A stretch of 64,000 nt of DNA from Acidovorax sp. NO-1 (GTDB taxonomy: Bacteria; Pseudomonadota; Gammaproteobacteria; Burkholderiales; Burkholderiaceae_C): NCBI RefSeq assembly GCF_000238595.1, contig NZ_AGTS01000047.1, positions 1 through 64,000 of the forward strand. Direction: 5' to 3'. The translations under genes were made by a program, and so were the position numbers. A model generated the notes under the pieces. It worked only from the letters and a program-made list of their open reading frames with translations, made no database searches and had not been told where the DNA came from. The stretch's first letter is position 1, and each line of letters begins with the position of its first letter. Of the stretch, positions 1 through 64,000 are shown piece by piece.

Positions 1-36
1 ACGTTGCACTTCGTACTTGAATCCGCCTCTTGAAAT

Positions 37-1695
37 TTACCGTATCTGCAGCGCGGGCCGGCGCAAGCTAGCCGCCACGGCCGGTGTCGGGGGCGCCGCG
101 GGTGCGCTGAACGCAGAGGCCACCGAAGCGGCCCCGCCCTCCTGCAACTTGAACTGGCTGACCGCGTCGCTCAGGTGGCGCGCCTGTTCGCGCAGCGATT
201 CGGACGCTGCGGTGGACTCCTCCACCAGCGCCGCGTTCTGCTGGGTCATCTGGTCGAGCTGGGTGACCGACTGGCTGATCTGGCCGATGTTGTCGCTCTG
301 CTCGGCCGACGAAGCGGTGATCTCGGCAATGATGTCGGACACGCGGCGCACGCTGCTCACGATCTCGGTCATGGTCTGCCCGGCCTGGCTCACCAGGCGC
401 GAGCCGTCTTCCACCCGCTCCACCGACGAGCCAATCAGGGACTTGATCTCTTTTGCCGCGGACGCAGAGCGCTGCGCCAGGTTGCGCACCTCGCTGGCCA
501 CCACGGCAAAGCCGCGCCCTTGCTCACCGGCACGCGCGGCCTCCACGGCGGCGTTGAGCGCGAGGATGTTGGTCTGGAACGCGATGGAGTCGATCACACC
601 GGTGATGTCTGCGATCTTGCGCGAGCTGGTGGTGATCTGGTCCATGGTGGTCACCACCTGCGACACCACGGCGCCGCCGCGTGCCGCCACTTCAGCGGCC
701 GACGACGCGAAGTCGCTGGCCTGGCGCGAGGACTGCGCGCTTTGCTGCACCGTGCTGGTCAGCACCTCCATCGACGAGGCAGTTTCTTCCAGGTTGGCCG
801 CGGTCTGCTCGGTGCGGTGGCTCAGGTCATGGTTGCCGCTGGCGATTTCGGAGCTGGCGGTGGAGATGTTGCCCGCCGCATCCTGCACCTGGCGCACCAG
901 GCCGCGCAACGCGTCCTGCATGCGGCCCATGGCGCCCACCAGCTGGCCCACTTCGTCCTGGTTCATCACCGTCACATCACGCGACAGGTCGCCGCTGGCA
1001 ATGCGCTCGGCCAGCTCCTGCGCCTGCCCCAGCGATTTGGTGATGGACCGCACACTGAAGAAGGTGAGCGGAATCAGCACCGCCAGGCCCAGCAGCAACG
1101 CAATGCCGATGAGCGCAGACATGGCCGAGGTGCGCGACTCCACGCCTTCGCGCGCTTCGTCCATCTGCGCGCGGGCCGAAGTGGCCAGGCTGGAGAACAG
1201 CTTGTCGGTGGCCTCCATGTGCACCTTCAGGCGGTCGGCGTAGGCGCCGCCGCCGGCGCCGTCCAGCTGCGCACCCTCGATCTTTTCGAAGATGGGCGAG
1301 ATACCGGTTTCGTACTGCTTGATTTCGTCCAGGGACTTGTCGATGGACGCCACGAAATCTGCATCGCCGGATTGCACCTGGCGCACATCGGCCAGGCTCT
1401 TGCGCAGCCCGGCGAGGGTCTTCGCCCAGGTTTCGCGCAACGTGGACACCTCGACCGAGTTGTTGAAGTTGATGATGATGTCTTTTTCAATCCGGCGCAC
1501 ATCACCCAAAGTGGTGCGCAGGTCCGACATGTCGGTCAGTGTCTGCACCCTTTCGGAGAACAGCACCTGTAGCGTGCCACGCGTGCGGTCCAGGGCCACG
1601 TATCCCATGGCACCAATGACGACAAGAAGAATGAGGGAAAAGACGGTTCCGAAGTACAGGCGGGTGCGGATCGAGAAGCGGCCGAGAGCGTTCAT
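37..1695 (-). CDS. Methyl-accepting chemotaxis protein, four-helix-bundle sensor type
   Basis: Inner-membrane chemoreceptor that passes ligand signals to CheA/CheW. The 552 residues show TM1 at about 12-34, a periplasmic helical region of about 160 residues like the Tar/4HB sensor class, TM2 at about 196-214, a HAMP domain to about 268, and the conserved hairpin tip ([20 protein letters not shown]) near 373-392. The start is the ATG at 1695, preceded by AAGGAAG. The C-terminal tail is Ala/Pro-rich and lacks a WxxF-type CheR/CheB tether. The ligand cannot be told from sequence. It stands alone downstream of thiC, on the same strand. Confidence 0.93.
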
Positions 1696-1746
1696 GGGCT
1701 CTTCCTTACATTTTTTAACAGATAGCTCAGCATAGCAAATTCAGTG

Positions 1747-1774
1747 CCACAGAACCCCCGCCGGGGTCTTGTGG
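1747..1774 (-). terminator. Candidate hairpin between thiC and the chemoreceptor gene
   Basis: The minus strand can fold as CCACA-AGA-CCCC / GGGG-TTC-TGTGG around a GGCG loop, with two mismatches. It lies about 110 bases after the thiC stop and upstream of the chemoreceptor. There is no clear U-tract, so a terminator role is only possible. Confidence 0.3.
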
Positions 1775-1881
1775 AGCCGCGGGGGTGGCGGGACTATAGA
1801 GCGGGTGCCTGCATCTGCCGCACAGGGTAAGCACGCCCCCCGGGCCCTGGTACAGGGAATCCTCGGGGGCAGTAGGCAGGC

Positions 1882-4006
<2,125 letters not shown>

Positions 4007-4050
4007 GAGCAGGCGCGAGTATAGGCCAGCGCCGTTGCGGCGCCGGGCCG

Positions 4051-4227
4051 TCAGAGTAATCGCTCGACGAGGACCACCACGAAGAAAACGACTGCGGCGA
4101 TGATCGTCCATTTGAGAATCACCAGCCCCAGCCGTTTGTAGAACACCTGCCCGGTGCCCACATAAAAACCGAAGCACACGGCCGATGCGAGCAGCAGAAA
4201 CAGGGCGAGCCAGCGAACGATCAGCAT
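4051..4227 (-). CDS. Small two-helix membrane protein
   Basis: A 58-residue ORF starting at the ATG at 4227, eleven bases after the lpxC stop and in the same direction. It shows two hydrophobic stretches (about 5-22 and 34-54) joined by a short polar loop with Lys and Arg, so it is probably an inner-membrane hairpin. I do not recognise the family. The position at the end of lpxC suggests co-transcription. Codon use and hydrophobicity support a real gene, but the function is unknown. Confidence 0.6.
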   Translation of the reverse strand: MLIVRWLALFLLLASAVCFGFYVGTGQVFYKRLGLVILKWTIIAAVVFFVVVLVERLL

Positions 4228-4238
4228 GACAGGCTGCC

Positions 4239-5162
4239 TTACCAGGCCCGGGCAGGCTGCGCAAAACCGGTGGGCGCCTGGCGTTCGTCCTGGAACGTGA
4301 CCTCCTCCCACGCATCGCGCTGGGCCAGCAGCTCGCGCAGCAGCAGGTTGTTCATTGCATGGCCCGAGCGGAACGCGCTGTACGCGGCAAGCAGCGGTTT
4401 GCCAATCAGGTACAGGTCGCCCATTGCGTCGAGGATCTTGTGCTTGACGAACTCGTCGTCGTAGCGCAGGCCATCGCTGTTGAGCACCTTGTAGTCGTCC
4501 ATCACGATGGCGTTGTCCAGCCCACCGCCCAGGGCGAGCCCGTTGGAGCGCATCATTTCCACATCGCGGGTAAAGCCGAAGGTGCGAGCGCGGGCGATGT
4601 CGCGGCTGTAGTTGCCGGCGCCCAGATCGAACTCGACTCGCTGGCCAGTGGAGTCCACGGCCGGGTGGTCGAAGTCGATCTCGAAGCTGAGCTTGTAGCC
4701 GTGGTAGGGCGACAGGCGTGCCCACTTGGCGTTGGCGCCCTCACCTTCCCGCACTTCCACCGGCCGAATCACGCGGATGAAGCGCTTGGGCGCGTTCTGC
4801 AGCTCAACGCCCGCACTTTGCAGCAGAAACACGAACGAAGCGGAGGACCCGTCCAGGATGGGCACCTCTTCGGCTGTGATGTCCACATACAGGTTGTCGA
4901 TGCCCAGCCCTGCGCAGGCCGACATGAGGTGCTCCACCGTGTGCACCTTGGCGCTGCCGACCGCGATGGTCGAGGCCAGGCGGGTGTCGGTGACGGCGTC
5001 TGCACGGATGGGGATGTCCATCGGCTGGGGCAGGTCCACCCTGCGGAACACGATGCCTGTGTCCGGCTGCGCGGGACGCAGGGTCAGCTCGACCCGCTGG
5101 CCGCTGTGCAGCCCCACGCCCACGGCGCGGGTCAGAGTCTTCAAGGTGCGTTGCTGGAGCAT
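4239..5162 (-). CDS. lpxC: UDP-3-O-acyl-N-acetylglucosamine deacetylase LpxC
   Basis: Zinc amidase that performs the committed step of lipid A synthesis. The 307 residues match the family length. The zinc and catalytic residues are visible: E77-H78 in [13 protein letters not shown]241 and D245 in [11 protein letters not shown], and H268 in SGHAMNN. In betaproteobacteria lpxC usually follows ftsZ closely. Here a divergent chemoreceptor gene lies between them, so lpxC must have its own promoter in the 222-base gap after 5162. Confidence 0.97.
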
Positions 5163-5384
5163 GGGCGCATTTTAGGGGCGCGGGGGTGCCCATGCGCCGC
5201 ACGGGCCCAAGCGGCACCGTGGCCAGCGTCCCGCTCGTTTTCCCTGCCCCCGCCGGCGAATGGCCATTCCACAATCGGTTACGACTGGTTGATGCACATC
5301 AAGAGGGCTGCCCGCCACCGGGGCGAACCCCTTCGCTGGCGATTGTCCGGGGCGTATATTTTTCCGATCCCAAGGAGTTATCTC

Positions 5385-7148
5385 ATGAACACACTGAGTT
5401 TCAGAAGCAAGATCTTGCTGATGCTGGCCACGGCGCTGGTGGCCTTGCTGTTCATGGCCGTCAGTTCGTTGCTGCAGCAACGCTCCCAGATCATCGAATC
5501 GCGGCGCGAGCTGCTGACCACCGCGGTGCAGTCCGCCCACAGCATTGTGGCGTCGTACCAGTCGAAAGCTGCCAGCGGTGCCATGCCGCTGGAAGATGCG
5601 CAAAAGGCCGCAAAGGAAGCGCTGCGCGTTTCGCGCTTTGGCGGCCCGGACGGTAAAACTGAATATTTCTACATCTGGACCCTGGACTCCAAGGGTGTCA
5701 TGCACCCCATCAAGCCGGAGTGGGAGGGCCAGGACATGGCGGGCAAGGTCAAGGACGGGGCGGGCACGGACATCCTCAAGCAGATCTCGGATGCCTTGCG
5801 CGCCAGCGCAAACGGCCGGGTGTTTGTGCCCACGATGTTTGCGCGCCCGGGTTCTCAGGCGCTGGTGCCCAAGCTGCAATACGTGATCCGCGTGGACGGC
5901 TGGAACTGGATGGTGGGCTCGGGCCTTTACACCGACGACATCGACCAGCTGGTGCGCAAGACGCTGTTGTCCAATCTGGCCATTGTGCTGGCGGTCATGG
6001 TGGTTGTGGGCGGCGTGGGCCTGCTGGTGGCGCGCTCGGTACTGCGCCAGATTGGCGGCGAGCCGACCGACGCCATCGCGGTGATGTCCGCAGTGGCGCA
6101 GGGCAATCTGGACACCACCATTCCGGCGGCGCCCGCGGGCTCGCTGCTCGATGGCCTGGGCCACATGGTCACCTCCCTGCGCCAGCTGGTCACGGAGGTG
6201 CGCTCCGCCACCGAAAACATCGCCACCGCGTCCAGCGAGATCGCCCAGGGCAATAACGACCTGGCCCACCGCACGGAAGACACGGCCAGCAACCTGCAGA
6301 GCACCGCCAGCAGCATGGAGGAGCTGACCAGCACCGTCCGGCAGACCTCGGATTCCGCCCAGACCGCCAATCAGATGGCCACATCGGCCGCTGCGGTGGC
6401 AGCGCGCGGGGGCGAAGTGGTGTCGCGGGTGGTGTCCACCATGCAGGACATCAACGCCAGCAGCAACAAGATCAGCGACATCATCGGCGTGATCGACGGC
6501 ATCGCCTTCCAGACCAACATCCTGGCCCTGAACGCAGCGGTGGAAGCCGCCCGCGCAGGCGAGCAGGGCCGGGGCTTTGCCGTGGTGGCCAGCGAGGTGC
6601 GCAGCCTGGCCGGGCGCAGCGCCGAGGCGGCCAAGGAGATCAAGGCGCTCATCAATGCGTCGGTCGAGAAGGTGGAATCAGGCACCCAGCTGGTGGGCAG
6701 CGCGGGCGCCACCATGACCGAGATTGTGGAGAGCGTGCAGCGTGTGACCGACATCATTGGCGAAATCCGCTCGGCCACTTCCGAGCAGAGCCAGGGCATT
6801 GCCCAGGTCAACACGGCCATGAACCAGCTCGACCAGATGACGCAGCAGAATTCGGCCCTGGTAGAAGAATCCACGGCCGCCGCCGACAGCCTGCGCGAGC
6901 AGGCCATGAAACTCACCCAGGTGGTGGCACTCTTCCGGGTCAATGGCAGCACGGCGGCCGGCACAACCGCCCGCACGGTGCCCGCGCCCGCACGGCGCCC
7001 GGCAACCGGCGCGCCCAAGACCAGAGCCCCTGCCACTCCGGCGGCCTTGCGCAAGCCTGCAGCGAGCAAGCCCCCACCAGCGCTGCCGCCCACCGCCCCA
7101 GCCAGCAAACCCGGCAGGGACGATGCGGGAGACTGGGAGAGCTTCTGA
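5385..7148 (+). CDS. Methyl-accepting chemotaxis protein with Cache sensor
   Basis: Chemoreceptor of 587 residues. TM1 is at about 8-30, a single-Cache-like periplasmic domain at about 35-187 (motifs EYFYIW and GWNWMVGSG), TM2 near 196-217, then HAMP and the signalling hairpin with the conserved tip. The tail is Pro/Ala-rich and ends in DWESF, which resembles the NWETF tether for CheR/CheB. The ATG at 5385 follows AAGGAG; the frame is open much further upstream, but that part is antisense to lpxC. It is divergent from lpxC and convergent with ftsZ. Confidence 0.94.
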
Positions 7149-7171
7149 ATCGCAGGGAGCGCATCCAAATA

Positions 7172-7206
7172 GAAAAAGCCCCGGTCTTGCGACCGGGGCT
7201 TTTTTA
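7172..7206. terminator. Bidirectional rho-independent terminator
   Basis: Perfect stem AAAAAGCCCCGGTC / GACCGGGGCTTTTT with loop TTGC. It has an A-tract on one side and a T-tract on the other, so it can end both the chemoreceptor transcript (+) and the ftsZ transcript (-). Confidence 0.92.
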
Positions 7207-7227
7207 CGGACCAGCAAAGGCTTGCGT

Positions 7228-7337
7228 TTGCTATCAGATGAATAGCTGCTTGCGCTCTCCATCAAAAGGTTTCAGCTGCTTTGATTTCTGAAATCCAATG
7301 ATGAAAAGCGCAACGCGCTCATCTATTCATAGCAAAC
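7228..7337. repeat. Family 1 dispersed repeat, inverted pair
   Basis: Two diverged family 1 copies face each other. The outer arms are GTTTGCTAT-CAGAT-GAATAG at 7227-7246 and CTATTCATAGCAAAC at 7323-7337. Each arm leads into an AGCTGCTTGCGCT-like or GCGTTGCGCTTTTCATCA-like core. The right-hand copy begins directly after the ftsZ stop codon. Confidence 0.65.
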
Positions 7338-7338
7338 C

Positions 7339-8574
7339 TCAATCCGCCTGCTTGCGCAGGAACGCAGGAATCTCCAGGTCATCCATGCCGCCGGACGACA
7401 GGGCATCCACGCGGGCTGCAGCCTGCGTGCGGTTGGTGCGCCACACGCTGGGCACCGACATGCTGCCGTAGTCGGCTTGTGCGCCACCGGCGTGGCCGCC
7501 CTGCACGGCTCCGCCCAGCGTGCCCACGCCGGCCACTGGCATCTGGTAGGCCATGTTGTCCGTGCCCGTGCGCAGGCCGCCCTGCACCACCGAGATGGGC
7601 TGGCGGCGTGCGTTGGCACGCGACAGGCCCGTGGCCACCACGGTCACGCGGATCTCGTCGCCCAGGGTTTCGTCATAGGCCGCGCCGAAGATCACATGTG
7701 CGTCGGTCGATGCGTAGGCATTGATGGTGTTCATGGCCTGGCGCGACTCGGACAGCTTGAGGCTGCCCTTGCTCGCCGTGACCAGCACCAGCACGCCCTT
7801 GGCGCCCGACAGGTCGATGCCTTCGAGCAACGGGCAGGCAATGGCCTGCTCGGCGGCGATGCGCGCGCGGTCGGGGCCGCTGGCGGTGGCCGTGCCCATC
7901 ATGGCCTTGCCGGGCTCACCCATCACGGTGCGCACGTCTTCAAAGTCGACGTTCACCTGGCCGTATTCGTTGATGATTTCGGCAATGCCGCCCACGGCGT
8001 TCTTGAGCACGTCATTGGCGTGTGCAAAGGCTTCGTCCTGGGTGATGTCGTCGCCCAGCACATCGAGCAGCTTTTCGTTGAGCACCACGATCAGCGAATC
8101 CACGTTGGCTTCCAGCTCGGCCAGGCCTTCGTCAGCGTTCTTCATGCGACGGCCACCCTCCCAGTCGAAGGGCTTGGTCACCACGCCCACGGTGAGGATG
8201 CCCATCTCCTTGGCCACGCGTGCAATCACCGGCGCAGCGCCCGTGCCCGTGCCGCCGCCCATGCCCGCGGTGATAAACAGCATGTGCGCGCCCTGGATGG
8301 CGTCGCGGATGTCGTCCACCGCGGCTTCAGCCGCATCCCGCGCCTTTTCAGGCTTGCCGCCTGCGCCCAGGCCGCTGCCACCGAGCTGGATGACACGGTG
8401 CGCGGTGCTGCGCGTGAGCGCCTGCGCATCGGTGTTGGCGCTGACGAACTCCACGCCCTGCACGCTGCGGGAAATCATGTGTTCGACAGCGTTGCTGCCG
8501 CCACCGCCCACGCCGATCACCTTGATCTGGGTGCCCTGGTTGAATTCTTCGGCTTCGATCATTTCGATGGTCAT
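7339..8574 (-). CDS. ftsZ: Cell division GTPase FtsZ
   Basis: Tubulin-like GTPase that forms the cytokinetic ring. The 411 residues include the signature GGGTGTG in ITAGMGGGTGTGAAP, a variable linker with many Ala/Gly, and the C-terminal peptide DDLEIPAFLRKQAD that binds FtsA and ZipA. The ATG at 8574 (MTIEMIEAEEF) follows AGGAG; the frame is open upstream but that part is not FtsZ-like. It is the last gene of the dcw cluster, 151 bases after ftsA, so it may have its own promoter in that gap. Confidence 0.98.
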   Translation of the reverse strand: MTIEMIEAEEFNQGTQIKVIGVGGGGSNAVEHMISRSVQGVEFVSANTDAQALTRSTAHRVIQLGGSGLGAGGKPEKARDAAEAAVDDIRDAIQGAHMLFITAGMGGGTGTGAAPVIARVAKEMGILTVGVVTKPFDWEGGRRMKNADEGLAELEANVDSLIVVLNEKLLDVLGDDITQDEAFAHANDVLKNAVGGIAEIINEYGQVNVDFEDVRTVMGEPGKAMMGTATASGPDRARIAAEQAIACPLLEGIDLSGAKGVLVLVTASKGSLKLSESRQAMNTINAYASTDAHVIFGAAYDETLGDEIRVTVVATGLSRANARRQPISVVQGGLRTGTDNMAYQMPVAGVGTLGGAVQGGHAGGAQADYGSMSVPSVWRTNRTQAAARVDALSSGGMDDLEIPAFLRKQAD

Positions 8575-8725
8575 GTTGGAGCTCCTGTTTCTAGATTCGT
8601 ATGCAATTGCCAATGGGGAAATGAGGTCTGGGGTGCGGCAGAGCGAGGCGGTCCTGTACATCGCCATCGCTCGCGCGGTCTTCGGTGCGGGCTGCCGCGT
8701 GCAAGCCAAAGGGGATATTTCATGG

Positions 8726-9955
8726 CTAGAAATTCCCCACGATGAAATCCTTGAAGCGCCCGAACGCGGTCTTCATCGACCCGCTCTTTTGCGCCACCTT
8801 GAAGCCGCGCAGCCGTGCCAGGCGGGCCTCTTCCAAAAGACCCATGACGGTGGCGGCACGCGGCTGGGCCACCATGTCGGACAGGGCGCTCGAATACTTG
8901 GGGATGCCCCGCCGCACGGGCTTGAGGAAGATGTCTTCGCCCAGCTCGATCATCCCGGGCATCACCGAGCTGCCGCCCGTGAGCACGATGCCTGACGACA
9001 GCACTTCTTCATACCCCGACTCGCGCACCACCTGCTGCACCAGCGAGAAGATTTCTTCCACCCGCGGCTCGATCACACCGGCCAGCGCCTGCTTGCTCAA
9101 CATGCGCGGGCTGCGGTCGCCCAGGCCAGGCACTTCCACCTGCGCCTCGGGATCGGCCAGCAGCTGCTTGGCGTAGCCGCTCTCCACCTTGATGTCCTCT
9201 GCATCCTTCGTGGGCGTACGCAGCGCCATGGCAATGTCGCTGGTGATGAGGTCGCCCGCGATCGGGATCACCGCCGTGTGGCGGATCGCGCCGCCGGTGA
9301 AGATGGCCACGTCGGTCGTGCCCGCGCCGATGTCCACCACCACCACACCCAGCTCGCGCTCGTCGTCGGTCAGCACGGCCTGGCTGCTGGCCAGCGGGTT
9401 CAGCATGAGCTGCTCCACCTCCAGGCCACAGCGGCGCACGCACTTGATGATGTTTTCGGCCGCGCTCTGCGCACCGGTCACGATGTGGATCTTGGCCTCC
9501 AGGCGGATGCCGCTCATGCCGATGGGCTCTTTCACATCCTGCCCGTCGATCACAAACTCTTGCGGCTCCACCAGAAGCAGGCGCTGGTCGCTGCTGATGT
9601 TGATGGCCTTGGCCGTCTCGACCACGCGCGCCACGTCGGCCGAGGTGACTTCCTTGTCCTTCACGGCCACCATGCCGCTGGAGTTGAGCCCCCGGATGTG
9701 GCTGCCCGTGATGCCGGTGTACACGCGCTGGATCTTGCAGTCGGCCATCAGCTCGGCCTCTTTCAACGCCTGCTGGATGCTCTGCACGGTGGCGTCGATG
9801 TTGACCACCACGCCGCGCTTCAAACCGTTGCTCGGGGCCACGCCCAGGCCTGCGAGCTTGAGCTCGCCATTGGGCAGAACCTCGGCCACCACGGCCATGA
9901 CCTTGGCGGTGCCAATGTCCAGCCCCACGACGACGTCTTTGTATTCTCTTGCCAT
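8726..9955 (-). CDS. ftsA: Cell division protein FtsA
   Basis: Actin-like ATPase that tethers FtsZ to the membrane and recruits the divisome. The 409 residues carry the actin-fold phosphate motif GLDIGTAKV at the N-terminus, the second phosphate motif DIGAGTTDVA, and a C-terminal amphipathic segment (FGRFKDFIVGNF) that should serve as membrane anchor. It lies 80 bases after ftsQ and 151 bases before ftsZ. Confidence 0.97.
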   Translation of the reverse strand: MAREYKDVVVGLDIGTAKVMAVVAEVLPNGELKLAGLGVAPSNGLKRGVVVNIDATVQSIQQALKEAELMADCKIQRVYTGITGSHIRGLNSSGMVAVKDKEVTSADVARVVETAKAINISSDQRLLLVEPQEFVIDGQDVKEPIGMSGIRLEAKIHIVTGAQSAAENIIKCVRRCGLEVEQLMLNPLASSQAVLTDDERELGVVVVDIGAGTTDVAIFTGGAIRHTAVIPIAGDLITSDIAMALRTPTKDAEDIKVESGYAKQLLADPEAQVEVPGLGDRSPRMLSKQALAGVIEPRVEEIFSLVQQVVRESGYEEVLSSGIVLTGGSSVMPGMIELGEDIFLKPVRRGIPKYSSALSDMVAQPRAATVMGLLEEARLARLRGFKVAQKSGSMKTAFGRFKDFIVGNF

Positions 9956-10035
9956 ATCAGTCTCTGCCCTTCTCGGTTCTGTCCCGCTGTCCCGTCCACC
10001 GCTTGTTGCCGACTTCGTTGTGTGCCTGCATGCCC

Positions 10036-10851
10036 CTACCTCCTGCGCACGGCGCCGGGGGCGGCACCGGCGGCCGCGGATTCCGCGCTCACGGTGGTCA
10101 CGCCGCGCAGGCGCAGTGCATAGCCGCCCGCATGGCGCAGATCCGCCGACTCCAGGGCGTCCGGGCGCCGGCCATACTGCGCGGCCACCTGCGTGAGCGT
10201 GCGCACAAATCGCTGTGTGCGCTGCACCACTTCCTGCGCGGAGCCCCCGCCCAGTTCCACCACGGCTTCGCTGTCCAAGGTGGCGCGCCAGCCGCCCCGC
10301 CCTGTCAGCTCCAGCGTTTCCATCTCCAGCCCCAGGGGCTTGAGGACAGGCTCCAGCAACCCGTGCATCTGCAGCACCTCGCGTGAGGTGCCCGTCGGCC
10401 CCAGCAGGCGCGGCAGATCGTCCTGCTCCACGTCGCCCACATTGGCCTCGAACACCTCGCCCTGGCGATTGACCAGCGCAGAGCCCAATTCGCTGCCCCA
10501 GTACGCCACGGCCTCATGCTCCTGCAGGGCCACCTGCAGGCTGCCGGGGTACACGCGCCGCACCTGCGCGCGGCGCACCCAGGGCACCTGCTCGAAAGCC
10601 TCGCGCGTAGCGCGCAGGTCCACCGTGAAGAAGTTGCCCGCCAGGTGCGGCGCCACATTGGCCCGCAGGGTGACGGCGTTGTTGTGCACCAGCTCGCCCT
10701 GCACCACGATGCGAGCAATGGCAAAGCCGGGGTAGCGCAGCACCCACCAGGCGCCCGCCGCCAGCACGAACGCCACAAAGCCCACGAACAAAACCGTTGC
10801 GGTGAGGTTCATGAGCTTGACGTCCAGGGGTGCTGGCAACGTGTTGGTCAT
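10036..10851 (-). CDS. ftsQ: Cell division protein FtsQ
   Basis: Bitopic divisome protein linking early and late division proteins. The 271 residues have a short cytoplasmic N-terminus, a TM helix at about 17-36, a POTRA segment (FAIARIVVQGELVHNN...) and a beta domain with the typical VPWVRRAQVRRVYP block. The ATG at 10851 shares its A with the ddl stop (TGATG). The frame is open upstream, but that part is a shadow of ddl. Confidence 0.95.
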   Translation of the reverse strand: MTNTLPAPLDVKLMNLTATVLFVGFVAFVLAAGAWWVLRYPGFAIARIVVQGELVHNNAVTLRANVAPHLAGNFFTVDLRATREAFEQVPWVRRAQVRRVYPGSLQVALQEHEAVAYWGSELGSALVNRQGEVFEANVGDVEQDDLPRLLGPTGTSREVLQMHGLLEPVLKPLGLEMETLELTGRGGWRATLDSEAVVELGGGSAQEVVQRTQRFVRTLTQVAAQYGRRPDALESADLRHAGGYALRLRGVTTVSAESAAAGAAPGAVRRR

Positions 10852-11840
10852 CAGTCGGCCTTGGGCCTTGCGGGTGTGTCCAGCGCCGCGTCGGCAAGGA
10901 TGCGCAGGCACAGCTCTTCGTAGCTGATACCTGACGCGCGTGCTGACATGGGCACCAGCGAGTGCCCGGTCATCCCGGGGGATGTGTTCATCTCCAGCAG
11001 GAACGGCTTGCGGTCGCTGGCGCGGATCATCAGATCGGCACGGCCCCAGCCCCGGCAGCCCAGCGTGCGGTAGGCCTCCAGCACGATGCGCTGGATCTCG
11101 CGCTCTTCCGCCTCGGGCAGGCCGCTCGGGCACTGGTACTTCACGTCGTCGGTGAAGTACTTGTTCTGGTAGTCGTACGCGCCATCGGGCGCCACGATGC
11201 GGATCACCGGCAGCGCGCGGGCGCTGGCACCCTGGCCCAGCACGGGGCAGGTCACCTCTTCGCCTTCGATGAACTCTTCGCACAGCACGTCGGGGTCGTA
11301 CTGGGCCGACAGCTGCACGGCCTCCTGCATGTCTTCGTTGCCGCGCACTTTGGTCACCCCAATGGACGAACCTTCACGCGGCGGCTTCACGATGAGGGGC
11401 AGGCCCAGTTCGTCGGGCACGGTGCGCACCACCTCAGGCTGCTGGCGGTCGGGTGCCAGCCATACATAACGCGGCGTGGGCAAGCCCTCGGCCAGCCAGA
11501 CCCGCTTGGTCATGACCTTGTCCATGGCAATGGCCGAGGCCATCACGCCCGGGCCGGTATACGGAATGCGCAGCAGCTCCAGCGCACCCTGCACGGTGCC
11601 GTCTTCGCCATGGCGGCCATGCAGCGCAATGAAACAGCGCGCATAGCCGTCGCGCTTCAAATCAGCCAATGCGTTTTGCGCGGGGTCGAAGGCGTGTGCA
11701 TCCACACCGCGTGACCGCAGCGCCTGCAGCACACCGCTGCCGGACATGAGAGAGACCTCGCGCTCGGCCGAGTCGCCGCCCATCAGCACGGCAACCTTGC
11801 CCAGGGATTTCACATCAATATTTGGATCAAAACCGGTCAT
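10851..11840 (-). CDS. ddl: D-alanine--D-alanine ligase
   Basis: ATP-grasp enzyme that makes the D-Ala-D-Ala dipeptide for peptidoglycan. The 329 residues show [11 protein letters not shown] near the N-terminus, [17 protein letters not shown], the ATP-grasp core [14 protein letters not shown], and the metal-binding [18 protein letters not shown]. The ATG overlaps the murC stop (ATGA). The first ten residues ([10 protein letters not shown]) are encoded by a family 1 repeat that spans this junction. Confidence 0.97.
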
Positions 11841-11883
11841 AGCGCTCTCCCATCATGCGCTGATAGCTCACTATTTTGTAGCA
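11821..11883 (-). repeat. Family 1 dispersed repeat at the murC/ddl junction
   Basis: Minus-strand match to the family core: GAGCTATCAGCGC, ATGATGGGA, GAGCGCTATGACC, GGTTTTGAT. It contains the last murC codons, the murC stop, the ddl start and the first ddl codons. Confidence 0.65.
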
Positions 11884-13270
11884 TTTCAACCACTTTGCCG
11901 GGCACCGCGCCAATGGAGCCTGCGCCCATGCACATCACCACATCGCCGCCCTTCGCGTTGTCGGCAATGGCCTGGGGCAGGTCGGCCACGTTGTCCACAA
12001 ACACCGGCTCCACGCGGCCTGCCACCCGCAAGGCCCGGGCCAGCGAGCGGCCGTCTGCCGCCACCACGGGCGCTTCCCCAGCGGCATACACCTCGGTGAG
12101 CAGCACCGCGTCGGCATTGCCAATGACCTTCACAAAATCCTCGAAGCAATCGCGCGTGCGGCTGTAGCGGTGCGGCTGGAACGCCAGCACCAGGCGGCGA
12201 CCCGGAAACGCGCCGCGCGCGGCTGCCAGCGTGGCGGCCATCTCCACGGGGTGGTGGCCGTAGTCGTCGATCACGGTGAATGTGCCGCCATCCTTGGCGG
12301 GCAGGTCGCCGTAACGCTGAAAGCGCCGGCCCACGCCCTTGAAGCCCGCCAGCGCGCGCTGCACGGCTTCGTCGGGAATGTTCAGCTCCACAGCGATAGC
12401 GATGGCCGACAGCGCGTTGAGCACGTTGTGCTCGCCCGCCAGGTTGAGCACGATCTCCATGTCGGGCAGCGTGACGCCATTGCGCCGCTGCACCGTGAAG
12501 CGCATCTGGCCCGCCTCGGCCCGCACGTTGATGGCGCGCACCTGGGCGTCTTCCGAGAAGCCGTAGCTGGTGATAGGGCAGGTCACGCTTTGCAGGATCT
12601 CGCGAACCGCCGGACTGTCCACGCACAGCACCGCTGTGCCATAGAACGGCATGCGGTGCAGGAAATCGACAAACGCGCCCTTGAGCCGGCCGAAGTCGTG
12701 GCCGTAGGTCTCCATGTGGTCGGCGTCGATGTTGGTCACCACGGCCATCACGGGCAGCAGGTTCAGGAATGACGCATCCGACTCGTCGGCCTCGACCACG
12801 ATGTAGTCGCCGCTGCCCAGCTTGGCGTTGGCGCCTGCGCTGTTGAGCTTGCCGCCGATGACGAACGTCGGGTCCAGGCCCGCCTCGGCCAGCACGCTGG
12901 TCACAAGGCTGGTGGTGGTGGTCTTGCCATGGGTGCCGGCAATGGCGATGCCCTGCTTCAGGCGCATCAGCTCGGCCAGCATCAGCGCGCGGGGCACCAC
13001 GGGAATTTTTTTCTCGCGCGCGGCCAGCACCTCGGGGTTGTCGGGCGTGACGGCGGTGGAGGTGACCACCGCATCGGCACCGTCAATGTGCGCAGCCGCA
13101 TGGCCCAGGCAGGTCTTGATGCCCAGCCCCTCCAGGCGGCGCAGCGTGGCGCTGTCGGCCAGGTCCGAGCCCGAGATGCGGTAGCCCAGGTTGAACAGCA
13201 CCTCGGCGATGCCGCTCATGCCCGCGCCGCCCAGGCCGACGAAGTGGATGTGCCTGATCGCGTGTTTCAT
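11837..13270 (-). CDS. murC: UDP-N-acetylmuramate--L-alanine ligase MurC
   Basis: Adds L-Ala to UDP-MurNAc, the first amino acid of the stem peptide. The 477 residues show the N-terminal Rossmann motif [14 protein letters not shown], the Mur-ligase P-loop [12 protein letters not shown] and [14 protein letters not shown]. The ATG at 13270 overlaps the murG stop (ATGA). The upstream open frame is a shadow of murG. The last residues ([15 protein letters not shown]) come from a family 1 repeat. Confidence 0.97.
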
Positions 13271-14334
13271 GCTGCAAGCTCCTCGCAGGCAGTCACCACT
13301 TCGCGGGTGGCGTTGATTTTTTGCATGTTTTTGGCCTTCAGCGCAATATCTACAAGCGCAGGGCGCTCCAATTTCAATAGCATTTTCGACAACCCCTCGG
13401 GCGTCAGGTCGCGCTGCTGCACCAGCCAGCCGCCGCCTGCATTCACCAGGAACTGCGCGTTGGTGGTCTGGTGGTCGTCCACCGCCGACGGGAAGGGCAC
13501 GAACAGCGCTGCGGCGCCCACGGCGGCGATCTCGGTGACGGTGCTCGCGCCCGCGCGGCAAACGATGATGTCGGCCGCTGCAAATGCGCTGGCGGTGTCG
13601 TCGATGAAAGGCGTCAGCTCTGCCTCGATCCCGGCTGCGGCGTAGTTGGCGCGGAGCTGGTCGATCTGTGTCGCGCCGCTTTGATGGATCACGCTTGGGC
13701 GATGCCCGGCGGGCATCAGCGCCAGCGCCTGCGGCACGATCTCATTGAGGGCGCGCGCCCCCAGGCTGCCGCCCACCACCAGCAAGCGCAGCGGCCCGGT
13801 GCGCCCGGCAAAGCGCTCGGCCGGGCCGGGCTGCTGCGTGAACGCGGCGCGCAGCGGGTTGCCCACCCACTGGCCTTTGGCCAAGACATTGGGGAAGGCG
13901 GTGAACACCCGGTCGGCCACGCCCGCCAGCACCTTGTTGGCCATGCCGGCCACCGAGTTCTGCTCGTGCAGTACCAGCGGCTTGCCGGCCAGCACACCCA
14001 TCATGCCGCCCGGAAAGGTGATGTAGCCACCCAGGCCCACCACCACATCGGGCTTCACACGGCGCACGACCTGCAGCGCCTGCCAGAACGCACGCAGCAG
14101 GCGCAGCGGCAGCAGGGCCAGCGTGACGAGCCCCTTGCCGCGCACGCCCGAAAAGTCGATGAGTTCCAGCACAAAGCCGTGCTGCGGCACGATGCGGGAC
14201 TCCATGCTGCCGGGCGCGCCCAGCCAGTGCACGCGCCAGCCGCGTGTACGCAGCTCTTCGGCCACCGCAAGGCCCGGAAAGATGTGGCCGCCGGTGCCTC
14301 CGGCCATGATCAAAGCAGTTTTCTGCGCGCTCAT
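13267..14334 (-). CDS. murG: UDP-GlcNAc transferase MurG (lipid II synthase)
   Basis: GT28 glycosyltransferase that converts lipid I to lipid II on the cytoplasmic face. The 355 residues include the N-terminal [17 protein letters not shown] loop, [12 protein letters not shown] and a C-terminal domain with [12 protein letters not shown] and [12 protein letters not shown]. The ATG at 14334 ([13 protein letters not shown]) is chosen; upstream codons belong to a structured insertion after ftsW. Residues about 315-336 are encoded by a family 1 repeat. Confidence 0.96.
13327..13389 (-). repeat. Family 1 dispersed repeat inside murG
   Basis: Minus-strand copy, AAAATGCTATTG ... GAGCGCCCTGCGCTTGTAGA ... 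GCGCTGAAGGCCAAAAA. It is read in frame as the C-terminal stretch [15 protein letters not shown] of MurG. Confidence 0.55.
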
Positions 14335-14447
14335 ACGCGGCCCCCTCTCATGAGGCACTGCGTGCCTGGCATTGCTTGCGCAATGCACAGCTTGTTTTGG
14401 TGAAACAAACTCCTCATACGCGGCCTCCGCGCATGAGGAGTTTGTTT
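14335..14447 (-). repeat. Structured insertion between ftsW and murG
   Basis: A hairpin with 15-bp perfect arms (14403-14417 and 14433-14447) encloses a second CGCGG/CCGCG stem and covers the ftsW stop. Next to it lie GCATTGC-GCAA-GCAATGC and GGCAC-GCA-GTGCC hairpins (minus strand). The 13-base block GGCCGCGTATGAG occurs both at the ftsW stop and at the murG start, flanking about 80 bases of extra DNA. Confidence 0.7.
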
Positions 14448-15688
14448 TCGTAATCCACGCGCAGCACCACTGCCAGCGCCACGAGATTCATCAAAATCGC
14501 CGAGCCCCCAAAGCTCATCAAAGGCAGCGTGAGCCCCTTGGTGGGCAGCGCGCCCAGGTTCACACCCATGTTGATGAAGGCCTGAAAGCCGATCCAGATC
14601 GCCACGCCCTGCGCGACGAGGCCGGAGAAAACACGGTCCAGCGCAATCGCCTGGCGGCCGATGTGCATGATGCGGCGGGTCATCCACAAAAACAGCACGA
14701 TGAGTGCCACCACCCCCAGCAGGCCGAACTCTTCGCCGATCACGGCCAGCAGGAAGTCGGTATGAGCTTCGGGCAGCCAGTGCAGTTTTTCCACACTGCC
14801 ACCCAGACCTACGCCAAAAATCTCTCCCCGCCCGATGGCGATCAGCGAGTGCGAAAGCTGGTAGCCCTTGCCCAGAGCGTGCTCCTCGCTGAACGGGTCG
14901 AGGTATGCAAACACGCGTTCGCGGCGCCAGGGCGAGCTGGCAATCATCAGCGCAAACGCCGAGACCAGCACGCCAGCGATCAGGAAGAACATGCGGGCAT
15001 TCACGCCCCCCAGGAACAGGATGCCCATGGCAATCACCGCCACCACCATGAACGCACCCATGTCGGGCTCGGCCAGCAGCAACACGCCCACAATGCCCAC
15101 GGCAGCGCCCATGGGCAGCACGGCGCGGAAGAAGCGCTCTTTCACTTCCATCTTGCGCACCATGTAATCGGCCGCGTAGATGAGCACCGCAAACTTGGCA
15201 ACTTCGGACGGCTGGAAACTGACAGGCCCGATGGCCAGCCAGCGCCGTGCACCGTTGACCACCTTGCCCACACCCGGGATCAGCACGGCAATCAGCAGCA
15301 CCAGCGCCGCTACAAACAGCCACGGTGCCGCGCGCTCCCACAGGGCCATGGGCACCTGAAACGCCAGCAGGGCCACCACAAAGCCCACCACCAGATACAT
15401 CGCGTGGCGGGTGAGAAAGTGGGTGGAGGCGTAGTTGGCAAAACGCGGGTTGTCCGGCATGGCGATCGAGGCGGAATACACCATCACCAGCCCCCAGGCG
15501 AGCAACGCCACCACCACCCACAACAGCGCCTGGTCAAAGCCAAGCACGCTGGCTGGCGTGCTGGACGACTGACGGTACTCGGTGCCGCCCACGCGCACGG
15601 GCAGTACATCGGCCGCCTTGCCGGGCAGGCCGCCAAACCAGCCCGTCACCCGTTGCAGCAACGTGGAACTGCGCACATCGGCCGTCAT
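14414..15688 (-). CDS. ftsW: Lipid II polymerase FtsW (SEDS family)
   Basis: Septal peptidoglycan glycosyltransferase of the SEDS family, partner of FtsI. The 424 residues have about ten TM helices after a 45-residue cytoplasmic N-terminus, and SEDS landmarks such as [28 protein letters not shown] and [17 protein letters not shown]-type sequence (here [19 protein letters not shown]). The ATG at 15688 overlaps the murD stop (ATGA). The 3' end lies in a strong hairpin, and this is the one mur/fts junction nearby without a start/stop overlap. Confidence 0.96.
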
Positions 15689-17724
15689 GCCATGCCCCCC
15701 AACGACTGCCCGGCGTCGTCGGCCAGGGCGCGCACGGTGTCGCAAAAGACCTGGGCGCGGTGCTCGTAGCCGGTGAACATGTCAAAACTTGCGCAGGCGG
15801 GCGACATCAGCACGGCGTCGCCCGCATGCGCCCGCTGCGAGGCCAGCGCTACGGCCTCTGGCAGGGTCGCGGCATCGAGCATTGGCACGCCGCAGTCCTG
15901 CAGTGCAGCGCGTATCTGCGGTGCATCGCGACCGATGAGCACCACCGCACGCGCATGGCGCGACACCGGCGCGGCGAGCGGCGCAAAGTCCTGCCCCTTG
16001 CCGTCGCCACCCAGAATGACCACCAGCCGCCGCTCCGTGCCCAGCCCCACCAGCGCTGCCACGGTGGCGCCCACGTTGGTGCCCTTGCTGTCGTCAAAGT
16101 ATTCAACGCCATGGATGATCCCCACGGGCTCCACGCGGTGCGGCTCGCCGCGGTACTCGCGCAGTCCGTACAGCATCGGGGCCAGGGTGCAGCCTGCGGC
16201 CGACGCCAGCGCCAGCGCGGCCAGCGCGTTCACCGCGTTGTGGCGGCCCCGGATGCGCAGCGCATCGGCGGGCATCAGGCGCTGGATGTGCAGGTCTTCG
16301 GCCACTTCGTGGCGGCCGCGCTTGCGGGTTTCGTCGGCGTCCATCGCGCGCACCAGCCAGGGCATGCCGCTCACGACCTCGATACCGAAGTCGCCGGGGC
16401 GCCGGGGCATGTCGGCGCCGAACGTGATGTGCTCGCGCACCTGGGGCTTTTGCAGCCTGACCTTGACCGGGGGCGGCAATGGCTGGGGCGCCCCCACGCT
16501 TGCCACTGCGTGTGCTGCGCTGCCCCCCGAGGGGGCGGCTGCCGCCTTCGGGCGGCCGGGCGGCGGCAGCATTCCCATCACTGCGGCGTCTTCGCGGTTC
16601 AGAATCATCAAGCCGGTCTGGCCAAAGATGCGCGCCTTGGCCGCCGCGTAGGCCTCCAGGCTGCCGTGCCAGTCCAGGTGGTCTTGCGTGATGTTGAGCA
16701 CCGTCGCCGCCGTGGGCTCGAACCCGGTCACGCCGTCCAGCTGGAAGCTCGACAGCTCCAGCACCCAGACCTCGGGCAGTGTGTCGGCATCGATGTGGCC
16801 CGCCAGGGTATCGAGCAGCGTGGGGCCGATGTTGCCCGCCACGGCCACGGTCTTGCCCGAGCGTTCCACTAGCTGGCCCGTGAGCGACGTGACGGTGGTC
16901 TTGCCGTTGGTGCCCGTGATCGCCAGCACCGCCGGGGCGTACCCGTGGGACGCGCGCAGCGCGCCGAGCGCCATCGAATACAAGCTTATTTCGCCTCCAA
17001 CGCTTATTCCACATGCGCCAGCAGCTACCAAAACAGGAGCAACAGCTTGGGGACTCAACCCCGGAGAACGGTAAACCGCGTGCAGGCCCTGGCCTTCCAC
17101 CAGGCGGGCATCGAAGTCACCGGCGACAAAACGCACCTGCGGCAGCTCGTGCTGTAGCGTGGGCAGCTGGGGTGGCGCGGCACGGGTGTCGGCCACGGTG
17201 ACCTCGGCCCCGCAGCGCACGCACCAGCGGGCCATGGCCAGGCCCGAGGCGCCCAGGCCCAGAATGAGGATGTTCTGGCCCTGCATCGTTTGCAGATCTT
17301 CGCCGGGCCGGCCCAGTGGCTGGGCGGCTGCATCGGCGGGTGCGGCGTCGGCAACTTCTTCGTCGGTTTCTTGCGAGGGAGCCGGTGCGCCTTCGGGGGC
17401 TGCCACCTCGGCAAAAATCTGCGCCACAAAATCAGCGGCGGCCTTGGCGGCGGATACGGCGGGGGGTTTTTCGGGGTCCCACGCATGCGCTGCCCCTTGG
17501 GCAGCCCGGTCGCCAGGGCCCGCTGCTGGCGCAGTGCTCGTACCCTCCACTGGCGCCGCGGCGTCCGCCATGCCAGCCGTCACCTCTTGCGGTGCAACGG
17601 CCGTCTCGTCCGGCAGCGCTTGCGGTGGCACGGCAGGCGCACCCAGGTCGGCCGGAGCCATGGCAGGCTCGGCCGAGATGGGTGCGGCAGGCGCAGCGGG
17701 GATGAGGGGATCGTCCGGGTTCAT
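15685..17724 (-). CDS. murD: UDP-N-acetylmuramoyl-L-alanine--D-glutamate ligase MurD, extended
   Basis: Adds D-Glu to UDP-MurNAc-L-Ala. The catalytic core starts near Met147 ([17 protein letters not shown]) and includes the P-loop [15 protein letters not shown] and [12 protein letters not shown]. The ATG at 17724 overlaps the mraY stop (ATGA), giving 679 residues against about 450 in typical MurD. The excess is a 146-residue Ala/Pro/Glu-rich N-terminal extension and a low-complexity insertion near residues 385-412, which matches a GC-rich repeat. An internal start at Met147 cannot be excluded. Residues about 230-247 derive from a family 1 repeat. Confidence 0.94.
16487..16570 (-). repeat. GC-rich palindromic repeat inserted in frame in murD
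   Basis: Contains GCCCCCCGAGGGGGCGGC and GCCGCC-TTC-GGGCGGC palindromes. It encodes a Pro/Ala/Gly-rich stretch ([20 protein letters not shown]) absent from usual MurD proteins. It resembles family 2 in composition but not in order. Confidence 0.6.
16985..17036 (-). repeat. Family 1 dispersed repeat inside murD
   Basis: Minus strand reads CCTGTTTTGGTAGCTGCTGG, CGCATGTGGAATAAGCGTTG, GAGGCGAAATAAG. It encodes [18 protein letters not shown] in MurD. Confidence 0.6.
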
Positions 17725-18899
17725 CGCAGTTTCAGGGTGGACAGGCCGATCAGGCACAGCAGCATGGTGATGATCCAGAAGCGCACGACCACCTGCGTTT
17801 CCTTCCAGCCGCTCTTTTCAAAGTGGTGGTGCAGGGGCGCCATCTTGAGAAGACGCCGGCCTTCTCCATAGCGCTTCTTGGTGTACTTGAACCAGGTCAC
17901 CTGCAGCATCACCGACAGGGCCTCGACCACGAAGATGCCGCCCATGATGGCCAGCACGATTTCTTGCCGCACGATGACCGCGATGGTGCCCAGGGCCCCG
18001 CCCAGCGCCAGCGCGCCCACGTCACCCATGAAGACCTGCGCAGGGTGCGCGTTGAACCACAGAAAAGCCAGCCCCGCGCCCGCCATGGCTGCGCAGAAGA
18101 TCAGAAGCTCGCCCGCGCCCGGGATGTGCGGGAAAAACAGGTATTTGGAATACACCGAGCTGCCGGTGACGTAGGCAAACACGCCCAGGGCCGAACCCAC
18201 CATCACCACCGGCATGATGGCCAGCCCGTCCAGCCCGTCGGTGAGGTTCACGGCATTGCTGGAGCCCACGATGACCAGATACGTCAGGATCACAAAGCCC
18301 AGCACACCCAGCGGATAGCTGATCTCCTTGAAGAACGGCAGCTGCAGCCCGGCCTTGGGCGGCAGGTCGAGCGAGAAGCCCGACTGCACCCAGCCCACAA
18401 ACAGCTCCCACACCTTGGCGTTGGAGCTTTCGGAAATGCTGAACACCAGATACAGCGCGGCGATCAAGCCAATGACCGACTGCCAGAAATACTTCTCGCG
18501 CGAGCGCATGCCCTCGGGGTCCTTGTTGACCACCTTGCGCCAGTCGTCCACCCAGCCGATGGCGCCAAAGCCCAGCGTGACAATGAGCACGATCCACACA
18601 AAGCGGTTGGACAGGTCAAACCACAAGAGCGTTGAAATGGCGATCGACAGCAGGATCAGCACACCGCCCATGGTGGGCGTGCCGCTCTTGGACAGGTGCG
18701 TCTGCATGGCGTAGCCGCGGATGGGCTGACCGATCTTCAGCGAGGTGAGTACACGAATCACCTTGGGGCCTGCTATCAGGCCGATGAGCAGCGCCGTCAT
18801 GGCGGCCATCACAGCGCGGAAGGTGAGGTACTGGAACACGCGGAAAAAGCCGAACTCGGGCGACAGGCCCTGCAGCCATTGCGACAGCATCAGCAGCAT
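17721..18899 (-). CDS. mraY: Phospho-N-acetylmuramoyl-pentapeptide transferase MraY
   Basis: Polytopic membrane enzyme that transfers phospho-MurNAc-pentapeptide to undecaprenyl phosphate, making lipid I. The 392 residues have about ten TM helices and the cytoplasmic catalytic loops: [14 protein letters not shown] and the [10 protein letters not shown] aspartates, plus [12 protein letters not shown] and [12 protein letters not shown] near the C-terminus. It lies 39 bases after murF and its stop overlaps the murD start. Confidence 0.97.
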
Positions 18900-18938
18900 G
18901 TGGCACCTCCGGCATGGGCTGGCACCGTGCGGGCGATT

Positions 18939-20390
18939 TCAATGCGTTGCGCCATGGTGTCCCTCCCGTGGATTGATCGGCTTTTGTTGTTGTTCTGCGG
19001 GCAGTGCGGCGGCGCCAATGGCCTCGACCACCTGTTCCATCTTCATGAATCGCGATCCCTTCACCAGCACGCTACCCACCGTGGGCAGGGCGTTGCGCAC
19101 AGCATTCAGCAGTGCGCTCATATCGTTGAAATGCCGGGCACCTCCATAGGCCGTGGCGGCGTGCACTGACTGCGCACCCAGCGCGAACAGCAAAGGGATG
19201 CCCGCAGCCCGTGCATGGGCACCAGCCTCGGCGTGGAACTGCGGACCCTGGTCGCCCACTTCGCCCATGTCGCCCAATACCAGCAGTTGCGGGCCGGGCA
19301 ACTCGGCCAGCACGTCGATGGCGGCACGCATGGAGTCGGGGTTGGCGTTGTAGGTGTCGTCCACCACCGTGATCTCACGGCCCGCGCAATTCACACTAAA
19401 GGCGCGCGAGCGGCCCTTGACGGGCACAAAGTCGTTCAGCCCTTGCGCGATGGCGGCCAGGGGCGCCCCCGCCGCCAGCGTGCAGGCAGCGGCTGCCAGT
19501 GCGTTGGTCACGTTGTGGCGCCCCGCAATGTGCAGGTGGGTGGCCACTTCGCCGTGTGGCGTGGCGAGTGTGACGGCCCAGGCGCCCTGTCCCCACGCCG
19601 CCTGCGTGCAGGCCACATCGCCACCGTCGCCAAAAGTGACAACGCGGCGCCCTGCCGCCAGCGAGCGCCAGAGGCCCGTGTAGGCATCCCCCGCAGGGAA
19701 CACGGCCACACCGTCGGCAGACAAGCTGGCGAACACCGAGCCGTTCTCGCGAGCCACCGCTTCCACCGTGTGCATGAACTCCAGGTGTTCACGCTGCGCG
19801 TTGTTGACCAAGGCCACCGTGGGCAACGCCATGGCGGCCAGCGTGGCGATCTCGCCGGGGTGGTTCATGCCCATTTCGATCACGGCGGCGGCGTGGCTGG
19901 CACGCAGGCGCATCAGTGTCAATGGCACGCCGATGTCGTTGTTGAAATTGCCCTGCGTGGCAAACGCAGCCTCGCCCTGCCAGGCATGCAGGATGGACGC
20001 GATCATCTGCGTCACCGTGGTCTTGCCGTTGCTGCCCGTCACGCCAATCAGCGGCAGGTGAAATTGCGTACGCCAGCCAGTGGCGAGTGCGCCCAGCGCA
20101 GCCAGGCTGTCGGGCACTTCGATGCCGGGCAAGCCGGCTGCCTCCAGGCCCCCGTGTGCAATCGCTGCAGCGGCACCACCGGCACGGGCATCGGCCAGGA
20201 AGGCGTTGGCGTCAAAACGCTCGCCCTTGAGCGCCACAAACAGGTCGCCCGCCTGCAGCGTGCGCGTGTCGGTGTGCACGCGCACGAGGGGCGTGGCGCC
20301 ATTGCCCACCAGCCGGGCGGCGGGAATGTGCGACTGCAGCAGCGCAAACGCCTGCTGCAGGGTCATCATCACCCCGGGGGTCGCGGTCAT
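18939..20390 (-). CDS. murF: UDP-MurNAc-tripeptide--D-Ala-D-Ala ligase MurF
   Basis: Adds the D-Ala-D-Ala made by Ddl to the UDP-MurNAc tripeptide. The 483 residues show the MurF P-loop GVTGSNGKTTVTQM, EMGMNHPGEIATLA and DDTYNANPDSMRAAIDVL. The ATG at 20390 overlaps the murE stop (ATGA). The long upstream open frame is the shadow of murE. Confidence 0.97.
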   Translation of the reverse strand: MTATPGVMMTLQQAFALLQSHIPAARLVGNGATPLVRVHTDTRTLQAGDLFVALKGERFDANAFLADARAGGAAAAIAHGGLEAAGLPGIEVPDSLAALGALATGWRTQFHLPLIGVTGSNGKTTVTQMIASILHAWQGEAAFATQGNFNNDIGVPLTLMRLRASHAAAVIEMGMNHPGEIATLAAMALPTVALVNNAQREHLEFMHTVEAVARENGSVFASLSADGVAVFPAGDAYTGLWRSLAAGRRVVTFGDGGDVACTQAAWGQGAWAVTLATPHGEVATHLHIAGRHNVTNALAAAACTLAAGAPLAAIAQGLNDFVPVKGRSRAFSVNCAGREITVVDDTYNANPDSMRAAIDVLAELPGPQLLVLGDMGEVGDQGPQFHAEAGAHARAAGIPLLFALGAQSVHAATAYGGARHFNDMSALLNAVRNALPTVGSVLVKGSRFMKMEQVVEAIGAAALPAEQQQKPINPREGHHGATH

Positions 20391-21892
20391 GGGCGGGCTC
20401 CTCGGGCCTGCAGCGCGTTCTGCGCATGGGCCATGTCGGAGAACGGCAGGCGCACACCGGCCGTCTCCTGGGTGTCTTCGTGGCCCTTGCCGGCAATCAG
20501 CACCACATCGGCGGGCGCGGCTTCGGCAATGGCCAGCGCAATGGCGGCGGCGCGGCCGGGCTCGGCGCGCACGGTGTTGCCAGCGATGGTGCCTTGCAGA
20601 ATCTGGTGCAGGATGGCCGCAGGGTCTTCGCTGCGCGGGTTGTCGCTGGTCACCACCACCTGGTCGGCATGGTGCTGCGCCACGGCGCCCATCAGCGGGC
20701 GCTTGCCCGCGTCGCGGTCGCCACCGCAGCCAAACACGCACCAGAGCCGGCCGCCCCGCTGCTGCGCAATCGGGCGCAGGGCTTGCAGGGCCTTGTCCAG
20801 CGCGTCGGGCGTGTGGGCATAGTCCACGGCCACCAGGGGCTGGCCCGGGTGGTTGACCTGCTCCATGCGGCCGGGCACAGGTGAAAGCTGGGCACAGGCG
20901 AACAGCGCGTGCTGCAGCGGAACGCCCAGCGCACGCAACGCCGCCACCACGCCCAGCAGGTTGGAGACGTTGTACTGCCCGATCACGCGCGTCTGCAGCA
21001 CATGCGTGTGCACGCCCTCGGCCACGGTAAAGCGCAGGCCACCATCGCCCATGCCGATATCGCGCGCCGCCAGGCGGGCCGGGCCGGTGGCGGAAACGCT
21101 CCACAGGTCCAGCGGCCGGCCGGCCAGCGCGGTGTGCAGCTCTGCGCCCTGCGGGTCATCGATGTTGACCACCGCCGCCTGCAGACCGGGCCAGTCAAAG
21201 AGCACGCTCTTGGCCTGCCAGTAGGCGACCATGCTGGGGTGGTAGTCCAGATGATCCTGGGTGAAGTTGGTGAACAGGGCCACGCGAATGCGCGTGCCCA
21301 CCAGCCGATGCTCGGCCAGACCAATGGACGAAGCCTCGATGGCGCAGGCCGTGCGGCCCGCATCGGTGAATTGCTGGAACGCGCGCTGCAGCCGCACCGG
21401 GTCGGGGGTGGTCATGCCGGTGCTGGTGAGCGCGGGCGGCGTTCCAGTGCCCAAAGTGCCCACCAGCGCGCACCCACCTTGCGCAAACAGCTCATTTTTC
21501 GATAGCGTATTGAGGGCCTCGGCGAGCCACCAGCTGGTCGTGGTCTTGCCGTTGGTGCCCGTCACGGCCAACACATCCAGGTGCTGGGTGGGCTGGCCGA
21601 ACCATTCGGCTGCCACCAGCCCGGTAGCCGCCTTGAGCCCGTGCAGCGCCGCCACAGTCAGTCCTTGCAGCGCAAAAGCCTCGGCACCCTCGTGCTCCAC
21701 CAGGCAGGCCACGGCCCCACGCGCCAGCGCATCCCCGATGTGCGCACGGCCGTCGGTTGCGGCGCCGGGCCAGGCGATGAAACCGTCGCCCGGCCGGATC
21801 TGGCGGCTGTCCGTCTGCAGCGTGCCCGTGACCCGCTCGCGCAGCCAGCTGACAGCTTCGCTCACCGAACCGAGCAGGGCAAGCGCCGTCAT
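20387..21892 (-). CDS. murE: UDP-MurNAc-L-Ala-D-Glu--meso-diaminopimelate ligase MurE
   Basis: Adds meso-DAP to the stem peptide. The 501 residues include the P-loop [18 protein letters not shown], a lysine-carbamate region around LDYHPSMVAYWQAK, and the DNPRSEDP motif that marks DAP-specific rather than lysine-specific MurE. It overlaps ftsI by ATGA. Residues about 128-148 (LSKNELFAQGGCALVGTLG) coincide with a family 1 repeat. DAP would come via dapF at 35.7 kb. Confidence 0.97.
   Translation of the reverse strand: MTALALLGSVSEAVSWLRERVTGTLQTDSRQIRPGDGFIAWPGAATDGRAHIGDALARGAVACLVEHEGAEAFALQGLTVAALHGLKAATGLVAAEWFGQPTQHLDVLAVTGTNGKTTTSWWLAEALNTLSKNELFAQGGCALVGTLGTGTPPALTSTGMTTPDPVRLQRAFQQFTDAGRTACAIEASSIGLAEHRLVGTRIRVALFTNFTQDHLDYHPSMVAYWQAKSVLFDWPGLQAAVVNIDDPQGAELHTALAGRPLDLWSVSATGPARLAARDIGMGDGGLRFTVAEGVHTHVLQTRVIGQYNVSNLLGVVAALRALGVPLQHALFACAQLSPVPGRMEQVNHPGQPLVAVDYAHTPDALDKALQALRPIAQQRGGRLWCVFGCGGDRDAGKRPLMGAVAQHHADQVVVTSDNPRSEDPAAILHQILQGTIAGNTVRAEPGRAAAIALAIAEAAPADVVLIAGKGHEDTQETAGVRLPFSDMAHAQNALQARGARP
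21449..21508 (-). repeat. Family 1 dispersed repeat inside murE (weak)
   Basis: Minus strand reads CGCTATCGAAAAATGAGCTG, TTTGCGCAAGGTGGG, TGCGCGCTGGTGGGCACTTT. It matches the family in order and spacing but is more diverged than other copies. Confidence 0.45.
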
Positions 21893-23634
21893 AGCGACTC
21901 CTCCACCACATCGGCCACGATCTGCGGCGTGACCGCCATGTCCGGCTGCACGCCCATCATGCGCAGCGTCTGCTGCACCACTTCGCTGAACACCGGTGCC
22001 GCCACGGCACCGCCGTAGAACACGCCATTGCTGGGCTCATCGATCATCACGGCCACGATGATGCGGGGCTTGTCGATGGGTGCCATGCCGGTGAACCACG
22101 CGCGGTACTTGCCCGACGCGTAGTTCTTGCCCACCTGCTTGCGCGCCGTGCCCGACTTGCCGCCCACCGAGTAGCCCACGGTCTGCGCCTTCTGGCCGGT
22201 GCCACCAGGGCCTGCGGCCATCTGCAGCATCTTGCGCACCTGGTCGGCCGTGCGTTCGGAGAACACCGGCACGCCCAGGGCGGGGACGTCGGTCTTGAGC
22301 ATGGTGGCGGGAATCACCCGCCCGCCGTTGGCAAACACGGTGTAGGACCGCGCCATCTGGAACAGGCTGGCCGAGAGGCCATAGCCATAGGACATGGTGG
22401 CCTGCTCGACCGGACGCCAGGTCTTGTACGGCCGCAGGCGCCCCGTCACCACGCCGGGGAAGTGCAGTTGCGGCTTCTGCCCGAAGCCCGCGGCCGAAAA
22501 CGTCTCCCACATCTCGCGCGCCGGCATCTGCATGGCCAGCTTGGTGGTGCCCACGTTGCTCGACTTCTGGATCACGCCCTCCACCGTGAGCACGCCATGG
22601 TTGCGCGTGTCGGAGATGGTGGAGCCGGTAATGTTGATGCGGCCCGGCGTGGTGTCCACAACGGTGTCGGGGCGCACGCGGCCCGTTTCGAGCGCCAGGC
22701 CAATGGTGAACGGCTTCATGGTGGAGCCAGGCTCGAAGACGTCGGTGAGCGCGCGGTTGCGCAGCTGCTCACCCGAGAGGTTCTTGCGCTTGTCGGGCAC
22801 GTAGCTGGGGTAGTTGGCCAGCGCCAGCAGCTCGCCCGTGTGGGCATCCAGCACCACCACGCTGCCGGCCTTGGCCTTGTGCGCGGCCACCTGGTCGCGC
22901 AGCTTCTGGTAGGCAAAGAACTGCACCTTGCTGTCGATGGACAGCTGCATGTCCTTGCCATCGACCGGGGGCACGGTTTCGCCCACGCTTTCCACCACGC
23001 GGCCCAGGCGGTCCTTGATCACGCGGCGCGAACCGGGCTTGCCCGCCAGCTCCTTGTCGAACGCCAGCTCCATGCCCTCCTGGCCATGGTCTTCCACGTT
23101 GGTAAAGCCCACCACGTGCGCGGCGGCCTCGCCCTCGGGGTACTGGCGCTTGTATTCCTTGCGCTGGTAAATGCCCTTGATGTCGAGCCTGGCGATCTGC
23201 TGGCCCACGTCCCAGTCGAGCTGGCGCTTGATCCAGACAAAGGTCTTGTCCTCGTCAGCCAGCTTTTTCATCAGCTCGGCCTGGGGCATGTCGAGCAGTT
23301 TGGCCAGCTGCCTGAGCTTGGCGCGTACCTCGGGTTTGTCCTGCTCCACGTCTTCAGGGATGGCCCAGATGCTGGCCGCGGGCACGCTGGAGGCAAGGAT
23401 CAGCCCGTTGCGGTCCAGGATCTTGCCGCGGTTGGCCGGCAGCTCCAGCGTGCGGGCAAACCGCACCTCGCCCTGGCGCTGAAAGAAGGCGTTGCCAAAC
23501 ACCTGCACATAGGCGGCACGCCCCGCCAGGCCCAGAAAACCCAGCGCAATCATGGCCACGATGAATTTGCTGCGCCAGACGGGCGTCTTGCTTGCCAGCA
23601 GCGGGCTTGCGGTGTAGACCACGCTGCGGCTCAT
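21889..23634 (-). CDS. ftsI: Septal transpeptidase FtsI (PBP3)
   Basis: Class B penicillin-binding protein that crosslinks septal peptidoglycan with FtsW. The 581 residues have an N-terminal TM anchor at about 23-43, a pedestal domain with RGKILDRNGLILA, and the transpeptidase motifs: SxxK as GSTMKPFTIG, SxN as KSSNVGT, and KSGT as GGKSGTARKQ. It overlaps ftsL by ATGA. Confidence 0.97.
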   Translation of the reverse strand: MSRSVVYTASPLLASKTPVWRSKFIVAMIALGFLGLAGRAAYVQVFGNAFFQRQGEVRFARTLELPANRGKILDRNGLILASSVPAASIWAIPEDVEQDKPEVRAKLRQLAKLLDMPQAELMKKLADEDKTFVWIKRQLDWDVGQQIARLDIKGIYQRKEYKRQYPEGEAAAHVVGFTNVEDHGQEGMELAFDKELAGKPGSRRVIKDRLGRVVESVGETVPPVDGKDMQLSIDSKVQFFAYQKLRDQVAAHKAKAGSVVVLDAHTGELLALANYPSYVPDKRKNLSGEQLRNRALTDVFEPGSTMKPFTIGLALETGRVRPDTVVDTTPGRINITGSTISDTRNHGVLTVEGVIQKSSNVGTTKLAMQMPAREMWETFSAAGFGQKPQLHFPGVVTGRLRPYKTWRPVEQATMSYGYGLSASLFQMARSYTVFANGGRVIPATMLKTDVPALGVPVFSERTADQVRKMLQMAAGPGGTGQKAQTVGYSVGGKSGTARKQVGKNYASGKYRAWFTGMAPIDKPRIIVAVMIDEPSNGVFYGGAVAAPVFSEVVQQTLRMMGVQPDMAVTPQIVADVVEESL

Positions 23635-23963
23635 GGCTGTTCCCCCTCGGGCCGGGACGGCGTGGCACCCGCAGCAGCAGCAGCAGCAGCAGCTACGCCT
23701 TGCGGGTCAGACACATACTGCGTGATGGCCGGTGTGGCGGTGCGCATGTTCAGCTGGGCGCGGGCGATCTTCTCCACCCGCAGCGGCGTGGCCTGCGCGC
23801 GCTTGTCCACCTGCAGACGCTGGTGCTCCGTCTCCAGGCGGCGGGCCTCGGCCACAGCGCGGTCCAGCTCGGTGAACAGGCGGCGCGATTCGTACTGGGT
23901 GTGCACGAGGTAGATCGCGCTGGCCAGCACGGCAAGCAGCAGGACGACATTCAGCCGGGTCAT
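23631..23963 (-). CDS. ftsL: Cell division protein FtsL
   Basis: Small bitopic divisome protein that works with FtsB and FtsQ to activate FtsWI. It has 110 residues: a TM helix at about 4-22 directly at the N-terminus, then a coiled coil (about 25-60) and a poly-Ala/Pro tail. It starts one base after the rsmH stop and overlaps ftsI. The order rsmH-ftsL-ftsI confirms the assignment, as FtsL is poorly conserved in sequence. Confidence 0.93.
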   Translation of the reverse strand: MTRLNVVLLLAVLASAIYLVHTQYESRRLFTELDRAVAEARRLETEHQRLQVDKRAQATPLRVEKIARAQLNMRTATPAITQYVSDPQGVAAAAAAAAGATPSRPEGEQP

Positions 23964-23964
23964 G

Positions 23965-24891
23965 TCAGACGACCGCCGTGCGTTCGGCCACGCGCATGAT
24001 GGCGCTGCGTGAGCGGGGATTGGCCTCGATCTCGGCCACGCTGGGCTTGATGCGGTCCAGCGCGACGAGCTTCATGGCCTGGGGCGCGGCAAACGGTGCG
24101 CGGCGGTCATACACCTCCTTGGAGTGCTTGGCGATGAACTGCTTGACGATGCGGTCTTCAAGCGAGTGAAAGCTGATGACCACCAGCCGCCCGCCCGGCT
24201 GCAGCACCGAGAGGCTGGCCTCTAGTGCCTGTTGCAGCTCTTCAAGCTCGGCGTTGATGAAAATCCGAAGAGCTTGAAATGTGCGCGTTGCAGGGTTCTG
24301 GCCCGCTTCGCGGGTTTTGACCGCGCCAGCCACGAGGTCGGCCAGTTCTGCGGTGGTTGCAAGAGGACCCCGTTCTTCGCGCCGAGCAACAATCGCCTTT
24401 GCAATGGGGCCAGCAAACCGTTCTTCACCGTAGTCACGTATCACCTCCGCAATCTGACCGACTTCGGCCGTGGCCAACCAATCGGCCACACTGGTCCCGC
24501 GCGTGGTGTCCATGCGCATGTCCAGCGGGCCGTCAAAACGGAAACTGAAGCCCCGTTCGGGGCTGTCGATCTGGGGTGAGCTCACGCCCAGATCCATCAG
24601 CACGCCGGCGGCACTCGCAGGCGGCAGGTCGGCCAGATGGCGAAAACCTTCGTGCCGGATGGAAAAACGCGCATCGGTGATGCGCGTTGCTTCAGCGATG
24701 GCTTCGGGGTCCTTGTCGAAGGCCACAAGGCGCCCTTGTGGTCCGAGCCTGAGCAGAATCAGGCGCGAATGCCCGCCACGCCCGAAGGTCGCGTCCACCC
24801 AGGTGCCCGCAGGCTCCGGGCCTGCGCCACCCAGGAGGGCATCGACGGCCTCGTTGAGCAAGACGGTGGTGTGTTGCATGGGGGATGTCAC
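23965..24891 (-). CDS. rsmH: 16S rRNA (cytosine(1402)-N(4))-methyltransferase RsmH
   Basis: SAM-dependent methyltransferase acting on C1402 of 16S rRNA. The 308 residues include [14 protein letters not shown], the SAM motif [27 protein letters not shown] and [16 protein letters not shown]. The start is a GTG at 24891 with GAGG upstream; an ATG four codons later is an alternative. A segment at about 24240-24480 looks AT-richer than its flanks. It follows mraZ by 8 bases. Confidence 0.96.
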
Positions 24892-24899
24892 TGCGCGCC

Positions 24900-25328
24900 T
24901 CAGAAGGAGAAGTCCTTGAAGACATCCGGCATCTCGCCCTGCATGGCCTTGGCCTCCTGCTCGTCGTAGGTGGCCTTGTCCCAGAGTTCGAAATGGTTAC
25001 CCATGCCCAGCAGCATGGTGTCCTTGGAGATACCGGCCGCTTCGCGCAGCTCGGGCGACACCAGCACTCGGCCGGTGGCGTCCATGTCCACGTCCATGGC
25101 GTTGCCCAGAAAGATGCGCTTCCACCACTGGGCGGACATGGGCAGCTGGGCAATGCGCTCACGAAACTTTTCCCACTCGGGGCGGGGGAACACCATCAGG
25201 CAACCGTGGGGGTGTTTGGTGATGGTGAGCTGGCCAGACGCCGTCGCCGCCAGGACGTCACGATGCCGGGTCGGCACGGAGAGCCGACCCTTCGCATCGA
25301 GACTCAGCGACGAGGCACCTTGAAACAC
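24900..25328 (-). CDS. mraZ: Transcriptional regulator and division protein MraZ
   Basis: AbrB-like DNA-binding protein that represses the dcw operon in the species studied. Starting at the GTG at 25328 ([14 protein letters not shown]) gives 142 residues, the normal length; the frame is open for 23 more codons. The two SpoVT/AbrB-like halves show the DAKGRLSVP and [13 protein letters not shown] signatures. First gene of the cluster; its own promoter carries tandem MraZ-type boxes. Confidence 0.95.
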
Positions 25329-25383
25329 GGATGGATTCCCAGTTCGGTTCTGCGCCCCCGGGTCCGCAAAACGGACTCCCAAG

Positions 25384-25420
25384 GCACTTTTCACCACTTA
25401 ATTGCACTTTTTTGCACTGT
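25384..25420 (-). promoter_or_regulatory. Four tandem MraZ boxes at 10-bp period
   Basis: On the plus strand GCACTTT (25384), CCACTTA (25394), GCACTTT (25404) and GCACTGT (25414) repeat exactly every ten bases. On the minus strand these read AAAGTGC/TAAGTGG/AAAGTGC/ACAGTGC, like the AAAGTG repeats reported for MraZ in Mollicutes. The most upstream box overlaps the predicted -10, consistent with autorepression. Confidence 0.75.
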
Positions 25421-25443
25421 AGCAGGAAAAGCACACCGAACAA
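25416..25443 (-). promoter_or_regulatory. Candidate promoter of the dcw cluster
   Basis: Minus strand: TTGTTC at 25443-25438, 16-base spacer, TACAGT at 25421-25416. It lies about 90 bases before the mraZ start, and its -10 overlaps an MraZ box. The assignment rests on consensus match only. Confidence 0.5.
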
Positions 25444-25580
25444 GGGGGTGTCCAACAAACTTTTGCAATGAAATCAACGACTTAGCCGTGAATTTGCAGA
25501 CACTCTGGCGACAAAAGTCGTTCAAAAAGAAGCACTTACAGAGGCCTATGAAAGTGACCTCTCAAGGCTTGGCCGACTCG

Positions 25581-26906
25581 TCACAGGATGTAGCGCGACA
25601 GGTCCTCGTCCTGGCTCAGGGTCTGCAGGCGGGCATCGACATAGGCGGCGTCGATGGTGATGGACTGGCCCGACAGGCGCGTGGCGTCAAAACTCACCTC
25701 ATCCAGCAAGCGCTCCATGACGGTAGACAGGCGGCGTGCCCCGATGTTTTCCGTGCGTTCGTTCACCTCAAACGCAATGTGCGCCAGGCGCGTGATGCCC
25801 TCCGGCGCAAATTCGAGCATGACGCCTTCGGTGGCGAGCAGCGCCTGGTACTGCTTGACCAGCGACGCATGCGTCTGCGTGAGGATGGCCTCGAAATCCT
25901 TCACGGACAGCGACTCCAGCTCCACACGGATCGGAAAACGTCCCTGCAGCTCCGGAATCAAATCGCTGGGCTTGGACAGGTGGAACGCCCCCGAGGCGAT
26001 GAACAGGATGTGGTCCGTCTTGATCATTCCGTACTTGGTGGACACCGTGGTGCCTTCCACCAGGGGCAGCAGGTCGCGCTGCACGCCCTGGCGCGACACG
26101 TCGGCGCCGCTCGTTTCCTGGCGTGCGGCCACCTTGTCGATCTCGTCGATGAAGACGATGCCGTTCTGCTCGGCGTTCTGCACGGCGCGCGTCTTGATGT
26201 CTTCCTCGTTGACGAGCTTGGCCGCCTCTTCGTCGGTGATGAGCTTCAAGGCCTCGGCGATCTTGAGCTTGCGGGTCTTGCGCTTGTCCTGCCCCATCTG
26301 GCTGAACATGCCCCGCAACTGCTCAGCCATCTCCTCCATGCCCTGCGGGCCCATGATCTCCAGCTGCGGGCGGGCCTCGGCCACGTCGATCTCGATTTCC
26401 TTGTCGTCCAGCAAGCCTTCGCGCAGCTTCTTGCGAAACACCTGCCGGGCCGTGTTGTCGGCCATCGGCTCGCTGCCAGCGGCGGCGCGGGCGGGCGGGA
26501 TTAGCACGTCCAGAATACGCTCCTCAGCCGCGTCTTCGGCACGGGTGCGCACCTTCTTCATTTCAGACTCGCGCGTCTGCTTGACGGCCATCTCGGCCAG
26601 ATCGCGGATGATGGAATCCACGTCCTTGCCCACGTAGCCCACCTCGGTGAACTTGGTGGCTTCCACCTTGATGAAGGGTGCATCGGCCAGGCGGGCCAAG
26701 CGGCGCGCGATCTCGGTCTTGCCCACGCCAGTGGGGCCGATCATCAGGATGTTCTTGGGCGTGATCTCGTGGCGCAGGCTGCCTTCGACCTGCTGGCGGC
26801 GCCAGCGGTTGCGCAGCGCAATGGCCACGGCGCGCTTGGCGCTGGCCTGGCCCACGATGTGGTGGTCGAGTTCGGAGACGATCTCCTGGGGGGTCATGGA
26901 GGACAT
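25581..26906 (-). CDS. hslU: HslU ATPase of the HslVU protease
   Basis: AAA+ unfoldase that feeds substrates into HslV. The 441 residues from the ATG at 26906 ([14 protein letters not shown]) match the family length; a TTG six codons upstream is less likely. Walker A is [15 protein letters not shown], Walker B is GIVFIDEID, and the C-terminus ends DLSRYIL, the tail that docks into HslV. It lies about 100 bases after hslV, with a family 1 repeat in the gap. Confidence 0.97.
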
Positions 26907-26931
26907 GGGTGAGCCTGCCTTCAAAATCTAT

Positions 26932-26990
26932 GTCAAATCAGCCCCTGACGCTTTATGGATAAGCGCCAACAGCTATTAAATTGTGAGTAT
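26932..26990 (-). repeat. Family 1 dispersed repeat between hslV and hslU
   Basis: Minus strand reads AATTTAATAGCTGTTGGCGC, TTATCCATAAAGCGTCAG, GGGCTGATTTGAC. It starts about 17 bases after the hslV stop. Confidence 0.7.
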
Positions 26991-27007
26991 CCAATCCACC
27001 GCCGCTG

Positions 27008-27574
27008 TTACAGCGTCTCGATGGTGTGGTGCATGTTGGTGTAAATGCACAGCTCGCCCGCAATTTCGAGCGACTTCTTGACGATGTCCTGCGCCGACAG
27101 ATCGGTGTGGTTGAGCAGCGCCTTGGCCGCCGAGTGCGCGTACGCACCACCCGACCCGATCGCCACGATGCCCTGCTCGGGCTCCAGCACGTCGCCGTTG
27201 CCGGTGATGATGAGCGAGGCGCTGGCGTCCGCCACGGCCAGCATGGCTTCCAGCCGGCGCAGCACGCGGTCGGTGCGCCAGTCCTTGGTCAGCTCGATGG
27301 CGGCACGCGTCAGATGGCCCTGGTGCTTTTCCAGCTTGGCTTCAAAGCGCTCGAACAGCGTGAACGCATCGGCCGTGGCGCCCGCAAAGCCTGCCAGCAC
27401 CTTGCCGTGGTAGAGCTTGCGCACCTTGCGCGCCGAGCCCTTGACCACAATATTGCCCAGAGTGACCTGGCCATCGCCGCCAATGGCGACCTGAATGCCT
27501 TCCGGGGTCTGGCGGCGCACGCTCAGGATGGTGGTGCCGTGGAACACCGGGTGGTTGTCGTTAGATGAGTCCAT
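27008..27574 (-). CDS. hslV: HslV peptidase subunit of the HslVU protease
   Basis: Threonine protease with a proteasome-like fold. From the ATG at 27574 the protein has 188 residues. The mature chain should begin at the Thr of [10 protein letters not shown], so about 13 residues would be removed. Other landmarks are [20 protein letters not shown] and [15 protein letters not shown]. The longer open frame to 27640 has no good start. First gene of hslVU. Confidence 0.96.
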
Positions 27575-27778
27575 AACTGCGGCAGTTGAGGGCGCGGGCG
27601 GCGCTTTCAAGGCAGAAAGCCGCTGCGTGCTGCCATCCAATCATCCCACTGCAGGCGGTGTGTAAACCCGGCACCGACGCCACCGCGCCCCGCGCCAAGC
27701 CTGCCAAACCACTAGTGCGGCGCTTCGCAGGTCCGCGCAGGGGCGAAAGTGCGAAGGGGGCAAAGCGACCCGGGCGGG

Positions 27779-29521
27779 TCAGTTCTTGCGGGGGACCACC
27801 CAGGCGTGCTCGTTGATGCCGATCACATTGAAGAAGATCGCCACCAACCGCTGCAGATTGTGGAACTGGATGACGTGGCCCTGGCCCTGTTGCTCTGCGG
27901 CCCAGTTGAGTACGGAGCCCGCGGCAGCAAAGTCCACCCGGATGAGCTTGTCGCACGCAATGGTGAGCGGCACGCCCGCCCGCAAAAAGGCCTCAAAAGG
28001 CTGCAGCATGGGTGTGGCATCGCCATCAATGTGGCCGCTGAGCTGGGCCACCGGGCCGGTGTCGAGCGGCGCGGGCACACTCACATCGCCCAGGTCCGAC
28101 GCCATGAAATCACTGTCAGCGGCCAGCGGTGCAGATCCCGAGGACGCGCCCTCATTGTCGGAATACCCGCAGCGCGGGGACATCCACGACGGCGGAGAGA
28201 CCTCGTACGTCACGCAGTAATCCAGCGCCACGAGCTCGAACTCATCGGCCTTGCCCATCAGGCGAAGCGCCGCCATGCGCAGGCGCCACCATTCCGGGCT
28301 GGTGGCACGGTCTCCGGACTGGGTGCGGGCCTCCAGCAGCGCATTGAGTTTTTCCACGCCGGAGAACACAAGCTGCCCGTCCCGTTCCGCCCACTGGGTG
28401 AACTGGTCTGCCAGCAAAGGGACGGCAGCCTCATCGATGGACGCCAGGCGTGTCCACGACAGGGTCCATGGCGATGCGGCGCGGGCCAACGACGCCTGCA
28501 GAGCCGCCACGGAAGACACCGCCACGGCAGCGGGCGCGTTCCAGCTGAAATCCTTGCGCACCGCCGCCACCGGCGCTGCCGCCCCAGCCGCCGCCGGGGC
28601 CGCAGGCGCCATGCCCAACTGCTCGGGCATGGAAAACCACAACGGCGCAGAGCGGCTGTATTGCGCGGCAAAGTCGATGGCCAGGGTGTCAAACCGGTCG
28701 TGCTGGCCGGTCGCACGGTACAGGTCGAACAGCGTCATCCAGATTTCCAGCTGGTCTTCGGGCGGATCCTGCTGATGCTGGGCCAGAACCTCCAGCAGGC
28801 CAGACTCCGCACCCGCATGGTCACCATTGGCAAACCGGATGGCTGCCTCTTCAAGATCGGGTTCGTGCACGAATTCCTCCGGTTCGGATGCGGTCGCTGG
28901 CGCAGCCTGCGCAAGGCTGAAAGACGCTTCCGCAGGGCCCGCACCTGCAAGCATCTGCGCATCGGCGCCGCCAAACCGGCCGATGGCCATGCTGTCATCG
29001 GCAAACAGCGGCTGAACACCGGCTTTGCTTTCCAGCGGCGCTGGCAGGCTGCCAGGAGCCGTGGGCGCATAGGCGCGCGAATGCGCAGAGTCAGGGCCTT
29101 GTGGTTCTGCCGCGGCAGGGACATCGCCCGGCTGGGTGGGGGCCTCGGCGCCTTGCTTGCTCTTCCACCACTGCTGCGACATCTGCGCTTCGATCTCGTC
29201 GATCTTCTTGAGCGTGACGGCGCGCTCATCGGGCGAGGCCATGCTGCTCTGGAAGAACGAGGGGCGGCCCGCCGCATCTTCCACGCGCTGACCCTGGAGC
29301 ACCTCGCGCTGGCGCAGCTTGCGCAGCTGATCAAACTCGCGGCGCCGCACGAAGTCGTTGCGGCGCTTGCGCTCGATCATCTCCTTGAGCATCTGCTTGC
29401 TGTACTGGCTCTCCCGGTCGTCCTGCAGCGAATCGAGCTCGGTCCAGTTCACCGTCGGGTTTTTCACGAACCGCACCACCTTCGATAGCAGTCCGCCGGG
29501 GGTGGATTCTTCCTTGCTCAT
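27779..29521 (-). CDS. STAS-domain protein of unknown role
   Basis: A 580-residue soluble protein. The N-terminus (about 1-110) is charged and helical (RKRRNDFVRRREFDQLRKL). The middle is Ala/Pro-rich and then helical, with a TPR-like look. The last about 100 residues look like a STAS domain (VAQLSGHIDGD..., LIRVDFAAAGSVLNW...), the fold of anti-sigma antagonists and MlaB. It sits between hslVU and dksA on the same strand, 47 bases downstream of dksA. I do not know its function; a protein-binding adaptor is one guess. Confidence 0.75.
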   Translation of the reverse strand: MSKEESTPGGLLSKVVRFVKNPTVNWTELDSLQDDRESQYSKQMLKEMIERKRRNDFVRRREFDQLRKLRQREVLQGQRVEDAAGRPSFFQSSMASPDERAVTLKKIDEIEAQMSQQWWKSKQGAEAPTQPGDVPAAAEPQGPDSAHSRAYAPTAPGSLPAPLESKAGVQPLFADDSMAIGRFGGADAQMLAGAGPAEASFSLAQAAPATASEPEEFVHEPDLEEAAIRFANGDHAGAESGLLEVLAQHQQDPPEDQLEIWMTLFDLYRATGQHDRFDTLAIDFAAQYSRSAPLWFSMPEQLGMAPAAPAAAGAAAPVAAVRKDFSWNAPAAVAVSSVAALQASLARAASPWTLSWTRLASIDEAAVPLLADQFTQWAERDGQLVFSGVEKLNALLEARTQSGDRATSPEWWRLRMAALRLMGKADEFELVALDYCVTYEVSPPSWMSPRCGYSDNEGASSGSAPLAADSDFMASDLGDVSVPAPLDTGPVAQLSGHIDGDATPMLQPFEAFLRAGVPLTIACDKLIRVDFAAAGSVLNWAAEQQGQGHVIQFHNLQRLVAIFFNVIGINEHAWVVPRKN

Positions 29522-29568
29522 GGCTCAGGGTACAGAGTGCGCGCGTTGATCGACAGGCCGCTGCCTGC

Positions 29569-30387
29569 TCAATCCCCAAACATCTTTTGCTTGAGTTCGC
29601 GGCGTTGCTGCGCTTCGAGCGAAAGCGTGGCGGTGGGGCGTGCGATCAGGCGGCCCACACCAATGGGCTCGCCGGTCTCGTCGCAATAGCCGTAATCACC
29701 GGCGTCGATGCGGGCGATGGATTGCTCGATCTTCTTGAGCAGCTTGCGCTCGCGGTCGCGGGTGCGCAGCTCCAGCGCGTGTTCTTCTTCGATGGTGGCG
29801 CGATCGGCCGGGTCGGGCACCACGACGGTGTCTTCGCGAAGGTGTTCGGTGGTTTCACCGGCGCTGTTGTGGATGTCCTGCTTGAGCTCTACGAGCTTGA
29901 GGCGGAAAAACGCCAACTGCTTTTCGTTCATGTACTCGCCATCAGGCATGGCCATGACTTCGGCGTCGGTCAGCTCGGCGGCGGACTTGGTTTTCCAGTT
30001 GTTCGCCAGCTTGGGGTCTTTTTTGGCAGCCGTGTACGTGGGCTGCGCTTGCGCGGTCGTGGGCATGGTGTGTAGATAACTGGCTTTGGCAGCGGTCGAG
30101 GCCACTGTTTGTGCCATGGATGGTACGGTCAATTGGGCCAATCGGGAAGAAGGCCGGGTTGTGCGCACGGGTACCTGCGAACCGGCCTGCAACGCAGGCG
30201 CTGGAGCCGGTGCAGACACCGGAGCACTCACTGCGGCTGCGGCCTTGGGCACGGCAGGGGTCTTGGCGGCGGGCTTGGCGGGGGCCTTTGCAACAGCCTT
30301 GGGAGCCGGTGCAGCAGCGGCGCCCTTTTTTGCCACGGCAGGGGTCGCCTTGGCGGTCCCCTTGGATTTGCTGGTGTCGGCTTTCAC
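29569..30387 (-). CDS. dksA: RNA polymerase-binding regulator DksA with long N-terminal extension
   Basis: Secondary-channel factor that works with ppGpp. The core shows EYMNEKQLAFFR, the coiled-coil tip motif DPADRA and YGYCDETGEPIG...RPTATLSLEA. Only the first of the four zinc-finger cysteines of E. coli DksA remains; the others are Thr, Ser and Ala, as in the single-cysteine DksA class. A GTG at 30387 after GAGGAG gives 272 residues, against 151 in E. coli. The extra about 120 residues are Lys/Ala/Pro-rich. A TTG six codons upstream is also possible. Confidence 0.9.
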   Translation of the reverse strand: MKADTSKSKGTAKATPAVAKKGAAAAPAPKAVAKAPAKPAAKTPAVPKAAAAVSAPVSAPAPAPALQAGSQVPVRTTRPSSRLAQLTVPSMAQTVASTAAKASYLHTMPTTAQAQPTYTAAKKDPKLANNWKTKSAAELTDAEVMAMPDGEYMNEKQLAFFRLKLVELKQDIHNSAGETTEHLREDTVVVPDPADRATIEEEHALELRTRDRERKLLKKIEQSIARIDAGDYGYCDETGEPIGVGRLIARPTATLSLEAQQRRELKQKMFGD

Positions 30388-30569
30388 TTCCTGGTCTCCT
30401 CGCAATACGGGCAGGCCCCGGCTGCATTGCAGCCAGGCGCGGGTGGCAAGCCTTCGGTGCTTTTACCGGGGCGCGATTGTATCGACCTGGACTGACGCAA
30501 ACGGAAACGTTGCAGATACAACACAAACCCGGTCAGAAGGCACATGCCCCCGGGCAGTGCCAAAGGGCA

Positions 30570-31631
30570 TCACACAAGGCTTTGCTCCAGCCCTTGCAGG
30601 AAGATGTCCTTGGGCAGATCGATGCCAATGAAGACCATCTTACTGGTGCGCTGCTCGCCTTCGGCCCACTGCGGCCCCAGGTCGCTGCCCATGAGCTGGT
30701 GCACGCCCTGGAAGATCACCTTGCGATCGGTGCCTTTCATGTTCAACACGCCCTTGTAGCGCAGCATGCGCGGGCCGTAGATGTTGACGATGGCGCCCAG
30801 GAAGTCTTCGAGCTTGGCGGGGTCGAACGGGCGGTCCGAGCGGTACACAAAGCTCTTCACATCATCATCGTGGTGATGGTGGTGGCCATGGCCGTGCTCA
30901 TGCTGGTGCGAGGGGTGGCTGCAGTGCTCGCCATGTTCGTGGTCATGGTCGTGGTGGTCATGCCCGCTCCCTTCTTCCTTCAGGAAGTCCGGGTCGATAT
31001 CCAGCTTGGCGTTGAGGTTGAAGCCGCGCAGGTCCAGCACCTCCTTGAGCGGCACCTCGCCAAAATGCACGGCCTTGATGGGCGCGCGCGGGTTCATGTG
31101 CTTGAGGCGATGGATCAGCGCCTCGGTCTCGTCCTGGGACACCAGGTCGGTCTTGGACAGGAAGATCTGGTCCGCAAACCCCACCTGGCGGCGCGCCTCC
31201 TGGCGGTCGTTGAGCTGCTGGGGCGCATGTTTGGCGTCCACCAGCGTGATGATCGAGTCGATCAGGTAGGTTTCGGCGATCTCTTCGTCCATGAAGAAGG
31301 TCTGTGCCACGGGGCCCGGGTCGGCCACACCGGTGGTCTCGATGACGATGCGGTCGAAGTCGAGCAGGTTCTTGCGGCGCTTGGCGGCCAGCAGCTGCAG
31401 GGTTTCGCGCAGGTCTTCGCGGATGGTGCAGCAGATGCAGCCGTTGCTCATCTGCACGATCTGCTCCTTGGACTCGGTCACGAGGATGTCGTTGTCGATG
31501 TTCTCTTCGCCGAACTCGTTCTCAATCACGGCGATCTTCTGGCCGTGGGCTTCGGTGAGCAGGCGCTTGAGCAGCGTGGTCTTGCCCGAGCCCAGGAAGC
31601 CGGTGAGGATGGTGACGGGAATCAGTGCCAT
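30570..31631 (-). CDS. COG0523 (CobW/ZNG1-like) metal-handling GTPase
   Basis: P-loop GTPase of the family that inserts or delivers metals such as zinc or cobalt. The 353 residues show Walker A GFLGSGKTTLLK, the metal-binding CxCC in NGCICCTIREDL, SKTDLV as the guanine motif, a His/Asp-rich metal loop at about 225-260, and the C-terminal CobW domain. The ATG at 31631 is chosen because MALIPVTILTG is the usual start. It lies upstream of dksA on the same strand, 182 bases away. The metal and client are unknown. Confidence 0.9.
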   Translation of the reverse strand: MALIPVTILTGFLGSGKTTLLKRLLTEAHGQKIAVIENEFGEENIDNDILVTESKEQIVQMSNGCICCTIREDLRETLQLLAAKRRKNLLDFDRIVIETTGVADPGPVAQTFFMDEEIAETYLIDSIITLVDAKHAPQQLNDRQEARRQVGFADQIFLSKTDLVSQDETEALIHRLKHMNPRAPIKAVHFGEVPLKEVLDLRGFNLNAKLDIDPDFLKEEGSGHDHHDHDHEHGEHCSHPSHQHEHGHGHHHHHDDDVKSFVYRSDRPFDPAKLEDFLGAIVNIYGPRMLRYKGVLNMKGTDRKVIFQGVHQLMGSDLGPQWAEGEQRTSKMVFIGIDLPKDIFLQGLEQSLV

Positions 31632-31689
31632 AAATCTGTCTTTCAAGGGGATCAAATACGTGCGCTGCGGCCGTTGCCGCACAACGCGG

Positions 31690-31706
31690 TGCCCCTCGCG
31701 GGGGCA
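31690..31706 (+). terminator. GC-rich hairpin with T-tract on the plus strand
   Basis: TGCCCC-TCGC-GGGGGCA followed by ACTTTTT on the plus strand. No plus-strand gene precedes it, so it may simply insulate the gap between the RlmI-like gene and the COG0523 gene. Confidence 0.35.
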
Positions 31707-31755
31707 ACTTTTTCAGTGTACCGAGGCTGTCAAGCCCTTGCCGGAGCCGGCGGGT

Positions 31756-32991
31756 TCACCCTTTGCGCATCACCACCAGCCCCTTGAGGTACTCGCCCTC
31801 CGGAAACTCCAGCGTCATCGGGTGGTCGGGCGCGCCGCCCAGGCGCTCCAGGATGTAGCCGTCCACCCCGGCATCCGCGCCGGCCGAGGCCACGATCTTG
31901 TGGAACAGGTCGGCACTGATGCCGCCCGAGCAAGAGAAGGTGAACAGCACGCCACCGGGTGACAGCAACTGCAGCGCCAGCCGGTTGATGTCCTTGTACG
32001 CCCGGGCTGCACGGTCGGCGTGCGCTGCAGTGGGCGCAAACTTCGGCGGGTCCAGGATGATGGCGTCAAAGCGCTGGCCCTCCTTGAGGAACTGGCGCAG
32101 CGACGCATTCACGTCAGCGTCGAGGAACGTGGCCCGGTTCGGATCGAAGCCGTTGAGCGCCACATGGGCGCGGGCGCGCTCCAGGGCCGGGCCCGAGGAA
32201 TCGATGGACGTCACATGCCCATCGGCCACGGTGCCCGCCGCACGCATGCCGGCCAGCGCCGCCACGCTGAAACCACCGGTGTAGCAAAAGCAGTTGAGCA
32301 CGTGCTTGAAGCCCAGGCGCTGGGTGTAGTCGGCAAACCGCTTGCGGCTGTCGCGCTGGTCTAAATAGAAGCCGGTCTTGTGGCCCTCGGCGATGTTCAG
32401 CGTCAGGTGCCACTGGTGCTCACGGAGGGCGAGTTCGAGCGGCGGCCCCTCACCATCGCCTGCCGCCCCCGTGGGCCCGCCGCGCAGCCAGCCGGTGGCG
32501 GGCGGGAGGCCTTCGAGGGTGCGCACGCTGGCGTCCGAGCGTTCATACAGCTTAGTCAGACCCGTCTCGCGCAACAGGGCGTCGGCAATCACATCCTTCC
32601 AGCGCTCGGTACCCGCGCTGGTGAACTGAGCCACCAGCGTGTCGCCATAGCGGTCCACGATGAGCCCCGGCAGGCCGTCGGATTCACCGTGCACCAGGCG
32701 CACGCCGTCGCTTTGTACGTCAAAACGGGCTCTGGCGATGATGGAGCGGGCGCAAGCAGCTATGAAAAACGGAGCATCAATGCGCTGCGCCTCGTCAAAG
32801 CTCCACACCCGTGCGCGGATGCGCGAGCTGGGGCTGTACGCAGCCCAGGCGAGAAACTGGCCCTCGTGCGACTCCACGCGCACGGTCTCGCCGCTGTCGC
32901 CCCCGCCCTTGGCGATGGCCGATTCAAAGATCCAGGGGTGGCGGCGCAAGAGCGAGCGCTCTTTACCGGGGCGAAGGCGAACGGTTTTCAT
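31756..32991 (-). CDS. Class I SAM-dependent rRNA m5C methyltransferase, RlmI-like
   Basis: Probable 23S rRNA cytosine-5 methyltransferase (RlmI family). The 411 residues begin with a PUA domain (RLRPGKERSLLRRHPWIF), then RLVHGESDGLPGLIVDRYGD, the SAM fold (NCFCYTGGFSVAAL), the motif LDPPKFAP and the FSCSG cysteine motif. Residues about 72-90 (IAACARSIIARARFDV) come from a family 1 repeat. There is an insertion rich in Gly/Pro around residue 175. Assignment to RlmI itself is likely but not certain. Confidence 0.88.
   Translation of the reverse strand: MKTVRLRPGKERSLLRRHPWIFESAIAKGGGDSGETVRVESHEGQFLAWAAYSPSSRIRARVWSFDEAQRIDAPFFIAACARSIIARARFDVQSDGVRLVHGESDGLPGLIVDRYGDTLVAQFTSAGTERWKDVIADALLRETGLTKLYERSDASVRTLEGLPPATGWLRGGPTGAAGDGEGPPLELALREHQWHLTLNIAEGHKTGFYLDQRDSRKRFADYTQRLGFKHVLNCFCYTGGFSVAALAGMRAAGTVADGHVTSIDSSGPALERARAHVALNGFDPNRATFLDADVNASLRQFLKEGQRFDAIILDPPKFAPTAAHADRAARAYKDINRLALQLLSPGGVLFTFSCSGGISADLFHKIVASAGADAGVDGYILERLGGAPDHPMTLEFPEGEYLKGLVVMRKG
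32720..32775 (-). repeat. Family 1 dispersed repeat inside the RlmI-like gene
   Basis: Minus strand: CTCCGTTTTTCATAGCTGCT, TGCGCCCGCTCCATCATCGC, CAGAGCCCGTTTTGACGTAC. In frame with the gene. Confidence 0.5.
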
Positions 32992-33037
32992 GGGCCCGAT
33001 TGTCGCGCGGCCGCTGCCCCGTCACCTCGCACGCCCC

Positions 33038-33121
33038 GTACAAGGGCACCCACGGAGCCGGCTTCGCCGGGCCATCGGGTGCGTCCCCCTGGGGGAAAGC
33101 GGCGCAGCCGTTTAAGGGGGC
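33038..33121 (-). repeat. Family 2 post-stop structured element after xerC
   Basis: Minus strand begins CCCCCTTAAACGGC, in which the TAA is the xerC stop, then CCCCCAGGGGGACG, then GCACCCG...CCGGC-GAA-GCCGG...GTGGGTGC. Confidence 0.75.
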
Positions 33122-34089
33122 TTACGTTTTGCACGCGGATGCGCCGCGTCATACACCTTGGCCAGGTGCTGAAAATCAAGCCGCGTGTAGACCTGCGTGG
33201 TCGTGATGTTGGCGTGGCCCAGCAGTTCCTGCACCGCACGCAGGTCGCCGCTGCTTTGCAGCAGGTGACTGGCAAATGAGTGGCGCAGCATGTGCGGGTG
33301 CACCGGCGTGGTCAGCCCCGCCTGCTGGCTGCGCTGGCGCAGGCGCAGCCAGATCGACTGCGCAGTCAGCCGCTTGCCGCGCTGACCGACGAACAGTGCC
33401 GTGTCAAGCCGCGCTGATCCTTCACCGCCGAAGGGGGTGGCTCGCAGCTGCAGCCAGGCCTGCAGCGCTGCGGTGGCCGCGCGGCCCACGGGCACGCTGC
33501 GGCGCTTGCTGCCCTTGCCGAACACATGGGCTTCGCCCGCTTGCAGATCGACCCAGCCCCGGCCCTGGCGCTGGGTGTCGGCGTTGGGAACGGCATCGAG
33601 CCCGGCAAGTTCGCCCACGCGCAGGCCGCATCCGTACAGCAGCTCCACCATGGCCGCATCGCGCGCCTCCAGCCAGGGGTCGGCGCCGGTGTTGTCGAAC
33701 TCGGCCAGGCGCACGGCGTCGTCCACGCCCAGTGCCTTGGGTAGCGGCTTGGGCGCCCTTGGGGCGCGCACATCCTGCACCGGGTTGTGCGGAATCAGCC
33801 CCTGCCGACCCGCCCAGATGAAAAACCCGCGCCAGCCCGAGAGGATGAGCGCAATGCCCCGCCCGCTGCGCCCGCCGCTGTGCATTTGCGCCACGAAGCG
33901 GCGGATGTGTGCCGTCTGCAACTGCAGTAGCGGCACGTGCACACCGGCCGCAAACTGCGCCAGCTTTTCGAGGTCCAGGGTGTAGAGCGTGAGCGTGCGT
34001 GCGGCCAGCCGCTTTTCGACGCGCACGTGCTCCAGGTAACGCAGGACATGGGGGTCAAGCGGGGTGGGCGTGGTGGGCGTATCAGGCAT
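33112..34089 (-). CDS. xerC: Tyrosine recombinase XerC
   Basis: Site-specific recombinase that resolves chromosome dimers at dif with XerD. The 325 residues have the N-terminal SAM-like domain and the catalytic set R157 (CGLRVGEL), K192 (GKGSKRR), H266 and R269 (HPHMLRHSF), H292 (LGHANI) and Y301 (VYTRLD). It is the last gene of dapF-DUF484-xerC. Its final codons and stop lie inside a family 2 element. Confidence 0.95.
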   Translation of the reverse strand: MPDTPTTPTPLDPHVLRYLEHVRVEKRLAARTLTLYTLDLEKLAQFAAGVHVPLLQLQTAHIRRFVAQMHSGGRSGRGIALILSGWRGFFIWAGRQGLIPHNPVQDVRAPRAPKPLPKALGVDDAVRLAEFDNTGADPWLEARDAAMVELLYGCGLRVGELAGLDAVPNADTQRQGRGWVDLQAGEAHVFGKGSKRRSVPVGRAATAALQAWLQLRATPFGGEGSARLDTALFVGQRGKRLTAQSIWLRLRQRSQQAGLTTPVHPHMLRHSFASHLLQSSGDLRAVQELLGHANITTTQVYTRLDFQHLAKVYDAAHPRAKRKPP

Positions 34090-34134
34090 TGGGGCCGTGG
34101 CTGAGACGCCGCTGGGGCTGTGGTGGCGCGCGGG

Positions 34135-34824
34135 CTACTTCAGCCGCAGCAGTGCGGCGCTGGCCAGCTCCGCCATGCGCGACAGGAAGTCCGTCCCCAT
34201 CGTGGCGTCAAAACGCTGGGGGTCTTGCGAACCCAGCACCAGCAGGCCAAACGCAGGCGTGGCGCTGTCGATGGCGCCTTCGCGCAGCGGCAGCAGGGCC
34301 AGTGACTGGGCGGGCTCACCAGCCTCGCTGGCCAGCCAAGCGGCGGGTTCGAACCCCAGGTTGGGCCCGCAGAAAGGCATGGTCAGCGACGAGGCAAAGG
34401 CACGGGCGTCTTCGCTGGCGCCCTGCGTGAAGTCGGCGTCGATGTACGGCGCAGCCACCTCCCACACGCGCACGGCCGCCTGGGGCACGTCGAACAGGGT
34501 GCGCACGCCATCGACCACAGCCTGGGGCAGGTCGAAAGGGTCGCGCACCTGCAGCAGGCTGCCGGTCCACTGGTGCACCTTGTGGGCAATGGCGGCGTTT
34601 TCGCTGCTGTTGCGCACCATCTCCATGATGCGGTGCTCCAGGCCCTTGATCTTCTCGCGCAGCATCTCGGCCTGGCGCTCCTGCAGGCTCACGGCACGCG
34701 CGCCGTGCGGGCTGGTGATCTGCACGCTGGCCAGCACCTCCGCATGGCGCTCGAAGAAGCCCGGCGTGTTGGTGAGGAACTGGGCGATGTCGTCTTCGGT
34801 GATCGGTGGGATGTGGGACGTCAT
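34135..34824 (-). CDS. DUF484 family protein
   Basis: A 229-residue GAF-like protein of the DUF484 family, typically found between dapF and xerC in proteobacteria. Landmarks are [20 protein letters not shown] at the start, an arginine/glutamate-rich helix ([19 protein letters not shown]) and a C-terminal GAF-like fold. The ATG overlaps the dapF stop (ATGA). Its biochemical role is unknown. Confidence 0.92.
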
Positions 34825-35702
34825 AGGAGGGTGTCAGGAATATCGATCTGGCCTTCGAACACCGTGGTGGCCGGGCCGGTCATGAAAACGGAATCGGTGT
34901 CGGCACCGCTCCAGGCAATGGTGAGGCGGCCGCCGCGCGTGTCCACCTGCACCTCGGGGTCGAGCAGGCCCAGGCGGATGCCGCTGACCACGGCGGCGCA
35001 GGCGCCGGTGCCGCAGGCCAGGGTTTCGCCCGTGCCCCGCTCGAACACGCGCAGACGCACGTGGGCGCGGTCCACAATCTGCAGGAAGCCCGCATTCACC
35101 CGCTGCGGAAACCGTGCATGGCGTTCGATGAGGGGGCCGGTTTCCTGCACGGGCGCGGTGTCCACGTTGTCCACCAGCTGCACGGCATGGGGGTTGCCCA
35201 TCGACGCAACCGCTACCAAAACAGTAGCTACTGGCGCTTTACCATCAAGCGCCAGAGGCCATTTTTGCCCTGCACCCTGCGCCACGGGCGTGAGGCCGGT
35301 GGCATCAAAGGGCACCTGGGCAGGCTCGAACTGCGGCCGGCCCATGTCCACCGTGACGCGGCCGTCGGGCGTGAGGCGCGGGGCGATCACGCCACCTTGG
35401 GTCAACACGCGGATGGTGTCCTTGGCAGACAGGCCCTTGTCGTGCACAAAGCGCGCAAAGCAGCGGGCGCCGTTGCCGCACTGCTCCACCTCGCCGCCAT
35501 CGGCGTTGTGGATCACGTATTCGAAGTCGATGCCCTCGGCAGGAGAAGGCCTGACAGTCAGGATCTGGTCTGCGCCCACACCGAAGTGGCGATCTGCCAG
35601 GAAGCGGTACTGGGCCGTGCTCAGCCCCAGGCGGCCCCGGGTTTCGTCGAGCACCACAAAGTCGTTGCCCGCGCCCTGCATTTTGGTGAAGCGAATCTGC
35701 AT
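34821..35702 (-). CDS. dapF: Diaminopimelate epimerase DapF
   Basis: Converts LL- to meso-DAP, which MurE uses. The 293 residues start [15 protein letters not shown] and contain the two catalytic cysteines, in [13 protein letters not shown] and [13 protein letters not shown]. The ATG at 35702 is used; the upstream open frame is antisense to the GST gene. Residues about 145-164 ([16 protein letters not shown]) are encoded by an inverted family 1 repeat. Confidence 0.96.
35210..35268 (+). repeat. Family 1 dispersed repeat inside dapF
   Basis: Plus strand: AAAACAGTAGCTACTGGCGC, TTTACCATCAAGCGCCAG, AGGCCATTTTTGCC. It lies antisense to dapF but in frame with it. Confidence 0.75.
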
Positions 35703-35816
35703 CCGCCGGATTATCGTCGCTGGGCCGCCAATGACCTCGGGCAGCGCCACTTGCCTTGGCGCGATAGGCTTGCACCCTTTCGCGCCACACAGGCCGCCAC
35801 CAGCCAGGAGTCTTGA

Positions 35817-36521
35817 ATGTCCGATCTTTCCACCTTTGCCATCACCCGCAAATGGCCCGCCCGGCACCCCGACCGTCTTCAGCTGTACTCGCTGCCCACG
35901 CCCAACGGCGTGAAGGTGTCGATTGCGCTGGAAGAGCTGGGCCTGCCCTACGAGGCCCACCTGGTGAGCTTTGACACCAACGACCAGATGTCGCCCGAGT
36001 TCCTGTCGCTCAACCCCAACAACAAGATCCCCGCCATCCTGGACCCGAACGGCCCCGGCGGCCAGCCCCTGGCGCTGTTCGAATCCGGCGCCATCGTGCT
36101 GTACCTGGCCGATAAAACCGGCCAGCTGATCCCCCAGGATGCCGCTGCGCGCTACGAAACCATCCAGTGGGTGATGTGGCAGATGGGCGGCCTGGGCCCG
36201 ATGTTCGGCCAGCTCGGGTTCTTTCACAAATTTGCGGGCAAGGACTATGAAGACAAGCGCCCGCGCGACCGCTACGTGGCCGAATCCAAACGCCTGCTGG
36301 CCGTGCTGAACCAGCGCCTGGCGGGCCGCCAGTGGGTGATGGGCGACCAGTACACCATCGCAGACATCGCCATCCTGCCGTGGGTGCGCAACCTCATCGG
36401 CTTTTACGGCGCGGGCGACCTGGTGGAGTTTGGCCAGTTCACGCAAGTGCAGCGCGTGCTCGATGCCTTCGTGGCACGCCCGCCCGTGGCGCGGGGCCTG
36501 GCCATCCCGGCGCGGGACTGA
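35817..36521 (+). CDS. Glutathione S-transferase, disulfide-bond reductase type (YfcG/YghU-like)
   Basis: A 234-residue soluble GST. The N-terminal thioredoxin fold has [20 protein letters not shown], with the TPN motif of YfcG/YghU-type enzymes that use glutathione to reduce disulfides, and [16 protein letters not shown] for glutathione binding. The C-terminal helical domain has [22 protein letters not shown] precedes the ATG. It is divergent from dapF with a 114-base gap. Confidence 0.9.
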
Positions 36522-36545
36522 GAGGCTCGCAGTCTTTCGCCGATG

Positions 36546-37430
36546 TCAGGCGGGCGGCGACACCGTCGCCATGACCCGGACAAACGCGGGCACCACACCC
36601 AGGGCGTCGTCGCGCCGCTGCACGGCATGCACATCGGCCCTGGGCGCCTTGGCACCCAGGGCCTTGAGCACCACGCGGTTGCCAAACAGCACGCCCATCG
36701 AGAGCGGAATCAGCGCCACCCCCAGCCCAGCGGCCACCAGGCTCAACACGGCCGCGAGCTCCACCGTGGTCTGGGCCACCCGGGGCGCAAAACCGGCCTG
36801 CACACAGCACTGCACCATGTACTCGGCGTGGGCGGATGAATCCCGGCGCAGCATCACAAAGCGCTCGCTGCGCAAATCCCGCAGCGCCAGCACCTTGCGC
36901 TTGGCCAGCGCGTGGTCGGGCGGCAAGGCGGCCACCACCGGGTCGGGCCACAGCAAGGTGCTTGCCAGCTGGTCGTCGTTGACCGGTGTGCGGGCGATAC
37001 CCACATCAATGCGCTTGTCGCGCAGGGCGCCAGGCTGCAGCGAAGGCTGCATTTCGTGCAGCACGACATCCACGCCCGGATAGTGCTGCCGGTAGCGCGC
37101 CAGCGCCTGGGGAAACGGCCCGAGAAAATGCGAGCCCGACAACCCCACCTCGATGCGCCCCGCCTGCCCCTGGCCAATGGCCGACACCCGCAGGCGCGCC
37201 GCATCCAGCCGCTCCAGCACGGCCCGCGCGTCCGCCAGATAGGACTGGCCCGCCAGCGTGAGCTCCACCCGGCGGCTGGTGCGCACAAACAGCTGCACGC
37301 CCAGCTCCGCTTCCAGCTGGGCGATCTGCAGGCTCAGCGGGGGCTGCGACACGTGCAGGCGCCGTGCAGCTCGCGTGAAGCTCAGCTCTTCGGCCAGGGC
37401 AATGAAGTAACGCAGATGACGCAGTTCCAT
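36546..37430 (-). CDS. LysR family transcriptional regulator
   Basis: A 294-residue LysR regulator. The N-terminal winged helix is MELRHLRYFIALAEELSF...LHVSQPPLSLQIAQLE, and the C-terminal effector domain follows. It is divergent from the Bug receptor and maleate isomerase genes with 176 bases between. It is therefore the likely regulator of that cassette, with maleate or a related acid as a possible effector (inference). Confidence 0.9.
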   Translation of the reverse strand: MELRHLRYFIALAEELSFTRAARRLHVSQPPLSLQIAQLEAELGVQLFVRTSRRVELTLAGQSYLADARAVLERLDAARLRVSAIGQGQAGRIEVGLSGSHFLGPFPQALARYRQHYPGVDVVLHEMQPSLQPGALRDKRIDVGIARTPVNDDQLASTLLWPDPVVAALPPDHALAKRKVLALRDLRSERFVMLRRDSSAHAEYMVQCCVQAGFAPRVAQTTVELAAVLSLVAAGLGVALIPLSMGVLFGNRVVLKALGAKAPRADVHAVQRRDDALGVVPAFVRVMATVSPPA

Positions 37431-37531
37431 GGGGCGGCAGTCCTTGCGGCAGGGAAAAATTCAGACGGCGGAGGGCCGGGTGCGGCGCCGCGGCCCGTCT
37501 TGGCATCAATACCTGCAAGATATCAATCAAG

Positions 37532-37556
37532 ACCAACAATATATTGGACTATTGGT
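37532..37556. promoter_or_regulatory. Candidate LysR operator
   Basis: Between the divergent regulator and receptor genes lies the perfect palindrome CAATATATTG (37537-37546) nested within ACCAA...TTGGT half-sites (37532-37536 and 37552-37556). This suits a LysR recognition site by symmetry and position, but is not proven. Confidence 0.45.
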
Positions 37557-37606
37557 TCACTTGTTTCCAGAATGGCACCACTACCAACACTTGGCGGAGA
37601 CAAACC

Positions 37607-38569
37607 ATGAAGATCGCACACAGCGTGCTGGCGGCCACCCTCGCGTTATGCGGACTGGCCCATGCGCAGGACAACTACCCCAGCAAGGCCATCACGCTCA
37701 CCGTGCCCAACCCGCCAGGCGGCGTGGTGGACACCTCGGCGCGGCTGCTGAACGAACCGCTCGCACGCATCCTGGGACAACCCGTGGTGATCGACAACAA
37801 GGCCGGGGGCAGCGGCAACGTGGCCTATGGTGCTGTGGCCCGGGCCAAGGCCGACGGCTACAACCTGCTCATCTCGTACTCGGCCTACCATGTGGGCAAC
37901 CCGGCGCTGTCGCCCACCCTGCCCTGGGAGGCCAAGGACTTTGCCCCGGTGGCACTGCTCACCGTGGCCACCAACGTGATTGCTGCGCACCCCTCGGTGC
38001 CGGGCAACAACCTCAAGGAGTTCATTGCCCATCTCAAGGCCAACCCCGGCAAGGTCAACTACGCATCTCAGGGCAACGGCTCGCTCTCGCACATCGGCAC
38101 CGAGATCTTCAAGCAGCAAAGCAGCACCTTCATGACCCATATCCCCTACCGCGGCTCCGGCCCGGCCGTGGGGGATGTGCTGGCAGGGCAGGTGCAGGTG
38201 TTCATCACCACACCGCCCTCCGTGATGCAGCATGTGCTGAACGGCAAGCTCAAGGCCTTTGCCGTGACCAGCGCCAAGCGCCACCCCGGCCTGCCCAACG
38301 TGCCCACGGTGGCCGAGGCCGGCATGCCGGACTTCAAGCTGGAGGCCTGGGTGGGCCTGTTTGCCCCCGCCGCCACACCACCGGCCGTGATTGCCAAACT
38401 GACTGCGGACGTGAAAAAGGCGCTGGAGCTGCCAGAAACCCGCCAGCGCGCCGACGCCGCCGGGATCGAACTGCGCTACCTGCCACCCGAGGCGCTGGGC
38501 GATCTGGTCAAGACAGAAACCGCCTACTGGGCCAAGACTATCAAGGCCGCCGGCATCAAGGCCGACTGA
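37607..38569 (+). CDS. Bug-family tripartite tricarboxylate transporter receptor
   Basis: Periplasmic solute receptor of 320 residues. The signal peptide (MKIAHSVLAATLALCGLAHA) should be cut before QDNYPSKAITL. Family landmarks are NPPGGVVDTSARLL, GQPVVIDNKAGGSGN, GSLSHIG and PYRGSGPAVGDVLAGQV. No TctA/TctB membrane genes lie nearby, as is usual for the many orphan Bug receptors in Burkholderiales. The gene order suggests a C4 dicarboxylate such as maleate as ligand (inference). Confidence 0.9.
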   Translation: MKIAHSVLAATLALCGLAHAQDNYPSKAITLTVPNPPGGVVDTSARLLNEPLARILGQPVVIDNKAGGSGNVAYGAVARAKADGYNLLISYSAYHVGNPALSPTLPWEAKDFAPVALLTVATNVIAAHPSVPGNNLKEFIAHLKANPGKVNYASQGNGSLSHIGTEIFKQQSSTFMTHIPYRGSGPAVGDVLAGQVQVFITTPPSVMQHVLNGKLKAFAVTSAKRHPGLPNVPTVAEAGMPDFKLEAWVGLFAPAATPPAVIAKLTADVKKALELPETRQRADAAGIELRYLPPEALGDLVKTETAYWAKTIKAAGIKAD

Positions 38570-38677
38570 CCCCACGGGCGCCTGCGCGCCCCTCCCCTCC
38601 CCCGTAGCGCCCCGCGCCGTTCCACGCTTGCAACGGTGCCGGCGGCGCCACGCCTTTTTCCTTTCTTGAAGACCACC

Positions 38678-39430
38678 ATGCAACGCAGCTACCGCATCGG
38701 GCAGATCGTGCCCAGCTCCAACACCACGATGGAAACCGAAATCCCCGCCATGCTGCGCGCCCGCGAGCAGGTGCTGCCCGAGCGCTTCAGTTTCCATTCC
38801 AGCCGCATGCGCATGCAAAAAGTCACCAAGGAAGAGCTGGCCGCGATGGACCGCGACTCCGACCGCTGCGCCCTGGAGCTGTCGGACGGCAAGATGGACG
38901 TGATGGGTTACGCCTGCCTGGTGGCCATCATGAGCATGGGCCTGGGCTACCACCGCGCCTCCGAAAAGCGCCTGCACGACATCACGGTGGCCAACGGCAA
39001 GCCCGCGCCCGTGGTGTCGAGTGCTGGCGCCCTGGTGGACGGCCTCAAGGCCATGGGGGCCAAAAAGGTCTCGATCCTCACGCCCTACATGAAGCCGCTG
39101 ACCGGGTTGGTGGCCCAGTACATCGAGCACGAAGGCATCGAGGTGCATGACAGCCTGTCCCTCGAAATCCCCGACAACCTGCAGGTGGGCGCGCAGGACC
39201 CTGCCGCGCCCGCGCAGATCGTGCAGCGGCTGGACACGCGCGGCGTGGACGTGGTGGTCATCTCGGCCTGCGTGCAGATGCCCTCGCTGGCCTCCGTGCA
39301 GGTGGCGCAAGACCAGCTGGGCATCCCCGTCGTGTCTGCGGCGGTTTGCACCACCTGGGCGATGCTCCGGCGCCTGGGCCTTCAAACCCAGGTGCCGAAT
39401 GCCGGGGAGCTGCTGTCGGGCCGATACTGA
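38678..39430 (+). CDS. Maleate cis-trans isomerase
   Basis: Asp/Glu racemase-superfamily enzyme that turns maleate into fumarate, the last step of nicotinate and related ring degradation routes. The 250 residues equal the length of known maleate isomerases. Landmarks are IVPSSNTTMETEIPAM and the two catalytic cysteines, C80 (MGYACLVAIM) and C198 (ISACVQMPS). It lies 108 bases after the Bug receptor. An arylmalonate decarboxylase-like role is a weaker alternative. Confidence 0.85.
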   Translation: MQRSYRIGQIVPSSNTTMETEIPAMLRAREQVLPERFSFHSSRMRMQKVTKEELAAMDRDSDRCALELSDGKMDVMGYACLVAIMSMGLGYHRASEKRLHDITVANGKPAPVVSSAGALVDGLKAMGAKKVSILTPYMKPLTGLVAQYIEHEGIEVHDSLSLEIPDNLQVGAQDPAAPAQIVQRLDTRGVDVVVISACVQMPSLASVQVAQDQLGIPVVSAAVCTTWAMLRRLGLQTQVPNAGELLSGRY

Positions 39431-39501
39431 ACACGGCACGGGGTTGACGGTGCGGCGTGGGGGCAGGCCGCACGCACCGGCGAAAACTCGATAATCGCCC
39501 G

Positions 39502-41187
39502 ATGCCCCGCACCAGCCAACACCTGCACCCCCACCGCGAACCCGTAGCCACCCGCCCCGCCGCCACCGTGCTGCTGCTGCGCGATGCGCCCGATGACGGT
39601 GGGCTCGAAGTTTTGATGACGCGGCGTTCGGACAAGGCCAGCTTTGCGCCAGGCGCCTATGTATTCCCCGGCGGCGGCATCGACGCGCTGGACGCTGCGC
39701 CCGTCACCCACGCCGTGGCCCACCGCCGCCCGGCGCAGAGCGACCTGCACCTGACGCAGGCCATCGCCGCCATCCGCGAGAGCTTTGAAGAACTGGGCGT
39801 GCTGCTGGCCCGCCATGCCGACGGCCCCCGCAAGGGCCTGATGGCAGACGCCGACGACATCGCCGCCATCGACCGCCACCAGCCCTTTGCCGCGCAGTGC
39901 GCTGCACGGGGCCTGCGCCTGGCGGCCGATGCGGTGTACCTGCTGGCCCACTGGACGGCCGACCGCGACCTGGCGCGCCGCTTCGAAGTGCCCTTCCTCG
40001 TCGCCCGCATGCCCGAGGGCCAGGAGCCCGTGGCCGACGAGTCCGAGCAGTTCGAGCCCGTGTGGGTGCGCCCTGCCCACGCTCTGGCGCGGCACGAGGC
40101 GGGTCAGTTCTTCATGATCTTCCCCACCATCCGCACGCTGCAGCGGCTGGCCAAGTTTGCCGACACCCAGGCGGTGCTGGACGCCGTGGCGCACGAGCAG
40201 CCCCTGTGGGTGAGCTGCCCGCGCGCGGGCACGCTGGCAGGCAAGGAAGCGCGCTACATGGAAGACGAGTCGCCCTTCGGCGAGTTAGCGCTGGTATGCC
40301 CCGACGGGCAGATCGTGCACGCGCTGGACTGGCAGACCGAGCGCCCGGTGCCGCTGCTGCGCAACGTGATGCGCCTGACAGCCCCCAACCCTGGCGTGAT
40401 GACCGGCCCCGGCACCAACAGCTACCTCGTGGGCGACCCCAGCACGGGCTTCATCGCCATCGACCCCGGCCCGGCCGATGCCGACCACCTGGACAAGCTC
40501 TGGCGCGCAGCGGGGGGAGACATCCGCATGATTGTGTGCACGCACTCACATGCCGACCACTCCCCGGGCGCCGCGCCGCTGCAGGCTCTGTGTGTGCAGG
40601 CAGGCAAACCCAAGCCCCCTATCCTGGGCTTGCCATCGGCCAACACGGCACGCGCCGCCAGCCAGTTCACACCCGACCGATCGCTACAAAATAATGAGCT
40701 ACTAGCGCTTACAGGAAAAGCACCAGAGGGTGAAATGACCCATACCCTGCAGGTGATCTACACGCCCGGCCACGCGGCCAACCACCTGTGCCTGCTGCTG
40801 GTGGAAGACGCTCTGCTGTTCAGCGGCGACCACATCCTGAACGGCAGCACCACGGTGGTCGACCCGCCCGACGGCAACATGGCCGACTACCTGGATTCGC
40901 TGGACCGGCTTCATGCTGTGTGCGCCGAACACGGCGTGGAGTTCATCCTGCCTGCGCACGGCTATGTTCTGGGTGATGCACGCGGTGCGATTGCCCGCCT
41001 CAAGGCCCACCGTCTGGCCCGCGAGGCCAAGGTGCTGGCCGCCATGCAGGCATTGCCGCAGGGCAGCATGGACGACTGGGTACAGCACGCATATGACGAC
41101 GTGCCCCCGCGCATGTGGCCGGTGGCCCAGCGCTCGCTGTTGGCGCATGTGGAGCGCATCCGGGCACAACAGCCTGGGAATAATTGA
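39502..41187 (+). CDS. Nudix hydrolase - metallo-beta-lactamase-fold fusion
   Basis: A 561-residue two-domain hydrolase. Residues about 1-250 are Nudix-like: FPGGGIDALD near 55 and RESFEELGV at 92-100. The Gly-to-Arg spacing is longer than in a standard Nudix box, similar to the interrupted box of NUDT19-type CoA pyrophosphatases. Residues about 290-560 are an MBL fold with THSHADH, GHAANHLCLLL and FSGDHILNG, like LACTB2/glyoxalase II-type enzymes, and end in a winged-helix-like tail. Residues about 393-413 come from a family 1 repeat. Substrates are unknown. Confidence 0.85.
   Translation: MPRTSQHLHPHREPVATRPAATVLLLRDAPDDGGLEVLMTRRSDKASFAPGAYVFPGGGIDALDAAPVTHAVAHRRPAQSDLHLTQAIAAIRESFEELGVLLARHADGPRKGLMADADDIAAIDRHQPFAAQCAARGLRLAADAVYLLAHWTADRDLARRFEVPFLVARMPEGQEPVADESEQFEPVWVRPAHALARHEAGQFFMIFPTIRTLQRLAKFADTQAVLDAVAHEQPLWVSCPRAGTLAGKEARYMEDESPFGELALVCPDGQIVHALDWQTERPVPLLRNVMRLTAPNPGVMTGPGTNSYLVGDPSTGFIAIDPGPADADHLDKLWRAAGGDIRMIVCTHSHADHSPGAAPLQALCVQAGKPKPPILGLPSANTARAASQFTPDRSLQNNELLALTGKAPEGEMTHTLQVIYTPGHAANHLCLLLVEDALLFSGDHILNGSTTVVDPPDGNMADYLDSLDRLHAVCAEHGVEFILPAHGYVLGDARGAIARLKAHRLAREAKVLAAMQALPQGSMDDWVQHAYDDVPPRMWPVAQRSLLAHVERIRAQQPGNN
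40681..40740 (+). repeat. Family 1 dispersed repeat inside the Nudix-MBL gene
   Basis: Plus strand: ACAAAATAATGAGCTACTAG, CGCTTACAGGAAAAGCACC, AGAGGGTGAAATGA. In frame, encoding RSLQNNELLALTGKAPEGEM within the MBL domain. Confidence 0.65.
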
Positions 41188-41270
41188 TGCCCCCTGAGGC
41201 GCTGCGCGCCTTCCCCCTCAGGGGGACGCCACCAGTGGCCCGGCAAAGCCGGTTCCACGGTGGCACTGGC
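41188..41270 (+). repeat. Family 2 post-stop structured element
   Basis: Starts two bases after the Nudix-MBL stop: CCCCCTGA-GGCGC-TGC-GCGCC, CCCCCTCAGGGGG, then GCCACC...CCGGC-AAA-GCCGG...GGTGGC. Confidence 0.8.
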
Positions 41271-41360
41271 ATGCGGTAGCGCCCGTTTTGAAGGCACCGC
41301 CGACAATCACGCATTTGCCCCTTCGATTCCCACACGGCAAATGCCTTCCTTCCTCACCCT

Positions 41361-42149
41361 ATGACCGAAAAAAACCCCGACCCCACCCACATCCGCCTGG
41401 CCAAACGTGTGGCCGAACAATTGAACTGCTCGCGCAGCACGGCTGAGCAATTCGTCGAAGGCGGGTTTGTGAGCGTGGACGGCCAGGTGGTGGAAGCCGC
41501 AGGGGCCCGTGTGCGCCCCGACCAGGTCGTGACGGTAGCGAAGGACGCGAGTCTGCTGGAGCTGACGCCGGTCACCCTGCTGCTGCACAAGCCTGCCGGT
41601 TTCGAAGCCGGGCTGGGTCAGCCGGCCCAAGGGGGTGCGGCCCACGCCAGCCGCAGCCAGGGCGCCACCCCGGCCACTTCGCTGCTGGAGATTGCCTCCC
41701 ATCTGGCAGAAGACGCCTCGGGCATCCGCGTGTTGCAACGCCACTTCAAGCAGCTCGAATGCTTCACGCCGCTGCCCACCGAGGCCAGTGGCCTGGTGGT
41801 TTACACCCAAGACAAACGCATCGCGCGCAAGCTGGCCGAAGACATCGAGTCGCTGGAACAGGAGTGCATCGTCGAGGTGAAGGGCGACATCGCCAACCAT
41901 GGCTTGCAGCGCCTGTGCCACGGCCTGACGTTCAACGGCCGCCCATTGCCCCCCATCAAGGTGAGCTGGCAAAGCGAGACAAAACTGCGTTTTGCACTCA
42001 AGGGCATCCGCCCGGGGCAGATTCCGGCCATGTGCGACGCCGTGGGCCTGAGCGTGGTGGCGATCAAGCGCATCCGCATCGGGCGGGTACCGCTGGCCAA
42101 GGTGCCGGAGGGGCAATGGCGGTATTTGCAGCCGTGGGAGAAGTTCTGA
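41361..42149 (+). CDS. RsuA/RluB-type pseudouridine synthase homologue, catalytic Asp missing
   Basis: A 262-residue protein with an N-terminal S4 RNA-binding domain (IRLAKRVAEQLNCSRSTAEQFVEGG) and a pseudouridine synthase fold (LLLHKPAGFE, then VKGDIANHGLQRL, and IRPGQIPAMCDAVGL...IKRIRIGRVPL). The catalytic GRLDxxSxGL motif reads TPLPTEASGL at 136-145, with Pro where the Asp nucleophile should be. It is either inactive as a synthase or uses another residue. It keeps the RNA-binding features, so a role as rRNA-binding protein is possible. Confidence 0.82.
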   Translation: MTEKNPDPTHIRLAKRVAEQLNCSRSTAEQFVEGGFVSVDGQVVEAAGARVRPDQVVTVAKDASLLELTPVTLLLHKPAGFEAGLGQPAQGGAAHASRSQGATPATSLLEIASHLAEDASGIRVLQRHFKQLECFTPLPTEASGLVVYTQDKRIARKLAEDIESLEQECIVEVKGDIANHGLQRLCHGLTFNGRPLPPIKVSWQSETKLRFALKGIRPGQIPAMCDAVGLSVVAIKRIRIGRVPLAKVPEGQWRYLQPWEKF

Positions 42150-42240
42150 CTCCCTCTGAGTCGCCTTCGGCGCCATCCCCCCGAGGGGGACGCACCCGGT
42201 GGCCTGGCGGAGCCAGTTCCACGGGTGCGCTGGCGGTGCC
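42148..42240 (+). repeat. Family 2 post-stop structured element
   Basis: Begins at the stop of the preceding gene: CTCCCTCTGA-GTCGCCTTCGGCGCC, CCCCCCGAGGGGGACG, GCACCCG-GTGG-CCTGGC-GGA-GCCAG-TTCCACGGGTGC. Confidence 0.8.
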
Positions 42241-42283
42241 GCGCCCACTGCTGGCAGCGGGATCAGAAGAAGCTACGCCGGAA

Positions 42284-42352
42284 ATATAGCTATTGAAAAC
42301 ATAGCTATTAGCGCTTATTGGTAAAGCGCTAGAGGCCAATTTGGCTCAAAAC
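42284..42352 (+). repeat. Family 1 dispersed repeat, best-preserved copy
   Basis: Plus strand: AACATAGCTATTAGCGCTTA, TTGGTAAAGCGCTAGAGGCC, AATTTGGCTCAAAA. The stem TAGCGCTT/AAGCGCTA is intact. Intergenic, just after a family 2 element and before the DUF898 gene. Confidence 0.8.
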
Positions 42353-42402
42353 ATTCCTCCGTGATCCGCTGCTACACTGCGCGACAAACAAGGAGGGAGT
42401 TC

Positions 42403-43680
42403 ATGAGCCAAGTTCCATCAGACCGAGACAGCGCGGCGGGGCCGATGTCCACATTCATGCCGCAAAACATCGACGCCTATCCGCTCGAATTCACGGGCAG
42501 CGGGGGCGAATACTTTCGGGTGTGGATCGTCAACGTGTTGCTCAGCATCATCACGCTGGGCATCTACACCCCCTGGGCCCGCCGCCGTACGGCGCAGTAT
42601 TTCTACAGCCACACGATGGTGGCTGGCAGCCCCCTCGAATTCACGGCCCAGCAGCGCAAGATGGTGATGGGCTTTGTACTGCTGATGCTGATCACCCTGG
42701 CCTACAACATCGCCGCCAACACCGGGCAGGACACCGCCGTCGGCGTCTTTCTGCTGGCGGGCGCCGTGCTGGCACCGTTCATCTGGGGCAGCGCCATGCG
42801 TTTTCGCCTTGGGGCCACCCGCTGGCGCGGTCTGCGGCTGCAGTTCACGGCCAGTTGGAAAGAGGTCTACATCGCCAGCTGGCCTGTGTTTGCGCTGGCG
42901 CTGGTGTGGTTTTGTGTGTTTTATGGCTTGCAGATGCTGTCGCCTGAACTGGCTGGCGCGATGGAAAGCGCCGGTCTTGAAGACGGTGACAACGAAGCAC
43001 CGCGCCTCAAATTCACCTGGGCCATGGGCACTCTGATCGTGCTGGGCCTGATGCTCACCGTGCTGTGTTTCATCCGCCTCGAATACAACTTCAAGAGCCT
43101 GCTCGTACTGAAGGCCCAGGTGGGTGCCGAACGCGGCCGCTGGAAGCCGGTGTACATGGACTTTGTGAAGATCTGGCTGGCAACCTTGGCGGTGTTTATC
43201 GTGACGGTAGCGATCCTCTGGACCTTGGTGTATGTGGTGGCGCGCAGCTCTATCGCGTTGGGCCTGGCATCTGTCGGCAAAGGGCTGGGGCTCTGGATGT
43301 TCTTGATCATCATGGCGGCCATCGTGGTGGGCATTTTTCTGATGATTCTGGCGTCAGCACCCGCCCGCGCGTACCGCGAGGGCCGCATGTTCCGGCTCAT
43401 GTGGGACAACATCGGTGTAAGCCACGTGGCGCGTTTCAAGTGCCACCTGCCCACCGGCGGCTTTGTGTGGCTGCGCATCAAGAACATGGTCCTCACGCTG
43501 GTCACGCTGGGGCTTTACCGGCCCTTTGCGCGGGTCAGCGAGTACCGCATGAAGCTGGAATCGGTCACCCTGCACGTCAAAGGCGGCGTGGAGCAAGTGG
43601 CGGGGGCCATGGTGCGCCAGCAACAGGGTGGGCTGGGTGATGCGCTGGCTGATGCGGCGGGACTTGACCTCATCGGGTGA
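42403..43680 (+). CDS. DUF898 (YjgN-like) multi-pass membrane protein
   Basis: A 425-residue inner-membrane protein of the DUF898/YjgN family. It has two related halves, each with an IxLGIYxPWAR-type motif (IITLGIYTPWARRRTAQYF near 50 and LVTLGLYRPFARVSEYRM near the C-terminus), and about seven TM helices. The ATG follows AGGAGGGAG. Its stop overlaps the start of the M48 peptidase gene, so the two are translated together. Function unknown. Confidence 0.88.
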   Translation: MSQVPSDRDSAAGPMSTFMPQNIDAYPLEFTGSGGEYFRVWIVNVLLSIITLGIYTPWARRRTAQYFYSHTMVAGSPLEFTAQQRKMVMGFVLLMLITLAYNIAANTGQDTAVGVFLLAGAVLAPFIWGSAMRFRLGATRWRGLRLQFTASWKEVYIASWPVFALALVWFCVFYGLQMLSPELAGAMESAGLEDGDNEAPRLKFTWAMGTLIVLGLMLTVLCFIRLEYNFKSLLVLKAQVGAERGRWKPVYMDFVKIWLATLAVFIVTVAILWTLVYVVARSSIALGLASVGKGLGLWMFLIIMAAIVVGIFLMILASAPARAYREGRMFRLMWDNIGVSHVARFKCHLPTGGFVWLRIKNMVLTLVTLGLYRPFARVSEYRMKLESVTLHVKGGVEQVAGAMVRQQQGGLGDALADAAGLDLIG

Positions 43681-44924
43681 GCATGACCGCACCGCAGAAC
43701 GCTGCCCTCGTCCCCGGGCGATGGTTTGATGGCCTGAGCAGCAAGGCACAGCCCGTGATGGTGAGCCTGCAGCCCACGCCGCGGGGCCCGTCGCTGGTGC
43801 TGCACGCACTCACGCAACCGGGGGCTGCCCCGGCCACCTTCGCGTACAAGGACGTGGGCTGGCCCGAGGCCTGGAACGAGCGCCGCCCGCAAGTGCGCGT
43901 GGTCGTAGACCTGCGCGACCATGGCAGCCTGGAGATCGACGCGGTGGCCGAATGGCGCGCAGCTCTGGCGGCTGCAGGCGACCGCCCCGGCATCGCCCAA
44001 CGCATGCAGACCCGCTGGCCTGTATTGCTGGGCGTGGCCGTGGCGGCCGTCGTCGGCCTGACCCTGTTCTACCGTTACGGCACACCGTGGGCCGCGACGC
44101 AGATCACTCGGTTTGTGCCCCTGGCCTGGGAGACCAGCGTGGCCGAGAACGTCTTGAAGCAGATGGACGATGGCACGCTCAAACCCAGCAAGCTCCCACC
44201 AGAGCGCCAAGCCCAGTTGAAGGCCCGCTTCGACGCCCTGGTGCAACAAACCCCCAGCACAATGCACCGCTACCCCAGCTACAAGCCACCGCTCACGCTC
44301 GAGTTCCGCTCAGGCATGGGCGCCAACGCCTTTGCGTTGCCCGGCGGCAAGGTGGTGATGACCGACGGCATCGTCAAAGCCGCCGCCGAAAAAGGGTTGC
44401 CCGATGACGCACTGGTGGGCGTTCTGGCCCACGAGATCGGCCACGTGGTGTACCGCCACACCACCCGCATGGTGGTGGAGCAAGGCGTGCTCAACATGGG
44501 CCTGGGGCTGGCTCTGGGTGATGTGTCGGGCATCGTGTCCACCGGTGCATCGGTGCTGACCGGACTGGCCTACAGCCGCAGCCACGAACGTGAGGCCGAC
44601 TGCTACGCCATCGCCCTCATGGGCCAGGCAGCCCTGCCGACAGCGCCCATGGGCAAGCTGCTGCTGGCCATTGCGAAGGACGCAGCGGACGACGAAGAAG
44701 ACGAAAAAGGGGCCCGCAAGAAAGAAGACAAAGCAGGCCAGAACAGTGCCGCCACCACAGCGGGCGAACCCGCCGCCAGCAGCCCCGAACCCTCGCGCGG
44801 GCGAAAGACGAAGGAAGAGGAAGCGCCGCACCCGGCCTGGTCACTGTTGAGCAGCCACCCCGATACGGTAGCGCGGGCTGGCGAACTGGAACGCGGGCAT
44901 GCGCCCCACTGCCCCAAAAACTGA
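43677..44924 (+). CDS. M48-family membrane zinc metallopeptidase
   Basis: A 415-residue peptidase with a TM helix at about 115-135 and a zinc site HEIGH in VLAHEIGHVVYRH, with the third ligand in SHEREADCYAI. The last about 90 residues are charged and low-complexity (EDEEDEKGARKKEDKAG) before a final HPAWSLLSSHPDTVARAGEL peptidase-tail motif. Start GTG at 43677 overlaps the DUF898 stop; an ATG at 43683 is the alternative. It is probably involved in envelope quality control, by family. Confidence 0.88.
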   Translation: MSMTAPQNAALVPGRWFDGLSSKAQPVMVSLQPTPRGPSLVLHALTQPGAAPATFAYKDVGWPEAWNERRPQVRVVVDLRDHGSLEIDAVAEWRAALAAAGDRPGIAQRMQTRWPVLLGVAVAAVVGLTLFYRYGTPWAATQITRFVPLAWETSVAENVLKQMDDGTLKPSKLPPERQAQLKARFDALVQQTPSTMHRYPSYKPPLTLEFRSGMGANAFALPGGKVVMTDGIVKAAAEKGLPDDALVGVLAHEIGHVVYRHTTRMVVEQGVLNMGLGLALGDVSGIVSTGASVLTGLAYSRSHEREADCYAIALMGQAALPTAPMGKLLLAIAKDAADDEEDEKGARKKEDKAGQNSAATTAGEPAASSPEPSRGRKTKEEEAPHPAWSLLSSHPDTVARAGELERGHAPHCPKN

Positions 44925-44955
44925 GTGCGCCCAACGCGTCAAGATTGAATAAGTG

Positions 44956-45389
44956 TGAAGCGCGCCGATAAGCCGGATTCTGTGCACCACGGTTGCCCGC
45001 AGTGTGACCGCCATTAATCTGGGCCGGGTGTCGCCACCACGGCTCGGTGCTACCTACCCGCCAGCTCTGCGGAACCACATCAACGCTGGCCTACTTGGTA
45101 TTGCTGCGCGTAGAGATTGCCCGTTTCACCCAAGTCGCGTTCCGCGCCTTGGGCGGCTATGGGGCTTCAGGCTTGCGCCTGAGCGTCTGGCTTACGCCAG
45201 CCGGTGCCAGCTTGCGCTGGCCCCCCATAGAACACCCTTGGTGGCTGAAAACGACCTGACTCGTCTCTGTTGCTCTGATCCTCACCTCACGGTGGGCAGC
45301 CGTTAGCTGCTACGCTGTCCTGTGCAGTCCGGACGTTCCTCCAGTGCCTGGTTTCCCAGATTGCACCAGCGGCGGTCTGGCGTGCTTCA
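44956..45389 (-). ncRNA. rnpB: RNase P RNA, bacterial class A
   Basis: Catalytic RNA of RNase P, minus strand, about 430 nt. The 5' P4 strand is GGAGGAACGTCCGGACTGCA (near 45343-45322) and the 3' end carries ACAGAATCCGGCTTATCGG (near 44984-44966), the two most conserved blocks. The region between 45157 and 45230 forms an 8-bp stem that closes three small GNRA-capped hairpins, which makes the molecule larger than the E. coli one. Ends are approximate. Confidence 0.92.
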
Positions 45390-45506
45390 CGGGGTGGATT
45401 ATCGCTGCTTCGGCATATCCGGCATATCCATATGGCGCCTCAGAAGAACAATCGGGTCAGAATGCGCACCACACCCCTTTTGTCTTTGCACCTCACAGGA
45501 GACGCC

Positions 45507-46424
45507 ATGAAAGTTGACAACATTCTGCAAACCATCGGCAACACGCCCCACGTGCGCATCAACCGCCTGTTTGGCGCGGGCGCCAACGTGTGGGTGAAGT
45601 CCGAGCGCAGCAACCCCGGCGGCTCCATCAAGGACCGCATTGCGCTGGCCATGGTGGAAGACGCCGAAAAATCCGGCGCCCTCCAGCCCGGCGGCACCAT
45701 CATCGAGCCCACCAGTGGCAACACCGGTGTGGGCTTGGCCGTGGTGGCGGCCGTCAAGGGCTACAAGCTCATCCTGGTGATGCCCGACAGCATGAGCATC
45801 GAGCGCCGCCGCCTGATGCTGGCCTATGGTGCGCAGTTCGACCTGACACCGCGCGAAAAAGGCATGAAGGGCGCGATTGCCCGCGCGCAGGAGCTGCAGG
45901 CGCAGACGCCGGGGTCGTGGATTCCGCAGCAGTTCGAGAACCCCGCCAACATCGACGTGCACGTGCGCACCACGGCGCAGGAGATCCTGGCCGACTTCCC
46001 CGACGGGCTGGATGCGCTCATCACCGGCGTGGGCACGGGCGGGCACCTCACCGGCACGGCACGCGTGCTGAAAGCCAAGTTCCCCCACCTCCAGGTGTTT
46101 GCGGTGGAGCCCACGGCGTCGCCCGTGATCTCGGGCGGCGCGCCCTCGCCCCACCCCATCCAGGGCATTGGCGCGGGCTTTGTCCCCAAGAACCTGGACA
46201 CCAGCCTGCTCGACGGCGTGATTCAGGTCGATGCCGAGCCGGCCCGCGAATACGCACGCCGCTGCGCGCGCGAAGAAGGGATTCTGGTGGGCATTTCTTC
46301 GGGTGCCACGCTGGCCGCCATTGCGCAAAAGCTGCCGGAGCTGCCCGCGGGCGCCAAGGTGCTGGGCTTCAACTACGACACGGGCGAGCGGTATCTGTCG
46401 GTGGAAGGTTTCCTGCCGGTGTAA
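45507..46424 (+). CDS. cysK: Cysteine synthase A
   Basis: PLP enzyme that makes cysteine from O-acetylserine and sulfide. The 305 residues show the PLP lysine in [12 protein letters not shown], the substrate loop [12 protein letters not shown] and the phosphate-binding [10 protein letters not shown]. The ATG at 45507 follows CAGGAG closely. It is transcribed divergently from rnpB, about 120 bases from its 5' end. Confidence 0.95.
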
Positions 46425-46450
46425 ACACTGCCGCATGAGTGCTGTAGCTG

Positions 46451-46476
46451 AAACGGGGCCGATCGGCCCCGTTTTT
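46451..46476 (+). terminator. Rho-independent terminator of cysK
   Basis: Perfect palindrome AACGGGGCC-GATC-type stem (AACGGGGCCGATCGGCCCCG) followed by TTTTT, 27 bases after the cysK stop. Confidence 0.92.
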
Positions 46477-46613
46477 ACGCCGGCCGCACACAAAACCACG
46501 GCCAGCCGTCCTACAGCGGTCACGTGGCCCGGCTCAAACAATGGAGGCATCCCCCGGCCCGTCCCTGGCGACGGTTTCGCCAGGGAGCCACTCCACAGAT
46601 TGTCTGACTGCCC

Positions 46614-47396
46614 ATGGCCAACACCGCCACCACTGCCGTTACAACTCCACAGCCCATAGCGTTCAAGGTCCTTACCGTCAACGTGCACAAGGGCTTCACC
46701 ACCTTCAACCGGCGTTTCATGCTGCATGAGCTGCGTGACGCGGTGCGCGATGTGGCGGCAGACCTGGTGTTCCTGCAAGAGGTACTGGGTACACACCACC
46801 GCCACGCCAGCCGCTTTGCCAATTTTCCGCAAGTTCCGCACTACGAATTTCTGGCCGACACCATCTGGTCGCAGTACGCCTATGGCCGCAATGCGGTGTA
46901 TGACAACGGCGACCACGGCAATGCGCTGTTGTCCAAGTTCCCCATCACGCACTACGAAAACCACGACATTTCGGTGAGTGGGCCGGAGCGGCGCGGCATG
47001 TTGCACTGTGTGCTGCAGCCACCGGGGCACCACCTGCCCGTGCACGCAGTGTGTGTGCACCTGGGCCTGCAGGAGTCGCACCGGCAACAGCAGCTGCGGC
47101 GCGTGTGCGATCTGGTCAACAGCTTTCCGGCTCACGAGCCCGTGGTGCTGGCGGGCGACTTCAATGACTGGCGCAACCGGGCCCACGAAGTGCTGCAACG
47201 CGAGGCCGACCTGCAGGAGGTGTTCGTGCATGCCTTCGGCCGCGCGGTGCGCACCTTCCCGGCCTCCATGCCGCTGCTGGCATTGGACCGGATCTATGTG
47301 CGCAATGCGGGCGTGCATGCGCCCCTCGCATTGCCCAGAAAACCCTGGGACAAGCTGTCCGACCATGCCCCTCTTGCTGCGGAGATCCTGCTATGA
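46614..47396 (+). CDS. ybhP: Endonuclease/exonuclease/phosphatase family protein (YbhP-like)
   Basis: A 260-residue EEP-fold phosphoesterase. Landmarks are LTVNVHKGF, LVFLQEVLG, YGRNAVYDNGDHGNALLS, VVLAGDFNDWRN and the terminal KLSDHAPLAAEI. The gene order ybhP-clsB-ybhN is that of E. coli, which supports the name. The substrate is unknown, although the neighbours suggest a phospholipid-related one. The stop overlaps clsB by ATGA. Confidence 0.88.
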   Translation: MANTATTAVTTPQPIAFKVLTVNVHKGFTTFNRRFMLHELRDAVRDVAADLVFLQEVLGTHHRHASRFANFPQVPHYEFLADTIWSQYAYGRNAVYDNGDHGNALLSKFPITHYENHDISVSGPERRGMLHCVLQPPGHHLPVHAVCVHLGLQESHRQQQLRRVCDLVNSFPAHEPVVLAGDFNDWRNRAHEVLQREADLQEVFVHAFGRAVRTFPASMPLLALDRIYVRNAGVHAPLALPRKPWDKLSDHAPLAAEILL

Positions 47397-48637
47397 GACG
47401 CCCTTTCAGACTGCCCCGCTCCTCCCGCTGGGTTCCCGGCAACCATTTCGAGCTGCTGGAAAACGGTGAGGAATTCTTCCCCCGCGTCTTTGGCGCCATC
47501 GCCCAGGCCCGGCGCGAGGTGATGCTGGAGACTTTCATCCTCTTTGAAGACAAGATCGGCAAGGAGCTGCACACCGCCCTGCTCGCTGCTGCACAGCGCG
47601 GGGTGGAAGTGCATGTGCTGGTGGACGGCTTTGGCTCGCCCGATCTTTCGGACGACTATGTGGGCAGTCTGGTGGAAGCCGGGGTGCAGTTCCGCATCTT
47701 CGACCCCGGCCGCCGGTTTCTGGGGCAACGGCTGAACCTGCTGCGCCGCATGCACCGCAAGATCGTGGTGGTGGATGGCGAGCTGGGCTTCATCGGGGGC
47801 ATCAACTACTCCGCCGACCACGTTCTGGACTTTGGCCCCGAGGCCAAGCAGGACTACGCAGTGCAGGTGCGCGGCCCCATCGTGGCGCAGATGCACCACT
47901 TCACCCGCGAAGCCGTGCTTGACCGCGCACACCACAAACGCCACCGCGCAGCCGGCGTGACCGGGCGGCCCCACGCGGGCACGGCGCACGCCATGTTCGT
48001 CACGCGCGACAACCAGCAGCACACCAGCGACATCGAGCGCCACTACCGCGTGGCGCTGCGGGCCGCACGCCAGCGCGTGGTGATTGCCAACGCCTACTTT
48101 TTCCCGGGGTACCGTTTCATCCGCGAGATGCGGCGCGCGGCCCGGCGCGGGGTGGATGTGCGCATCATCCTGCAGGGCCAGCCCGACATGCCGATCGTGA
48201 AAACCGCAGCGAGCCTGCTGTACGACCACCTGCAGCGCGCTGGCGTGCGCATCTACGAATACTGCGACCGCCCGCTGCACGGCAAGGTGGCGCTGGTGGA
48301 TGATGAATGGTCCACCGTGGGGTCGAGCAACCTGGACCCGCTGAGCCTGTCGCTGAACCTGGAAGCCAACGTGATCATCCAGGACCGCAGCTTCAACGCC
48401 CAGCTGTACCGCCGCCTCGCGCACCTGATGGACAACAGCTGCAAGCAGATTGAAGCCGTGCCACCGAGCCGCTGGGACGGTTTGCGCCTGGTGCGCAGCT
48501 ATGCAGTGTTCCACCTGATTCGCTGGTTCCCCGCCTGGGCGGGCTGGTTGCCCAGGCACGAGCCCACCATCGCGCTGGCCAACCCCGGCGCCGCCGGTGC
48601 GGCACCCGGCGAGCCTGCCAGCAGCCCCGCCACCTGA
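47393..48637 (+). CDS. clsB: Cardiolipin synthase B
   Basis: Phospholipase D-superfamily enzyme that condenses phosphatidylglycerol into cardiolipin. The 414 residues have two HKD sites: MHRKIVVVDGELGFIGG and LHGKVALVDDEWSTVGSSNLD. There is no N-terminal TM pair, as in ClsB rather than ClsA. It is translationally coupled to ybhP and followed 28 bases later by ybhN. Confidence 0.92.
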   Translation: MRRPFRLPRSSRWVPGNHFELLENGEEFFPRVFGAIAQARREVMLETFILFEDKIGKELHTALLAAAQRGVEVHVLVDGFGSPDLSDDYVGSLVEAGVQFRIFDPGRRFLGQRLNLLRRMHRKIVVVDGELGFIGGINYSADHVLDFGPEAKQDYAVQVRGPIVAQMHHFTREAVLDRAHHKRHRAAGVTGRPHAGTAHAMFVTRDNQQHTSDIERHYRVALRAARQRVVIANAYFFPGYRFIREMRRAARRGVDVRIILQGQPDMPIVKTAASLLYDHLQRAGVRIYEYCDRPLHGKVALVDDEWSTVGSSNLDPLSLSLNLEANVIIQDRSFNAQLYRRLAHLMDNSCKQIEAVPPSRWDGLRLVRSYAVFHLIRWFPAWAGWLPRHEPTIALANPGAAGAAPGEPASSPAT

Positions 48638-48665
48638 CGGCAACGGCACGAACCCAGCACACGCC

Positions 48666-49733
48666 ATGGCCACGCCCAGCCTGATCGCAGACTCCGACAC
48701 CGGCGGCCGCCCCCGCAGCGGAGGCAAGGCCCGGCACAGCGGCAGCGCGCGCGGCTGGCGCAACTGGCCTGAGCAGGCCTGGTGGCCCTGGGCCACCCGC
48801 GCGGTGGCCGCAAGCTTTTTTGCCGTGGTGGCGTGGCTGATCTTTCAGCAGGCGCGCACCGTGGACTGGCCTGCCGTGCTGCAGGCGCTGCGTGATTTGC
48901 CCGCGAGTGCGCTGGCGGTGGCGGGCGGACTCGCTCTGCTGAGTCACTTCACCTATGGCACGTTTGATTGGGTTGGCCGCCATTGCAGCGGCCACCGGCT
49001 CTCGCGGCCCGCCACGCTTGCCATCGCCATGACGAGCTATCCGTTCACGCTCAACCTGGGCTCGCTGATTGGCGGCGTGGGTGTGCGCTACCGGCTGTAC
49101 GCCCGGCGCGGCGTGGACCCCGGCACGATTGGCCAGGTGGTGGGCACGAGCATCGTGACCAACTGGCTGGGCTACCTGCTGCTGGCGGGGGTGCTGGCGT
49201 GGCTGTGGCAGCCGCCCCCCGTGGCGGGATGGTCGGTGACTGCCTGGCAATGGCGCCTGGGTGGCACCGTGCTGGCGTGCCTGCCGGTGGCCTATGTGGC
49301 CCTGTGCGCCGTGCGCAGTGGCCGCGCGCTCACGCTGCGCGGCCGTGAGTTCCCGCTGCCGCGCTGGCCCGTGGCACTGTGGCAGGTGGCTGTATCGGCC
49401 ACCAACTGGATGCTGATGGGTGCCGCGCTGTGGACGGTGCTGCAAGGCCAGGTCAGCTACCCCGCCGCCCTGGCCACCGTGTTGCTGGGCGCGGTGGCCG
49501 GGCTGGTGCTGCGCGTGCCTGCGGGCCTGGGCGTGCTGGAGGCGGTGGGGGTGGCGCTGCTGGCCGCCGGATCGCTGGGGCAGGAAGAAGTGCTGGCCGC
49601 GCTGCTGGCCTACCGGGCGCTGTACTACTTCGGGCCGCTGGTGCTGGCAGCCGTGGCGTTTGGCGCGGCTGAGCTGCGCTGGCGCCAGCATTCGGCCACC
49701 CACGACAAGGCGCCTTCAGCTGAGAGAATATGA
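48666..49733 (+). CDS. ybhN: Lysylphosphatidylglycerol synthase-like membrane protein (YbhN)
   Basis: A 355-residue UPF0104 membrane protein related to the flippase domain of MprF. It has about eight TM helices; landmarks are TSYPFTLNLGSLIGGVGVRYRLY, GTSIVTNWLGYLLLAG and the RVPAGLGVLEAV block typical of the family. ATG at 48666 chosen. Last gene of ybhP-clsB-ybhN, so probably a lipid transporter or envelope factor. Confidence 0.85.
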   Translation: MATPSLIADSDTGGRPRSGGKARHSGSARGWRNWPEQAWWPWATRAVAASFFAVVAWLIFQQARTVDWPAVLQALRDLPASALAVAGGLALLSHFTYGTFDWVGRHCSGHRLSRPATLAIAMTSYPFTLNLGSLIGGVGVRYRLYARRGVDPGTIGQVVGTSIVTNWLGYLLLAGVLAWLWQPPPVAGWSVTAWQWRLGGTVLACLPVAYVALCAVRSGRALTLRGREFPLPRWPVALWQVAVSATNWMLMGAALWTVLQGQVSYPAALATVLLGAVAGLVLRVPAGLGVLEAVGVALLAAGSLGQEEVLAALLAYRALYYFGPLVLAAVAFGAAELRWRQHSATHDKAPSAERI

Positions 49734-49792
49734 GTCAAAAGTGCTTCTAACGCTTATACAGCAAGCGCAGATAGCTATAAAAACAGGAGCTT
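49734..49792 (-). repeat. Family 1 dispersed repeat between ybhN and tetR
   Basis: Minus strand: CTGTTTTTATAGCTATCTGC, GCTTGCTGTATAAGCGTTAG, AAGCACTTTTGA. It begins about 15 bases after the tetR stop and fills the gap. On the plus strand it leads into a T8 tract that may help end the ybhN transcript. Confidence 0.7.
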
Positions 49793-49807
49793 TTTAGTTC
49801 CTTTTTT

Positions 49808-50419
49808 TTACGCCTGCACCGGCCCGTACGCCGCCATGAACGCGGCCACCGCGCGATGCACCGTGTCGTTGATGTCCTGGGCCGATATTGGCTCCAGGGT
49901 CTGGAACAAAAAACGGTCCAGCCATTCGGCCTCCAGCAGGCCCCGCAGGTGCAGCGCCGCAATGCGGGCATCGGCCTGGCGCAGCTGGCCTTTGTCCATG
50001 GCGTGCTGCAGGAACACCGCCATCGCCGCTTCGTTGCGCGCGGGCCCCAGTTCGTAGCATTTTTTGCCCAGGTCAGACCGCCCGGCCTCGGCCACGACGA
50101 GGCGGCGCACCGCCTGCACCTGCGGTGAATAGAGCAGCGTGAGCAGGCCCCGGCCGAACTTTTGCAGCGCCTCGGACATGCACTCCACGGTCGCGTCCAG
50201 GGCTTGCAGGCTGGCCTGGAACTCCGCCTCGGTGGCCTCGAACACCACTGCCGAGAACAGCTCTTCCTTCGACGCAAAGTAGTTGTACAGCGTGGCCTTC
50301 GAATACCCCAGGCGCTCGCAGATGGCGGCCATGGTGGTGCGCTCGAACCCCGTTTCCTGAAAAACCTCGGCGGCGGCGTCCAGGATGGCCTGGCGCCTTG
50401 TCTCGGTTTTTGCGCGCAT
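49808..50419 (-). CDS. TetR family regulator of the efflux operon
   Basis: A 203-residue TetR repressor. The N-terminal helix-turn-helix is RRQAILDAAAEVFQETGFERTTMAAICERLGYSKATLYNYF, here only summarised, and the C-terminal domain resembles TetR_C of AcrR-like proteins. It is divergent from the NodT-EmrAB operon, with a dyad operator in the 100-base gap, so it most likely represses that operon and itself. Confidence 0.92.
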   Translation of the reverse strand: MRAKTETRRQAILDAAAEVFQETGFERTTMAAICERLGYSKATLYNYFASKEELFSAVVFEATEAEFQASLQALDATVECMSEALQKFGRGLLTLLYSPQVQAVRRLVVAEAGRSDLGKKCYELGPARNEAAMAVFLQHAMDKGQLRQADARIAALHLRGLLEAEWLDRFLFQTLEPISAQDINDTVHRAVAAFMAAYGPVQA

Positions 50420-50437
50420 GTCAATTCCTTTATTTTT

Positions 50438-50502
50438 GAACCAATGAGTTCAGTTTAGCTTGAATTCGCCCAAAACCAAAGCTAAACTAAACCGATCAGT
50501 TC
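50438..50502. promoter_or_regulatory. TetR-type operator dyad
   Basis: Perfect 10-bp inverted repeat AGTTTAGCTT (50452-50461) / AAGCTAAACT (50479-50488) with a 17-base spacer. It extends outward with weaker symmetry to GAAC...GTTC blocks on both sides, so each half is itself a partial palindrome. It lies between the repressor start and the NodT gene. Confidence 0.7.
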
Positions 50503-50519
50503 ATTTAAATGGAATCCCG

Positions 50520-52001
50520 ATGCACCACCGCAGCACGCCGCCCTCGCCCGCCTTGCACAGGCTGCGCATGCCCTTGTCCGCCCTGGGCGCAGTCCTGTTT
50601 CTGGCCGGTTGCGCCCAGTTGCCGGACCTGGGCGCCACGCCCCAGCCCAAGCCGGCGCAGGCCTTCCAGTCCAGCGCATCCTTGACCGCGCCCAGCGCCC
50701 AGTGGCCCGCCGAGCAGTGGTGGACGGCCTATGGCGACGCCCAGCTCAACGCCCTGATCGGCGAAGCGCTGGACGATGCGCCCGACCTGGCCGCCGCCGC
50801 CGCGCGCCTGCAGCGCGCCGATGCCGTGATGCAGATCACCGGCGCCGCCAGCAAGCCACAGGTCAGCGCCAATGCCTCCGTGACGGGCGACAAGCTCAGC
50901 TATAACCACCTGATCCCACGCTCCCCCGCCACCGAGGGCCTGAACGACTACGGCCGCGCCACGCTGGATGTGCGCTGGGAGCTGGACTTCTGGGGCAAGA
51001 ACCGCGCCGCGCTGGCGGCGGCCACGTCCGACGTGGAAGCCAGCCGTGCCGAACTGGCGCAGGCGCGCCTGTGGCTGGCCGCCGGCGTGGCGGCCCACTA
51101 TGCGGAACTGAGCCGCCTGCACGCCAACCGCGACACCGCCGCCCGCGCGCTGGAGATTCGCCAGAAAACCGCCAGCCTGTTCACCCAGCGCTTTGACAAC
51201 GGGCTGGAAACGCGCGGCGGCCTGCGCAATGCCGACGCCCGCCGCGCCGTGGCCGAAGGCGAGCTGCTGGCGCTGGACGAGCAGATCGCGCTGCAACGCA
51301 ACCGCCTGGCGGCCTTGCTGGGCGCCGGGCCGGACCGCGCACTGTCGATTGCCGCGCCCACTTTGAAGCTCGACCGCGCCTTCGGCCTGCCCGCGGAAAT
51401 ATCGGCCGACCTGCTGGGCCGCCGCCCGGATGTGGTGGCCGCGCGCCTGCGCACCGAGGCGCTGGGCAGTCGCATCGAGCAGAAAAAGGCCGAGTTCTAT
51501 CCCAACGTGAACCTGTCGGCTCTGATCGGCGTGCAGTCGCTCGGGCTGGACATGCTGGCCAAGGGCGGCTCGGGCATTGCCAGCTTTGGCCCGGCAATTT
51601 CGCTGCCGATCTTCAGCGGTGGCCGCCTGCAGGGCGAGCTGCGCGGTGCGCACGCCAGCTATGCCGAGGCCGTGGCCCAGTACAACGCCACGGTGGCCCG
51701 CGCGCTGCAGGACGTGGCCGACAACGCCATCCGCCAGAAGGCCCTGGGCCAGCGCCTGGGCAAAGCACAAGAAGCCGTGGACGCCGCCACCGAGGCGCAC
51801 CGCGTAGCCAGCAACCGCTATGAAGGCGGGCTGGCGACTTACCTCGAAGTGCTGGCGGCCGAAGACAGCCTGCTGGGCGCCCTGAGCGCCCAGACCAACC
51901 TGCGCTCGGCGTCGTTCACGCTCGACATCGGCCTGCAGCGGGCACTGGGTGGCGGCTACCAGACAGCCCCCGCCAGCACCCTGGCCAGCGCCCGCAAGTA
52001 A
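50520..52001 (+). CDS. NodT-family outer-membrane efflux lipoprotein
   Basis: TolC-like outer-membrane channel of 493 residues with two OEP domains. The lipobox is LFLAGC, so it is probably lipidated. Family landmarks are ARLQRADAVMQITGAASKPQV, WELDFWGKNR and RRPDVVAARLRTEALGSRIEQ. ATG at 50520 chosen over a TTG at 50460. First gene of the operon with EmrA and EmrB homologues. Confidence 0.92.
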   Translation: MHHRSTPPSPALHRLRMPLSALGAVLFLAGCAQLPDLGATPQPKPAQAFQSSASLTAPSAQWPAEQWWTAYGDAQLNALIGEALDDAPDLAAAAARLQRADAVMQITGAASKPQVSANASVTGDKLSYNHLIPRSPATEGLNDYGRATLDVRWELDFWGKNRAALAAATSDVEASRAELAQARLWLAAGVAAHYAELSRLHANRDTAARALEIRQKTASLFTQRFDNGLETRGGLRNADARRAVAEGELLALDEQIALQRNRLAALLGAGPDRALSIAAPTLKLDRAFGLPAEISADLLGRRPDVVAARLRTEALGSRIEQKKAEFYPNVNLSALIGVQSLGLDMLAKGGSGIASFGPAISLPIFSGGRLQGELRGAHASYAEAVAQYNATVARALQDVADNAIRQKALGQRLGKAQEAVDAATEAHRVASNRYEGGLATYLEVLAAEDSLLGALSAQTNLRSASFTLDIGLQRALGGGYQTAPASTLASARK

Positions 52002-52053
52002 GCCCCACAACCCGCCACGCCCGGCCCCCAAGAACATCGAACAAGGAATTCCC

Positions 52054-53238
52054 ATGTCTGAAAACAACACCCTGTCTGCCGCTGATGCCATCGTCAAAAA
52101 GCGCCGCAACGCCCGCCTGGCCCTGCTGGGCGGCGTGGTGGTGCTGGCCGCAGTGGGCTCCACCGCCTACTGGAAGCTGCACGCCTCGCATTTCGTCTCC
52201 ACCGACAACGCCTACGCAGCGGCGGAAGTGGCGCAGATCACGCCGTCCGTCGGCGGCACCGTGCTGGAGGTGAAGGTGAGCGACACCGACGCGGTGAAGC
52301 AGGGCGACGTGCTGCTGTTCATCGACCCCACCGACGCGAAGCTGGCCGTCGCCCAGGCCACGGCCGAACTGGATCGCGCCACCCGCCGCGTCAAAAGCTA
52401 CATGGCCAACGACACCAACCTGAGCGCGCAGATCAGCGCCCGCGAGGCCGACGCCCAGCGCGCCACTGCCCAGCTGGCCGCTGCCCAGGCCGACTTCGAG
52501 CGCGCCAAGGTGGACTTGCAACGCCGCCAGGCTTTGGTCGCTTCAGGCTCGGTGTCGGGCGATGAGCTGACGCGCGCCAAGAACGGTTTTGACGCCGCCA
52601 CCGCCCAGCTGGCCGCCGCCAAGGCCGCCGCCGCACAGGTCACCGCCAACCAGCGCTCGGCCGTCGCGGCCAAGGAGGCCAATGCGGCCCTCATCAGCCA
52701 CAGCACCGTGGACACCAACCCCGAAGTGCAGGCGGCCCGTGCCCGCCTCGACCAAGCCAGGGTGGACCTGGCGCGCACCGTGATCCGCGCGCCGCTCGAC
52801 GGCGTGGTGGCCCAACGCAGGGTGCAGCTGGGCCAGCGCGTGCAGCCCGGTATGCCGCTGATGGCGGTGGTGCCCGTGCAGGAGATCTATGTGGACGCCA
52901 ACTTCAAGGAAGTGCAACTGGAAAAAGTACGCGTCGGCCAGAGCGTGAAGCTGCACGCCGACATCTACGGCAAGGGCGTCACCTACCAGGGCGTGGTGGA
53001 AGGCTTCTCGGGCGGCTCGGGCTCGGCCTTTGCCGCCATTCCGGCGCAGAACGCCACGGGCAACTGGATCAAGGTGGTGCAGCGCCTGCCCGTGCGCGTC
53101 AAGCTCGATGCGGCCGAACTGCAGGCCAACCCGCTCAAGGTGGGCCTGTCGATGAGCGCCGAGATTGACACGCGCACCGGCGACAGGCAGGCCACGGCCG
53201 CCGCCTCTGCGCAAGCCCCGCGCACGGCTGCAAACTGA
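52054..53238 (+). CDS. EmrA-like membrane fusion protein
   Basis: Periplasmic adaptor of 394 residues that joins the EmrB pump to the outer-membrane channel. TM helix at about 22-42, then a lipoyl/barrel-sandwich half (VGGTVLEVKVSDTDAVKQGDVLL), a long Ala/Gln-rich coiled coil (about 95-230), the second half (TVIRAPLDGVVAQRRVQLGQRV) and a beta-barrel. ATG at 52054 follows AAGGAAT. Confidence 0.93.
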   Translation: MSENNTLSAADAIVKKRRNARLALLGGVVVLAAVGSTAYWKLHASHFVSTDNAYAAAEVAQITPSVGGTVLEVKVSDTDAVKQGDVLLFIDPTDAKLAVAQATAELDRATRRVKSYMANDTNLSAQISAREADAQRATAQLAAAQADFERAKVDLQRRQALVASGSVSGDELTRAKNGFDAATAQLAAAKAAAAQVTANQRSAVAAKEANAALISHSTVDTNPEVQAARARLDQARVDLARTVIRAPLDGVVAQRRVQLGQRVQPGMPLMAVVPVQEIYVDANFKEVQLEKVRVGQSVKLHADIYGKGVTYQGVVEGFSGGSGSAFAAIPAQNATGNWIKVVQRLPVRVKLDAAELQANPLKVGLSMSAEIDTRTGDRQATAAASAQAPRTAAN

Positions 53239-53252
53239 GCGGGACCGACACC

Positions 53253-54818
53253 ATGAGTCCAGCGACCACGGCGCCCGGCGCGCCCGCCGCACACCATGCC
53301 CCTGCAGCCCCCGCGCCGCTGAGCGGCCCGATGCTGATCATCGCCGCCTTGATGCTGGCCTCGGCCAACTTCATTGCGGTGCTCAACATGACCATCGCCA
53401 ACGTGGCGGTGCCCAATATCGCCGGCGCCCTGGGCGCCGCTGCAAGCCAGGGCACCTGGGTGATCACCTCGTTCGCCGTGGGCGAGGCCATCACCGTGCC
53501 GCTGACCGGCTGGTTTGCCGCGCGCTTTGGCGCGGTGCGCGTGTTCGTGGTGTCGATGATTTTGTTCGGCATCTTCTCCATCCTGTGCGGCCTGTCCACC
53601 TCGATCGGCATGCTGGTGGTGATGCGCGTGTTCCAGGGCCTGAGCGGTGGCCCACTGATGCCGCTGTCGCAAACGCTGATGCTGCGCATCTTCCCCAAAG
53701 ACAAGGCGGGCGCGGCGATTGGCATCTGGTCGATGACGACACTGGTCGCCCCCGTGGTCGGTCCCATCCTGGGCGGCTGGCTGGTGGACGACTACGCCTG
53801 GAACTGGGTGTTTCTGATCAACGCGCCCATTGCCATCGGCTTTGGCCTGGGTGCCTGGAAGCTGCTCCGCCACTACCAGGACAGCCCCGTGCGCAACCCG
53901 TTCGACAAGGTCGGCCTGGTGCTGCTGCTGGTCTGGGTCATCGCGCTGCAACTGGTGCTGGACGAGGGCAAGAACCTCGACTGGTTTGCCTCCAGCCAGA
54001 TCGTGGCGTTGAGCATCATCGCCGTGGTCGGTTTTGCCGCCTTCCTGATCTGGGAGCTGCACGAGAAGCACCCGGTGGTCGATCTGCGCGTGTTCCGCCA
54101 CCGCGGCTTCAACGCCGCGGTGATCACCGTCAGCGTGGCCTATGCCGCCTTCTTTGGCGTCAGCGTGCTCACGCCGCTGTGGCTGCAAAGCTTCATGGGC
54201 TACACCGCCACCGACGCGGGCCTGGCCACCGCCTGGACCGGCGTGACCGCCCTGTTCGTCGCGCCCATCGTGGCCAACAGCAAGCGCGACCCGCGCGCGC
54301 TGGTGTTCTTTGGCGTGCTGTGGATGGCGCTGGTGACGCTGTGGCGCACGGTGGCCAACAGCGACATGGCGTTCTGGGACATTGCCATTCCGCTGGCAGT
54401 GATGGGCTTTGCGCTGCCGTTCTTCTTCATCCCGACCACGGGCATCGCCCTGGGCAGCGTGGAGGAGCGCGAGATGGACTCGGCCGCCGGGCTGATGAAC
54501 TTCCTGCGCACGCTCTCGGGTGCGTTTGCCACCTCGGTGGTGACCACCGTGTGGGCCAACCAGACCACGCGCAACCACGCCGAGCTGGTGGGCCTGGCCG
54601 ACCGCGATGGCAGCGTGCAGGCCCTGCTGCAGCAGTCGGGCACGCCGCCCGAAGTGGCCACGCAGGTGGTGGACTATCTCATCGTCTCGCAAAGCGGCAT
54701 GTTGTCCACCAACCAGGTCATGACCGGCATTGCCGTGATGTTCTTCATCGCCGCCGCCATCATCTGGATCGCCCCAAAACCCACGCGCACCGTCGAGCCT
54801 GGCGCCGGTGGGCATTGA
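53253..54818 (+). CDS. EmrB-like DHA2 multidrug MFS transporter
   Basis: Proton-driven drug exporter of 521 residues with 14 TM helices, the DHA2 topology. Family motifs include LNMTIANVAVPNIAG (motif D1-like), WVITSFAVGEAITVPL and PLVAPVVGPILGGWLVDDYAW (motif C, here in TLVAPVVGPILGGWL). It follows emrA by 14 bases. Substrates of relatives are hydrophobic drugs and uncouplers; the substrate here is unknown. Confidence 0.94.
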   Translation: MSPATTAPGAPAAHHAPAAPAPLSGPMLIIAALMLASANFIAVLNMTIANVAVPNIAGALGAAASQGTWVITSFAVGEAITVPLTGWFAARFGAVRVFVVSMILFGIFSILCGLSTSIGMLVVMRVFQGLSGGPLMPLSQTLMLRIFPKDKAGAAIGIWSMTTLVAPVVGPILGGWLVDDYAWNWVFLINAPIAIGFGLGAWKLLRHYQDSPVRNPFDKVGLVLLLVWVIALQLVLDEGKNLDWFASSQIVALSIIAVVGFAAFLIWELHEKHPVVDLRVFRHRGFNAAVITVSVAYAAFFGVSVLTPLWLQSFMGYTATDAGLATAWTGVTALFVAPIVANSKRDPRALVFFGVLWMALVTLWRTVANSDMAFWDIAIPLAVMGFALPFFFIPTTGIALGSVEEREMDSAAGLMNFLRTLSGAFATSVVTTVWANQTTRNHAELVGLADRDGSVQALLQQSGTPPEVATQVVDYLIVSQSGMLSTNQVMTGIAVMFFIAAAIIWIAPKPTRTVEPGAGGH

Positions 54819-54832
54819 TGAAAGATACGACC

Positions 54833-55276
54833 ATGTTCAAACACATTCTGGTTCCCACCGATGGCTCGGAGCTGTCGCTCGGCAACGTGGCACGGGCTGC
54901 CGCCTATGCCAAGGAAACCGGCGCGCGCATCACGCTGTTCTACGCCCAACCGGAGGCGCCGTCAGCCTATGCCGGGCTGGGGGCCATGAGCAGCCCGCAC
55001 CTCAACGAGGAGATCCAGACCCGTCTCGACGAAGCCGCGCAGGAAATTCTCGATGCCGCAGACGCCGTGGTGCGCGAGGCCGGAGCAAGTTGCCAGCGCG
55101 TGGTGCTCGTGGGCAGCAGGCCCTTTGAACTCATCATCGCTGCGGCAGACAGCCACGGTTGCGACCTGATTTTCATGGCCTCGCACGGGCGCTCAGGCGT
55201 CAGCGCCCTGCTGCTGGGCAGCGAGACACAGAAGGTGCTGGCGCACTCCCGCATTCCGGTACTGGTCTACCGGTGA
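54833..55276 (+). CDS. Universal stress protein (UspA family)
   Basis: A 147-residue UspA-fold protein. It starts MFKHILVPTDGSELS and has the ATP-binding pattern GSRPFELII...FMASHGRSGVSALLLGSETQKVLAHS (shown in pieces), with GxxGx9GS, so it belongs to the ATP-binding class. An in-frame ATG at 54818, overlapping the emrB stop as TGATG, is an equally possible start. The overlap points to co-translation with the efflux pump. Confidence 0.9.
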   Translation: MFKHILVPTDGSELSLGNVARAAAYAKETGARITLFYAQPEAPSAYAGLGAMSSPHLNEEIQTRLDEAAQEILDAADAVVREAGASCQRVVLVGSRPFELIIAAADSHGCDLIFMASHGRSGVSALLLGSETQKVLAHSRIPVLVYR

Positions 55277-55342
55277 GGCACGGCCGGTAAAATCCGGGCT
55301 TTTGCATTGCACTTCGCCTGATAACCACGGGCCCGCAAGACC

Positions 55343-57064
55343 ATGATCCGACTCTCCGAAATCCGGCTGCCGTTCACCGTGGCCGAAGCCCCCGATGCGC
55401 CGCTGCGCGCCGCTGCCACCCAGATTCTGGGCCTGGCCGACACCGACATTGCCCACCTGCACGTCTTCAAGCGCAGCTTTGACGCGCGCAAGGCCGACCT
55501 GCTGGCGGTCTACATCGTGGACATCACCCTGGCCCAGCCTGAACGCGAAGCCGCGCTGCTCGCAAAGTTCGCCGGTAACCCGCACATCCAGCCCACGCCC
55601 GACATGGCCTGGCACCCTGTGGGCCAGGCCCCGGCAGACCTGCCCCTGCGCCCGGTGGTGGTGGGCTTTGGCCCCTGCGGCATCTTCGCGGCACTGGTGC
55701 TGGCGCAGATGGGCTTCAAGCCCATCGTGCTGGAGCGTGGCAAGAGCGTGCGCGAGCGCACCAAGGACACCTGGGGCCTGTGGCGCAAGCGTGAGCTGCA
55801 TGCCGAGAGCAACGTGCAGTTTGGCGAAGGCGGCGCCGGGACGTTTTCCGACGGCAAGCTCTACAGCCAGATCAAGGACCCGCGCCACCTCGGCCGCAAA
55901 GTGATGAACGAGTTCGTCAAGGCCGGCGCGCCTGAAGAAATCCTGTACGTCGCCCATCCGCACATCGGCACCTTCAAGCTGGTGAAGGTGGTGGAGAACC
56001 TGCGCGAGCAGATCATCGCGCTGGGCGGCGAGATCCGCTTCGAGCAGCGCGTGACGGACGTGATCATCGAAGGCCAGGGCGAGCAGCGCCATCTGCGCGG
56101 CCTCAAGGTGCTGAACCAGGCCTCGGGCGAGACCAGCGAGCTGCGTGCTGACCATGTGGTGATGGCGCTGGGTCACAGCTCGCGCGACACCTTTGCCATG
56201 CTGTATGAGCGCGGCGTGGCGATGGAGGCCAAGCCATTTTCCATCGGCTTTCGCATCGAGCACCCGCAGGGCGTGATCGACCGCGCCCGCTGGGGCCGCC
56301 ACGCGGGCCACCCGCTCTTGGGCGCGGCCGACTACAAGCTGGTGCACCACGCGCAAAACGGGCGCGCTGTCTATAGCTTTTGCATGTGCCCTGGTGGCAC
56401 CGTGGTGGCCGCCACCAGCGAACCGAACCGCGTGGTGACCAACGGTATGAGCCAGTACTCGCGCAACGAGCGCAACGCCAACGCGGGCATGGTGGTGGGC
56501 ATCGACCCGCGCGACTACCCGCAGGACGCGCAGGCGTTTGAAACCCACCTGGGCCAGACCCATGGCGTGGAGCGCCTGGCCCCCGGGCAATACCACCCGC
56601 TGTCGGGCAGCGTGCTGCAACGCCAGCTTGAATCCAACGCCTTTGTACTGGGCGGGCGCGACTACAGCGCGCCGGGCCAGCTGGTGGGTGACTTCATCAA
56701 AGGCACGCCATCCAGCCAGCTGGGTGATGTGGAACCTTCCTACAAGCCGGGCGTGGCTCTGGGTGACCTGCACCCCGCCCTGCCCGGCTACGCCATCGAG
56801 GCCCTGCGCGAGGCGCTGCCGGTGTTCGGCCGCAAGATCAAGGGTTTTGACATGCACGACGCGGTACTGACGGGCGTGGAAACACGCACTTCGTCGCCGC
56901 TCAAGATCGGGCGCGGTGAGAACCTGCAGAGCCTGAACACGCCCGGCCTGTACCCCGCGGGCGAAGGCGCCAGCTACGCGGGCGGTATTTTGTCGGCCGG
57001 GGTGGACGGCATCAAGGTGGGTGAAGCCGTGGCGCGCAGCCTGCTGGGCACAGGCGCCGCATGA
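55343..57064 (+). CDS. COG2509 FAD-dependent dehydrogenase
   Basis: Predicted FAD-dependent oxidoreductase of 573 residues. An N-terminal domain (about 1-90) typical of the family precedes the FAD-binding VVGFGPCGIFAALVLAQMG. The blocks FGEGGAGTFSDGKLYS, ALGHSSRDTFAMLYERG, FSIGFRIEHPQGVID and LYPAGEGASYAGGILSAG are conserved. No substrate is known for this family. Its stop overlaps the next gene by ATGA, so it is coupled to a queuosine-precursor transporter. Confidence 0.88.
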   Translation: MIRLSEIRLPFTVAEAPDAPLRAAATQILGLADTDIAHLHVFKRSFDARKADLLAVYIVDITLAQPEREAALLAKFAGNPHIQPTPDMAWHPVGQAPADLPLRPVVVGFGPCGIFAALVLAQMGFKPIVLERGKSVRERTKDTWGLWRKRELHAESNVQFGEGGAGTFSDGKLYSQIKDPRHLGRKVMNEFVKAGAPEEILYVAHPHIGTFKLVKVVENLREQIIALGGEIRFEQRVTDVIIEGQGEQRHLRGLKVLNQASGETSELRADHVVMALGHSSRDTFAMLYERGVAMEAKPFSIGFRIEHPQGVIDRARWGRHAGHPLLGAADYKLVHHAQNGRAVYSFCMCPGGTVVAATSEPNRVVTNGMSQYSRNERNANAGMVVGIDPRDYPQDAQAFETHLGQTHGVERLAPGQYHPLSGSVLQRQLESNAFVLGGRDYSAPGQLVGDFIKGTPSSQLGDVEPSYKPGVALGDLHPALPGYAIEALREALPVFGRKIKGFDMHDAVLTGVETRTSSPLKIGRGENLQSLNTPGLYPAGEGASYAGGILSAGVDGIKVGEAVARSLLGTGAA

Positions 57065-57609
57065 CCACAGCGACCCTGGCGCGCCCCGGCGTGGCGCAGT
57101 TTGCCGCCGCTGCCCTGGCCATGGCAGCGGTCGTGCTGGCCTCCAACATCCTCGTCCAGTACCCCATCAACGACTGGCTGACCTGGGGCGCCATCACCTA
57201 CCCGGTGGCCTTTCTGGTGAGCGAACTGGTCAACCGCGCCCATGGGCCCGCCCAGGCCCGGCGCGTGGCGTGGCTGGGGTTTGCGGTGGCCGTGGCGGCC
57301 TCGCTGGTGCTGGCGCCAGCGCGCATTGCCGTGGCTTCGGGCACTGCCTTTTTGCTGTCGCAATGGCTGGACATTGGCGTGTTTGACCGGTTGCGGCACG
57401 GCAGCTGGTGGCGCGCGCCGCTGGTGGCCACGCTGCTCGCGGCCATGCTGGACACCGCCGTGTTCTGGAGCATCGCGTTTGCGGGCACCGAAGGGCCCTG
57501 GGTGACCTGGGCACTGGGCGATCTGGCCGTGAAGCTCGCCCTGGGCGTGGCGCTGCTGCTGCCGTTTCGCTTGCTCATCAGCCGCCAGCTGGCGCAGCGC
57601 GCCGCCTGA
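57061..57609 (+). CDS. Queuosine precursor transporter (VUT family, YhhQ-like)
   Basis: A 182-residue membrane protein with about five to six TM helices. Family landmarks are NDWLTWGAITYPVAFLVSEL, ASGTAFLLSQWLDIGVFDRL and WALGDLAVKL. VUT proteins import 7-cyano- or 7-deazaguanine precursors for tRNA queuosine. The name could be yhhQ, but length and pairing differ, so it is left blank. Confidence 0.85.
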   Translation: MTTATLARPGVAQFAAAALAMAAVVLASNILVQYPINDWLTWGAITYPVAFLVSELVNRAHGPAQARRVAWLGFAVAVAASLVLAPARIAVASGTAFLLSQWLDIGVFDRLRHGSWWRAPLVATLLAAMLDTAVFWSIAFAGTEGPWVTWALGDLAVKLALGVALLLPFRLLISRQLAQRAA

Positions 57610-57786
57610 AGGCCCACGCGCGAAAGCACGGGCGGGGTGGTGCCCGGCGGCGCTCCCGCGCTCGTCAGTTGACTTGCATCAACGTGCGCACCGTGCAGCG
57701 CGCAACACTGGAGGCTTGTGCGGGTATCTCTGGAAAACGATCTGCGCAGATCGCTTTCGCCCCGCCGCACCGACCGGAGTCCTTCG

Positions 57787-59295
57787 ATGTCCCTTGCCGT
57801 GCCCAGCCCCGCCCCCACCACCCCTTCGGGAAGTCTCACCAAACGGCTCGGCCTGCTCGGCGCCCTGGTAGCGCTGCTGCTGGTGCTGGCATTGCCCACG
57901 CCGGCCGGGCTACCGGTAGCGGGGCAGACCATGCTGGCGATCCTGGCGTTCGCCGTGATCGTGTGGATGACCGAGGCGCTCGAATATTCGGTCAGCGCGG
58001 TGGTGATTGCCGCGCTGATGGTGTTCCTGCTGGCCTACGCGCCCAGCGTGGCCAAACCCGATGGCGCAGGCATGGGCACAGGCGCGGCGCTGAATCTGGC
58101 GCTCTCAGGATTTGCCAACAGTGCCGTCGCGCTGGTCGCTGCCGCATGTTTCATCGCGTCGGCCATGACGGCCACGGGGCTGGACCGGCGCATCGCGCTC
58201 ACGGTGCTGTCCAAGGTGGGGGCCAAGACGCACCACATCGTGATTGGCGCCATGGTGGTGGGCTTTTTGCTGTCGTTCATCGTGCCCAGCACCACGGCCC
58301 GCGTAGCGTGCCTGATGCCGATCATGCTGGGCTTTGTGCTGGCCTTCAAGGTGGACCGCAAAAGCCGCTTCGCCGCCCTGCTTGTCATCACCACGGCGCA
58401 GACCGCCAGCATCTGGAACGTGGGCATCAAGACCGCCGCAGCGCAGAACATGGTGGCCATCGGATTCATCGAAAAGCAGCTGGGCGCGCAGATCACCTGG
58501 GGCGAATGGTTTGTGGCGGCGGCCCCGTTTGCCGCGCTGATGACGGTGGCGCTGTTTTTCATCATGACGCGCATGATGAAGCCCGAGATGAAGGAAATCG
58601 CGGGCGGGCAGGAGACCATCCGCCAGCAACTGGCCGAGCTGGGCCCCATGACGCTGAACCAGTGGAAGCTGCTGGCTCTGGTGCTGGTGCTGCTCGGTTT
58701 CTGGTCCACGGAAAAGGTGCTGCACAACTTCGACACCACCTCCACCACCGTGGCAGCCGTGGCGCTGATGCTGTTTCCGCGCATCGGCGTGATGGACTGG
58801 AAGCAGTCGCAAAAGGGTTTTCCGTGGGGCACCGTGGTGCTGTTTGCCGTGGGCATCAGCGTGGGTTCCGCCCTCTTGCAGACCAAGGCGGCGGGGTGGC
58901 TGGCCCAGCTCATCGTGAGCAACCTGGGGCTGCAGATGGCTTCGGCCTTTGCGATCCTGATGCTGCTGTCGGCGTTCCTGATCGTCATCCACCTGGGCTT
59001 TGCCAGCGCCACCGCCTTGGCCTCCACGATGATTCCCATCGTCATCAGCGTGCTGTCCACAGTGCAGACGCCCGGCATCAACGTCGTGGGCATGACGATG
59101 ATCCTGCAGTTCGTGGTGAGCTTTGGCTTCATCCTGCCGGTAAACGCGCCGCAGAACATGATCGCCTACGGCACCGACACCTTCGAAGCGCGCGACTTCA
59201 TACGCACCGGCATCGTGATCACGCTGGCTGCGGCGGCCCTGCTGGTGGTCTTTGCGCTGACCTACTGGCCGTGGCTGGGGCTGATGGTGCACTGA
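57787..59295 (+). CDS. DASS (SLC13) family anion/dicarboxylate transporter
   Basis: Sodium-coupled or exchange transporter of 502 residues with about 12 TM helices. Landmarks are IVPSTTARVACLMPIMLGF, TAQTASIWNVGIKTAAAQN and FILPVNAPQNMIAYGTDTF, the two SNT-like clamshell motifs of the family. ATG at 57787 chosen; the frame is open 23 codons upstream. Likely substrates are C4 dicarboxylates (family knowledge). Confidence 0.9.
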   Translation: MSLAVPSPAPTTPSGSLTKRLGLLGALVALLLVLALPTPAGLPVAGQTMLAILAFAVIVWMTEALEYSVSAVVIAALMVFLLAYAPSVAKPDGAGMGTGAALNLALSGFANSAVALVAAACFIASAMTATGLDRRIALTVLSKVGAKTHHIVIGAMVVGFLLSFIVPSTTARVACLMPIMLGFVLAFKVDRKSRFAALLVITTAQTASIWNVGIKTAAAQNMVAIGFIEKQLGAQITWGEWFVAAAPFAALMTVALFFIMTRMMKPEMKEIAGGQETIRQQLAELGPMTLNQWKLLALVLVLLGFWSTEKVLHNFDTTSTTVAAVALMLFPRIGVMDWKQSQKGFPWGTVVLFAVGISVGSALLQTKAAGWLAQLIVSNLGLQMASAFAILMLLSAFLIVIHLGFASATALASTMIPIVISVLSTVQTPGINVVGMTMILQFVVSFGFILPVNAPQNMIAYGTDTFEARDFIRTGIVITLAAAALLVVFALTYWPWLGLMVH

Positions 59296-59310
59296 GCCGC
59301 AGCACCCCAG

Positions 59311-59350
59311 AAAAAGAAACCGCCGCGGGGCGCGAGCCCGGCGGCGGTTT
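59311..59350 (-). terminator. Rho-independent terminator of htpX
   Basis: AAACCGCCGC / GCGGCGGTTT stem enclosing GGGC-GCGA-GCCC. On the minus strand it is followed by TTCTTTTT, about 20 bases after the htpX stop. Confidence 0.85.
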
Positions 59351-59370
59351 GCAGGCGCGGGGCCCGGCCC

Positions 59371-60249
59371 TTAGCCCTGCTGCGCGTTCTGCAGCGCGGC
59401 AATGCGCTCTTCAATGGGCGGGTGGGTGCTGAACAGCTTGCCAATGCCGCCGGCAATGCCCATGGCGGCCATGCTCTTGGGCAGTTCGGCAGGGTGGCTG
59501 CCGCCCAGGCGAGCCAGGGCGTTGATCATGGGCTGGCGGCGGCCCATGAGCTGCGCGGCGCCTGCGTCGGCGCGAAACTCGCGCTGGCGGCTGAACCAGG
59601 CCACGATCATGGCGGCCACGAAGCCCAGCACGATGTCGAGCACGATGGTGGTGGCGTAATAGCCGATGCCAGGGCCGGAGCGGTTTTCGTTGTTCTTGTT
59701 GAGGAAGCTGTCCACCGCGTATCCGATCACGCGCGACAGGAACACCACGAAGGTGTTCATCACGCCCTGGATCAGCGTCATGGTGACCATGTCGCCATTG
59801 GCGATGTGGGCAACCTCATGGCCGATGACCGCCTCGACCTCTTCACGCGTCATGCCTTGCAGCAGGCCGGTAGACACCGCCACCAGCGCGCTGTTCTTGA
59901 ACGCGCCCGTGGCGAAGGCATTGGGGTCACCCGGGAAGATGCCCACTTCCGGCATGCCGATGCCAGCCTGGTCGGCAAACTTGCGCACGGTATCGACAAT
60001 CCAGCGCTCGTCGGCCGAGCCCGTGCCGTCGATGATCTGCACCTTGGCGCTCCACTTGGCCATGGGCTTGCTGATGAGCAACGAGATGATCGCGCCGCCA
60101 AAACCCATGATCAGCGAAAAACCCAGCAACGCCGTGAGGTTCAGGCCGTTGGCCGTGAGGTAGCGGTTGACGCCGAGCAGGCTCGCCACCACCCCCAACA
60201 CCAGCACAACGGCCAGGTTGGTCATTACAAATAACATGATCCGTTTCAT
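59371..60249 (-). CDS. htpX: Membrane protease HtpX
   Basis: M48B zinc protease of the inner membrane that degrades misfolded membrane proteins. The 292 residues show N-terminal TM helices, the zinc site [10 protein letters not shown], two further TM helices (about 155-210), and the third ligand in [17 protein letters not shown] at 60249 follows GGAGAA. A sigma-32-like promoter lies 62-89 bases upstream, so heat induction is likely. Confidence 0.96.
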
Positions 60250-60310
60250 GGGTTCTCCGTGGGACAAAACAATGGAATTACAAAAACACGCACTGGGCGG
60301 ATGCCGGACC

Positions 60311-60338
60311 AGATGGGGGCCGTGGGCCCGGCTTCAAG
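60311..60338 (-). promoter_or_regulatory. Sigma-32 (RpoH) type promoter of htpX
   Basis: Minus strand: CTTGAA at 60338-60333, a 14-base spacer, and CCCCATCT at 60318-60311. This is a full match to the sigma-32 consensus CTTGAA-N13/14-CCCCATNT. Transcription would start near 60304, giving a leader of about 55 bases. Confidence 0.75.
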
Positions 60339-60444
60339 CCAGCCGGGCGCAGCCGCGATTTCATCGCGCTATGGTAGGTGCAAATTTCGACAGTGGCCTT
60401 ATCACACAGGCAGCGGCGGGAATTAGTACTGATCCAGCGTTGCA

Positions 60445-61218
60445 TCAGCCGCCGTCGCCGCGACGCGGCGGCCGGAACACCAGAGGATCCGCATAAAAGG
60501 CAGCATCCCCATTGGCAGGCCACCAGCCGGGCACCCCCAGCACGGGCAACGGAGCAAACGGCTTGCCGGCCCACCGCTGGGTGTCGATATCCTGGGCCAG
60601 CCAGGCATCCAGATGCGCTGCCAAATTAATAGCACATGGCGCTTGACAGACGTGCGCCACCATGGGTTTTCGTGGTGAAACAAGCTTTTCCAGCAGGGCA
60701 TGCCCGAACAGCAGCAGCCGGGCCTCGTTCCACAGCGGGCGCAGATCGACAAAAAGCGCCTGCCAGTTCCGCGCCCGCAGTGCCTGCCAGATCGGCTCGG
60801 GGGCCTGCAGCACAGCGCCGTTCTCGTCGAACAGGGTGAGCGCATCGCGCAGCGGCCCCCGCACCGCCTGCACCCCATGGGTGGCAATGGCCTGGGCCTG
60901 CAGCTGGTTCAGGCGGCGCTTGGTGTGCGGAAACTGCAGCCAGACCAGGCCGTTGAAGAAGTCGTGCAGGTTGTCGCGCGTGGGCACGCGGCGGGTGTCC
61001 CAGATGTACTGCTCGTAGGCGGTGCCTTCGGACAGCGCGGACTGGGGCACAAAGACCACGGGAGCACCCTTCGGCGCTGCGGTCTGCAATGCCTGGTGCA
61101 CCGACGGGTCATCCTGCAGAAGCTGCTGGGCAAGGGGCTGGCCCAGGCCGCACCACGGCGCCAGCCAGGGAGCGCTCCAGTCAATGGCGCCGAACGCTTC
61201 GCTTACACCAGCCGCCAC
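60445..61218 (-). CDS. DUF3025 family protein
   Basis: A 257-residue soluble protein of the DUF3025 family. Landmarks are [40 protein letters not shown] and [20 protein letters not shown]. The GTG at 61218 overlaps the end of pyrC by 16 bases, so it is probably translated with pyrC. Function unknown. Residues about 181-199 lie in a weak family 1 repeat. Confidence 0.85.
60621..60675 (+). repeat. Family 1 dispersed repeat inside the DUF3025 gene (weak)
   Basis: Plus strand: CAAATTAATAGCACATGGCG, CTTGACAGACGTGCGCCACC, ATGGGTTTTCG. Antisense to the gene. Confidence 0.4.
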
Positions 61219-62270
61219 GGCAGGGCTTCACCGGCGCGCAGGGGCTTGAGTTCGGCCTCGCCAAACGCAAAGCTGTCGGGCGGTGTCCACGACTCGCGGC
61301 GCAGGGTGATGGTGCCGGTGTTGCGCGGCAAGCTGTAGAAGTCGGGGCCGTGGAAGCTGGCGAAGCCTTCGAGCTGGTCAAGCGCACCCGCGTTGTCGAA
61401 GGCCTCGGCATACATCTCGATGGCCGCGTGGGCGGTGTAGCACCCGGCGCAGCCGCTGGCGTGTTCTTTCAGGTGCGCCGGGTGCGGTGCGCTGTCGGTA
61501 CCCAGGAAGAACTTGCTGCTGCCGCTGGTGGCCGCCTGCACCAGGGCCACGCGGTGCGTTTCGCGCTTGAGCACCGGCAGGCAGTAGTAGTGCGGGCGCA
61601 CGCCGCCGATGAAGATGGCGTTGCGGTTGTACAGCAGGTGGTGCGCGGTGATGGTGGCGGCCGTGTAGCGGTCGGCCTGCATCACATAGTCGGCCGCGTC
61701 CTTGGTGGTGATGTGCTCAAAGACGATCTTCAGCTCGGGGAAGTCGCGGCGCAGCGGGATGAGTTGCTGCTCGATGAACACCGCCTCGCGGTCGAACAGG
61801 TCAATGTCGCTGCTGGTGACTTCGCCGTGCACCAAGAGCAGCATGCCGGCCTTCTGCATGGCTTCCAGCGTCTTGTAAGTCTTGCGCAAGTCAGTCACGC
61901 CAGCGTCGCTGTTGGTGGTGGCGCCGGCAGGGTAGAGCTTGCAGGCCACCACACCGGCCGCCTTGGCGCGCACGATTTCTTCGGGCGGCAGGTTGTCCGT
62001 GAGGTACAGCGTCATCAGCGGCTCGAACTGCACGCCCGCTGGTACGGCGGCCAGGATACGCTGCTTGTAGGCCAGGGCCTGCTCGGCCGTGGTGACCGGT
62101 GGGCGCAGGTTGGGCATGATGATCGCGCGGCCGAACTGGGCTGCGGTGTGCGGCACGACGGTGTGCAGCGGCTCGCCGTCGCGCACGTGCAAGTGCCAGT
62201 CGTCGGGGCGGGTGATGGTGAGGGTATCAGGCTGGGTGGGGGTGTCGGGTGCGGCTGTCATGGGCAGCAT
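61203..62270 (-). CDS. pyrC: Dihydroorotase
   Basis: Zinc amidohydrolase that cyclises carbamoyl-aspartate in pyrimidine synthesis. The 355 residues fit the type II class of E. coli PyrC. The HxH metal motif is H26-H28 in [10 protein letters not shown], the carboxylated lysine is in [19 protein letters not shown], and [13 protein letters not shown] holds the later metal/catalytic residues. An ATG three codons downstream is an alternative start. Confidence 0.96.
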
Positions 62271-62287
62271 TGTCCCATCGGAGCGAT

Positions 62288-62348
62288 TGCTACTAATTTG
62301 ATAGCTATCAGCGCTTTATGGATAAGGGCTGGCTGCCAAAAATGCTTG
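62288..62348 (+). repeat. Family 1 dispersed repeat upstream of pyrC
   Basis: Plus strand: TACTAATTTGATAGCTATCA, GCGCTTTATGGATAAGGGC, TGGCTGCCAAAAATGC. It lies 18 bases from the pyrC start, so it may overlap the pyrC promoter region. The 380-base gap 62271-62650 holds this repeat, a terminator hairpin and a family 2 element, and no gene. Confidence 0.7.
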
Positions 62349-62480
62349 AAGTATCGCCATCCCAAGGGTGAATGCCGTGGAGCATCGAGGCTGCAGATCG
62401 GTGGCGGCGGTGCCCTGGCTTCGACGAGCTCAGCCCGAACGGTTGGTGTGGGACAGGTTCAGCCTCCAACAAGAGCCGCC

Positions 62481-62514
62481 AAAACAAAAGCGCTCCGAAG
62501 AGCGCTTTGTTTTA
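62481..62514. terminator. Rho-independent terminator of the ABC transporter operon
   Basis: AAAACAAAAGCGCTC-CGAA-GAGCGCTTTGTTTT, near-perfect with one bulged A, with U-rich ends on both strands. It lies about 140 bases after the gltL stop, beyond the family 2 element. Confidence 0.8.
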
Positions 62515-62566
62515 TCCAGCTGGCACCGCATGCGGCACCGCCCCATGAAACCGCCACTTCCCCACC

Positions 62567-62650
62567 CCAGCGCACCCGTGGATCCGGCTTCGCCGGTCCA
62601 GGGGGTGCGTCCCCCTCAGGGGGAAGGCGCGCAGCGCCGCAGGGGGAGCA
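62567..62650 (-). repeat. Family 2 post-stop structured element after gltL
   Basis: Minus strand begins at the gltL stop: CTCCCCCTGC-GGCGC-TGC-GCGCC, CCCCCTGAGGGGGACG, GCACCC...CCGGC-GAA-GCCGG...CACGGGTGC. Confidence 0.8.
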
Positions 62651-63388
<738 letters not shown>

Positions 63389-63413
63389 TTCTGGTTCCTC
63401 GGTCTCTTGTGCT

Positions 63414-64000
63414 TCAGCGGATGATGGCGATCTTCTGGTGCAGGCGTTTCACCATCCAGGAAAGGGCGTAGCACATGACGAAATAGAGCACGGCTGCGGC
63501 CAGGTAGGCCTCGATGGGGCGGCCGAAGTTCTTGCCCGCCACCTCAAAGCCCTTGAGCATGTCGTAGGCACCAATCGCATACACCAGCGACGTGTCCTGG
63601 AACAGGATGATGGTCTGCGTCAGCAGCACGGGCAGCATGTTGCGGAACGCCTGGGGCAGCACCACCAGCTTCATGTTCTGGCCATACGTCATCCCGAGCG
63701 CCTGGCCGGCATACACCTGGCCACGCGGAATCGACTGGATGCCGGCGCGCATGATTTCGCTGAAGTACGCCGCTTCAAAGGCGATGAAGGTGATGATGGC
63801 CGACATTTCAGCGCCGATGGGGCGGCCGATGATGGCAGGCACGAGCAGAAAGAACCACAGGATCACCATCACCAGCGGAATGCTGCGCATACCGTTGACG
63901 TAGATGGTGGCGGGCACTTCAAGCCACTTCTTGCCCGACAGCCGCATGAGCGCGAGCACGGTGCCAAACAGCACACCTCCAATGGTGGCGATCACCGTGA
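63414..64000 (-). CDS. gltK: Glutamate/aspartate ABC transporter permease, partial
   Basis: Inner-membrane permease of the HisMQ/GltK family, cut by the window edge at its N-terminus. The visible part (about 195 residues) has four to five TM helices and the EAA loop [23 protein letters not shown] (here split), which contacts the ATPase. It lies 25 bases upstream of gltL. The frame runs off the end without a start. Confidence 0.88.

Follow-up and report, generated by a model that had tools for sequence, protein, structure and literature searches.

Bor-1 repeats of the Bordetellae are intergenic and predicted to be structured; models of 93 and 117 nt gave 128 and 196 members in two species, 78 and 92 of them full-length (PMC1590033, PMC2267715). 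The 2006 paper describes Bor as REP-like and near coding regions and reports that stem-loops generally prefer the 50 bp after stop codons, and these two points are already known (PMC1590033). The Beta-proteobacterial repeat element (BRE), present in Bordetella, Polaromonas, Acidovorax, Delftia and others, is ~90 bp long and usually intergenic; some copies overlap the ends of ORFs by a few bases, and tandem copies occur (PMC3110155). Neither BRE nor bprJ is mentioned in the portion of PMC11722255 covered here. REP sequences of E. coli are hairpins in 3' untranslated RNA whose effect on translation is reported to be limited to a distance of less than 16 nt from the stop (PMC12306157). GTAG-REPs are small single palindromes (20-40 bp), the end of which gives a gene its stop codon, TAG (PMC3733652).

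The 64,000-nucleotide stretch of Acidovorax sp. NO-1 that we analysed (the window) holds four copies of an element that we read as a dispersed non-coding RNA module forming the 3' edge of cistrons. Its membership of the Bor-1/BRE clan is very probable, judged by size, copy number, tandem copies and Bordetella homologues, not by published consensus. Clan members measure about 75-117 nt, number several to more than 100 and are mostly intergenic. The element is ~100-150 nt long in all, some copies being longer than those published, and a covariance model built from 26 copies (R1) finds 113 places in the 5.0-Mb genome (E up to 0.01; 150 candidates scored), at gene ends. Homologous copies in Bordetella are also a clan trait. 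The stretches selected by a pattern derived from copies outside the family number 59 and come from Achromobacter, Bordetella and one Burkholderiaceae bin; R1 gave 57 matches in 56 of these 59 pattern-selected loci. Tandem copies at one locus, again as in the clan, were found three in a row 120 nt apart (L166), as pairs in L168 and L169, and, at the xerC and pseudouridine synthase sites, also as pairs in relatives.

The passages on Bor considered here give no stop spacing, orientation or occurrence outside the Bordetellae (PMC1590033, PMC2267715). BRE has 1-29 copies per genome, some of them inside genes, no function is given for it, and the section on the repeat does not state stop anchoring or sense orientation (PMC3110155). 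Figures and supplements aside, neither these passages nor that section describes a strict sense placement at stops, a stop within the element, a covarying structure or ~100 copies per genome in many Comamonadaceae-type genomes. Like E. coli REPs, the element consists of hairpins in 3' untranslated RNA, but 106 of its 114 copies are in sense and no more than 15 nt from a stop, whereas 446 of 4,072 REPs, or 260 of 496 in an older study, are that close (PMC12306157). Unlike RAYT-mobilised REP elements, it has no visible link to RAYT. It resembles GTAG-REPs in that the repeat can provide the stop codon, but differs from them in being multi-hairpin (PMC3733652).

Window copies and their covarying structure

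All four copies reported in the earlier note were found in the window, scoring 79.9-108.2 bits with R1 (Table 1). They had been described as always starting at or overlapping a stop codon. The first C-run indeed begins 2, 2 and 4 nt past a TGA stop in three copies and the stop lies inside the fourth, but 'always' becomes 93% genome-wide. The copies were drawn too short: they continue 17-21 nt past the ends given for them, through a third hairpin. The statement that none has a U-tract holds for the shorter element only, and some copies have a short T run after hairpin 3, such as the GTTTT at 41285-41289 and the GTTTC of the 62650 copy.

Table 1. Positions of the element in the window and of its parts in copy 1
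Feature	Position	Strand	Remarks
Copy 1, full element	41189..41290	+	model R1, 108.2 bits; after stop TGA (41185-41187) of MBL-fold-like gene (39502-41187)
Copy 1, first C-run CCCCC	41190..41194	+	2 nt past stop; read from sequence
Copy 1, stem 1 GGCGC/GCGCC	41198..41210	+	both-side changes in 2/6 pairs (26 own-genome copies), 5/6 (copies outside model)
Copy 1, second C-run and G-run, CCCCC-TCA-GGGGG	41213..41225	+	long hairpin instead in other copies
Copy 1, nested hairpin 2, GCCACC..GTGG..CCGGC AAA GCCGG..CCAC GGTGGC	41228..41264	+	both-side changes in 8/15 pairs (26 own-genome copies), 12/15 (copies outside model)
Copy 1, hairpin 3 ACTGGC/GCCCGT	41265..41286	+	imperfect in copy 1; runs into TTTT; beyond the earlier note's end
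Copy 2, full element	42151..42252	+	after stop (ends 42149) of pseudouridine-synthase-like gene
Copy 3, full element	33021..33120	-	stop TAA (33114-33112) of xerC-like gene inside element (CCCCCTTAA)
Copy 4, full element	62546..62647	-	after stop (ends 62651) of amino-acid-type ABC transporter ATPase gene

Read from the stop, the element is composed of a 5' extension of ~8 nt, CCCCCTGAG, stem 1, the second C-run with the G-run, ACG, the nested hairpin 2 and hairpin 3. The 5' extension is close to ATGAARC in one subtype and to GGAACA in another, and it contains TGA in 7 of 14 copies of one subtype (counted by eye). The second C-run pairs with the G-run either over a few nucleotides or as a long hairpin. 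In the best copies hairpin 3 reads ACTGGC...GCCAGTTTCA. A number of copies have GTTTC or GTTTT behind it; among the copies inspected, the T's mostly number three or four at most, and five in a few. Of the 114 copies in the genome, 106 keep the first C-run intact and 110 the second, and 98 have a G-run after it.

A structure of 32 pairs in four helices was set against an alignment of 26 own-genome copies, in which 91.4% of the cells pair; 31 copies were looked at and five left out (L019, L020, L022, L025, L028). Both sides change at 13 of the 32 pairs (8.6 in shuffles; reached by 2/500), the both-side-change cells number 59 against 21.3 in shuffles, and the covariation score is 0.211 against 0.086, neither of the latter two being reached by any of 500 shuffles. 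Further pair types are not in excess in these 26 copies (24 against 21.8; 86/500). Slid versions of the structure score far lower, a control that favours the structure since it was derived from one alignment row. Another 61 copies outside the model (60 distinct), from other genomes and aligned to the model in a way that leans towards it, have both-side changes at 24 of 32 pairs and a score of 0.364 against 0.135. The paired stem changes that first drew attention to the element (CCGGC/GCCGG versus CTGGC/GCCAG, and GCACCC/GGGTGC versus GCCACC/GGTGGC) are real, and the covariation that the earlier note proposed to test exceeds shuffles in the 26 copies and in those from other genomes. The structure, consisting of stem 1, the C-run/G-run hairpin, the nested hairpin and the third hairpin, is kept by compensatory changes. 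It is this covariation that makes the structural case, as single-sequence folding is unremarkable in three of the four window copies (z of -3.29, -0.82, -1.44 and -1.74).

Rfam 15 gave no match at the elements in the whole window at gathering level, nor at E up to 1 in 41150-42300, a region that covers copies 1 and 2 only. The window also contains an RNase P RNA (class A; 44953-45388, minus strand) and a TPP riboswitch (3893-4016, minus strand).

Anchoring to stop codons

The genome comprises 5,011,736 bases in 161 contigs, the window being contig 115. A nucleotide search of it gave at least 40 matches (40 of 131 candidates scored). The 119 model matches in own-genome loci correspond to 114 distinct copies after removal of 5 duplicates from overlapping loci. 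Stop distances were obtained with a simple, home-made gene finder that relies on codon usage and had the window (54 genes) as its training set. In 110 of the 114 copies the element is in sense with the preceding gene, and in 106 the model starts between -12 and +15 nt from the preceding stop, with none at +16 to +29. Of the other eight, four are antisense and four, in sense, lie 30, 83, 94 and 166 nt away. Random placement in non-coding DNA is expected to put ~5.5% of copies in sense at -12 to +15 nt. The genome-wide search with a covariance model, suggested in the earlier note, thus recovered copies that are random neither in placement nor in orientation with respect to stops, and it extended to related genomes.

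Another dispersed repeat (ATAGCT..AGCGCTT) served as a control. It occurs in both orientations and at wide distances, and 5 of its 34 copies are in sense at 15 nt or less from a stop (Fisher P 1.5e-18 against 106/114). An annotated record agrees with the placement of the element: on a plasmid of Diaphorobacter sp. HDW4B (Comamonadaceae), the last base of the protocatechuate 3,4-dioxygenase gene is locus position 1496, and position 1500 is the first of the element. The control repeat, ATAGCT..AGCGCTT..AAGCGCTAGAGGCC, is present on the plus strand of the window near 42300, 35223 and 62300 and has no stop preference; it resembles the Polaromonas repeat ATAGCT(N)22CAAAAG (PMC5217627).

The stops before elements include TAA and TAG besides TGA, and the spacers are variable. 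No preference among stop codons was established, TAG ending 19 of 101 genes with and 31 of 275 genes without an element-like sequence (P 0.06). Coding read-through was considered and set aside; the stop-to-element spacers are not multiples of three. The anchoring is partly built in, because the element can supply the stop codon itself. Each of the four antisense copies (L012, L019, L023, L030) starts within 14 nt of an opposite-strand start codon, a position that a translation-termination model does not predict.

Spread, empty sites and age

In whole-genome searches of relatives, 150, 101, 20 or 10 candidates were scored per genome, and their copy numbers are at least the figures obtained. Each of the 23 congeners sampled yields matches, a single one in one case. 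Within the family, and with stricter filters, 133 of 200 genomes and 103 of 141 genera have matches. In the order they are present in 15 of 399 genomes, four of which are outside the family. Relatives of the element are found in Bordetella petrii, Bordetella genomosp. 2 and Bordetella sp. BOR01, and Achromobacter belongs to the Alcaligenaceae. A search of phages found no similar DNA. The position at a stop is seen in 30 of 35 copies from ten other genera of the family (the best-scoring matches of ten genomes, one of which, L137:1482, is a reverse-strand match atop another copy) and in 40 of 53 copies with an upstream gene at the pattern-selected Achromobacter/Bordetella loci, where 4 of the 57 matches had no upstream gene inside the locus and were left out. 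The figure is 12 of 21 in genomes of the order outside the family, second and third tandem copies included, and 2 of 5 on plasmids. Sense placement directly at stop codons is found in genomes of two families. On a Burkholderia anthina plasmid (L164), a copy lies in a catabolic cluster between the genes for 2-hydroxymuconic semialdehyde dehydrogenase and an alpha/beta hydrolase.

Sites with and without the element can be compared among close relatives. The pseudouridine synthase neighbourhood was examined in 30 congeneric genomes, our own included. The element follows the gene upstream of pseudouridine synthase in 10 (three weak, at 45-49 bits) and the pseudouridine synthase gene itself in 9. 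At the upstream-gene site, read by eye, the other 20 genomes comprise 13 with a gap of -8 to 42 nt, two that are otherwise different (L123, which has another gene there, and L128) and five (L108, L111, L120, L122, L124) with another repeat ~35-50 nt past the stop. This third repeat is palindromic (GCTGAGC..TTCGACA..GAACGG) and also occurs in L022 and L031. With and without the element, the upstream protein ends in ..QPGNN or close to it, the last residues being changed in L109, L119 and L129. A gene tree gives 6 changes at the upstream-gene site and 4 at the pseudouridine-synthase site, with labels set by eye and decayed copies in L128, L104 and L106 counted. The xerC site has a clear copy in 11 of 30 genomes and a decayed one in 3 (by eye); five of the clear copies have TAG directly before the C-run, and in six the stop is inside the element. 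Between infB and rbfA, the element is present in sense in 4 of 30 congeneric genomes (our own, its conspecific and two more; by eye), in 25 others CTG TAA is followed by a gap of 2-39 nt, and one further genome (L287) has a decayed antisense copy. Where infB carries the element it ends CTA TGA, then GTC or GAC, then ACCCCC, and therefore the stop appears to come with the element. Related species thus differ in the presence of the element at the same stop, with the protein C-terminus unchanged or nearly so.

The closest pair of own-genome copies is 93% identical and the median nearest neighbour 87%; as no pair exceeds 93%, no recent spread is visible there. Of 11 stretches that the pattern selected in Bordetella petrii BT 1 9.2, R1 recognises 10, and copies are up to 99% alike. 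There, 2 of 9 copies with an upstream gene are at a stop, and several are joined to another repeat. These nine pattern-selected copies, a small sample, suggest that insertion is not confined to stops and that the anchored copies are those kept. Six loci of the same genome (L194, L195, L208, L212, L215, L228) share a flank of ~14 nt with TGA, none of them at a gene end, and several come after a GGTGTCAGGC-type repeat. Spread driven by RAYT was considered and rejected: the one PF01797 (RAYT/Y1 transposase) gene in the genome has no element in its 3.3-kb locus, and no co-occurrence with PF01797 is visible among family genomes, some being element-rich without PF01797 (G056, G065, G098) and others the reverse (G052, G057).

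Possible roles of a stop-adjacent RNA block

We tentatively favour a REP-like 3' RNA module that is kept where it abuts the terminating ribosome, a mechanism that we infer and that may well prove incomplete or wrong. The folded block on the mRNA would act as a REP sequence does close to a stop, being near enough to meet the ribosome that finishes the upstream cistron. It could slow ribosome release, or the cleavage and trimming of the 3' end of that cistron, and the slowing would set the yield of the upstream cistron relative to the next one. The tight spacing would then reflect the retention of copies touching the terminating ribosome rather than an insertion enzyme that recognises stops. A sharp limit at ~15 nt is predicted by contact with the terminating ribosome and not by simple exonuclease protection. 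The looser placement of the young copies in B. petrii favours retention over targeted insertion, and we count on the same side that the structure is kept although the own-genome copies are old, as well as the copies inside infB-rbfA and lolCE-lolD. Against this reading stand the antisense copies, the built-in stop, the weak folding z-scores of three of the four window copies, and the lower share of copies at stops outside the family and on plasmids.

The main rival is plain protection of the 3' end, in which the hairpins hold up 3'-to-5' exonucleases and thereby make the upstream cistron more stable, the ribosome playing no part. It is unlikely but credible. Covarying hairpins at cistron 3' ends, many of them between co-oriented genes, are what it predicts, and stabilisation of co-transcribed mRNA has been proposed for Bor (PMC1590033) and reported for REP sequences (PMC12306157), but a barrier would work at any distance, which leaves the sharp limit and the upkeep of the first C-run unexplained. 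Decidedly unlikely, in our estimate, is a functionless non-autonomous mobile element placed at gene ends by its insertion enzyme or by a 5' end that supplies a stop. Patchy presence at the same site, tandem copies, 5' extensions with TGA, the apparent replacement of the native infB stop (CTG TAA to CTA TGA) and the young burst in B. petrii all fit such an element. However, that burst is mostly not at stops, near-identical copies are missing from the own genome, no association with Y1/RAYT genes is visible, all three stop codons and variable spacers are used, and the compensatory changes argue for upkeep.

The earlier note read the element as an RNA-level feature of gene 3' ends, which is well supported by orientation, position and covariation, genome-wide and in other genomes; the role in termination that it also offered is disfavoured. 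A host transcription terminator or attenuator that spread as a repeat appears improbable. The sense position after stops, the covarying hairpins and the T's after the third hairpin speak for it, but the intrinsic-terminator hallmark of a hairpin with a U-rich tract is not seen, and terminator calling gave none at the elements of window copies 1 and 2. The element sits between genes of infB-rbfA-truB and lolCE-lolD (named by NCBIfam), the gap to the next same-strand gene has a median of 57 nt (85 gaps), and convergent ends are not enriched: of the 109 sense copies with a downstream gene (110 sense copies in all), 89 precede a same-strand and 20 a convergent gene, a make-up about like that of gene ends in the 64-kb window (45 same-strand and 4 convergent pairs). 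Internal promoters may exist, but a promoter directly after the element was hinted at by GACAATC after copies 1 and 3 and then rejected, as the promoter-like GACAAT occurs in just 6 of 85 following gaps; the wider GAYAAT occurs in 1 of 19 element-free gaps. Strong termination is unlikely because of the location inside these two gene series, the short gaps, the lack of preference for convergent ends and the rarity of promoter-like motifs. Very improbable is a ribosome-gated switch, in which both C-runs would vie for the single G-run and the first would be hidden under a terminating ribosome, the fold thereby signalling whether the stop is occupied. The order of C-run, hairpin, C-run and G-run is the same in both families, the first C-run is well kept and close to the stop, and blocking it raises the predicted pairing of the second C-run with the G-run from 0.56 to 0.76 in short-loop copies. 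Yet in the predicted folds, pairing between the first C-run and the G-run is the minority state, averaging 0.26 over the 41 short-loop copies and 0.11 over the 51 with a long hairpin; it exceeds 0.5 in only 17 of these 92 copies, and blocking the first C-run changes little in long-hairpin copies (0.76 to 0.88).

A bolder extension could be drawn, which we consider unlikely. The element would be a modular 3'-end cassette of Burkholderiales that can carry its own stop along with a multi-hairpin block, replaces cistron ends even inside infB-rbfA and is read by the terminating ribosome, which would set how strongly neighbouring cistrons are expressed. Control linked to translation termination would then be widespread. 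The 106 anchored copies are on ~2-3% of genes (gene number extrapolated from 54 genes in 64 kb). Intergenic bacterial repeats are mostly described as 'near genes'; here a structured repeat is locked to the stop in one orientation, with kin in a second family. The filled and empty sites in sister species are natural experiments on what a structure next to a stop means for the release of ribosomes, the decay of mRNA and the coupling between adjacent genes. In two of the congeneric loci (L102, L103), a 14-nt unit that includes the stop codon, TGATGCCCCCTGAG, is repeated head to tail before the element.
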